Below are positions 1-37,838 of a DNA stretch of 37,838 bases, one piece after another. Each line of letters starts with the position of its first letter. Position 1 is the stretch's first letter. The notes under the pieces were generated by a model that saw only the letters and a list, made by a program, of their open reading frames with translations, searched no databases and was not told where the DNA came from. The DNA lies in contig JAQUVQ010000025.1 in assembly GCA_028693285.1 (NCBI GenBank), positions 1 to 37,838 on the forward strand, read 5' to 3'. The stretch comes from Smithellaceae bacterium (lineage in GTDB: Bacteria > Desulfobacterota > Syntrophia > Syntrophales > Smithellaceae). Position numbers and translations under genes: made by a program.

Positions 1-80
1 CATTTTTTGAGCGCGCCGGTGAATCCGGCGATGTTTTCCTTCTCGATGTTGGCGACAATGCCGACTTTCTTAATTTTCAT
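1..80 (-). CDS. NAD kinase, N-terminal fragment (runs off the window)
   Basis: Only the first 26 codons are present; the gene continues to the left of the window. The translation begins MKIKKVGIVANIEKEN, a short basic start followed by a hydrophobic beta strand (KKVGIVAN), which is how bacterial NAD kinases open. NAD kinase phosphorylates NAD to NADP in the cytoplasm. A GGAG sits 9 bases before the ATG at 80. The gene is divergent from rdgC. With so little sequence, another Rossmann-like protein is possible, so the call rests on resemblance of one strand. Confidence 0.5.
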   Translation of the reverse strand, partial: MKIKKVGIVANIEKENIAGFTGALKK

Positions 81-203
81 GGTGACGGGCTCCAAAAAAG
101 ACGAGGTTTCGTAACATAAAAAGAAGCCGCTGTCTATGGATAATTTTCCGGGAGATGAATGCAAACTCTTTGATTTATAAAGATATTCTTGAAGCGGAAT
201 ATC

Positions 204-233
204 TTGACAGGACAACATCCCATAAGGTACGGT
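204..233 (+). promoter_or_regulatory. possible sigma-70 promoter for rdgC
   Basis: A perfect -35 box TTGACA (204-209) is followed after 18 bases by TACGGT (228-233), a poor -10. The start codon at 317 lies about 80 bases downstream. The -35 is convincing, the -10 is not. Confidence 0.3.
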
Positions 234-316
234 GCGCATGCTCACGCGGGATTAAAACCAGCGGGGCGTCATAAAACCATGCCAACAATAACCTTGGCTT
301 TTTTGGAGTAAAGCAT

Positions 317-1399
317 ATGGGATTGATCAAGGGCACATTTACATTCATGCAGTTTTGGGTGGACGGTAAACTGCCGCAGGCCTTTACAACGTTTATCCAC
401 AGCCGGCTTCGGGGCAACGCGTTTCGTGAAGCGCGCAATTCCACCGAAGAAAAGCGGATGGGTTGGGTGTCGGCGCTGGACGTCCTGGACGCCGATTTTG
501 AAAAAACACATTACGCGCTGGGTGATTATCTGATCTTTTCCCTGCGCATCGACCGCAAGGTGATCCCGCCGAAATTGATGAAAGTCCGCCTGATGGAAGA
601 ACAGAGGCGGTTTCTGGCCGAGCACAAACAAACCCGAATCGGCAAGGCCATGAATGAAGGGATCAAAGAAAAGGTCCGGCTGGACATCATGACCAAAAGC
701 GACCCTGTGCCCTCTTTTTACGACGTTCTGTGGGCCGTAGGGCAAAACAAGGTATATTTTTCCTCCCTCTCCGACAAGGTCGCGGATGATTTTGTCGATT
801 TATTCAAAAAAACTTTTTCGCTGGGCCTGAAGCGAACGGCCCCCCATGAACATCCGCTGGTGATGAAGCACAAAGAAAAAGGCGGCGTCCCCGTGGAGGA
901 TCTGTCTCTCATCGGACGGGAATTTCTCACCTGGCTGTGGTTCAAGTCCGAAGAAAGAAACGGCGCCATCGCCCTTGGCAAAACCGACGAGGTTCAGTTG
1001 CACCTGCTCAAGCGGATCGCCCTGGAAGCGGGCGAGGGGGAATATTCGCAGGGCGTTGTCTGCTCCGGTCTGCACGCCGAACTCAAGGAAGGCAAGGAGG
1101 CCATCCGCCAGGGCAAAAAAGTGAAAGAGGCGAACCTTCAGCTCCAACGCGACCGGGATGAATGGGAATTCAATTTCAAGGCCGACGCCTTTTACTTCCA
1201 GTCGCTCAGAATGCCAACCGCGGACTGGCCGGAAACACAGGAAGACACGGAAGGAAGCCTTCTGGAGCGAATCTACCGAATTGAAAACGCGGTCAAAACC
1301 ATCGACCAGCTCTATGAATCCTTTCTGGCGATTCGCTTCTCCCCGGAGTGGGCGAAAAACGAAAAACCCCGTCTGGCGACTTGGTTGAGGAAGGAATAG
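317..1399 (+). CDS. rdgC: RdgC-family recombination-associated protein
   Basis: 360 residues, somewhat longer than E. coli RdgC (about 300). RdgC forms a ring around double-stranded DNA and modulates RecA-dependent recombination and replication restart. What points to the family is the order of weakly conserved blocks: an MGWV element near residue 48, a V-I-P-P-K-L segment followed by a long charged helix at about 80-120, a conserved helix-strand region with FYDVLWAVGQNKVYF near 138, and an acidic, helical C-terminal half. A TTGGAG lies 8 bases before the ATG. The C-terminal part with REFLTWLWF near residue 200 is typical of deltaproteobacterial members and not of the E. coli protein. The next gene starts over 100 bases away behind its own promoter, so this is probably a single-gene unit. 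Confidence 0.75.
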   Translation: MGLIKGTFTFMQFWVDGKLPQAFTTFIHSRLRGNAFREARNSTEEKRMGWVSALDVLDADFEKTHYALGDYLIFSLRIDRKVIPPKLMKVRLMEEQRRFLAEHKQTRIGKAMNEGIKEKVRLDIMTKSDPVPSFYDVLWAVGQNKVYFSSLSDKVADDFVDLFKKTFSLGLKRTAPHEHPLVMKHKEKGGVPVEDLSLIGREFLTWLWFKSEERNGAIALGKTDEVQLHLLKRIALEAGEGEYSQGVVCSGLHAELKEGKEAIRQGKKVKEANLQLQRDRDEWEFNFKADAFYFQSLRMPTADWPETQEDTEGSLLERIYRIENAVKTIDQLYESFLAIRFSPEWAKNEKPRLATWLRKE

Positions 1400-1430
1400 C
1401 TCATCACTCATTGCTGTCTGTAAAAATTAC

Positions 1431-1458
1431 TTTACAAATAAGATTAAATCGTTAGAAT
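1431..1458 (+). promoter_or_regulatory. sigma-70-type promoter for the phasin-like pair
   Basis: TTTACA (1431-1436) and TAGAAT (1453-1458) are separated by 16 bases, each one mismatch from consensus. The local region is clearly AT-richer than the genes around it. Transcription would start near 1465, leaving a leader of about 48 bases before the ATG at 1513. Confidence 0.55.
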
Positions 1459-1512
1459 AGGAGCCCGTTTCAATCCTTGGAACAGACAAAACAAAGAGGA
1501 GGTGAAGCGCTT

Positions 1513-1803
1513 ATGGATCAAAAACAGATCTTCAAACAAATGATGGATTTCAACAAGCAGGCGTTTGACAATAGTTTCAGCGTGATGTCGGAGCTGCAGG
1601 AACAAACGGAAAAACTGATGTTGAATTTTCTTGAAAAGGCGGAATGGATTCCCGAAGACGGCAAAAAAGCCATGCAGGACTGGATCGTAAACAACAAGAA
1701 AAGCCGGAATGATTTCAAGGCAGCCGCGGACGACAGCTACAGAAAGGTCGCCGAATTATTCGAACAGGCGGAAAAACAGCAGACACCGAAAAAGAAAAAA
1801 TAA
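1513..1803 (+). CDS. phasin-like helical protein, copy 1
   Basis: 96 residues, almost entirely predicted amphipathic helix with no signal peptide or membrane segment. It opens MDQKQIFKQMMDFNKQAFDN and ends in a basic tail KKKK. Small proteins of this type resemble phasins, which coat polyhydroxyalkanoate granules; the resemblance is in size, helix pattern and the F-N-K-x-x-F-D-N block, so the function is inferred. The ATG at 1513 was chosen because AGGAGG lies 10 bases upstream; an in-frame ATG at 1477 has no such site. The following gene, 26 bases on, is a clear paralogue with the same block order, so the pair arose by tandem duplication and is probably co-transcribed from the promoter at 1431-1458. 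Confidence 0.7.
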   Translation: MDQKQIFKQMMDFNKQAFDNSFSVMSELQEQTEKLMLNFLEKAEWIPEDGKKAMQDWIVNNKKSRNDFKAAADDSYRKVAELFEQAEKQQTPKKKK

Positions 1804-1829
1804 ACCTTTTTTTCAGCAAGGAGGTGGCC

Positions 1830-2093
1830 ATGGACCCGAAGCAAGTTGCCAAACAGATGATTGTTTTCAACAAGACGGCTTTTGACAACAATTTCCGAGC
1901 CATGCAGGCGCTGCAGGAACAGACGGAAAGACTGGTCGGCAGATTCTGGGAAAAATCACCGATGTTTCCGGAAGAAGGAAAAAAGGCGATCTCCGACTGG
2001 ATGTCCGCCTATAAAAAAGGCTGCGACGATTTCAAAAGCCTCGTGGACGACAACTTTAAAAAAGTGGAAGACTTTTTCAAAGAAACCAAATAG
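1830..2093 (+). CDS. phasin-like helical protein, copy 2
   Basis: 87 residues, paralogue of the preceding gene. Shared blocks include K-Q-x-x-x-F-N-K-x-A-F-D-N near the start, L-Q-E-Q-T-E-x-L in the middle, and E-x-G-K-K-A-x-x-D-W followed by a D-D-F-K region. It lacks the lysine-rich tail of copy 1 and ends FFKETK. AAGGAGG lies 5 bases before the ATG at 1830, which decides this start over an in-frame GTG at 1824 that overlaps the ribosome-binding site. Related to phasins by pattern; a role on storage granules or as an acyl-CoA-metabolism-associated coat protein is inference. Confidence 0.7.
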   Translation: MDPKQVAKQMIVFNKTAFDNNFRAMQALQEQTERLVGRFWEKSPMFPEEGKKAISDWMSAYKKGCDDFKSLVDDNFKKVEDFFKETK

Positions 2094-2130
2094 TCCACCT
2101 GCGGCGGGTCTGTTTTTTCACGAGGTATTC

Positions 2131-3705
2131 ATGGATCACCCCCACATTGTCGAACGGATGACCCGTCCCGATTTTTATCCGCACCGGCCCCAAAAGGTCG
2201 AAGCGGTGCAGACGCACATTTCGTATGTCTTCATCGCCGGCGACTACGTGTATAAAGTTAAAAAACCGGTCAATTTCGGGTTCCTCGACTTCACGACGCT
2301 CGAGAAGCGAAAATTCTACTGCGAAGAAGAGCTGCGGCTGAACAGGCGCCTGGCGCCGAGCATTTACCTGGACGTCGCGCCCATCGGGCGGGACGACGCG
2401 GGGCGGCTGACGCTCGGCAAAACCGCGAACATCGTGGAATACGCCGTTTTGATGAACAAGCTGCCCCTGGATAAAATGCTAAAAATCCTGCTGGCCCGGG
2501 GCAAAGCCGACGCCGGCATCATGGATGCCGTGGCAAAAAAAATCGCCCGGTTTCATCAGGAAGCCCAGACGGGCGGCCGCATCGACGAGATGGGCTCCAT
2601 CGGCGTGATCCGCCACAACCACGAAGAAAACTTCGCGCAAACCGAAAAATACATCGACGTCACCCTGTCCGCCTTTCAACACGGCTTTCTGAAATCCTAT
2701 GCGGAAAAATTTCTCGCCGCCAGCGAAGCTCTGCTGGCCAAACGCGTCGCGGAGCACAAAATCCGGGACTGCCACGGCGATTTGCACCTGGAGCACATCT
2801 GCGTGGCTGATGAAATCATCGTTTTTGACTGCATTGAATTCAACGAACGATTCCGGTTCGCCGACGTGGCGGCCGAGGTCGCCTTTCTGAACATGGACCT
2901 GGATTACAACGGTTATTTCAGCCAGTCCGCGGACTTCACGAACTCGTATCTGAAATACTCCCACGACGAAGACCTGCGCGCCCTGTTGAATTTTTACCGC
3001 TGCTATTACGCCTTCGTCCGGGGCAAAGTCACCAGCTTCCGCCTGGATCAGAAAGAGCTGCCGCAAGCCGAACGCGAGGAGATCCGCCGCATCGCCTCAA
3101 AATACTTTGACCTCGCCTGCGCATACGCGTCGCGGCTGGAAAAACCGGCCTTGATTCTGACCGCCGGACTGATCGGCTCCGGCAAGAGCTACCAGGCGCG
3201 CAATCTGGCGGATCGATTCGGCACGGAGGTGATCCGGTCGGACGTTCTGCGCAAGGAGCTTTTACGGATTGCCCCCACCGAAAAGCATCATGAAGCTTTC
3301 GGCCAGGGCATCTATTCAGGGGACATTACCCGGAAGACCTACGAAAAAGCCGTTGAACTGGCCGCCGAAAAGATCGGGCGGGGGATTCCGGTGATTCTCG
3401 ACGCCTCCTTTCGATGCCGCGCAGACCGGACGATGGCCGCGGACATGGCGCGAAGGCTCGGAGTCCCGTTTTATGTGATTGAATGCACCTGCCCCGACGA
3501 CGTAGTGAAAACCCGTCTGGAAAAAAGAATGCAGGACCGGGACAATCCTTCCGACGGCCGCTGGGAAATCCTTGAGGAGCAGAAAAAACAATACGAAGCC
3601 GTCACGGAAATTCCCCGGAGCTGTCTCTTTCACATCGACACGTCGGACAACCCGGAAAATGTGCGCCGGCAAATTGTTTCCTCGATCAAAATGGCGGAAC
3701 TTTAA
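2131..3705 (+). CDS. two-domain protein: aminoglycoside-phosphotransferase-like kinase plus P-loop kinase
   Basis: 524 residues. The N-terminal two thirds looks like the aminoglycoside phosphotransferase fold (COG2187): an early nucleotide-binding strand region with VYKVKKP around residue 40, the catalytic loop CHGDLHLEH near 214 and the metal-binding region with VFDCIEFN about 18 residues later. The C-terminal third starts with a P-loop GLIGSGKS at about 346-353 and resembles small AAA-type kinases (COG0645). This fusion is a known conserved family of unknown substrate; real aminoglycoside resistance is unlikely. The ATG at 2131 starts the first recognisable block; the reading frame is open further upstream but overlaps the phasin-like gene. 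It follows that gene by 37 bases and may share its transcript. Confidence 0.82.
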   Translation: MDHPHIVERMTRPDFYPHRPQKVEAVQTHISYVFIAGDYVYKVKKPVNFGFLDFTTLEKRKFYCEEELRLNRRLAPSIYLDVAPIGRDDAGRLTLGKTANIVEYAVLMNKLPLDKMLKILLARGKADAGIMDAVAKKIARFHQEAQTGGRIDEMGSIGVIRHNHEENFAQTEKYIDVTLSAFQHGFLKSYAEKFLAASEALLAKRVAEHKIRDCHGDLHLEHICVADEIIVFDCIEFNERFRFADVAAEVAFLNMDLDYNGYFSQSADFTNSYLKYSHDEDLRALLNFYRCYYAFVRGKVTSFRLDQKELPQAEREEIRRIASKYFDLACAYASRLEKPALILTAGLIGSGKSYQARNLADRFGTEVIRSDVLRKELLRIAPTEKHHEAFGQGIYSGDITRKTYEKAVELAAEKIGRGIPVILDASFRCRADRTMAADMARRLGVPFYVIECTCPDDVVKTRLEKRMQDRDNPSDGRWEILEEQKKQYEAVTEIPRSCLFHIDTSDNPENVRRQIVSSIKMAEL

Positions 3706-3848
3706 GGCCTGTCGCCCAAATATCCTTTTCGCTTGGGCAACAACCGACTGACCGTGTGATCTCCGGACAGGCAGGTGCGGCGGGAACGGCTTGTTTAAAA
3801 CGACTGCTTTGCGCGTGCGGTGATTCATCACGCGAAAAAAAGGCGGGC

Positions 3849-4631
3849 TCAGGAGTTTGTCGGTTCTTTCTCTTTGATTTTGTTCTTTTCTTTTTCTTCT
3901 TTCTTGGCGGCCTTGGCCTTCTCTTTGTCTTCCTTCAACTTCTCTTCCCGCTCTTCTTTGGCGAGGCGATCCCGGGTCTCCGCAATGTAGGCCTCCACTT
4001 TCAGGTCCAGCCCCACGCCGGCGTAATCGCGGGCTATGCCCTCAAAACGCTTCAGAGCGGCATTGTATTTTTTGTTTTTGAAATAAAAGTTGCCGACGTA
4101 AAACTCGTGCTCGGCGAGTTTCAACTTGCACTCCCGGACCATCTTTTCGGCCAGAATGGAAAATTTGCTCTGCGGATAGCGGGCGATCAGCCGCTCGAAC
4201 TCCCGGCGGGCCTTGATGGTTTCCGTCTGGTCGCGGTCAATCGCTTCAATCTGCACAAAGTGGCACATCCCGGTCTGGTAAAGCGCGTAGGGAATGTTTT
4301 CGTTGGTTGGGTACAGAGACACAAAATCACGGTAGGCCAGCTCCGCCTCACCGTATTCCTTGTCGCTGTAAAAAGAATCCGCGATGCCCAGTTCGGCCAT
4401 AATCGCCAGATTGTGCAGCGGATATTCCTCTTTGAGTCGGGTAAAGTATTCCCTGGCCTTTTTGTAGGAGCCGTTCTGGTAATCCGCCGTGCCCCGGGAA
4501 TAGAGGCCTTCGGGGGTTGACCGGACCGGATCGCTCTTCACAAAGAACGACTTGATGGCTGCCATGTTGAAAGAGCAGCCGGTACAGATCAGCACCATGG
4601 CCAGAATGACGCTTGCGTGTCTTAACTTCAC
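3849..4631 (-). CDS. bamD: outer-membrane assembly lipoprotein BamD
   Basis: BamD is the TPR lipoprotein of the BAM complex that inserts beta-barrel proteins into the outer membrane. The GTG at 4631 gives a short basic n-region, a hydrophobic stretch and a lipobox L-I-C-T-G-C with the lipidated Cys at about residue 19. An alternative GTG at 4694 overlaps the trxA stop codon by 4 bases and would add 21 residues; translational coupling favours it, the signal-peptide shape favours 4631. TPR-like repeats follow: YQNGSYKKAREYF, YGEAELAYRDF, and a pattern ARREFERLIARYPQSKF typical of BamD. The last 45 residues are an unusually long Lys/Glu-rich tail, probably disordered or coiled. Length about 260 residues, near the family norm (245-270). 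Confidence 0.88.
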   Translation of the reverse strand: MKLRHASVILAMVLICTGCSFNMAAIKSFFVKSDPVRSTPEGLYSRGTADYQNGSYKKAREYFTRLKEEYPLHNLAIMAELGIADSFYSDKEYGEAELAYRDFVSLYPTNENIPYALYQTGMCHFVQIEAIDRDQTETIKARREFERLIARYPQSKFSILAEKMVRECKLKLAEHEFYVGNFYFKNKKYNAALKRFEGIARDYAGVGLDLKVEAYIAETRDRLAKEEREEKLKEDKEKAKAAKKEEKEKNKIKEKEPTNS

Positions 4632-4690
4632 AGGGATACCCGTTCCATCAGGAATGAAATTTTTGCTTCCGTTTGCTTTGCGTAATGCCT

Positions 4691-5020
4691 TCACAGGCTT
4701 TTCTTCACAAACTCTTCGAGCTTTTCCTTCGGCGTCATGCCGACCAGCGTGTCCAGCACTTTCCCGTCTTTAAACAGGATGAGAGTCGGAATGCTGCGGA
4801 CGCCGAAGGCGACGGCCGACTTCTGGCTTTCATCCACATTCAGTTTCATGACCTTTACCCGGTCCGAATATTCGCCGGCGATTTCTTCCACAATAGGACC
4901 GATGGCCTTGCACGGTCCGCACCAGGGCGCCCAGAAATCTATCAGAACCGGCTTGTCGCTTTTCAGGACTTCCTGCTCGAAATTTGCATCCGTCGCCACA
5001 CCCAGAAATTGGCCGCTCAT
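4691..5020 (-). CDS. trxA: thioredoxin
   Basis: 109 residues, the usual length of TrxA. The redox motif WCGPC is at residues 33-37, preceded by the expected strand VLIDFWAP, and the cis-proline loop RSIPTL follows about 40 residues later. It is a cytoplasmic disulfide reductase. The ATG at 5020 is chosen because AGGAGG lies 9 bases upstream; an in-frame TTG at 5029 falls in that site. It is the first gene of a probable trxA-bamD transcript, and its stop codon overlaps a possible bamD GTG start. Confidence 0.95.
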   Translation of the reverse strand: MSGQFLGVATDANFEQEVLKSDKPVLIDFWAPWCGPCKAIGPIVEEIAGEYSDRVKVMKLNVDESQKSAVAFGVRSIPTLILFKDGKVLDTLVGMTPKEKLEEFVKKSL

Positions 5021-5075
5021 GATTCGCAACCTCCTTTTCTATTTGGGAGTTATATGTCACAGCGTGTTTCAAAAA

Positions 5076-5092
5076 GTCAAATGCTATTTGAC
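5076..5092. promoter_or_regulatory. perfect palindrome, possible operator
   Basis: GTCAAATGCTATTTGAC has two perfect 7-base arms with a 3-base centre. It lies between the divergent trxA and phosphorylase genes. Each arm contains a -35-like TTGAC on one strand, so a protein bound here could affect both directions. No family is assigned. Confidence 0.4.
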
Positions 5093-5117
5093 CGCCTTTC
5101 CCGCAGGCGTGATTCTT

Positions 5118-5146
5118 TTGACGCCCGCCGGTTTTTCTGCTATGAA
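5118..5146 (+). promoter_or_regulatory. extended -10 promoter for the phosphorylase gene
   Basis: TTGACG (5118-5123), 17 bases, then TATGAA (5141-5146) preceded by TGC, an extended -10. The start of transcription would be near 5153 and the ATG is at 5171, giving a short leader carrying GGGAGG. Confidence 0.5.
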
Positions 5147-5170
5147 ATGGAGCACATCGGGAGGTTAGTC

Positions 5171-5884
5171 ATGAAACGTTTGGGCGTCTTATCAGGGACA
5201 TTCATGCTGGAGAAAAGCGACTGGATCCGGAAAGGCAAAAGGCAACGGATCCACAACGTTTACGGAGAGGCGGCGGCGATCGAAACGGATTCCATCGTCT
5301 TCATTCTCAGGCACGGCGACGATCCCAACGACTATATTCTGCCCCACCGGATCAACCACCACGCCAATCTCCAGGCGCTGCAAGACCTTAACGTCACCGA
5401 AGTGATCGGCATCAACTCTACCGGGTCCCTGAAAACAAAACTTCGTCCGGGGATGATTGTCATTCCCGACGATTTCATCACCTTTGCGGCAACGCCGTCC
5501 ATTTATCATAACAAAGCCGTCCATATCACACCCTCTTTAAATGAGGCCGTACGCCAAAAACTGATTACAGCGGCACACGACTGCAATCTGGATGTCGTGG
5601 AGACGGGGACTTACTGGCAGGTTGCGGGCCCCCGCCTGGAAACCCGGGCGGAGATCCGGATGATGTCCCATTTTGCCGATGTCGTCGGCATGACGATGGC
5701 CCATGAAGCGGTTGCCGCGCTGGAGTTGGGGCTCCCCTACGCCTCGGCCTGCTCCATCGACAATTTAGGCAACGGCCTGCTGGAAAAGCCTTTGAGCCTG
5801 GAGGAAATCATCGCCGGAACACGCAAAAACGCGGACCTGATGATCCGCCTGCTCGAGGAGTATATTGAGGGGGTCGACAAATAG
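5171..5884 (+). CDS. purine nucleoside / 5'-methylthioadenosine phosphorylase family protein
   Basis: 237 residues. Members cleave purine nucleosides or methylthioadenosine with phosphate in purine salvage. Family blocks are visible: LGVLSGTF at the start, a variant of the phosphate/ribose block ILPHRINHHANLQAL at about 57-71 (canonical PPHxINYRAN), GINSTGSL near 82 in place of a canonical A-V-G-S-L, and MTMAHEAVAALELGL at about 178-192. The region after that reads SIDNLGNGL; an Asn there, not the Asp of adenine-specific enzymes, hints at a 6-oxopurine or methylthioinosine substrate, but this is inference. GGGAGG stands 6 bases before the ATG. It is shorter than human MTAP (283) and close to some bacterial members. 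Confidence 0.8.
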   Translation: MKRLGVLSGTFMLEKSDWIRKGKRQRIHNVYGEAAAIETDSIVFILRHGDDPNDYILPHRINHHANLQALQDLNVTEVIGINSTGSLKTKLRPGMIVIPDDFITFAATPSIYHNKAVHITPSLNEAVRQKLITAAHDCNLDVVETGTYWQVAGPRLETRAEIRMMSHFADVVGMTMAHEAVAALELGLPYASACSIDNLGNGLLEKPLSLEEIIAGTRKNADLMIRLLEEYIEGVDK

Positions 5885-5924
5885 GCTATTTACAATAATA
5901 TCAATTATTTATAGCTTCACGGGT

Positions 5925-6875
5925 TCAAAGTTTGCAATGCTGGAACTCCGGCGGCTCCAGGATGGTGATCTTTCTGCGCTTGAGGTACTCCGGAAAACCG
6001 TAAAGCCGATTGCCGCGATACTCGACGACCACGGCATCCGCCGGACAGTTGTTCAGGCAGCCGAAGCAGGCAATACACTTATCATGATCCACAAACTGCC
6101 TCTCCGGATGAATCGCGTCCACCGGACACATTTTGACGCAAGTCCGGCAGCCGATGCATTTGGCGCCGTCCACCGTATGTTTGCCGACGGCTTTTTTGTT
6201 GAGCCAGACCAAAGGAAGCATCCGCACGATTTCCCGAAGCGCAATTTCGGAGGAATAGGCAAGGGATTGACCCTGCCGCACTCTTTCCTGAATCTGTTTG
6301 GCGAATTCCCGAACCCGGTTGTACGTCGCCTCGTCGGGCAGATGCTCTCCGGAGCGCTGATTGGCGCTGTCCCAACTGGCAGGATAGGCCGGAATGCTGC
6401 GGAAGGCCTCCATGCCCACGGGCACGGCTTCCTTTTCCGCCAGCAGATGAAGCGCGTGGCAGAGTGCGTTGTGCTGATTGCCTTCCGGCCCGCCGAAGGA
6501 CACAAACGCCGCCACGGGAATTCCCGTCAGCTTCGGCGCGGAAGACAGCCAGTCCGCCACGTTTTCCGGAATATCGTAATAGAAAACCGGAGAGCCGACC
6601 AGAATCAAATCGTAATCCGGCAGGCGCTTCGGATCGAAACGGCGCATGTCGGCCCATTCAACCGTCAATCCCTGATCCTTCAGAAGACAGGCGATCAGTT
6701 TTCCGTAGCGCGCGGAGAATCCCGACTGGCTGTAGCTCACAACCAGCGCGCGTTTCGGATCGCGGGTTTTGAATTCCCGTTGGACGGTCTGTGCGTTCGC
6801 GGCCCACGGCAGCGGCAGGCTTAAAGCGGCGCAGACCACCACGCTTTTTTTGATGAAGTCTCTTCTGGTTTCCAT
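5925..6875 (-). CDS. flavodoxin-ferredoxin (EFR1-type) protein with Tat leader
   Basis: 316 residues. The N-terminus METRRDFIKK, a hydrophobic stretch and the ending A-N-A match a twin-arginine leader of about 28 residues. A flavodoxin-like domain follows, with an FMN phosphate loop SYSQSGFSARYG near residue 48 and GSPVFYY near 94. The C-terminus carries two ferredoxin motifs, CIGCRTCVKMCP and CIACFGCLNNCP, near residues 242-283, which would bind two [4Fe-4S] clusters. Such proteins shuttle electrons in anaerobes, mostly in the cytoplasm; here the leader suggests export in folded state. It ends close to the convergent phosphorylase gene. The partner oxidoreductase is not in the window. Confidence 0.82.
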   Translation of the reverse strand: METRRDFIKKSVVVCAALSLPLPWAANAQTVQREFKTRDPKRALVVSYSQSGFSARYGKLIACLLKDQGLTVEWADMRRFDPKRLPDYDLILVGSPVFYYDIPENVADWLSSAPKLTGIPVAAFVSFGGPEGNQHNALCHALHLLAEKEAVPVGMEAFRSIPAYPASWDSANQRSGEHLPDEATYNRVREFAKQIQERVRQGQSLAYSSEIALREIVRMLPLVWLNKKAVGKHTVDGAKCIGCRTCVKMCPVDAIHPERQFVDHDKCIACFGCLNNCPADAVVVEYRGNRLYGFPEYLKRRKITILEPPEFQHCKL

Positions 6876-6906
6876 GGAATCGGCCCGGCCTTTCCGCGGC
6901 GCCTGA

Positions 6907-8802
6907 TTATTCTTTCTTTTCTTCGCCGCCGAAATTGATTTTCAACTCATAGACTCCCATGTCCAGATGCGTGGTCATCGGATAGCCGCACTTGGAGAAA
7001 ACATGCATCATCGGCAGGTTGCGCGACAAAACGTCCGCCGTGAAGCCTTCGATATTCTTCCCCTTCGCGATGCGGATCAAATACTGCAGGAGGAAGGTGC
7101 CGATGCCCCGGTCCTGCCAGTCCTGGTGCGTGGAGAAGGCCACTTCGGCGTAGCGTGTGTTCGGGTTGTTGGCGTAGTTCCCGATGGCCACGATCTTTTC
7201 TCTCCCTTCCGGCTCTTCCTTGCCGATGACCGCCACGATGGCCATCTTGTCGTCGTAATCGATCGCCGCCATCGGCATGGCCACCTTGTGGGAAAAGGAC
7301 TTCAAGTTGTGAAAGAACCGCGTATAAACATCCTGCGGCGGCAGTTCGTAGATCAATTCCTGAATGGCGCGCTCATCCGTCGCCTTGACCGGACGGAAAA
7401 ACAGCGAGGTCCCCTTCTTGTCCACCCAGTTCGTTTCATACTCCTTCGGGTACAGCACCACCGGCAGTGTCTGGTCCCGGTAAATGTAGCCCTGGCGCTT
7501 GGCGGCTTCCAGGAGTTCGTCGCGAAACTTCGGATGGGCGATGTTGATGAGCATCATGGCCCGGTCGCGAATGGATTTTCCGTGCACATAGGCGATGCCG
7601 TATTCCGTCACGACGTAATGAATGTCCCCGCGCGTCACCACCACGCCGCTGCCCGCTGAAGGATAGGGCACGATGCGGGAAATGGCGCCGTCTTCCGTGG
7701 TCGAAGGCAGCACCATGATGGATTTGCCCCGCTGCGACATGGCCGAACCGCGGACAAAATCCACCTGGCCGCCGATGCCGCTGTAAAACTCAAACCCGAG
7801 GGAATCCGAACAGACCTGCCCGGTGAGATCGACGGTCAGCGCGGAATTGATGGACACCATCCGGTCGTTCCGGGCGATGATATACGGATCGTTGACGTAC
7901 TGGCACGGACGGAATTCAAAGAGCGGATTGTTGTGAACATAGTCATACAGGCGCCGCGTGCCCATGCAGAAGGACGCGACGATCTTGCCCGGATGCAGCG
8001 ATTTTTTCCGGCAGGTCACCACGCCGCTCTCAATCAGATCGATGAGGCCGTCGGTAAACGTTTCCGTGTGCACGCCGAGGTCTTTTTTGTTGGTCAGATA
8101 GGGAAAGACCGAATTGGGGATTTTGCCGACCCCCGTCTGAATGGTGGATTCATTGTCGATCAGATCGGCGATCAGCCGTCCGATGGACTGGGCGATGTCA
8201 TCCGGCGCCCTCTGCTCGAATTCCAGAAGCGGCGCGTCGTTTTCCACAAACGCGGAAATCTCGCTCACGTGGATGAAGCTGTCGCCCAGCGTCCGCGGCA
8301 TGTTCGGATTCACCTCCGCCACCACATAGCGGGCCACGGAAGCCGCCGTCTTGGTGATGTCCACGGAAATCCCCAGGCTGACATAGCCGTTCATATCCGG
8401 CGGAGACACCGTGATGAGGGCGACGTCAATGGGCATGGACCCCCGCTTCATCAGCAGGGGAACTTCGGAAAGAAAAATGGGCGTGTAGTCGGCATGCCCT
8501 TGCTTGATGGCCGCGCGGGCGTTCGCGCCGATGAAGAGTGCGTTGTGCCGGAAATGCTCCGTGTAGATTTCCGACGTGTAGTCGGTGAGCCCCAGATCCA
8601 GAAAATGGATCACCTCCACGTCGGCGAAATTCTGCGCCATATCCAGAAGGGTTTTGACCAGAAGCTGCGGCTCGCCGCAGGCGGAAGCAATGAAGATGCG
8701 CGCTCCGCGCCGGATTTGGGACAAAGCGCTCCTAGCATCGGTGAGTCTTTCCTTGTAGGTATCCTGCCAGTTGAGAATCATGTTGCTCACCGCTTCTTTC
8801 AT
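6907..8802 (-). CDS. acetyl-CoA hydrolase/CoA-transferase fused to a GNAT acetyltransferase
   Basis: 631 residues. Residues 1 to about 440 resemble the acetyl-CoA hydrolase/CoA transferase family (COG0427), with the glycine-rich FEFYSGIGGQVDFVRG element whose Glu is the likely acyl-CoA-attacking residue. Residues about 460-620 look like a GNAT domain, with an acetyl-CoA loop QDWQDRGIGTFLLQYL. The fusion is known in anaerobes, where the GNAT part may adjust activity by lysine acetylation; that role is inference. The likely reaction moves CoA between acyl groups and acetate, which suits fermentative or syntrophic fatty-acid use. A second in-frame ATG at 8781 is a possible start. Upstream lies the repeat region at 8890-9142. 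Confidence 0.85.
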   Translation of the reverse strand: MKEAVSNMILNWQDTYKERLTDARSALSQIRRGARIFIASACGEPQLLVKTLLDMAQNFADVEVIHFLDLGLTDYTSEIYTEHFRHNALFIGANARAAIKQGHADYTPIFLSEVPLLMKRGSMPIDVALITVSPPDMNGYVSLGISVDITKTAASVARYVVAEVNPNMPRTLGDSFIHVSEISAFVENDAPLLEFEQRAPDDIAQSIGRLIADLIDNESTIQTGVGKIPNSVFPYLTNKKDLGVHTETFTDGLIDLIESGVVTCRKKSLHPGKIVASFCMGTRRLYDYVHNNPLFEFRPCQYVNDPYIIARNDRMVSINSALTVDLTGQVCSDSLGFEFYSGIGGQVDFVRGSAMSQRGKSIMVLPSTTEDGAISRIVPYPSAGSGVVVTRGDIHYVVTEYGIAYVHGKSIRDRAMMLINIAHPKFRDELLEAAKRQGYIYRDQTLPVVLYPKEYETNWVDKKGTSLFFRPVKATDERAIQELIYELPPQDVYTRFFHNLKSFSHKVAMPMAAIDYDDKMAIVAVIGKEEPEGREKIVAIGNYANNPNTRYAEVAFSTHQDWQDRGIGTFLLQYLIRIAKGKNIEGFTADVLSRNLPMMHVFSKCGYPMTTHLDMGVYELKINFGGEEKKE

Positions 8803-8889
8803 GCATCGAGTGCTTTGAAAAACTACTCTTGATCAACCTGTAAAAAGTCATAATTTACAAATATTGTCATGGTGAGCTCGTCGAACCAT

Positions 8890-9142
8890 GACCCCCTCCC
8901 CCCACCCCTCCCACAAGGGGAGGGGAGATAAAAAGACGCAGAAGGTAAACTGTGGAGCCACTTCACATTTACTTCCCTCTCCCTTAGAGAGAAGAGGAGA
9001 TAAAAGAGGAGCTGGGGCATCCTTTTACTTCTTCTTCGCCTTTGGCCCACTCGCCGACGTAATGGAGATAAAAGAGGAAGTGGGGCATCCTTTTACTTCC
9101 CTCTCCCTTGAGGGGAGAGGGTTAGGGTGAGGGTGAGGGTGA
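8890..9142. repeat. GC-rich palindromic intergenic repeats with G-tract tail
   Basis: The gap at 8803-9153 has no gene. It holds two perfect hairpins, CCCCTCCC/GGGAGGGG (8905-8925) and CCCTCTCCC/GGGAGAGGG (9099-9121), and an imperfect one near 8975. A 36-base direct repeat with two mismatches is at 8996-9031 and 9064-9099, and an exact 18-base one at 8968-8985 and 9092-9109. At the right end GGG recurs four times at 3-base intervals (9119-9139, one TTA and then TGA linkers), able to form a G-quadruplex. The layout resembles the extragenic palindromic elements scattered in many proteobacterial genomes; copy number elsewhere cannot be judged here. Confidence 0.65.
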
Positions 9143-9153
9143 AAAAACTCCCA

Positions 9154-9588
9154 TCAAAAAGCTCCGAGCTGACAGGGCTTGACCTTGATTTTCAGGTTTT
9201 CACAGGCGGCGCAGACCTCCATACGCTTGATGCCCAGCCGTGCCGCGATCTCCCAGGCCGCGGCGCAGGACAACCGGCCGTTGACCAGCGCTTTGCGGAT
9301 GGCGGCCTCCAGGTCCGGTGCGACGGATGGCGCGGGCAGCACTTTCTTTTGCTTGCCGTCCAGCCCGAAGAGGCCGAGCTGGCACTGCGCAATATTAATA
9401 TTGAGCATGTCAATGGCCACGCCGACTTCGCCAAGCGAAAAACCTGTGCTCTGGGCAATTTTTTCCGCCGCCTTGCAGGAAACATTGTTGTCTTTTGCGG
9501 ACTTCTGAACCGCCTCTTTCAGCTTGTCGCTGACGGTTGTCCCTTCGGGATGCTTCTTGAAGTATTTGCCTTTGTCCTGATGTGCCAC
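9154..9588 (-). CDS. unknown small protein made of two related repeats
   Basis: 144 residues, no signal peptide or membrane segment. Two copies of one module are visible: residues about 21-76 and 91-144. Each has S-C-x-A-A-x-x-I-A-x-x-x-G near its centre, then E-V-x-x-A and ends with C-Q-L-G-x-F. The helix-turn-helix-like spacing (A-A-x-x-I-A then V-x-x-A-x-x-x-L) suggests a small DNA-binding or protein-binding fold, and each repeat keeps two Cys. I do not recognise a named family. The GTG at 9588 is used because AAGGAG lies 8 bases upstream; the frame is open further up but without a ribosome-binding site. Reads in the same direction as the ACT-domain gene behind it. Confidence 0.75.
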   Translation of the reverse strand: MAHQDKGKYFKKHPEGTTVSDKLKEAVQKSAKDNNVSCKAAEKIAQSTGFSLGEVGVAIDMLNINIAQCQLGLFGLDGKQKKVLPAPSVAPDLEAAIRKALVNGRLSCAAAWEIAARLGIKRMEVCAACENLKIKVKPCQLGAF

Positions 9589-9753
9589 GGTTTTCTCTCC
9601 TTTCCTCTGAGAAATCGAGGTTGAAAATATCACGATCTTTTGCATTCGAAGGATAACGCGGCGGCTAGGAGGAGGCACCGCAGGCGTATTATGAATACGT
9701 CGAGGATGCCGACGACAACGCCAACAAAGTTAGCCGATGAATGCGGAAGATCG

Positions 9754-10209
9754 TCAATATTTCATGTAATGAAACGGCTCCACCGCCGAAAGCGCCTCGG
9801 TATCCAGTGTCTTGAATCCGTTCTTTTCCACAAGTTTTTCCGTCTTTTCAATCTGGTCCACGTCCACCACAAACACGGCTTTTTCCGCGCATTCCAGAAC
9901 AAAGCCGCAGGCATTGTTGATATTGATGCCTTCCCTGTACAAAAGCTGCATCAACTTATCCAGCCCCCCCGGCCGGTCGGGAATCAGCACGGCCAGAACG
10001 TTTTTCAGGTGAACCGTCAATCCCGCGTTGGCGAGCGCCTTTGCAGCGCTTTTCGGATCATCCACAATCAGGTTGATCACCCCGGATGTGCCGGCGGTCG
10101 AGATGGTTGTCGCCCGAATGCTGATATCGGCCTTTGCCAGAACGCTTGTGACATTGGCCAATTGCCCCGGCTTATCTTCCGCGAAAACACAAAGCTGATA
10201 CGCAATCAT
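9754..10209 (-). CDS. tandem ACT-domain amino-acid-binding protein
   Basis: 151 residues forming two ACT domains, about 3-68 and 72-138. The first starts QLCVFAEDKPGQLANVTSVLAKADISI, split here as the family-typical D-K-P-G-Q-L turn followed by a helix; the second starts with LIPDRPGGLDKLMQLL. Free-standing double ACT proteins (COG4747) bind amino acids and are thought to sense or regulate metabolism. No catalytic domain is present. AGGAG stands 6 bases before the ATG at 10209, which decides the start over upstream in-frame codons. Gene pairs with the small duplicated protein downstream on the same strand, but 165 bases separate them. Confidence 0.83.
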   Translation of the reverse strand: MIAYQLCVFAEDKPGQLANVTSVLAKADISIRATTISTAGTSGVINLIVDDPKSAAKALANAGLTVHLKNVLAVLIPDRPGGLDKLMQLLYREGININNACGFVLECAEKAVFVVDVDQIEKTEKLVEKNGFKTLDTEALSAVEPFHYMKY

Positions 10210-10271
10210 GTTCTTCTCCTGATTTTCTTTGCCGTTGAGTCTTTTTACAATGATGACCAAGTTTTAGCAAG

Positions 10272-11171
10272 TCAAATCTCGGATTCGACCTTCCGCCAGC
10301 GGCCGTCTTCCAGAACCGCTTTACCCCTCTGCCGCAAATAATCCAGGTGCTTTCCGATCAGAACCCTTTCGTTGAATTCGTACATCTCCTTCGGCTCGCG
10401 GGGCCTGCCGTAAATCAGCCAGGCCGAGCAGATCTCACGGGGCGTTTTCGGCCGGTCCAGAAAGGCCAGCAGCTTTCTTTCCCGCTCATAAATGATCTTT
10501 TCATACTGATCCCAGAGCGGGCCGGGATTGGATTCATAAATTCCGTGATTATGCGCGGCCACCCATCGCCTGGCCGGTATCGCTTTGAGCTTGTGAATCG
10601 AGGCGATGGTATGTGCGATGTCGGATAAAATATCGCCATACCACGGACCGAACGACGTCAGATCGTAATCCCCCAGAAAAAGCAGCTCTTCCTCGGGAAA
10701 AAAGAAAGACAGGTGGCCGGGCGTGTGGCCGGGCGTGGGAATGACCTGCACGGTGAGCCCGCCCAGATCCATCCTCTTGTCATCCTGAAGAAAACACGCC
10801 GTTTGACGCGGGCGGTAATCAAACGTTTCCAGCATTTCCTTCTTCCAATAGTATCGGGCGCCCCTGTCTTCAATCCCGTACCAGTCCAGAAATGTTTCCA
10901 GATCGGTAAACGGCGGAAAATCGCGTTCGGAGACCCAAACCGGACAACCTTCAAAGAGGTTCATGTAGCGAATGTGATCTTCATGCCAGTGCGAAAGCCA
11001 GACGCCATCAACGCCTTCCTCCTTCAACCGCGTCAACTTTTCCAGCGAAGAGGCGGGATCGATGACCACTCGCTCCCGATCGCCCTGCAGATACAGGGAA
11101 TGGCTAAAGGGATACTTCCCGCCGTTTTCACCGCGAATAAATCGAACCCTGCCGAATTGACGATCTTTCAT
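10272..11171 (-). CDS. metallo-beta-lactamase-fold hydrolase
   Basis: 299 residues. The zinc motif HWHEDH lies at about residues 60-65, the next ligand region TPGHTPGH near 165, and LGDYD supplies the bridging Asp near 184; AAHNHG near 222 gives the last histidine. These are the ligands of a dinuclear metallo-hydrolase. A C-terminal helical domain of about 80 residues follows, as in several lactonase- and LACTB2-like members. The substrate cannot be told. GGGAG is 8 bases before the ATG at 11171, whereas the frame stays open far upstream with no start signal. Divergent from the HAD gene at 11406. Confidence 0.83.
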   Translation of the reverse strand: MKDRQFGRVRFIRGENGGKYPFSHSLYLQGDRERVVIDPASSLEKLTRLKEEGVDGVWLSHWHEDHIRYMNLFEGCPVWVSERDFPPFTDLETFLDWYGIEDRGARYYWKKEMLETFDYRPRQTACFLQDDKRMDLGGLTVQVIPTPGHTPGHLSFFFPEEELLFLGDYDLTSFGPWYGDILSDIAHTIASIHKLKAIPARRWVAAHNHGIYESNPGPLWDQYEKIIYERERKLLAFLDRPKTPREICSAWLIYGRPREPKEMYEFNERVLIGKHLDYLRQRGKAVLEDGRWRKVESEI

Positions 11172-11405
11172 GACTGAAACTCCCGGTATGGTGGTGGTGG
11201 AATATAGAAAATATCCGGCCAAATTGCCATCAAGAATTCCATAAGCGAAAACTCGTTGAAACAAATGGTTTTTCCAGTTACTGTATCTTGCAGGATCATT
11301 TGAGATCGTTGGTTTTCCACTGCAACGCATCGGATAATGACAGGCCGCAGCGGAAAAGTGAGCGGCGGCCGGGGAGACGGGATTGAGGAGCATCAGGACA
11401 GGCCG

Positions 11406-12035
11406 ATGATCAAGGCACTTTTCTGGGACAATGACGGCATTTTGGTCGATACGGAAGGCATTTTTTTCAGGGCCAATCAGGAGACGCTGGCGGATGTGGG
11501 CATTTCGCTTCAATGGGAGCAGTTTGAAGAAATCTCGCTTGTCCGGGGCGGGAGTGTGCTGCAACTGGCGGAAAAGCCGCAAACGGAGGCGTTTTATAAA
11601 CTGCGCGACAGGCGGGACGCTCTTTACGCCGACCTGCTGACGCGGGAGCCGCTGGTCATGGAAGGCGTTCGGGAAGTGCTGGAGGCGTTGAAGGGAAAAT
11701 ACGTGATGGGAATCGTAACGAGCTCCGGACAGGAGCACTTCGAGATTATTCACAGCCGGTCGGGGCTTCTGCCTTATTTTCAATTTGCTCTGACCATGAA
11801 AGACTGCGCGCATTTCAAACCGCATCCCGAGCCGTACCTCAAAGCGATCGCGCTCTCCGGCTGCCAGCCGGAGGAATGCCTTGCCGTCGAGGATTCGCCG
11901 CGCGGTCTTGCCTCCGCTGTAAACGCAGGGATTCGGTGCATGGTGGTTCCGAGCCGATTCACACGGGGCGGCGATTTCACGGGAGCCTTCAGAATCCTGA
12001 ACAACATGAGGGAGCTTCCCCAAGCGCTGGATTGA
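11406..12035 (+). CDS. HAD-family phosphatase (subfamily IA, beta-phosphoglucomutase-like)
   Basis: 209 residues. All four HAD motifs are seen: WDNDGILVDTEG (motif I, nucleophile Asp near residue 8), VTSSG (motif II), FKPHPEPY with the motif III lysine, and VEDSPRGLASA (motif IV). A helical cap of about 70 residues between motifs I and II places it in subfamily I. Motif I has Trp where Phe is more common. The substrate is unknown; small sugar phosphates or phosphoglycolate are usual. A weak AGGA lies 7 bases before the ATG at 11406; upstream in-frame starts lack family similarity. Converges on the acyl-CoA ligase gene. Confidence 0.85.
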   Translation: MIKALFWDNDGILVDTEGIFFRANQETLADVGISLQWEQFEEISLVRGGSVLQLAEKPQTEAFYKLRDRRDALYADLLTREPLVMEGVREVLEALKGKYVMGIVTSSGQEHFEIIHSRSGLLPYFQFALTMKDCAHFKPHPEPYLKAIALSGCQPEECLAVEDSPRGLASAVNAGIRCMVVPSRFTRGGDFTGAFRILNNMRELPQALD

Positions 12036-12077
12036 TCTGTCCCGAATCAACCGATCATTGTTTTGCGGAGTCGTCCA

Positions 12078-13709
12078 TCAACCCTCCGTCTCCGCTTCGA
12101 CAAGGCTCCCGGCGTAGTATTTCTCGCGGAGCTTCGGCTTTTCAATTTTTCCGGTGGGATTGCGCGGCACCTGTTCAAAAAAGATTTTGCGCGGACGCTT
12201 GTAGCGCGGGAGCGCCTCGCAGAATTTTGCCATTTCGGCTTCCGAGCCGGCAAAACCCGGCTTAAGCTCGATGACCGCCGCGACGATCTCCCCCAGCCGA
12301 TGGTCGGGCAGTCCGATCACCGCCGCATCCTTGATGGCTTCGTGCGTGCGCAGAAAGTCCTCGATCTGCACCGGATAGATGTTTTCGCCGCCCGTGATGA
12401 TGACGTCCTTCTTGCGGTCCACCAGATAGACAAAGCCGTCTTCGTCCATCCGCGCCATATCGCCCGTGAACAGCCAGCCGTCCTTCAGGATCTCGGCCGT
12501 GGCTTCGGGGTTTTTGTAATAGCCTTTCATCACGCCGTCACCCTTGACGCAAAGCTCGCCCACGTCGCCCTGCTTCACGGGAGCACCGTTTTCATCCACA
12601 ATCCGGATTTCCCACTGATAGCCGGGCTTTCCGATGGCGCCGACTTTGTGGATATTTTCCAGCCCCAGGTGAACGCAGCCCGGACCGATGGATTCCGACA
12701 GGCCGTAATTGGTATCGTAATCGTGGGTTGGAAAATGTTCCCTCCAGCGCCGGACCAGGCTCGGCGGAACCGGCTGCGCGCCGATGTGCATCAGCCGCCA
12801 CTGGTCGAGCTGATAGTCTTTCAGCTTGAGGTCGCCCCGCTCGACGGCGTCCAGAATATCCTGCGCCCACGGCACCAGAAGCCAGACGATCGTAATCTTC
12901 TCTTCGGACACCGCCCTGAAAACCCATTCCGGTTTGACGCCGCGCAACAAAACCGCGCGGCTTCCGGCCAGGAAGCTTCCGAACCAGTGCATCTTCGCGC
13001 CGGTGTGGTAGAGCGGCGGAATGCACAGGAAATTATCTTCGCGCGTCTGCCGGTGATGGTTCATTTCCACTTCACAGGCCATCATCAGGCTGCGGTGGTG
13101 ATGAAGGATCGCCTTGGGAAAGCCGGTAGTGCCGGATGAAAAATAGATGGCCGCGTCGTCCGCGTCGGAAAGCGGAACGCGCGGCGCCACGGAGGAGCAG
13201 CACGCGGTGAGCGCGTAGTAGCTTTCGGCGAACGCGGGCAGGTCCTGTCCCACAAACAGGCGGAGTTTTACTTTCGGCATCTGTTCGCGGATCGCTTCAA
13301 TTCGCTGGGTGAATTCCGGCCCGAAGATCAAAACGTCGCAATCGGCCAGATCCAGACAGTATTTGATTTCTTCTTCCGTATAGCGGTAGTTGAGCGGGAC
13401 GGCAATGGCGCCCGTCTTGAGGATGCCGAAATAGATCGGCAGCCATTCCAGACAGTTCATCAGCAATATTCCAACCTTGCGCCCCTTTTCCAGACCTCTT
13501 TGCAAAAGAAAGTTGGCCAGGCGGTTGGCTTTGTCGTCAAACTCGCGCCAGGTCATCTCCCGACGGTAGCGATTTTCCGGATTGGTTTCGACCAGCTCAT
13601 AATCCTTCCAGCTTGCCTTTACTTCTTTGATTTGAGGATTGATCTCCACCAGGCTTGTTTCTTCGCAGTAGAGAGAAGCGTTTCGGGTTAGAATTTCTGT
13701 AATGGGCAT
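12078..13709 (-). CDS. acyl-CoA synthetase (AMP-forming, ANL superfamily)
   Basis: 543 residues, the usual size. The AMP/phosphate loop YFSSGTTGFPKA is near residues 189-200, the adenine region YGLSES near 335, the hinge region with LFTGD and the DRKKDVIITGGENIYP block near 415-440, and the C-terminal lysine motif NPTGKIEK near 515. It joins a carboxylic acid to CoA through an acyl-adenylate. The presence of a medium- or long-chain binding tunnel cannot be judged, so substrate is open. It has its own likely promoter at 13815-13843 and stands alone, distinct from the acyl-CoA synthetase in the beta-oxidation run (19363-21033). Confidence 0.9.
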   Translation of the reverse strand: MPITEILTRNASLYCEETSLVEINPQIKEVKASWKDYELVETNPENRYRREMTWREFDDKANRLANFLLQRGLEKGRKVGILLMNCLEWLPIYFGILKTGAIAVPLNYRYTEEEIKYCLDLADCDVLIFGPEFTQRIEAIREQMPKVKLRLFVGQDLPAFAESYYALTACCSSVAPRVPLSDADDAAIYFSSGTTGFPKAILHHHRSLMMACEVEMNHHRQTREDNFLCIPPLYHTGAKMHWFGSFLAGSRAVLLRGVKPEWVFRAVSEEKITIVWLLVPWAQDILDAVERGDLKLKDYQLDQWRLMHIGAQPVPPSLVRRWREHFPTHDYDTNYGLSESIGPGCVHLGLENIHKVGAIGKPGYQWEIRIVDENGAPVKQGDVGELCVKGDGVMKGYYKNPEATAEILKDGWLFTGDMARMDEDGFVYLVDRKKDVIITGGENIYPVQIEDFLRTHEAIKDAAVIGLPDHRLGEIVAAVIELKPGFAGSEAEMAKFCEALPRYKRPRKIFFEQVPRNPTGKIEKPKLREKYYAGSLVEAETEG

Positions 13710-13814
13710 TTAGGATTCCTTCTGCTCATGGGATTGATGGATTTGCGGCGGTATTCCAGAATATTTTGACATATCAGCTGCACACGGCACAACAACACGT
13801 TTTTTTCGGAACGC

Positions 13815-13843
13815 ACGATACGAATTTCAGGCGTTGATGTCAA
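13815..13843 (-). promoter_or_regulatory. sigma-70-type promoter for the acyl-CoA synthetase gene
   Basis: On the minus strand TTGACA (13843-13838) is perfect, 17 bases separate it from TATCGT (13820-13815). Leader of about 100 bases to the ATG at 13709. Confidence 0.4.
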
Positions 13844-13881
13844 GAATATCTTGCCGGCCGGGAAACGGCTTCGCCGCATCC

Positions 13882-14031
13882 TCAGTGGAAAAGGACATGG
13901 TAAATCACGTAAACCCACGAGAGAATGCCGTGAAAGATGGCCCAGAGCACCGAATGACTGTAGCTGTAGCTGATGGTGATGGCCAGCGCCGTGCCGAACG
14001 TAATTCCGGTGGCAATGATATGACCCTGCAT
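13882..14031 (-). CDS. 49-residue membrane protein of unknown function
   Basis: A very short gene with strong expression signals: AGGAGG 5 bases before the ATG at 14031 and a perfect consensus promoter 46 bases further up. The protein has two hydrophobic stretches, ITFGTALAITISYSYS and VLWAIFHGILSWVYVIYHVL, joined by a short polar turn, so it is probably a one- or two-pass membrane micro-protein. The pattern S-x-L-W-A-I-x-H-G-I-L-S-W-x-Y-V-I-Y recurs in small proteins of other bacteria as far as I recall, but no function is known to me. It sits between the acyl-CoA ligase gene and a decayed area. Confidence 0.72.
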   Translation of the reverse strand: MQGHIIATGITFGTALAITISYSYSHSVLWAIFHGILSWVYVIYHVLFH

Positions 14032-14076
14032 GACAACCTCCTGTGATTGCGTAGGATTTCGATGTTCTCGGGCGGC

Positions 14077-14105
14077 ATTATAGAAATTCCCGCCTTCCCT
14101 GTCAA
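14077..14105 (-). promoter_or_regulatory. perfect consensus sigma-70 promoter
   Basis: Minus strand: TTGACA (14105-14100), spacer 17 bases, TATAAT (14082-14077). All 12 positions match consensus, and the spacer is optimal. It points at the 49-residue membrane protein with a leader of about 40 bases. No other promoter in the window is this good. Confidence 0.8.
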
Positions 14106-14112
14106 GAAAACA

Positions 14113-14132
14113 GGGGGAACAGGCGTTCTCCC
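14113..14132. other. hairpin just upstream of the consensus promoter
   Basis: GGGGGAAC and GTTCTCCC form an 8-base-pair stem (one G-T) with a 4-base loop AGGC, starting 8 bases beyond the -35 box. There is no T-run on either side long enough for an intrinsic terminator. It could be an operator-like site or chance. Confidence 0.35.
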
Positions 14133-14218
14133 TCAAATTATTTTCGGTTGAAATCGCACCGGAATTGACTTTATAAAGCGCGCCAACGTCAAATACAAAG
14201 CGCGCCGCCGTTTCCGCC

Positions 14219-14488
14219 ATGCGGGATCAGCTGGAAAACACCTGCTATGAAAAAGATTGCGCGGCGCAGGAGGATATGGCCGCCGCAGGGAACAGGGAAA
14301 AGCAGTTAACCAACACGATAGCAGCCCTGCGCAATGAACTGGAGCGCCGGGACATCGATCGTCAGCGGGACATGCAAACGATGGCCAGATCGCATGGAAA
14401 TGAAACGGCGCAATTGCGCCGGACCATCCAGGCGTTGAGGGACCGTCTGGAGACCTTCAAAAATTCGAGAACCGCAAAGGCCGGATAA
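14219..14488 (+). CDS. possible small coiled-coil protein (doubtful)
   Basis: 89 codons. The translation is rich in Glu, Arg, Gln and Ala with regular leucines (e.g. TIAALRNELERRD, TIQALRDRLETF), a coiled-coil pattern over about residues 27-80. It has no visible ribosome-binding site and the frame is open 15 codons before the ATG without a start. It may be a real gene or the leftover of a larger one, because the area downstream contains a truncated cyclase. No family is recognised. Confidence 0.35.
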   Translation: MRDQLENTCYEKDCAAQEDMAAAGNREKQLTNTIAALRNELERRDIDRQRDMQTMARSHGNETAQLRRTIQALRDRLETFKNSRTAKAG

Positions 14489-14489
14489 A

Positions 14490-14642
14490 ATGAAAAACCT
14501 TCGGAATCAATCAACGGTAAAACGCCTGAACGCCAGGAAGCTGCAGACGCTGCCGGATGTTCCGCGAAAAGTGGCGGCGCTGGAAACCTTAAATGACATC
14601 CTGGACGAACTGATGAAAATCACCACGACCGGGTGGTGGTGA
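14490..14642 (+). CDS. possible 50-residue ORF ending inside the cyclase remnant (doubtful)
   Basis: It begins one base after the stop of the coiled-coil ORF, with AAGG 9 bases ahead of the ATG. The product is basic then helical (PRKVAALETLNDILDELMKI) and its last five codons overlap, in another frame, the start of recognisable cyclase sequence, ending in GWW. That overlap suggests the stop codon is accidental and the ORF was cut by the event that joined it to the cyclase tail. Confidence 0.25.
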   Translation: MKNLRNQSTVKRLNARKLQTLPDVPRKVAALETLNDILDELMKITTTGWW

Positions 14643-14917
14643 AGGGAAAAACAGAGCCGGTGAACATCTACGAAGTGCTCGATTACCATACCGACGAAAC
14701 GTACCCCAACCTTATGGACGCCATCCATCATTTCTCGGACGGCCTGGAATGCTATCAGAAGGGGCAGTGGGACAGGGCGATGGAGGCGTTCCGGCGCGGA
14801 TTGTCTCAAAACGGCGGCGATCAGCTTTCCCGGATGTATATCGACCGCTGCGAATACATGAAAAACCACCCGCCGTCCGGCGAGTGGAACGGCGTCTTCG
14901 TCATGACGTCAAAGTAA
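14627..14917 (+). pseudogene. C-terminal remnant of an adenylate/guanylate cyclase with TPR tail
   Basis: The frame reads DRVVVKGKTEPVNIYEVLDY, the strand and turn that end class III nucleotide cyclase domains, followed by a TPR-like helix pair (GLECYQKGQWDRAMEAFRRGL) and the tail PPSGEWNGVFVM common at the end of this cyclase type. About 97 codons remain; the catalytic domain and any sensor part are missing. The frame opens after a TGA at 14594-14596, and homology begins sharply at 14627. A GTG at 14633 could start translation but would give a non-catalytic stub. Best read as the leftover of a deletion. Confidence 0.7.
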
Positions 14918-14940
14918 GCGCGCAAAAAAAGTCTCAGGCC

Positions 14941-15318
14941 TTACGTCGAGGATTCCAAAACGCTTTTCTGAATGGCGTCGAAATACTCGTCGGCTTCCTT
15001 CGTGCCGGCAAACAGCTTCATTCCCTTCAGCAGGTTGGCAATCTCAAAAACCTTCTCGATTTGCGGCTGCACATTCATCATGTAAACGGCGCCGCCCTGG
15101 CCGGACATGAATCGCCTCGTTTTCAAAATGATGCGCAGGCCCATGCTGGAAATATAATTCAGGCCGGTCATGTCGAAGACGATGGCCCTGGTTTCGGGCA
15201 GCAGGATCGACGTAATCTTTTCGTCGCATTCTCCGGCGGTTGTCTGGTCAAGCCGTCCGATGAGCGAAACGAACCAGAACCCGGGCCTTTTGGTTTCCAC
15301 GCTGATCGTGAGAGACAT
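14941..15318 (-). CDS. STAS-domain protein (anti-sigma-factor antagonist type)
   Basis: 125 residues. The STAS fold shows in the FDMTGLNYISSMGLRIIL region (about 48-65): a strand, then the loop that holds the phosphorylatable serine (Ser58 by alignment to the canonical D-S-S-G), then a helix. Such proteins bind anti-sigma factors or partner kinases, and phosphorylation switches them off. The next helical part carries NVQPQIEKVFEIANL, also typical. No partner kinase or phosphatase is in the window. AAGGAG is 7 bases before the ATG. Last gene of the minus-strand run, 43 bases after hisC, though its link to that run is positional only. Confidence 0.85.
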   Translation of the reverse strand: MSLTISVETKRPGFWFVSLIGRLDQTTAGECDEKITSILLPETRAIVFDMTGLNYISSMGLRIILKTRRFMSGQGGAVYMMNVQPQIEKVFEIANLLKGMKLFAGTKEADEYFDAIQKSVLESST

Positions 15319-15361
15319 TGCCTTTCTCCTTATCGTGAAATCGAAACGCCGCCCGTGAAAA

Positions 15362-16435
15362 TCATTCCGCGGGCTTTTCGCAAATTCGTGCGACGACTTC
15401 CAGAAAGAGGTCCATTTCCCCGTCGGTTCCGATGCTCACCCGAAGGAAACGATCGATTCTGGGCTTGTCGAAAAAGCGCACAAGAATCCCCTGCTCCCTC
15501 AGCTTTTGGAAAAGAACGCGGGCGGGTTGCTGCGGGTGGCTGATAAATAGAAAGTTGGCCTGCGACGGAAGAACCCGGAATCCGAAATTTACCAGCGCCT
15601 GCGCCACCCTGCCGCGGGTCCGGACAATCTTCGATTTTGTTTCCTCAAAATACGCGGCGTCCCCGATGGCTTCCCTTGCGCCCGCCTGGGCCAGACGGTC
15701 AATCGTGTAGGAGTTGATGGAGTCTTTAATCCGGATGATTCCCTCGATCAGCTCTTTTCCGCCCAGGGCAAATCCCACCCGCAGTCCGGCCAGCGAACAG
15801 GATTTGGACAGCGTTCGGATCACCAGCAGATTCGGAAAGCGGCTGATCAGGCCGACGGACGATTCGCCTCCGAAATCGACATAGGCTTCGTCCAGCACCA
15901 CGACGCTGTTTTCATTGTGCCGCAAAATCCTTTCGATGGTTTCAAGCGGCACACCCATGCCGGTGGGCGCGTTGGGATTGGCAATGAGGATTCCCCCGTT
16001 TTCCTGAAGATAGCCTTCAACCGGCAAACGGAATTCTTCATCGAGCGGAATCAGACGACAGGGAATATGAAAAAGCTGCGCGTACACGGGATAGAAGCTG
16101 TAGGTGACGTCGGCAAAAAGTATGGGAAGGCCCGCCGGCTCGAAAAAAGCCGGAAAGCAGAAGGCCAGGAGTTCATCCGAGCCGTTGCCGATAAACACGT
16201 TCTCCCTCTCGATGCCGAAGGACGAGGCGACGGCGTCTCTCAGCGCATCGGCCGACGGATCCGGATAAAGCCGCAGCGTCTCGTCGGCCGCGCGCCGGAT
16301 GGCGTCGAGAACCTTCGGTGAAGGCGGGTACGGGTTTTCGTTGGTGTTGAGCTTGATGTATTTCCGGTCTTTTGGCTGTTCTCCCGGAACATAAGGCTTG
16401 ATGCTTTTGGCTGTCTGGCTCCAGAACCGGCTCAT
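15362..16435 (-). CDS. hisC: histidinol-phosphate aminotransferase
   Basis: 357 residues, normal for HisC, a PLP enzyme that transaminates imidazole acetol phosphate in histidine synthesis. The start KLNTNENPYPPSP is the HisC substrate-arm signature, the PLP phosphate region GNGSDELL is near 82, the NPNAPTG strand near 153, the Asp of VVLDEAYVDF near 182, and the Schiff-base lysine lies in TLSKSCSLAGLRVGF near 211. No other his gene adjoins it, so it is an orphan within a lipid-metabolism run. Other class I aminotransferases that use aromatic substrates share this pattern. Confidence 0.92.
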   Translation of the reverse strand: MSRFWSQTAKSIKPYVPGEQPKDRKYIKLNTNENPYPPSPKVLDAIRRAADETLRLYPDPSADALRDAVASSFGIERENVFIGNGSDELLAFCFPAFFEPAGLPILFADVTYSFYPVYAQLFHIPCRLIPLDEEFRLPVEGYLQENGGILIANPNAPTGMGVPLETIERILRHNENSVVVLDEAYVDFGGESSVGLISRFPNLLVIRTLSKSCSLAGLRVGFALGGKELIEGIIRIKDSINSYTIDRLAQAGAREAIGDAAYFEETKSKIVRTRGRVAQALVNFGFRVLPSQANFLFISHPQQPARVLFQKLREQGILVRFFDKPRIDRFLRVSIGTDGEMDLFLEVVARICEKPAE

Positions 16436-16505
16436 ATCCGCTCATCCGTTGGTTGTCTTTTTACACTTTGCAGATTTCATATAGGAAACGCGCCAAAATT
16501 TCCAT

Positions 16506-17417
16506 TCATATCTTAAAGATGCCGCTCAAAATGTATCCCGCCGCGATCAGCGCCTGGGTAAGCAGGACCAGCAGAACATTGGCGGACATGGCTTTAAGCA
16601 GCGTTTCCCTGTCGTCATACCGCAGGGCTCGTTTGATGACACGAACGGCAATGGGAAAGGTCAGCACGGACAAAAGCGTGAAGGCGGGCATGGAACCGAA
16701 GAGGACCGCGCCAATCACCCAGCAATAAACCAGCACGGTGAAGAAAGAGAAAAAATAAGCCGCATTTTTCTTTCCGGCGACGATCGGCAGCGTCCGCCTG
16801 CCCACGGTGATATCCGCTTCCACGTCCGGAAACTCATTGATCAAAAGCAGGTTATGCACCAGGAAAAATGAAGGCATCGAGGCGATGAAGGCGCTCATCG
16901 AATACGCGCCGGTGTGAACGAAATAGGCGCCCATGACCGGCAGGATGCCCAATCCCAGGCCGGGCGACCACTCGGGGTATCCCATCTTGAGGATGAACGG
17001 GGTGTAAAAAACAATCAGAGCGGCGGCCGCCGCAAGCAGCGGTAGCAGCATCCAGCCCGATTTCACAACAAAGAACCAGGCGATCGGAATCAGGATGGCA
17101 AAGCAGGCAATCCCCAGCCACAGGATCCGGGAAACCGTCAGTTGGCCCGTCGGCGCCGCGCCGCTTCCGCCGCTGAAAGGGGTGCGCTGCGTTTTATAAT
17201 CCAGGCCGCTTCGGGCATCGAAATAATCGTTGAAAATATTCACGCCCGCGTGGGCCACCAGAAGGCCGAACGTGGCCAGAAGCGCGTAGCCGAAATAAAA
17301 CGGCGAGCCGAAGAGCCGGGATTCATACCAGGCGACAGCGGCTCCCAGAACGCCCAGCGTGAGCGCCAGGATCAGAAAAGGGATGCGAATAACGGTGATG
17401 ATGCCTTTAAATGTCAT
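16506..17417 (-). CDS. UbiA-family prenyltransferase (MenA-like)
   Basis: 303 residues with about eight or nine hydrophobic segments. The two Asp-rich motifs are clear: NDYFDARSGLD at about 63-73 and EFPDVEADITVGRRTLP at about 191-207; they bind the magnesium-prenyl-diphosphate. The enzyme attaches a prenyl chain to an aromatic acceptor. The NDYFD spacing and short loops resemble 1,4-dihydroxy-2-naphthoate prenyltransferase, so a menaquinone role is likely but unproven. The ATG at 17417 is preferred (GGA 7 bases upstream) over a TTG at 17435. Separated by 70 bases from hisC. Confidence 0.85.
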   Translation of the reverse strand: MTFKGIITVIRIPFLILALTLGVLGAAVAWYESRLFGSPFYFGYALLATFGLLVAHAGVNIFNDYFDARSGLDYKTQRTPFSGGSGAAPTGQLTVSRILWLGIACFAILIPIAWFFVVKSGWMLLPLLAAAAALIVFYTPFILKMGYPEWSPGLGLGILPVMGAYFVHTGAYSMSAFIASMPSFFLVHNLLLINEFPDVEADITVGRRTLPIVAGKKNAAYFFSFFTVLVYCWVIGAVLFGSMPAFTLLSVLTFPIAVRVIKRALRYDDRETLLKAMSANVLLVLLTQALIAAGYILSGIFKI

Positions 17418-17509
17418 GAGTTTGTCCGTTGACAATCCTTTCTGTGAAATCGGACTGCTCTTTAGCAGAGGATGCCTCTTCTTGGCAAACCAATTCTTCA
17501 GGACATCCG

Positions 17510-18127
17510 CTAAAAAGTTGCCGGCTCACCGGTCATTTCCCGGGCCGGATACGGTTTCAATACTTCGGCAAGAAGGGCGGGATTTTGAATTTCCGGATTC
17601 AGCCACAGGTCCTGCCCGGCCTTGGGCACGATCACCGGCATGCGGTCGTGAACCGGCGCTACAACCTCGTTGGCTCTCGTCGTGATGATCGTGCAGGTGT
17701 CGAGCGGTTTTTGACCGGCGGGCGCCCACCGCTCATAGAGGCCGGCAAAAACAAACGGTTCTTTCGATTTCAGTCCGAATTGGAAAAGTTTTTTCGGCGT
17801 CCCGTCTTTTTTCCATTCGTAAAATCCGTCGGCGGGAATCAGACATCGTCGCTTCCGGAAGGCGTTTTGGAAGGAGGGTTTTTCCGCGATCGTCTCCGCG
17901 CGGGCATTGATGAGCCTCGCGCCGATGGACGGGTCTTTCGCCCAGAAGGGAACCAGCCCCCACAAAAAAGAAGCCAGCCTATTCCCGCCGGCGGTACGGA
18001 TCACCGCGGGAATATGCCGGCCCGGATGGATGTTGCGCTCAGGCAAAAACGGAAGGGAAGCATCGGCCGCGCCAAAGCTTTGCGCGACAACCGATAAATC
18101 CGTGATCAACAAAAACCTTCCGCACAT
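17510..18127 (-). CDS. SRAP-domain protein (HMCES/YedK type)
   Basis: 205 residues. SRAP proteins form a thiazolidine crosslink with abasic sites in single-stranded DNA and shield them. The catalytic Cys2 follows the initiator Met (MCGRF), as required. The other conserved residues are visible: NARAET near 74, GFYEW with the catalytic Glu near 105, and HDRMPV with the His near 160. Length fits bacterial YedK (222). It begins 18 bases after the 3-hydroxyacyl-CoA dehydrogenase gene and is probably transcribed with it. Confidence 0.93.
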   Translation of the reverse strand: MCGRFLLITDLSVVAQSFGAADASLPFLPERNIHPGRHIPAVIRTAGGNRLASFLWGLVPFWAKDPSIGARLINARAETIAEKPSFQNAFRKRRCLIPADGFYEWKKDGTPKKLFQFGLKSKEPFVFAGLYERWAPAGQKPLDTCTIITTRANEVVAPVHDRMPVIVPKAGQDLWLNPEIQNPALLAEVLKPYPAREMTGEPATF

Positions 18128-18145
18128 GGGCTTTTTAGATTTGCC

Positions 18146-19297
18146 TCACAGTTTGATCTTGCCCTCTTTCAGGGTATTCGTGGGTTTGAAGATGTCCAGG
18201 GGGAATTTTTTGTAAATTTCACCCAGCTTGAACACCAGCTCCGGGTACCCGATGCCCTGGGCCAGCGCAAAGGGGCCAAAGGGCGAGCCGCCGCCGTTGG
18301 CCATCGCCAGATCGATCTCCTTGGGGTCGTCCGCAACGCCCTCTTCCAGAAGCTTCGTGGCTTCGTTGACCTGCAGCGCGATGAGCTGGTTGATGTCGTA
18401 TTCCTTGGTCGCCTTCGCCAGATCGATGGCGGGCCTGCCGGCCGACCAGTCATAAAATCCCCTGCCGGTTTTCTTGCCCAGATGGTTGATTTTCAGGTAG
18501 GACATCATCGCCTCGGAGGGCTTGTAGTCCGGGGACAGAACCTGCGCGAAATACTCCAGTCCGTGCGCGGCCACGTCGATGCCGACATAGTCCACCAGTT
18601 CAAACGGCGCCATCGCCATCAGGGGCTTGAACGCGGCGTCGAACTCTTCCGGCGTCGGATGGCCCGCTTCCAGGATTTTGGACAGCAGAACCAGCGTCGG
18701 TTCGTTGATCCGGTTGTAGATGAAGCCGGGAGAATCCTTCTTGACGATCACGGGAACCTTTTTGATTTTTTTGGCAATGTCATAGCCGATCTGAACGGAT
18801 TCGTCGGACGTGCCCCTGCCCTTGATCACTTCCACCAGCTTCATCAAAATGGCCGGATTGAAAAAATGATAGCCGATGACCTTGTCGGGCCGCTGCGTGG
18901 CGGAGGCAATCTCGGTGATGCTGATGTTGGAAGTATTGGAGGCCAGAATGGCGTGCTTCGGCGCGTACTGGTCGATTTCGGCAAAAACGCTCTTTTTGAT
19001 TTCCAGCTTTTCGGGCACGGCCTCAATAATGAAATCCGCGTCCTTTACGGCTTCCTTCAGGTCCACCATCGGGATCAGCCGCACAAGCGCGTGGGCAAAG
19101 GCATCCGGTGTGATCTTGCCCTTCTCTTTGAATTTTTCCAGGCTCTTGATGATCCCGGCGACGCCTTTATCGACGAACTTCTGATCGATGTCGCGAAGAA
19201 CGACCGTATATCCGCCCAGCAGGCAGGACGCCGCGATTCCGTGCCCCATATCCCCCGCGCCGATCATGGCAATCTTTTTTACATCTTCAGCTTTCAT
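18146..19297 (-). CDS. 3-hydroxyacyl-CoA dehydrogenase
   Basis: 383 residues. The NAD-binding loop GAGDMGHGIA (residues 13-22) begins a Rossmann domain; the region EAVPEKLEIKKSVFAEID and ASNTSNISITEIA follow in the expected order, with FFNPAILMKLVEVIKG marking the catalytic-His loop near 140. The protein has two 3HCDH C-terminal-type domains, so it is longer than a stand-alone HBD (about 280) and resembles the dehydrogenase half of FadB. No enoyl-CoA hydratase domain is present. AAAGGAG lies 7 bases before the ATG at 19297; an in-frame start at 19366 overlaps the preceding gene. It oxidises 3-hydroxyacyl-CoA in beta-oxidation. Confidence 0.92.
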   Translation of the reverse strand: MKAEDVKKIAMIGAGDMGHGIAASCLLGGYTVVLRDIDQKFVDKGVAGIIKSLEKFKEKGKITPDAFAHALVRLIPMVDLKEAVKDADFIIEAVPEKLEIKKSVFAEIDQYAPKHAILASNTSNISITEIASATQRPDKVIGYHFFNPAILMKLVEVIKGRGTSDESVQIGYDIAKKIKKVPVIVKKDSPGFIYNRINEPTLVLLSKILEAGHPTPEEFDAAFKPLMAMAPFELVDYVGIDVAAHGLEYFAQVLSPDYKPSEAMMSYLKINHLGKKTGRGFYDWSAGRPAIDLAKATKEYDINQLIALQVNEATKLLEEGVADDPKEIDLAMANGGGSPFGPFALAQGIGYPELVFKLGEIYKKFPLDIFKPTNTLKEGKIKL

Positions 19298-19362
19298 GTT
19301 GCATCTCCTTTTCTGAAATGAATAATCAGGCGGGAAACGGTTTCGTTTCCCGCGATTGTGCC

Positions 19363-21033
19363 TCATTTTTTCAACTTGGCCAGCTCTTCATCCCGCAGGA
19401 CCTTGCGCAGAATCTTGCCGACGGCCGACTTGGGAACGGCCTCACGGAATTCCACGATCTTGGGCACCTTGTAGGCCGTCATCTTCTGTTTGCAGTAATC
19501 GATGATCTCCTCCTCGCTGGATTTTTCACCGGACTTCAGGACGACAAATATCTTCACCGTCTCGCCGCGGTAATCATGCGGAATGCCGACGGCCACCGCT
19601 TCGGCCACCTTGGGATGCTCGTAGAGGACCTCCTCGATCTCCCGCGGATAAATATTGAAGCCGCCGGCGATGATCATGTCTTTCTTGCGGTCCACGATAA
19701 AGATGAAGCCGTCTTCATCCACCTGCGCGATGTCGCCGGTGTGCAGCCAGCCGTCGCGAAGCTGGTTTCTGGTTTCCTCCGGATTGTTCCAGTATTCCTT
19801 CATGACGGTCGGCCCCTTGACGAGCAGTTCGCCAGGCTCGCCCGGTTTGACGTCTTCCACGCCGTTTTCCACGTCCACCAGGCGGAAATCATTGTCCGCC
19901 ATGGGAATGCCGATGGAGCCGGCCTTGTTGTAGGCAAGCGGATTGGCAATCGTAATGGAGCTGGTTTCGCTCAGGCCGTATCCCTCGTTGAAGGTGATGC
20001 CCAGGTCGATTACGCGTTCGATCAGCTCCACGGGCATCGGCGCGCCGCCGGAATTCAGCAGGCCGATGTACCGGCCCAGATCAAGATTGGCCGCCTTGGG
20101 ATGGTTGACGATCGCGGTGATCATGGTGGGAACCGCCGGGAAATAGGTGATATGCCCGGCCTTGACAATCGTGTCCAGAATTTCATCGATGTCAAAGCGC
20201 GGAACGATCACCTGTGTGGCGCACCCGAAAAACGACCAGTTCATGGCCACGACATTGCCGTAAACATGGAAAAAGGGAAGAACGCACAGAGCGCTGCGTT
20301 CCTGATGCGGCATCGAGTGGGGCGAGTAGCTCCCGGGCGACGCCCACAGACCGGCCTGAAAGGTGGCGGCCACCAGGTTGCCGTGCGTCAAAAGCGCGCC
20401 CTTGGGAAAGCCCGTCGTGCCGCCGGTAAACTGAATCATCGCCGGATCCGAAGGCACAATCGGCACGCGGGGCGGACGCGTGTCCTTGCAGTTTTCGATC
20501 AGTTCGGAAAAATGCAGCCAGCCTTCCTCCAGATCGAGGCTTTTGGCGGTGCTCACGCCCAGCCCGTTGATGTAGTCCGTGATCTTCGTCACGATGACGC
20601 GCCTGAGGCCCGTTGCCGCAGCCGTCTTGCGGACGTTGTCCAGAAACATATCAAACGTGATCATGGTTTCCATCGAGGTGTTCTCCACGATGAACTGGAG
20701 TTCGTTCACCGTGTAAAGCGGATTCATGTTCACAACGATTGCGCCCAGATGCATGACGGCCAGGTAGGCAACGATAAACTGCGGGCAGTTGGGCAGATGA
20801 ATGCCCACGCGGTCGCCTTTTTTCACGCCCTGCGCGGCCAGCGCGTTGGCCAGCCGGAGCACCTGCTCGCGGACCTGCCAGAAGGTCAGCTCGGTTCCGT
20901 AGAAACTGGTGCAGACCTTGTTCGGCTGAACGCCGGCGGTCAGCTGAAAGATCCTCTGCGCCGGAAACTGGGGATAGCGGATTGTCTGAGGGACATAGTA
21001 GTCATAAAATTTCTGCCAGGGTCTCTCTGCCAT
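19363..21033 (-). CDS. long-chain fatty-acid-CoA ligase
   Basis: 556 residues. The ATP loop QFTGGTTGFPKGAL lies near residue 172, the adenylate-binding YGLSETSS near 340, the hinge LHTGDIAQ and DRKKDMIIAGGFNIYP near 425-450, and the C-terminal catalytic-lysine motif near 535 (SAVGKILRK). Size and motif spacing match FadD-type enzymes, which activate fatty acids to acyl-CoA for oxidation. It sits 65 bases upstream of the 3-hydroxyacyl-CoA dehydrogenase gene and 109 bases downstream of the acyl-CoA dehydrogenase gene on the same strand, consistent with one catabolic transcript. Confidence 0.92.
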   Translation of the reverse strand: MAERPWQKFYDYYVPQTIRYPQFPAQRIFQLTAGVQPNKVCTSFYGTELTFWQVREQVLRLANALAAQGVKKGDRVGIHLPNCPQFIVAYLAVMHLGAIVVNMNPLYTVNELQFIVENTSMETMITFDMFLDNVRKTAAATGLRRVIVTKITDYINGLGVSTAKSLDLEEGWLHFSELIENCKDTRPPRVPIVPSDPAMIQFTGGTTGFPKGALLTHGNLVAATFQAGLWASPGSYSPHSMPHQERSALCVLPFFHVYGNVVAMNWSFFGCATQVIVPRFDIDEILDTIVKAGHITYFPAVPTMITAIVNHPKAANLDLGRYIGLLNSGGAPMPVELIERVIDLGITFNEGYGLSETSSITIANPLAYNKAGSIGIPMADNDFRLVDVENGVEDVKPGEPGELLVKGPTVMKEYWNNPEETRNQLRDGWLHTGDIAQVDEDGFIFIVDRKKDMIIAGGFNIYPREIEEVLYEHPKVAEAVAVGIPHDYRGETVKIFVVLKSGEKSSEEEIIDYCKQKMTAYKVPKIVEFREAVPKSAVGKILRKVLRDEELAKLKK

Positions 21034-21142
21034 CTTGTAAACCTCCTTTGCCAGTCGTGATCAGACGCGCGGAGCGGTCCCGCCGGTCCCCTCCCCGCGA
21101 CGGTTGTTGTCAGCCTCTTTATTCCCGGTGTTTCAGGCGTCG

Positions 21143-23017
21143 CTACTCCTTCAGCGCGCCGGTGAAGTTTTCGGATTCGACCTTGATCGCCGCGCCCTCG
21201 TTGTTCATCACGCACTCCACCCGGCCGAAGAATTTTGGAAATTCCGCGCCGATAAAAAACTGCGCCGAGAGCACCCGGCCGTTGTAGTAGGCGGCTTCGG
21301 GATTGGTTTCCAGAATCTTTTTGCGGTCCGCGCCTTTGGCGTCGCCCAGAAGCTCCCTGGACTTCGGAAGGGTAATCGTCAGGCTCCACAGGTGCAGCCA
21401 AGCCACGATCAGCGGGAACATCGCCTGCTGCATCGGCGTGGCGTTGGCCACCAGCGCCAGGAACTTGCCTTCCTGAAGCTGCTTCACCATCATGCTGATG
21501 ATTTCATCGAATTTCGCGATGCCGCGCTCCACCGGGGCGACGTACCGCTCGTCCACGATGCCCTTGGCCCTGGCAACGGTGTCCGCGAAATATTTCTTCA
21601 GCATCTGATAATTGTACATATCCTTGTTCATCAGGATCTTGCGCATCTGCAGATCCAGCGACTGAATCGCGTTGGTGCCTTCGTAGATCGAGAAAACCTT
21701 GACGTCGCGGGCATACTGCTCGACCGGGTATTCCTGGCAGTAGCCGTAGCCGCCGTAAACCTGCATGGCTTCCGCCGTCACCAGCCAGGCGGCGTCCGAA
21801 ATGCCTGCTTTCACGATGGGGGTCAAAATTTCAACGATGCCCGTCGCCGTCTTCACTTCTTCGGGCGACTGGGAGTAATGCATGATGTCTTCATGATAGG
21901 CAAGGAAGAGGCAGAGCATGCGCATGCCCTCGATCGTGCTCTTCATATACAGCAGCATTCTTTTCACGTCCGGGTGCTCGATGATCGCAACCCGGGGCGC
22001 CTTGGGATTCATGGACTGCGTGATATGGACGCCCTGGACGCGGTTGCGGGCGTATGTAATGGCGTGCATGTAAGCGGCTGAGGACACGGCCTCGGCCTGA
22101 ACGCCGGTGTGGATGCGGGCCGCGTTCATGAGCATGAACATGACCTTCATCCCTTCGCATTCCTTGCCCAGAAGGTAGCCGATGCACTTGCCGTTGTCGC
22201 CGAAGTTGAGCGTCGAGGTGGCGTTGCCCTTGAGCCCCATCTTGTGTTCGATGCCGGTGCAGTAAACATCGTTTCGCTCGCCAAGCGTCAGGTCGGGGTT
22301 GACCAGGAACTTGGGCACGACGAAGATGGAAATGCCCTTTGTCCCTTCCGGGTCGCCTTCGATGCGCGCCAGCACGGGATGGATGATGTTTTCCGTCATG
22401 TCATGCTCGCCGTTGGAGATGAAGATTTTCTGGCCGGAAATGAGAAACGTGCCGTCGGGCTGCCGAATGGCCTTGGTCTTGAGCGCTCCCAGGTCGGAGC
22501 CCGCGCCGGGTTCGGTCAGGCACATCGTGCCGCCCCATTTGCCTTCGAACATTTTGGGAAGAAAAGTGTTTTTCACTTCTTCGGAACCGAACGACTGAAT
22601 AATGTGGATGGCGCCCGTAATGGCGCCGCAGTACATGGTCAGCGCCGTGTTGCCCGCGTTGAAATACTCGGCCGCCGCCATCGAAATCGACGAGGGCATT
22701 CCCATTCCGCCGATTTCCTGCGGAAACGCCAGCGAGTGAAAACCCGCCTCGATATAGGCGTTGAATCCCTTGTGGAAGGATTCCGGAACCTTGACGGAAT
22801 TGGTCTTGGGATCAAACTTCAATCCGACTGTGTCGCCGTCGCGGTTTGACGTATAAAACTGCTGCAGGGCGATTTTTTCGGCCAGTTCCAGCGTATCCTC
22901 GTACACCGGGCGATCGAATTCTTTCAGACGATCAAACCGGTTGAGTTTTTCCAGCTCCAGCATTTCAAACAGGGTAAAACGGACATCACGGGAATCGACT
23001 AACTGATTTAACGACAT
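21143..23017 (-). CDS. acyl-CoA dehydrogenase (large, about 620-residue type)
   Basis: 624 residues, longer than the classical 380-residue enzymes and like the FadE5/DmdC group that adds a C-terminal helical domain. The FAD-binding block MCLTEPGAGSDLGALKT is near 155, the middle strand and helix regions follow, GGYGYCQEYPVEQYARD near 430, and the likely catalytic Glu is in SIYEGTNAIQ near 450. It introduces the 2,3-double bond of acyl-CoA and passes electrons to an electron-transfer flavoprotein, which is not in the window. AGGAGG stands before the ATG at 23017. First gene of the beta-oxidation run; divergent from rsmB. Confidence 0.93.
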   Translation of the reverse strand: MSLNQLVDSRDVRFTLFEMLELEKLNRFDRLKEFDRPVYEDTLELAEKIALQQFYTSNRDGDTVGLKFDPKTNSVKVPESFHKGFNAYIEAGFHSLAFPQEIGGMGMPSSISMAAAEYFNAGNTALTMYCGAITGAIHIIQSFGSEEVKNTFLPKMFEGKWGGTMCLTEPGAGSDLGALKTKAIRQPDGTFLISGQKIFISNGEHDMTENIIHPVLARIEGDPEGTKGISIFVVPKFLVNPDLTLGERNDVYCTGIEHKMGLKGNATSTLNFGDNGKCIGYLLGKECEGMKVMFMLMNAARIHTGVQAEAVSSAAYMHAITYARNRVQGVHITQSMNPKAPRVAIIEHPDVKRMLLYMKSTIEGMRMLCLFLAYHEDIMHYSQSPEEVKTATGIVEILTPIVKAGISDAAWLVTAEAMQVYGGYGYCQEYPVEQYARDVKVFSIYEGTNAIQSLDLQMRKILMNKDMYNYQMLKKYFADTVARAKGIVDERYVAPVERGIAKFDEIISMMVKQLQEGKFLALVANATPMQQAMFPLIVAWLHLWSLTITLPKSRELLGDAKGADRKKILETNPEAAYYNGRVLSAQFFIGAEFPKFFGRVECVMNNEGAAIKVESENFTGALKE

Positions 23018-23131
23018 ACCTGCCTCCTTTGATAATTTTACAACGAGTGTTTGTTGTTTTTCTTAACAGAACAATTGCGAAAAGCAAGAAATATATTGTG
23101 AATCAAACCGGGTTTTACTATACGAGACAAA

Positions 23132-24478
23132 ATGAAGAAAACCATTCGACATCAGGCCGTGGAAATCCTGACCCGCGTTTCAAAAAGCGGCGCTTTCGCA
23201 GCCGATCTGCTGGATTCCCGCCTTGAAAAACAAAGCCTCTCCCAAACGGCGGATGGCCGTCTGCTCACTCATCTTGTCTATGGCGTTTTGAGAATGCGGG
23301 GGCGCCTGGACTGGATTCTGACCCGTCTGTATCACGGCAACTACTCGAAAATGGAAGAGAATATTAAAAACATCCTGCGCACGGGGCTGTATCAGCTTCA
23401 ATTCAGCGACCGGCTGCCGGCCTTTGCGGTCGTGGATGAAGCGGTAAAAATTGCCCGGCTCTTTCATCCTCAGGCGGGCGGACTGGTCAACGCCGTCCTG
23501 CGAAGCTATCTGCGCAGCCCGGACTCCTGGTCCTTCCCCGACAGAGACCGGAACCCGGCCCAATTTATCGCGGCGTTTCATTCCCATCCGCTGTGGCTGG
23601 TGGAAGAGTGGCTGAATCTTTTCGGCCGGGAGGAAACACAGGCACTGTGCGCAGCCGACAATGAAATGCCGCCTTTGACGGTTCGCGTCAATTTGCTGAA
23701 ATCCGGCCGCCGGGAACTGATGGAAAAACTGATCCAAGCCGGTTTTCAGGTCGAGGAAACCCCAATCTCACCGGACGGCATCCGTGTTTCTTTTTCTCCT
23801 TCGCCTATTCAAAAAACCGCTTTTTTCGCCGAGGGGCTTCTGCGCCTTCAGGACGAGGCTTCCCAACTGATTGCCTATCTGGTCAATCCTAAAAAAGGTC
23901 AAAAGATTCTAGACGTTTGCGCGGGAAGCGGCGGCAAGGCCACGCATCTGGCCGCCCTCATGAAAAACGAGGGCCGGATCGTTGCCCTGGACCGGAATCC
24001 GGAAAAAATCGAGCAGTTGCGAAACAATGCCTCGAAAATGGGGATCGGCATCGTGGAGGCGGCCCGGTCGGACGGAGAGATTCCTCTATCCTCAGAATAT
24101 CATAATCAATTTGACGCTGTTTTTGTGGATGCTCCCTGCTCCGGAACCGGCACGCTGCGGCGAAATCCGGAAATCAAATGGCGATTGCACGCAGGCGACA
24201 TTGAGCGGTATGCAGGCGCGCAAAAATCCATTCTGCGAAACGCGGCGGCGGCGGTTTCCCGAAACGGCTCTCTGGTGTATGTCACCTGCTCCCTTTTATC
24301 CCGGGAAAACGACGAAGTGGTCCGCCAATTTCTAACGGATTGTCCGCATTATTGTCTTTGTCCGCCAAACTCCCATGTGGTGCAAAACCTGATGGATCCT
24401 CACGGAATATTAAGGACTTACCCCCATCGCACTTCGATGGACGGTTTTTTCGGCGCTGTTTTCCGGCGCCGGATTTAA
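23132..24478 (+). CDS. rsmB: 16S rRNA m5C967 methyltransferase
   Basis: 448 residues. The N-terminus up to about 150 is an RNA-binding NusB-like helical domain, as in RsmB. The methyltransferase part has the S-adenosylmethionine loop DVCAGSGGKATHL near 262, a conserved Asp in VALDRN near 288, the motif IV DAPCSGTGTLRRNPEIKWR with the first conserved Cys near 340, and motif VI VTCSLLSRENDEVV with the catalytic Cys near 388. It methylates C967 of 16S rRNA by covalent catalysis. The only upstream signals are a weak -35/-10 pair, not listed. The gene is divergent from the acyl-CoA dehydrogenase. Confidence 0.93.
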   Translation: MKKTIRHQAVEILTRVSKSGAFAADLLDSRLEKQSLSQTADGRLLTHLVYGVLRMRGRLDWILTRLYHGNYSKMEENIKNILRTGLYQLQFSDRLPAFAVVDEAVKIARLFHPQAGGLVNAVLRSYLRSPDSWSFPDRDRNPAQFIAAFHSHPLWLVEEWLNLFGREETQALCAADNEMPPLTVRVNLLKSGRRELMEKLIQAGFQVEETPISPDGIRVSFSPSPIQKTAFFAEGLLRLQDEASQLIAYLVNPKKGQKILDVCAGSGGKATHLAALMKNEGRIVALDRNPEKIEQLRNNASKMGIGIVEAARSDGEIPLSSEYHNQFDAVFVDAPCSGTGTLRRNPEIKWRLHAGDIERYAGAQKSILRNAAAAVSRNGSLVYVTCSLLSRENDEVVRQFLTDCPHYCLCPPNSHVVQNLMDPHGILRTYPHRTSMDGFFGAVFRRRI

Positions 24479-24539
24479 TTTGACGGATTCCACGCGATCA
24501 TGCTAGCTTACCAACCCGTTACAGTGAGGAGAGGAAACC

Positions 24540-25169
24540 ATGTTTATTCAGCAAATGCAGGTGGGCCATATGGCGGTTTTCGCCTATCTGGTGGGGGACC
24601 CCGTCACCGGGGATGCGCTGGTCATCGATCCGGCCGACAACGCTCATGAAATTCTCGCCGAAGCGTCAAAAAACAAGCTGCGCATCAATTACATCGTCAA
24701 CACGCACGGCCACGTGGACCACATCGGCGGCAATGCCCAGATGAAAAAACTCACGGGCGCCAAAATCATCATCCATGAAGACGACGCCTTCATGCTCACC
24801 TCGACGCCGGCCTCCATGCTTCGAATGTTCGGGGCGGCGCAATCTCCGCCGGCGGACCTTCTCGTTTCCGACGGTCAGATCATTTCCACGGGCAACATCG
24901 AGCTCAAAGTTCTCCACACGCCGGGCCATTCCCCCGGCGGAATGTGCCTTTATGCGCCGGGCTGCGTTTTTACGGGCGACACGCTGTTTGTGGAGGCCGT
25001 CGGCCGGACCGATCTGCCCGGCGGCTCCTGGCAAACCATGTATCAGGCCATTAAAACGAAACTCTTTACGCTGCCGGACGATACCAAAGTGCTGCCCGGC
25101 CACAACTACGGCCGCACCCCGACGTCCACCATCGGCCATGAAAAATTACACAATCCATCCGTTCGATAA
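24540..25169 (+). CDS. metallo-beta-lactamase-fold hydrolase (glyoxalase II-like)
   Basis: 209 residues. Zinc ligands are complete: THGHVDH near residue 55-61, TPGHSPGG near 130, GDTLF near 148, and PGHN near 187. The short compact fold, the lack of the glyoxalase II C-terminal domain and the Gly/Asp pattern match single-domain hydroxyacylglutathione-hydrolase-like enzymes found in anaerobes. The natural substrate, likely a thioester, is not clear. GGAGAGGAAACC directly precedes the ATG. It overlaps neither neighbour and lies 16 bases before purC. Confidence 0.88.
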   Translation: MFIQQMQVGHMAVFAYLVGDPVTGDALVIDPADNAHEILAEASKNKLRINYIVNTHGHVDHIGGNAQMKKLTGAKIIIHEDDAFMLTSTPASMLRMFGAAQSPPADLLVSDGQIISTGNIELKVLHTPGHSPGGMCLYAPGCVFTGDTLFVEAVGRTDLPGGSWQTMYQAIKTKLFTLPDDTKVLPGHNYGRTPTSTIGHEKLHNPSVR

Positions 25170-25185
25170 AGGAAAAAAGCGACCC

Positions 25186-26067
25186 ATGCACAAAACGATT
25201 GCTCAGACTCATTTTCCAAAACTGAAATTCGTCAAACGCGGCAAGGTGCGCGACATCTATGCCGTGAAAGATTACCTGCTTTTGGTGGCCACGGACCGAA
25301 TCTCCGCTTTTGACGTGATCATGCCCGACCCGATTCCGGGCAAAGGCGAGCTCCTGAACAAAATGTCCCTGTTCTGGTTTAAGAAGATGGAAGACATTAT
25401 CGGCAATCATGTCGTGTCCGCGGATGCCGCCGATTTCCCCGAGGAGTGCGCTCCCTACGCCGAAATCCTGCAGGGACGGAGCATGCTGGTTGAAAAAGCG
25501 ACGCCCCTGCCGGTGGAATGCATTGTGCGGGGCTACCTGTCCGGCTCGGGCTGGCAGGAATACCGCCGCGACCGGTCCGTTTCCGGCATCCAACTGCCCG
25601 CGGGCCTGAAGGAATCCTGCAAACTGCCGCAGCCGATTTTCACGCCGACGACCAAAGCGCCCCAGGGCGAGCACGACTCCCCGATCACGCGGTCGGAAAT
25701 GGAGGACATCATCAGCGCCGAAATCACCGAACGGATCATTCAAAAAGCCCTGGCCATATACGAACGGGCGGCGGCGATCGCCCTGGCGGCCGGGATCATC
25801 ATTGCGGACACCAAAATGGAATTCGGACTCATCGGCAAAAAATTGATTTTGATTGATGAATTGCTGACGCCCGACTCGTCGCGTTTCTGGCCGGCCGACG
25901 ATTACGAAGAGGGGCGCCCGCAGAAAAGCTTCGACAAGCAGTTTCTGCGGGATTATCTGCTGTCCATTGTCTGGAACCAGAAGCCGCCCGCGCCTGAACT
26001 GCCGCCGGACATCATCGGAAAAACCCGGGCAAAGTACGAAGAAGCCTATTCCCGTCTGGTAAAATAA
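25186..26067 (+). CDS. purC: phosphoribosylaminoimidazole-succinocarboxamide synthase
   Basis: 293 residues, the size of the longer yeast-like PurC form. It joins CAIR and aspartate with ATP in purine synthesis. The glycine/arginine ATP region KRGKVRDIY near residue 16, TDRISAFDVIM near 37, the LPVECIVRGYLSGSGW substrate block near 108, and DTKMEFG near 208 with DELLTPDSSRFWP near 224 are all typical. The ATG at 25186 was chosen because the frame is open far upstream but inside the MBL gene. It follows that gene by 16 bases, so the two are likely co-transcribed. Confidence 0.95.
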   Translation: MHKTIAQTHFPKLKFVKRGKVRDIYAVKDYLLLVATDRISAFDVIMPDPIPGKGELLNKMSLFWFKKMEDIIGNHVVSADAADFPEECAPYAEILQGRSMLVEKATPLPVECIVRGYLSGSGWQEYRRDRSVSGIQLPAGLKESCKLPQPIFTPTTKAPQGEHDSPITRSEMEDIISAEITERIIQKALAIYERAAAIALAAGIIIADTKMEFGLIGKKLILIDELLTPDSSRFWPADDYEEGRPQKSFDKQFLRDYLLSIVWNQKPPAPELPPDIIGKTRAKYEEAYSRLVK

Positions 26068-26081
26068 AATATCCAAACCCA

Positions 26082-26109
26082 TTGACAGACGCCATACCGT
26101 TATTACATT
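26082..26109 (+). promoter_or_regulatory. sigma-70-type promoter for the dnaJ unit
   Basis: A perfect TTGACA (26082-26087) is followed after 16 bases by TACATT (26104-26109). The TTG start at 26155 lies about 40 bases downstream of the predicted transcription start. Confidence 0.45.
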
Positions 26110-26154
26110 ACGCGGTGTTTATCTTCGCGTCGTCGTGATTTGAGGAGGCATGCC

Positions 26155-26553
26155 TTGGCTGGAAAAAAACTGCCGGATTACCGATTAAAACAGAAAATTT
26201 TGTATATCGACAAAACTTCTCCTGAATCGCTCATCAGTTACGGGGACCTGTACTGGGAAGCGGGGGCGCCCTCCGACGCGCTGGACTTTTACGCACGGGC
26301 GTCGCATTCGGCCGGCCTGCAGAAAATCCGGGATGCCGCGCTGCAAAACGGCGATGTTTTTCTGTTCCATGGCGCGGCCAGAGCGCTGGGGCTGGAGCTT
26401 CGGGACGAAGACTGGGAAAACATCGCACGGACGGCCGCGGCGCTTCAAAAATTCTCTTTTTCCGTACAGGCCTCGAAAAAAATCAGCAACGCCGAACGGA
26501 CGGACGCGCTCGCGGCATGGATCAAGGCGGAGGAAGCAAAGCAAAGCGCATGA
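26155..26553 (+). CDS. unknown small soluble protein upstream of dnaJ
   Basis: 132 residues, mostly helical by composition, no signal peptide. A segment [25 protein letters not shown] near residue 25-49 looks like one degenerate TPR helix pair. I do not recognise a family. The start is a TTG at 26155 with AGGAGG 6 bases upstream; the ATG at 26150 is in another frame and stops after 12 codons. Its stop codon overlaps the dnaJ ATG (ATGA), so the two are translationally coupled and probably function together; a chaperone-linked role is only a guess from that. Confidence 0.7.
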
Positions 26554-27614
26554 CCAAGAGGGACTACTACGAAATTCTGGGCGTCGGCAAAAACGCCACG
26601 GATGAAGAACTGAAAAAATGCTACCGGAAGATCGCCATGCAATGTCATCCCGACCGGAACCCGGGCGATAAGCAGGCGGAAGAGCGGTTCAAGGAAGCGG
26701 CCGAAGCCTACGAAGTTTTAAGCGACCGGCAAAAGAGGGAAACCTACGACCAGTTCGGTCATGCGGGCCTGAGCAACAGCGGATTTCAGGGTTTCAGCGG
26801 ATTTGACGATGTGTTTTCCGGCTTCGGCGACATCTTCGAGGATGTCTTCGGATACGGCCGGGGCCGCGGCGGCAGGCGAACGCGTCCGGCCGCGCGGGCG
26901 GGCGCCGATCTTCGCTATGATCTGAAAATTTCTTTTCTCGACGCGGCGTTCGGAATCACCACCGCGATCGAACTTGAAAAGCTTCACACCTGTCATGAAT
27001 GCGAGGGAACGGGCGCGGCGGCGGGCACAACCCCTTCCACCTGCCCCACCTGCCACGGCAGAGGCCAGGTGGTTCAGTCGAGCGGCTTTTTCACCATCAG
27101 CTCCACCTGCCCCCACTGCAACGGCCACGGGAGGATCATTGCCAAGCCCTGCCATGCCTGCCGGGGTACGGGCCAGGAGAAGCGGCGCAAAACCGTCGAA
27201 CTGAAAATTCCCGCCGGCGTGGAAACCGGTTCACGCCTGCGTCTGCGCGGAGAAGGCGAAGCGGGAGAACTGGGAGGCCCCAGCGGAGACCTGTACGTCT
27301 TTCTGCACGTGGAAGACCACGAATTCTTCTTGCGCTCGGAAGACGATATTTCGTGCCGCATCCCGATCTCGATCGTGCAGGCGGCTCTCGGCGCGACAAT
27401 TGAAGTGCCCACGCTGAAAGACACGGAAAAAATTAAAATTCCCAGGGGTACGCAAACCGGCCAGACCTTCCGTCTGAAAGGCAAGGGGATCCCGCATCTC
27501 CAGGGATACGGCCGCGGAGACCAGATCATCGAAGTCTTCGTCCGAATCCCGACGGAGCTGACCCGAAAGCAGGAAGATCTCCTGCGCGAATTTGAAAAAA
27601 GTTCTCGACAATAA
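26550..27614 (+). CDS. dnaJ: chaperone DnaJ (type I, with zinc fingers)
   Basis: 354 residues. The J domain is at the start ([13 protein letters not shown] in CHPDRNPGD near 34) and it should stimulate Hsp70 ATPase. A Gly/Phe-rich linker follows ([15 protein letters not shown]). The four zinc-binding repeats are intact: [24 protein letters not shown] and CHACRGTG near residues 145-205. The C-terminal substrate-binding domains end with a normal dimer region. It uses the ATG overlapping the preceding stop. No dnaK or grpE is seen nearby, so this may be a second, stand-alone DnaJ copy. Confidence 0.94.
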
Positions 27615-27678
27615 AGTTGCAATCCATTCCACAATATGTTTACAATGCCGCAACTTGAATGGCCCGGAGGAATGCGCG

Positions 27679-28080
27679 ATGAAAAGCAAGATAGGTCGTC
27701 TCGTGGTTTGCATGTTTGCCCTGATGTCCCTTGCGGGATGCGGGGCTCTGGTTGCCGGCGGAGCGGTGGTCGGCGCGGGCGCGGGTACGTATTTGTACGC
27801 CAACGGCGAGCTGAAGACGGACTACGCGGCCTCGTTCGACACCGTCTGGAGCGCCTGTGAAAAAACGGTCGCGGAGATGCGCGGAATACAGGTTCAGCCC
27901 ACCAGGGAAATTGCCAAGGGAACCATTTCGGCCGTCATCAATGATGAAAACGTGAAGATTGACATTGCCTATCGGGCAAAAGAACAGACGACGGTCGGCG
28001 TCCGTGTGGGCCTGATCGGCAACAAGCTGTCTTCCCAGGTGATCCACGATAAAATAGCCGATCAGCTGGCCAAACGATAA
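27679..28080 (+). CDS. DUF3568-type lipoprotein
   Basis: 133 residues. The N-terminus has a basic start, a hydrophobic core and a lipobox L-A-G-C near residue 21, so it should be lipidated and held in the inner or outer membrane. After a Gly/Ala-rich linker, the mature part has an alternating strand-helix pattern (YAASFDTVWSACEKTVAEM, followed by strands) as in small DUF3568 proteins. GGAGG lies 8 bases before the ATG at 27679. It follows dnaJ by 64 bases on the same strand. Function is unknown. Confidence 0.75.
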   Translation: MKSKIGRLVVCMFALMSLAGCGALVAGGAVVGAGAGTYLYANGELKTDYAASFDTVWSACEKTVAEMRGIQVQPTREIAKGTISAVINDENVKIDIAYRAKEQTTVGVRVGLIGNKLSSQVIHDKIADQLAKR

Positions 28081-28120
28081 TGTTTTGCGACGCCCCGTCG
28101 GGGCCGGCGCTGGCATCTTC

Positions 28121-29107
28121 ATGAACAAGAAATTTCTTTTCGGCATCCTGCTGGGCGTGGTCCTGATTTACTTTTCCATTCGGGGCATTCACTTCAACGA
28201 CACGCTTGCTTCCCTGAAGAAAATCCATCTCGGCTGGGCGGCGTTGTCGCTTTTCTTCATCGTATTCATGCAGGCCCTGCGATCCTACCGCTGGGGCGTC
28301 ATCCTCGAACCGATGGAAAAAATTTCCCAGGGAACGCTCTTTGCCGTCACCAGCGTCGGATTCCTGGCGATTGCCGCGATACCGGCCCGGATCGGGGAGC
28401 TGGCCCGGCCCTATCTCATCTCGAAAAAAAGCGGCGTCAAAATGTCATCGGCGCTGGGCACCATCGTCGTGGAGCGCGTCCTCGACAGCCTGGCCGTGCT
28501 GACCATCACCATCGCGGTTCTCATTGCGCAGCATGACCTGCCGCGCTGGATGTTTACCTCCGGGATTCTTTTCTTTCTTCTGACCCTGATGATGATCGTT
28601 TTCATCGTGGGGCTGGTCTGGCGGCGGGAAACCGCCGTTTCCGTCATCGACTGGATCCTGCGGCGGCTGCCCGGCGCTTTGGCGCAAAAAGTCAATCCCC
28701 TCATCCATCATTTCATCGACGGCTTCCAGGTCATCACCGACGTCAAACGGCTGCTGTCCCTGCTGGCCTTATCCGCCGTGGTCTGGCTGGTGGACGTCGC
28801 CGCGATTTACACGCTGCTCATGGCCTTCGGCCTTAATCTGCCGGTGCTGGCGGCTTTCGTGGTTATGGTGATTTTGATCGCGGGCATCGCCATTCCCACC
28901 GCGCCGGGTTTTATCGGCAACTGGCACTACGCCTGCATCCTGGGGCTGAGCCTGTTCGGGATTGCCAAACCCCAAGGCCTGTCCTTCGCGCTGGTCTATC
29001 ATTTCCTGTCGATGATGGTCGTGGTCGTTCTGGGTGCGGCGTTTCTGCCGTTCAATAAATTTTCGCTTTCGGAAATGACGAAGCAGATGAAGAAGACTGA
29101 AGACTGA
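28121..29107 (+). CDS. flippase-like integral membrane protein (LPG-synthase membrane-domain family)
   Basis: 328 residues with about eight hydrophobic segments. Characteristic blocks of the UPF0104/lysylphosphatidylglycerol synthase transmembrane family are visible: ALRSYRWGVIL near residue 52, PARIGELARPYLI near 88, and PTAPGFIGNWHYACILGLSLFG near 263-284. The family moves lipids or glycolipids, but its substrate here is unknown. The ATG at 28121 has no good ribosome-binding site; an upstream GTG-type start at 28085 would overlap a short GC-rich hairpin (28092-28104). The last codons (KTED, then stop) lie inside a heptamer repeat. Confidence 0.83.
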   Translation: MNKKFLFGILLGVVLIYFSIRGIHFNDTLASLKKIHLGWAALSLFFIVFMQALRSYRWGVILEPMEKISQGTLFAVTSVGFLAIAAIPARIGELARPYLISKKSGVKMSSALGTIVVERVLDSLAVLTITIAVLIAQHDLPRWMFTSGILFFLLTLMMIVFIVGLVWRRETAVSVIDWILRRLPGALAQKVNPLIHHFIDGFQVITDVKRLLSLLALSAVVWLVDVAAIYTLLMAFGLNLPVLAAFVVMVILIAGIAIPTAPGFIGNWHYACILGLSLFGIAKPQGLSFALVYHFLSMMVVVVLGAAFLPFNKFSLSEMTKQMKKTED

Positions 29108-29138
29108 AGACTGAAGGCTGAAGGCTGAAGGCTGAAGG
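29092..29138 (+). repeat. tandem heptamer repeat GAAGRCT
   Basis: Six complete copies (three GAAGACT, three GAAGGCT) and a partial one. It starts inside the last codons of the membrane-protein gene. An inverted 16-base copy (CCTTCAGTCTTCAGCC) is at 29227-29242 and touches the stop codon of the facing ntrX gene, so both convergent genes end in the same motif. Confidence 0.85.
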
Positions 29139-29180
29139 TTACAAGGATGTGCTTCGCACTTGATTTGGAATAAAGAACAT

Positions 29181-29217
29181 AAAGGGACAAGGCATTGCAA
29201 TCAATGTCTTGCCCTTT
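29181..29217. terminator. hairpin, possible bidirectional terminator
   Basis: AAAGGG with CCCTTT forms the base, followed inward by CAAG/CTTG and CATTG/CAATG pairs interrupted by one unpaired base and a mismatch, closing on a 4-base loop. It lies midway between the convergent genes ending at 29107 and 29242. The T-content after the stem is modest on both strands (TTTGCATTTTG on plus), so termination efficiency is uncertain. Confidence 0.55.
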
Positions 29218-29241
29218 GCATTTTGACCTTCAGTCTTCAGC

Positions 29242-30609
29242 CTATTCTTTTACCGGCACTTTCAGGGCTTTGAGTTTTTTGTGCAGATTACTGCGCTCCA
29301 GGCCGATGGCTTCGGCGGTTTTGGAGATATTGCCGTCGTATTCTTCCAGCTTTTTCAAAATAAACTGCCGCTCGAAATCGAGCCGGGCATCCCGGAGCGA
29401 ATCACCGGCCGCCGCGGTCTCTTCGAAAGAAGGCGCGTCCATGTCGGCTTTGACGCTGAGTTCGGGAATATCTTCCGCCCGTATCTCATTGGACGGCGTC
29501 AGAATGATCAGCCGTTCGATGATATTTTTCAGCTCGCGGACGTTGCCGGGCCAGTCATGCACCATTAATTTTTCCAGGGCGGCGGCGGTCAGGGTCTTCA
29601 GCGGCTGCCCCTCTTTGGCGGCAAAGTCCAGGAGAAACCGCTCCGTCAGGTGAATGATGTCTTCTTTCCGGTCGCGCAACGGCGGCACGCGCAGGGGAAT
29701 GACGTGCAGGCGGTAGTACAGATCCTGCCGGAACCGGCCCGCCTCCATTTCCTTCTCCAGGTCCTTGTTCGTCGCAGCCAGAACTCTTACATCCATGTCG
29801 ATCAGCTTGTTGCCGCCCACTCTTTCAAATTTTTTCTCCTGGAGAATCCGCAGAATCTTGGCCTGGGCCTTCAGGCTCATGTCCGCCACTTCATCCAGAA
29901 AAATCGTCCCCTCGTGGGCCAGATCAAACTTGCCGCGCTTCTTCTCCGTCGCTCCGGTGAAAGCGCCCTTTTCGTGCCCGAACAGCTCGCTCTCGATGAG
30001 CTCCTCGGGAATGGCCGCGCAGTTGACTTCCACGATCGGCTTGTGGGAGCGGCGGCTCAGGTGATGGATGGAGCGCGCCACCAGCTCCTTTCCCGTCCCG
30101 TTTTCGCCCATGATCAGAATCCACGCGTTGGTCGGCGCGACGATGCCGATCATTTCCTTGAGTTCAACGATGACCGGACTGGTCCCGGTCAGTTCGTACT
30201 GGTGCGACACTTTCTGTTTGAGCAGAATGTTTTCTTCTTCCAGGCGGACAAGGTTCAACGCGTTGTTCACCAGGATCATCACTTTGTCCAGCGACAGCGG
30301 TTTTTCAATAAAGTCAAAAGCGCCCAGCTTGGTGGCTTTCACGGCCGTCTCGATGGTGCCGTGGCCGGACATCATGACGACGAGCATGTTCGGGTGGGCG
30401 GCGCGGATGGCTTTGAGGGTTTCCAGGCCGTCCATGCCGGGAAGCCAGATGTCCAGCAGGACGAGCTGGGGCATTTCTTCGGCAGCGGCCCGGAGAGCCT
30501 CCTCGCCGCTGCCGGCCGTCAGCACCTGATAGCCTTCGTCTTCCAGGATGGCCTTCAGCGATTGACAGATGCTGACTTCGTCATCCACGACCAGAATGGT
30601 TTCGTTCAT
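29242..30609 (-). CDS. ntrX: NtrX-type sigma-54-dependent response regulator
   Basis: 455 residues, three domains. The receiver has the acidic pair near 9-10 and the phospho-acceptor Asp53 in LLDIWLPGMDG. The AAA+ domain carries Walker A GENGTGKE near 165, the sigma-54-contact loop GAFTGAT near 215, and Walker B-like FLDEVADM near 237. The C-terminus ends in a Fis-type helix-turn-helix (KTAEAIGLERSNLHKKLKAL). The protein activates sigma-54 promoters when phosphorylated. The ATG at 30609 is chosen (GGGTGA 5 bases upstream). It follows ntrY by 31 bases, so they form an operon, and its stop adjoins the heptamer repeat. Confidence 0.93.
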   Translation of the reverse strand: MNETILVVDDEVSICQSLKAILEDEGYQVLTAGSGEEALRAAAEEMPQLVLLDIWLPGMDGLETLKAIRAAHPNMLVVMMSGHGTIETAVKATKLGAFDFIEKPLSLDKVMILVNNALNLVRLEEENILLKQKVSHQYELTGTSPVIVELKEMIGIVAPTNAWILIMGENGTGKELVARSIHHLSRRSHKPIVEVNCAAIPEELIESELFGHEKGAFTGATEKKRGKFDLAHEGTIFLDEVADMSLKAQAKILRILQEKKFERVGGNKLIDMDVRVLAATNKDLEKEMEAGRFRQDLYYRLHVIPLRVPPLRDRKEDIIHLTERFLLDFAAKEGQPLKTLTAAALEKLMVHDWPGNVRELKNIIERLIILTPSNEIRAEDIPELSVKADMDAPSFEETAAAGDSLRDARLDFERQFILKKLEEYDGNISKTAEAIGLERSNLHKKLKALKVPVKE

Positions 30610-30640
30610 AATTTTCACCCAACGCCGCGTCTTCTATAAA

Positions 30641-32863
30641 TTAAACTTCGTTAACGGGCAACTGAAAAGATACGATTGTTCCCGTCGGATGGTTGTCGCT
30701 CACGGTAATCACGCCCTTGTGGTCCGATATAATGGAGCTGACAATGGCCAGCCCCAGCCCCGTTCCCGACTTCTTGGTCGAAAAATACGGGTCGAACACT
30801 TTTCGTTTGTAGCCGGCCGGAACCCCTACCCCGTCGTCGGCTACGGCGACCACCACCCTCCTGTGCGCCTCATCGTACCGGATCAGAACGCCGATATGGC
30901 CCGTCTGCTTGTTCAGGGACGCCACGGCGTTGTCCAGCAGGTTCACCATGACCCGGTTGATCTGCTCGGCATCCAGGTTGAATTTCGGCAATCCCTCCGC
31001 CGGACGGAATTCAAACTGAATGTCCTTGTGGGCGTCCACAAACAGCGTCACGGCCTCGGACACCACCGTATTGAGATCGTTGGGGGCCAGCGTCGTCACC
31101 GGCATGCGCGCGTAGCGTGAAAATTCATTGACCAGGTTCTTCAGCACATCCACCTGATCGATAATGGTCTGGGTGCATTCCTTGAAGACCGAGCCTTCCT
31201 CTCCCAGCCGCTCCCCGTATTTCCGCTGCAGCCTCTGCGCGGAAAGCTTCACGGGCGTGAGCGGATTCTTGATCTCATGCGCCATGCGCCGCGCCACCTC
31301 CCGCCAGGCGGCGGCGCGCTCCGCCATCTGCAGCTTCGTCAAGTCCTCAAACACCACGACAATGCCGGAATCGTTGCCTTCCTCGTCCTCAATGGTCGTC
31401 AGCGTCAGCAGGATCGTCAACACCTTGTCCCGCAGCGTCAGTTCCAGATGCTTTTCCAGAATCCGCATGCGGTTTTCCTTCATCTCCTGCAAAAAGGAAT
31501 CGACCAGGGCGAGATGATCCTCGTGCAAAAGCTCCCGGTAATTCCGGGACAAATAGGGAGAAGCGTCAATCCCGAACATGGTTTCCGCGGCGCGGTTGAT
31601 GGTGGTGATGGTTCCGTTGCGGTCAAGGGAGATGATTCCCGCCGAGACATTGAGCAAAATGGCGGCCATGTATTTGCGCCGCTCCTCCAGCGATATGTTG
31701 GCCTCCATCAGGCCCGCCTTGCTTTTCTGCAGATCGTCCGTCATGGAATTGAAGGACTTGACCAAAAGACCGATCTCGTCGTCGGCCTCGATGTCGATTC
31801 GGCTGGTCAGGTCTCCCCGGGTAATGCGGTTGGTCGCCGTCACGAGATCCTGGATGGGATTGGTAATGCTCTGGGCCAGCGAAAGGCCGTACCACGTCGC
31901 AAGAAAAATAATCGCCAGCGTCACGATCGACAGGGTCACGACGTAATTGAACTTGATCGGATTTTTTAAAAGCTTGATCTGTCCGTACTGCTCCGACGCG
32001 TTGGCGATGCTCCTGAGCTTGTCCACCAGTCCCTGGGGAACGCTGTTGCTGACGTAAACCCGCCCGATGACTTCCGTCGCAACGGCATAGGAGAAAACCG
32101 GCGCCACGCCGACAACGGCCTCCCCGCCGCGGGCGGCGGTCACCATGGATATTTCCTTTCCGGAATAGATGTCTTCCAGCATTTTCGGCGACAGGGTGAT
32201 GGCGGTGGACGCCGCCTCTTCGCCTTCGGCAAAGACAAGGCTCTGGTCATTGAAATCAAAATACGCTTCCAGCCGAGCCACCTTGTAGTTCTTTTGCCGC
32301 TGGGAAAGAAAATGCTCCAGGTAACCGGCCCGGTCCACCTCGTAGAGGCGGTTTCTGGTGATTTCCGCGCTGACCTGACGGGCGTTGAACTTGGCCAGGT
32401 CCTCGGCCTGCGTGTAGTACACCTGCGCGACTTCCAGCGACCGCGCCAGGGCGTCGCCGATTTTGATGTTGAACCAGAATTCGATCGAATAGGAAAGAAA
32501 GTTGATGGCAAACAAAAAAAGCAGAATGGTCGGAACCAGGGACAGGCCCACGAACGCGGCCACCAGCTTGGTGCGGAGCTTCGAGCCGATCAATCCCTTG
32601 CGCCGCTCGGAAAACAGCTTGAAGACATTGCGGACAATCAGAAAAAGCAGAAGCAGGATCAGGATGATGTTGATGCTGGTCAGGCCGTACACCAGAATGT
32701 TCGCCGAGATCGGCAGCTCTTTCTGGGCGGACAACTGGCTGGCCAGAATCGTAAAAACAATCGCCAGGCAGCCGACCACCAGCATGATGATGCGCTCGCG
32801 CCGGCGCTTTCTCAACTCCCGTTCATCAAGATAGATTTTCCTGGCGTCTTTTTTCAACCTCAT
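30641..32863 (-). CDS. ntrY: NtrY-type sensor histidine kinase
   Basis: 740 residues. Three or four membrane spans: about 25-45, 57-80, 95-120 and around 308-330, with a periplasmic part of about 180 residues between the last two. A HAMP region follows (SITNPIQDLVTATNRITRGD), then a PAS domain (about 390-490), the phospho-His motif AHEIKNPLTPVK near 529, and the ATPase with NLLDNAVASL, DDGVGVP and GTGLGLAIV. It phosphorylates NtrX; the stimulus is nitrogen or redox status in other bacteria, but in this lineage it is unknown. It is read 34 bases after the DUF4390 gene. Confidence 0.93.
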   Translation of the reverse strand: MRLKKDARKIYLDERELRKRRRERIIMLVVGCLAIVFTILASQLSAQKELPISANILVYGLTSINIILILLLLFLIVRNVFKLFSERRKGLIGSKLRTKLVAAFVGLSLVPTILLFLFAINFLSYSIEFWFNIKIGDALARSLEVAQVYYTQAEDLAKFNARQVSAEITRNRLYEVDRAGYLEHFLSQRQKNYKVARLEAYFDFNDQSLVFAEGEEAASTAITLSPKMLEDIYSGKEISMVTAARGGEAVVGVAPVFSYAVATEVIGRVYVSNSVPQGLVDKLRSIANASEQYGQIKLLKNPIKFNYVVTLSIVTLAIIFLATWYGLSLAQSITNPIQDLVTATNRITRGDLTSRIDIEADDEIGLLVKSFNSMTDDLQKSKAGLMEANISLEERRKYMAAILLNVSAGIISLDRNGTITTINRAAETMFGIDASPYLSRNYRELLHEDHLALVDSFLQEMKENRMRILEKHLELTLRDKVLTILLTLTTIEDEEGNDSGIVVVFEDLTKLQMAERAAAWREVARRMAHEIKNPLTPVKLSAQRLQRKYGERLGEEGSVFKECTQTIIDQVDVLKNLVNEFSRYARMPVTTLAPNDLNTVVSEAVTLFVDAHKDIQFEFRPAEGLPKFNLDAEQINRVMVNLLDNAVASLNKQTGHIGVLIRYDEAHRRVVVAVADDGVGVPAGYKRKVFDPYFSTKKSGTGLGLAIVSSIISDHKGVITVSDNHPTGTIVSFQLPVNEV

Positions 32864-32897
32864 GCGCTTGCGTCATCACCCTTCCCCGCCCCCGCGA

Positions 32898-33482
32898 TCA
32901 CTCGTAGGCGAACCGGATCTTGTACAGGGGGGTTTCAAAGTCCCACAGGGACACAAAGAACAGCACGTATTCCATCTTGAACGGCAGACGCACACGGTCG
33001 ATTTTGACCCGCACCTGCGCGTAGTAGCGTTCGCCGCGGGTCAGATTGGAAAGGGAAACCACGGGAATTCCGTTCAACTCCGCCATCGATTTTTGCGCGC
33101 TTTCAAAATTCGGCAGAATCGCCGGCTGCTCCAGGCCGTTTGTGGCGATCAAAAAATTCTTTTTCAAATTGTCGTATTTGATGGTGCGGCGGATTTCCCT
33201 GCGGAGAATATGCCGGTCCCACAGATAGGGCCTTTCCTCATAGACATCCAGCTCAATCGTAAAAACGGCGGGGACCCCCGCCAGGATGGCGTCCTCCATT
33301 TCCTTTTTGAAGCCGTCCGCCAGTCTCGCGTACAGGAGCATTTCCCCCGCGCCGCCGGTCACTAAAATATCCGTCAACCGGGGATCCATCTGTGCGCTTC
33401 CCGCCGGAGCGGCAGCCATCATGGCCATCATGCAGCAACCGGTGATAAAAGCCGTCCAGAAATGATTTTTGTGTCTTTTCAT
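32898..33482 (-). CDS. DUF4390 secreted protein
   Basis: 194 residues with a Sec-type signal peptide (basic start, hydrophobic core near 8-25, likely cut after A-G-S-A). The mature part has strands ending in the RYYAQVRVKIDRVRLP and LWDFETP blocks usual for DUF4390. Genes of this family often precede ntrYX, as here: it reads 34 bases before ntrY, so it may act in the periplasm near the NtrY sensor domain. A 31-base hairpin (33484-33514) sits against the start codon and can pair with part of the ribosome-binding region. Confidence 0.83.
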   Translation of the reverse strand: MKRHKNHFWTAFITGCCMMAMMAAAPAGSAQMDPRLTDILVTGGAGEMLLYARLADGFKKEMEDAILAGVPAVFTIELDVYEERPYLWDRHILRREIRRTIKYDNLKKNFLIATNGLEQPAILPNFESAQKSMAELNGIPVVSLSNLTRGERYYAQVRVKIDRVRLPFKMEYVLFFVSLWDFETPLYKIRFAYE

Positions 33483-33483
33483 G

Positions 33484-33514
33484 CCCGCCTGTTTTCTTTC
33501 CGAAAGAATGCGGG
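33484..33514. promoter_or_regulatory. leader hairpin against the DUF4390 start codon
   Basis: The arms CCCGC/GCGGG and TTCTTT/AAAGAA make a two-part stem with a small loop and a bulge. On the minus-strand mRNA the distal arm AGGCGGG is next to the ATG, where a ribosome-binding site would be, so the fold could hide it. Whether this regulates translation is untested. Confidence 0.35.
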
Positions 33515-33515
33515 T

Positions 33516-33544
33516 ATCCTAGGGAACCTGCCGGTAAAAATCAA
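33516..33544 (-). promoter_or_regulatory. possible promoter of the DUF4390-ntrYX operon
   Basis: Minus strand: TTGATT (33544-33539), 17 bases, TAGGAT (33521-33516). Transcription would begin close to the leader hairpin. Four of six bases match consensus in each box. Confidence 0.4.
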
Positions 33545-33586
33545 GGGTAATTTCGGAAAATCAAAAAAAGGGAATCGGGAACAAAA

Positions 33587-34516
33587 TCAGATTTGAACGG
33601 CGTCCAGGATGGTAAAGGACGGAATGTTGCAGGACTTGAATTCCTTCGATTGCGGCGGATGATCTTCGCTGATGATTTCCCAACAGGATTCCTGGCGCAT
33701 GAGTTCGCGCAAGAGCAGGTTGTTGAGCCGGTGGCCGGACCGGTGCGCCACAAAATGGCCGATGATGGGCATGCCCAGCAAAAACAGATCGCCTACGGCA
33801 TCCAGAATTTTGTGCTTGACGAATTCATCGGGCATGCGGAGGCCTTCCTTGTTGATGACTCTATCGTCATCAAGGATGATCGCGTTGTCAAGCGATCCGC
33901 CCAGCCCCAGCCCCCTGGCCTGCAAAAATTCGACTTCTTTCAGAAAACCGAAGGTTCTCGCGCAGCAGATATGATCCTCGTAATTTTTATCGGAAAACGG
34001 GAAGCTGTAGGACTGCCGGCCGATGATTTTATTTTTGAAATCGATGTCGTAGGTGATTTTAAATTCATTCGAGGGGAGCAGCATGGCGCTTCCCTCTCCT
34101 TCCTTCACGCTTACCGGCTTTTTGATGACCAGCATTTTTTTGAATTTTCCCTGCGGCCGCGTGCCGACTCTCTTGAGCATATTGACAAAAGGGCGGGCGC
34201 TGCCGTCCATGATGGGCACTTCAAAGGAATCGATTTCCACGAGGGCATTGTCCAGCCCCATGCCGCAAAACGCCGACATCAGATGCTCGATCGTCGAAAC
34301 CGTGACGCCGTCATAACCGATGGTCGTGGCCATCGTCGTGTCGCAGACCGACTTGAAGTCCGCCAAAATCGGCCTCGCGTTCGGAAGGTCCTTTCGAAGG
34401 AAAACAATGCCGGTGCCCGCGGGGGCCGGATTGATCTGCATATTGACCTTGCGTCCCGTGTGCAGGCCGATGCTGGAGCAGAATATTTCTTTTTTTAACG
34501 TACGCTGTAAATTCAT
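33587..34516 (-). CDS. lpxC: UDP-3-O-acyl-N-acetylglucosamine deacetylase
   Basis: 309 residues, standard for LpxC, the zinc deacetylase that commits to lipid A synthesis. Zinc ligands are visible: His78 (TIEHLMSAF), the pair in VKHKILDAVGD (His near 236, Asp near 240), and the catalytic His in GHFVAHRSGH near 260. The start MNLQRTLKKEIFCSSIGLHTG is normal and AAGG lies 6 bases before the ATG. The gene stands between ruvB and the DUF4390 operon with gaps of 227 and 104 bases, so it probably has its own promoter in the 34517-34743 gap; I see no unambiguous box pair there. Confidence 0.95.
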   Translation of the reverse strand: MNLQRTLKKEIFCSSIGLHTGRKVNMQINPAPAGTGIVFLRKDLPNARPILADFKSVCDTTMATTIGYDGVTVSTIEHLMSAFCGMGLDNALVEIDSFEVPIMDGSARPFVNMLKRVGTRPQGKFKKMLVIKKPVSVKEGEGSAMLLPSNEFKITYDIDFKNKIIGRQSYSFPFSDKNYEDHICCARTFGFLKEVEFLQARGLGLGGSLDNAIILDDDRVINKEGLRMPDEFVKHKILDAVGDLFLLGMPIIGHFVAHRSGHRLNNLLLRELMRQESCWEIISEDHPPQSKEFKSCNIPSFTILDAVQI

Positions 34517-34743
34517 ATAAAACCTTTTTTAATGCCGGGTTTTGTTTTAGCAATAAGCATACCAGAACAAATCCCGCGGGTCTGGTGCCGCAACCTTCTG
34601 TCTTTATTGGTTTTGTTGAAGAATCTTCCTGAAAGAAGCGCCTGGGTGATCCGACTTTTTGTGGTTAAAACAACACACCCGCCCCGCATCGAGGCCATAT
34701 ACGGCATGATAATGATATCGTTGAGATATTTTTATTTTTCCCG

Positions 34744-35772
34744 CTAAAACAGATCCTTTTGGGCCCCTGAAGCGCTGCGGCCGAAATGTTCGTATGCTTT
34801 GGCGCAGGCGACTCGCCCCCGCGCCGTGCGCTGCAGGTAGCCTTCCTGGATGAGGTAGGGTTCGTAAACATCTTCGATCGTGACCCGCTCCTCGCCGATG
34901 GCCGCCGCGAGGCTTTCCACGCCGACCGGGCCGCCGTTGAATTTTTCAATCAGCGTCAGAAGCAGTTTGCGGTCCATCTGATCAAAACCCTTTTGATCGA
35001 CTTCGAACGCATCCAGCGCCCGGCGGGCCAGATCGCCGTCGATGGTTCCGTCGCCTTTCACTTCCGCGTAATCGCGCACGCGCTTGAGCAGGCGGTTGGC
35101 GATCCGGGGCGTGCCGCGCGCCCGATGGGCCAGTTCCCGCGCCCCGTCCACCGTCAGCTTCACGTTCAGAATGGAGGCGGAGCGCGCCAGAATCACGGCC
35201 AGCTCCTGCGGCGAATAGAATTCCAGTCGGAAGTGCATGCCGAAGCGGTCGCGCAAGGGCGAGGTAAGCGATCCGGCGCGCGTGGTCGCGCCCACCAGCG
35301 TAAATTTCGGAATGTCGAGCTTCATCGACCGGGCCGACGGCCCCTGCCCGATCAGTATATCGATGTGGAAATCCTCCATGGCCGGGTAGAGAATTTCTTC
35401 GACGACGTGCGAAAGCCTGTGTATCTCATCGATAAACAGAACCTCGTGTTCGTGCAGATTGGTCAGAATCGCCGCCAGATCGCCGGGGCGCTCGATCACC
35501 GGACCGGACGTGACCTTGATGTCCACGCCCAGCTCCCGGGCGATGATATAGGCCAGCGTGGTTTTGCCCAGCCCCGGCGGCCCATACAGAAGAACATGGT
35601 CCAGCGCTTCGCGCCGCTTCAGGGCGGCCTCGATGAAAATCGCGAGATTGCTCTTCACCTTGTCCTGACCGACGTAATCGGCCAGCCTCGGCGGTCGCAG
35701 CGTGTTTTCCAGCGCTCCTTCGTCTTCGGCGCAGGCCGGATCGATCAGCGGATTTTTCAAATGAGCGTCCAT
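34744..35772 (-). CDS. ruvB: Holliday junction helicase motor subunit RuvB
   Basis: 342 residues. Walker [11 protein letters not shown] near 65, Walker B FIDEIHRL near 117, sensor and arginine-finger region [18 protein letters not shown] near 160, and the C-terminal winged helix ([22 protein letters not shown]). RuvB drives branch migration as a double hexamer with RuvA. It is the last gene of the yebC-ruvC-ruvA-ruvB run and begins 26 bases after ruvA. Confidence 0.97.
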
Positions 35773-35798
35773 GCTTTTTCACCCACAACCGGACGGCT

Positions 35799-36407
35799 TC
35801 AGCCCGCCAGAATTTTCAGCGCTTTCTTCAGGAGCTGGTCCATCGCCGGTTCTTCCTTCAGGTCGCGCGCGGCTTTCTCCAGAGCGTCCCGGGCCGCGCC
35901 TGCCTTGTACCCCAGATTCATCAGGGCGGAAAGCACGTCTTCGCGCATCATCTCCGCCTGCTTCTGTTTTGCGTTCGCGGCCGGGATTGCATCCGCGGCC
36001 ATTTTTTTCATGACCTTTTCTTTGAGCTCCAGAATCAGCCGTTCGGCCATTTTCCGGCCGATGCCGGGAATGGCCATGAGCTTGGTCAGGTTGCCCGTGG
36101 AAATCGCCTCGAGCAGCTCCGCGGAGGAAATTCCCGAAAGAATGTTCAGCGCAACTTTCGGCCCGATGCCGCTGACGGAAATCATGAGCTGAAAAAGCTC
36201 CCGCTCTTCACGCGTGTAAAAACCGAACAGATGAATCGCGTCCTCTTTGACCGAGGTATGGATATGCAGGGTGATTGTCTGATCCGCTTCCGGAAGCGCA
36301 TAAAAAGTTGTGAGCGGAATAAAAACACGGTAGCCGACGCCCTGCGCGTCCACCACGACGTGGGAAATTCCCTTATAGGCGATTTTGCCGGTCAGGAGGG
36401 CAATCAT
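35799..36407 (-). CDS. ruvA: Holliday junction helicase subunit RuvA
   Basis: 202 residues, normal length. The N-terminal OB-fold starts MIALLTGKIAYKG, and two helix-hairpin-helix motifs follow (VSGIGPKVALNILSG and IPGIGRKMAERLILELK near 72-90 and 107-125). A flexible linker and a small C-terminal domain for RuvB contact end the protein. It recognises four-way DNA junctions. Its ATG follows the ruvC stop with no gap. Confidence 0.97.
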   Translation of the reverse strand: MIALLTGKIAYKGISHVVVDAQGVGYRVFIPLTTFYALPEADQTITLHIHTSVKEDAIHLFGFYTREERELFQLMISVSGIGPKVALNILSGISSAELLEAISTGNLTKLMAIPGIGRKMAERLILELKEKVMKKMAADAIPAANAKQKQAEMMREDVLSALMNLGYKAGAARDALEKAARDLKEEPAMDQLLKKALKILAG

Positions 36408-36887
36408 TCAGATCGGCTGCTCCTTCATGAAATTGGCCTGGCAGATCGCCGCGGCCAGCGCGTCCGCCGCGTCCGCCGGCGGCAGGCCGTCGAGTTTCAA
36501 AATCGCCTTGACCATGATCTGCACCTGCCGTTTTTCGGCCCGGCCGTAGCCGACCACCGCCTTTTTCACTTCCAGCGGCGAATATTCAAAAACCGGAAGC
36601 CCCCTCGCCGCGCAGGCATAGATCACGACTCCGCGCACCTGCGCCTGCCGGATCAGGCTGCGCACATTTTTCCCGTAAAAGATATTTTCCAGGCTGACCG
36701 TCTGCGGATTGTTTTCAGCGATCACGGCGCCGAGCTCGCGGAAGATGTCCATCAGCACCTCGGAGAGAAGGGAATTCCTGCGGGCCTTGATTTCCCCGTG
36801 GGCCACATGACGCAGGTAGTTGCCGCTCTTGTCAATCACGCCGTAGCCTGTCACATGAGAACCGGGATCGATGCCTAAGATTCGCAA
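36408..36887 (-). CDS. ruvC: crossover junction endonuclease RuvC
   Basis: 159 residues. RuvC cuts Holliday junctions symmetrically. The first acidic residue Asp7 is in RILGIDPGSHVTGYG, a second conserved Glu lies in SLENIFYG near 67, and the final pair is in DAADALAAAI near 138. The RNase H-like fold pattern is otherwise intact. Downstream it abuts ruvA with no gap; 31 bases separate it from yebC. Confidence 0.97.
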   Translation of the reverse strand: MRILGIDPGSHVTGYGVIDKSGNYLRHVAHGEIKARRNSLLSEVLMDIFRELGAVIAENNPQTVSLENIFYGKNVRSLIRQAQVRGVVIYACAARGLPVFEYSPLEVKKAVVGYGRAEKRQVQIMVKAILKLDGLPPADAADALAAAICQANFMKEQPI

Positions 36888-36918
36888 ATTGCCTGCTTTC
36901 GCTTTCCATCCTGAGTGC

Positions 36919-37668
36919 CTAACTCAACTTCTCCATGACATCTTCGTCAATGTCGAAATTGGAATAGACGTTCTGGACGTCGTCGTTGTCTTCCAGCTTC
37001 TCCATCAGCTTCAGCATGGACTCGGCCTTGCCCGCTTCCAGTTTGACGGTGTTGGAGGGAATCATGCTGATGCGCGCCTCCAGATGCTTGATGCCCTTCG
37101 AGTCCAGGGCTTTCTTCACCGCTTCAAAAGCCGCCGGCTCCGTGATGACTTCGTATTCCGAGTCCTCCGTTTTGACGTCTTCCGCTCCCGCGTCCAGCGC
37201 CAGCTCCATCAGATCGTCTTCACCGATCGCTTTTCTGTCGATGACGATGCTGCCTTTCTTGGCAAACATCCAGGCCACGCATCCGTTCTCGCCCAGATTC
37301 CCGCCGTGCTTGGAAAAGATATGCCGGATCTCCGCCACCGTCCGGTTTTTATTGTCCGTCATGATTTCCACGATGACCGCCGCGCCGCCCGGTCCGTAGC
37401 CTTCGTAGGTAAATTCTTCATAAGCGTTTGCTCCGTCGCCGCCGCCCGTGCCTTTTTTGATCGCCCTTTCGATATTGTCCTTGGGCATGTTTTCTTCCTT
37501 GGCCGCCATGACGGCCTGCCTCAAACGGGCATTGCCTTCGATGTCGCCGCCGCCCAGCCGCGCCGCAAGCGTAATTTCCTTGATGATTTTGGTAAAGATC
37601 TTGCCGCGTTTGGCATCAATCGCCCCTTTTTTTCTTTTGATGGTGCTCCATTTGGAATGGCCGGACAT
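36919..37668 (-). CDS. yebC: YebC/PmpR-family transcriptional or translational regulator
   Basis: 249 residues, standard length. It starts [23 protein letters not shown]-like, broken here as MSGHSKW then the basic KRKKGA and DAKRGKIF elements; the GGxxNPRL-type second block is [15 protein letters not shown]. Family members have been linked to transcription regulation and to relief of ribosome stalling at proline tracts. GGAG is 8 bases before the ATG at 37668; an in-frame TTG at 37686 overlaps that site. First gene of the run with ruvCAB, with its own promoter. Confidence 0.95.
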
Positions 37669-37713
37669 AGGGTACTCTCCTGACAAAAAAGTTGATCCTG
37701 CATATTTTTTTGC

Positions 37714-37742
37714 CTCATAGCATAAGGCGATAAGCTTGTAAA
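37714..37742 (-). promoter_or_regulatory. extended -10 promoter of the yebC-ruvCAB run
   Basis: Minus strand: TTTACA (37742-37737), 17 bases, TATGAG (37719-37714) preceded by TGC, an extended -10. Leader of about 40 bases to the ATG at 37668. Confidence 0.55.
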
Positions 37743-37760
37743 GTTAATTACATATTCAAA

Positions 37761-37838
37761 GATGAACCGGGTCTCCACGCGGACCATGAAGACTGGCTGG
37801 AGCGGCTGGCGCCGCATGCGCCGACGTCGTTCTACCGG
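37761..37838 (+). pseudogene. YjbQ/UPF0047 fragment lacking its N-terminus
   Basis: The frame reads [19 protein letters not shown], which matches the middle of YjbQ-family proteins (secondary thiamine-phosphate-synthase-like), where a Glu-Pro-Gly-Leu-His motif is followed by WLE-x-L-A-P. In a normal gene about 55 residues precede this. Here the frame is stopped at 37731-37733 and there is no start codon between, while the sequence is promoter DNA of yebC. The gene therefore appears to have lost its 5' part. It continues beyond the window, so this conclusion depends on what follows. Confidence 0.55.

What the first reader, a model, noticed from the sequence alone, without database searches (positions are those of the whole stretch)
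13882..14132. Perfect consensus promoter driving a 49-residue membrane micro-protein
The minus strand has TTGACA, 17 bases and TATAAT, all 12 consensus positions, then AGGAGG at ideal distance from an ATG, ahead of a tiny two-stretch hydrophobic protein. Such strength is rare and suggests the product is needed in quantity. An 8-base-pair hairpin adjoins the -35 box, possibly a control site. The protein pattern recurs in other bacteria as far as I recall, but function is unknown to me.
Basis: partly seen in the sequence, partly recalled or inferred. Interest (0 to 1): 0.55.

Follow-up and report, generated by a model that had tools for sequence, protein, structure and literature searches.

The report
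Membrane microprotein shared with phages
A 49-residue protein with two membrane helices, driven here by an unusually perfect promoter, turns out to belong to a highly conserved but unnamed family scattered across many bacterial phyla and also carried by environmental phages; what it does is not yet known.

Summary
On the minus strand, TTGACA-17-TATAAT (12 of 12) precedes AGGAGG, 5 nt and ATG, opening a 49-residue ORF. Only 3 such 17-spacer promoters exist in this 2.68-Mb Smithella-like genome (reversed-pattern control: 0). The same promoter survives in all 4 close species while flanks diverge, and the coding sequence is under strong purifying selection (dN/dS 0.014-0.144). The hairpin is imperfect, near chance, and unconserved.

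The ORF belongs to a family absent from Pfam, NCBIfam and PADLOC and without a convincing PHROG. I found it in about ten bacterial phyla, patchily (7 of 20 genomes in its genus; 2-23% in five phyla), almost always single copy, and in 50 distinct viral contigs. W30, H34, G35, W39 and Y41 are nearly invariant and lie on one face of helix 2.

Best reading: an autonomous inner-membrane hairpin exchanged between bacteria and phages. An Imm-like exclusion role is my leading but unproven guess (about 0.33); a subunit or regulator of a widespread membrane machine is almost as likely.

The parts
13882..14031 (-). 49-codon gene (plus stop) for a two-helix membrane microprotein
   Evidence: Translation; relatives in 31 genome loci; dN/dS 0.014-0.144 in 25 of 28 pairs, 3 saturated; helices 12-25 and 28-48
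14077..14105 (-). perfect sigma-70 promoter, TTGACA-17-TATAAT
   Evidence: 12 of 12; one of 3 in the genome; hexamers and spacing identical in 4 of 4 species of the clade
14037..14042 (-). Shine-Dalgarno AGGAGG, 5 nt before the ATG
   Evidence: Sequence; AGGAGG kept in all 8 aligned sequences
14069..14071 (-). inferred transcription start, about 7 nt after the -10 box
   Evidence: Inference from promoter spacing; no transcript data available
14112..14133 (.). imperfect inverted repeat upstream of the -35 box; probably chance
   Evidence: 8 pairs with one mismatch; 4.6% of shuffles as good; not visible in relatives
12078..13709 (-). downstream acyl-CoA ligase-type gene (AMP-binding), 172 nt away; neighbour, probably not partner
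   Evidence: Pfam PF00501 E 5.7e-78; found without the microgene in other genomes of the genus
13815..13843 (-). promoter-like site (10 of 12) before the ligase gene
   Evidence: similar TTGACA-containing stretches precede the ligase in several genomes without the microgene

Best explanation
Shown: the feature is a stand-alone, conserved gene for a two-helix membrane microprotein, with a perfect promoter retained in its Smithella clade. Its family is scattered through bacterial phyla and is also carried by environmental phages. Inferred: the protein inserts as a short hairpin, probably with both ends in the cytoplasm. Small residues of helix 1 (G9, G13, A17, S21) pack against helix 2. The conserved face of helix 2 (W30, A31, H34, G35, S38, W39, Y41, V42) docks on a widely conserved inner-membrane target or on itself. 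Inferred and least certain: the main benefit is Imm-like. A copy made in quantity beforehand alters the inner-membrane site through which incoming phage DNA passes, so that a resident phage or a bacterium with its own copy resists further infection. The confidence given is for this last role; I put the family identity at about 0.95 and the hairpin that docks through its helix-2 face at about 0.7.
For: Relatives in 31 genome loci, 7 plasmid records and 50 distinct viral contigs (44 plus 6 new). 18 of the 30 viral contigs tested (of the 44) hold a terminase large-subunit match. Bacterial and viral profiles align over 54 columns at 99.9%. Patchy: 7 of 20 in the genus, 6 of 197, 10 of 299 (two weak, with stops), 5 of 249, 34 of 150 and 8 of 149 in five phyla. 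One copy in 12 of 12 genomes checked. The gene is absent upstream of the same ligase in other species of the genus and lies on another contig than the ligase in two. Helix-2 conservation has its peak at 100 degrees (0.0006 of shuffles as strong). The tree needs 8 phage/bacterium label changes, at least 4 forced by starred branches. Viral neighbours include dCMP deaminase, glycosyltransferase, methyltransferase and helicase genes; T4 imm lies beside dCMP hydroxymethylase, beta-glucosyltransferase and DNA polymerase genes.
Against: No sequence relation to T4 Imm (hhalign probability 0.2%) and only a 17-column, 14.5% match to HK97 gp15. No defence gene family recurs more than twice among 130 bacterial neighbours, though no control set was scanned. 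No PADLOC match of the family. Strict conservation across phyla is unlike what I recall of exclusion proteins, which vary quickly. No convincing match in 50,697 annotated phage records with five queries. In Gemmatimonadota the gene sits in an operon-like place before a lipoyl-ligase-family gene in 12 of 20 loci, which suggests a cellular role there.
Confidence: 0.33

Rival explanations
1. A small accessory subunit or regulator of a widespread inner-membrane machine (transporter, protease, insertase or respiratory complex). Phages carry it as an auxiliary gene to keep that machine working or to bend it to their use.
For: Strong purifying selection, near-invariant residues on one face of helix 2, solo gene with no partner common to all clades, strong promoter kept in its clade, operon-like link to a lipoyl-ligase-family gene in Gemmatimonadota.
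Against: Presence in only 2-23% of sampled genomes of five phyla and 7 of 20 of its own genus means that no universal machine needs it. No candidate partner was identified.
Confidence: 0.32
2. A self-assembling channel or permeation pathway: copies of the hairpin oligomerise and the buried W30/H34/S38 face conducts protons or other ions.
For: Near-invariant W30 and H34 four residues apart on a conserved helix-2 face and small residues every fourth position of helix 1; the gene works without a fixed neighbour. Resemblance to the His/Trp pair of known proton channels is recalled, not tested.
Against: An open channel made in quantity should harm a syntrophic cell short of energy (inference). No structural match in the PDB, and the single-chain model cannot show assembly.
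Confidence: 0.15
3. A holin-like or type I toxin-like membrane peptide that damages the membrane.
For: Size, two helices and presence in phages.
Against: Single copy in 12 of 12 genomes and strict conservation. Among 134 viral neighbours the 25 most frequent families shown per library include only one cell-wall hydrolase member (the rarer families were not printed). No Rfam match in the window and only a 9-of-12 promoter-like site on the opposite strand inside the leader.
Confidence: 0.08
4. A leader or arrest peptide that controls the downstream gene.
For: Sits 172 nt before a ligase gene in the window and just before a lipoyl-ligase-family gene in Gemmatimonadota.
Against: Downstream genes differ between clades; the ligase has its own promoter-like site; the conservation lies along both helices rather than at the C-terminus.
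Confidence: 0.04
5. A chance ORF behind a promoter for an RNA.
For: Short length.
Against: dN/dS 0.014-0.144, conserved start and RBS, relatives across phyla.
Confidence: 0.01

Closest known systems
T4 Imm (superinfection immunity protein; Pfam family Imm_superinfect, name recalled)
   Same: Small protein described in the record as an immunity-to-superinfection membrane protein, carried by a phage; imm lies among nucleotide-metabolism and replication genes. That its family is also bacterial and has two helices is recalled.
   Different: 83 residues; no sequence relation (hhalign probability 0.2%); the microprotein matches no Pfam family at E up to 1
HK97 gp15 (superinfection exclusion moron)
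   Same: Short protein of a phage, 62 residues, reported as an exclusion protein (title seen in a reference list)
   Different: Only a 17-column, 14.5% match; HK97 gp15 lies among tail genes
Bacterial small accessory membrane proteins such as CydX, KdpF, AcrZ (recalled)
   Same: About 30-50 residues, strongly conserved, act by docking on larger membrane proteins
   Different: Those have one helix and a fixed partner; here two helices, no partner known, and viral copies
PHROG families 34830, 7300 and 11342
   Same: Weak single-member hits
   Different: E 0.08, 0.0036 and 0.0085; each reached by one member only, so not this family

Membership tests
Imm_superinfect (T4 Imm) | Sequence match to the family | tested here: not met
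   No Pfam hit at E up to 1; hhalign with T4 Imm 0.2%
Imm_superinfect (T4 Imm) | Two membrane helices, small size | tested here: met
   49 aa, helices 12-25 and 28-48
Imm_superinfect (T4 Imm) | Blocks entry of DNA from a second phage | not testable with these tools
   Needs a phage plating or DNA-entry assay
HK97 gp15 | Sequence match | tested here: not met
   17 columns at 14.5%
Known anti-phage defence families (PADLOC) | Match to a PADLOC model | tested here: not met
   0 of 33 members at E up to 0.1
Holin / lysis protein | Next to an endolysin | tested here: inconclusive
   One cell-wall hydrolase member among 134 viral neighbours in the families shown; 38 of 63 Pfam and 99 of 124 PHROG families were not printed
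Type I toxin | Antisense RNA or several copies | tested here: inconclusive
   Single copy in 12 of 12 genomes; no Rfam match; antisense transcription not testable
The family described here (bacterial and viral microprotein) | Profile match with near-invariant G13, S21, W30, H34, G35, W39, Y41 | tested here: met

The most novel reading that the evidence does not exclude
This is an unrecognised microprotein family, moved between bacteria of many phyla and their phages, whose 49-residue hairpin acts on a target so widely conserved that one sequence works in hosts from Bacillota to Gemmatimonadota: a portable, single-gene, membrane-level block to phage entry that bacteria such as this Smithella have put under a maximal promoter.
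Probability: 0.25. Interest if true: 0.8.

Novelty: new member of a known kind. Interest (0 to 1): 0.5.

Why it matters
A protein of about 50 residues that keeps the same residues across about ten phyla and in 50 viral contigs, yet is absent from Pfam, NCBIfam and PADLOC and has no convincing PHROG match, is a gap in annotation. In the annotated plasmid records it is called only 'hypothetical protein' or is not annotated at all. If it is an exclusion protein, one small gene would give a widely portable barrier to phages. If it is a regulator, its conserved face would point to an overlooked site on a common membrane machine. Either can be tested with a 150-base gene. The clade-specific perfect promoter also gives a candidate strong native promoter in a syntrophic genus (Smithella) whose genetics are little developed (my own knowledge).

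Tried and rejected
Rfam and tRNA scans of the window: nothing. The hairpin as operator: imperfect, near chance, not conserved. Strong promoter as a family trait: rejected, confined to the window's clade. Operon with the ligase: rejected as general, since the ligase occurs without the microgene and the microgene without the ligase beside it. Common partner gene: none across clades, but see the Gemmatimonadota link. Defence-island link: no family above 2 of 130 neighbours, no control set scanned. Structure search: 0 PDB matches; the sequence profile gave only a weak 27-position match to NADH dehydrogenase chain 6, E 0.047, taken as chance. Literature: peptide strings of the family in 5.39 million papers, 0 papers; topic searches found nothing on this family (listings only). 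One review was searched for passages on gp15 and Imm (PMC11436027). Viral searches with the single sequence found nothing; the profile was needed.

Full report
OBSERVATION. The minus strand carries TTGACA-17-TATAAT at 14105-14077, matching all 12 consensus positions. AGGAGG at 14042-14037 is followed by 5 nt and ATG at 14031; the ORF runs 49 codons to a TGA ending at 13882. Over the whole 2,677,756-base genome in which the window lies, the exact N17 form occurs 3 times, and the reversed control pattern 0 times. The claimed 8-bp hairpin next to the -35 box has a mismatch in the stem. Stems as good arise in 4.6% of Markov shuffles and in 39 of 1260 tiles of the window, and I do not see it in the relatives.

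A REAL GENE. The named close relatives are Smithella and Smithellaceae genomes. In the four copies of the window's clade (window, L011, L012, L013) the promoter is 12 of 12 with the same 17-base spacing, although the surrounding sequence and synonymous sites have diverged (pS 0.18-0.59 among these four). All eight aligned sequences keep AGGAGG and the ATG. Of 28 pairs among these eight, 25 gave dN/dS from 0.014 to 0.144 and 3 were saturated at synonymous sites. The perfect promoter is not a family trait. The other three copies of the genus score 8-9 of 12 at best. Among 26 other bacterial loci 3 reach 10 of 12 (0.9 expected), and among 35 viral loci none does (1.1 expected).

THE FAMILY. A pattern-and-tblastn scan of genome contigs found 31 loci from Thermodesulfobacteriota, Spirochaetota, Acidobacteriota, Planctomycetota, Gemmatimonadota, Delongbacteria, Pseudomonadota, Marinimicrobia, Bacillota and others (record titles, labels). 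Seven plasmid records carry it. A profile from 33 rows found it in 6 of 197 genomes of the window's phylum, 10 of 299 of the phylum of a Shewanella genome (two of them weak and broken by stops), 5 of 249 of the phylum of a Vagococcus genome, 34 of 150 of the Gemmatimonadota, 8 of 149 of the Acidobacteriota, and 7 of 20 genomes of its own genus, some of them incomplete. All 12 genomes checked by handle had exactly one copy. The window's protein matches no Pfam or NCBIfam model, and none of 33 members matches a PADLOC model. In PHROGs only weak single hits appear.

PHAGES CARRY IT. The single sequence found no viral relative, but the profile found 44 viral contigs, and a profile of viral rows found 43, of which 6 were new by contig name, so 50 in all. 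Of 30 contigs given to the test (of the 44), 18 have a terminase large-subunit match. Bacterial and viral profiles align over 54 columns with 99.9% probability. The viral neighbours scanned (134) include dCMP deaminases (4), glycosyltransferases (3), DNA methyltransferases (3), terminases (3), helicases (2) and integrases (2) and one cell-wall hydrolase; only the top 25 families of each list were printed. Five queries found no convincing match in 50,697 annotated phage records (the best was E 7), so the viral carriers are so far environmental ones; the low-complexity filter of that tool may hide some. On a tree of 114 distinct rows, made from few columns, the phage label needs 8 changes, at least 4 of them forced by well-supported branches. 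Most viral rows form one group. The Smithella copies group with a Spirochaetota MAG copy and a Gemmatimonadales copy (starred branches), which fits horizontal gain.

ANATOMY. AlphaFold2 gives helices 12-25 and 28-48 (mean pLDDT 72, pTM 0.33). Over 114 rows the near-invariant residues (window numbering) are G9 (107 of 114), G13 (114), A17 (110), S21 (114), S27 (108), W30 (110), A31 (105), H34 (112), G35 (112), W39 (114), Y41 (113) and V42 (109) (that output numbers columns 3 higher than the protein). In helix 2 the conservation repeats with a peak at 100 degrees (0.0006 of shuffles as strong), so one face is constrained; helix 1 alone gives no significant signal (0.27). Mean K+R counts are 1.6 in the N-terminal part, 0.4 in the loop and 0.7 in the C-terminal part, which fits both ends inside, weakly.

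CONTEXT. In the window's clade the gene lies 171-201 nt before an AMP-binding ligase gene. 13 of 20 genomes of the genus have that ligase. Among the 12 whose upstream region was read (one of them only over 378 nt), the microgene is present in the 4 of the clade and absent in the others, with different sequence in its place and, in several, a TTGACA-containing stretch nearer the ligase. In G014 and G017 the microgene is on another contig than the ligase. Elsewhere neighbours differ. The exception is Gemmatimonadota: in 12 of 20 loci, including the genome of L018 itself and two near-identical loci, a lipoyl-ligase-family gene (Pfam LplA-B_cat) follows directly on the same strand.

HOW IT PROBABLY WORKS. 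Shown: a real, conserved, patchily distributed gene whose product has two predicted helices, one of them with a constrained face. Inferred: a hairpin in the inner membrane that docks through helix 2 on itself or on a widespread membrane protein. Least certain: the benefit. Carriage by phages in neighbourhoods of nucleotide-metabolism and DNA-modification genes, patchy solo bacterial copies and the small two-helix form resemble T4 Imm, whose gene also lies among such genes, but there is no sequence relation and no exclusion data. I give this role 0.33, a regulator or subunit role 0.32, a channel 0.15, a toxin or holin 0.08.

VERDICT. The promoter strength matters for this clade only; the larger finding is an unnamed microprotein family shared by many bacterial phyla and environmental phages. 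Its function is open.

Noticed in passing
L082-L101 (Gemmatimonadota), and L018, L033: The microgene is directly followed on the same strand by a lipoyl-ligase-family gene in 12 of 20 loci, an operon-like link not seen in the other clades examined.
   Followed up: partly
L109 (G000:C29:26201-26229) and L110 (G000:C47:6123-6151): The other two perfect N17 promoters of the genome. One precedes by 34 nt an ORF of 346 residues that looks like a VKOR-type membrane protein (recalled resemblance), the other a 102-residue ORF.
   Followed up: partly
L139, L106, L108: A viral and two Acidobacteriota members carry a Cys-Gly-Cys motif just before helix 1, perhaps a metal-binding subfamily.
   Followed up: no
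L052 (G273:C79:28771-28866) and G849:C27: Apparently decayed copies: one 7 kb from an intact copy, without a usable start; one with an internal TAG.
   Followed up: no
L118, L120, L122-L124: A group of viral contigs keeps the microgene directly before a glycosyltransferase gene of PHROG 3408.
   Followed up: partly
window 13815-13843, - strand: A second TTGACA promoter-like site (10 of 12) before the ligase gene, with similar stretches in several relatives.
   Followed up: partly
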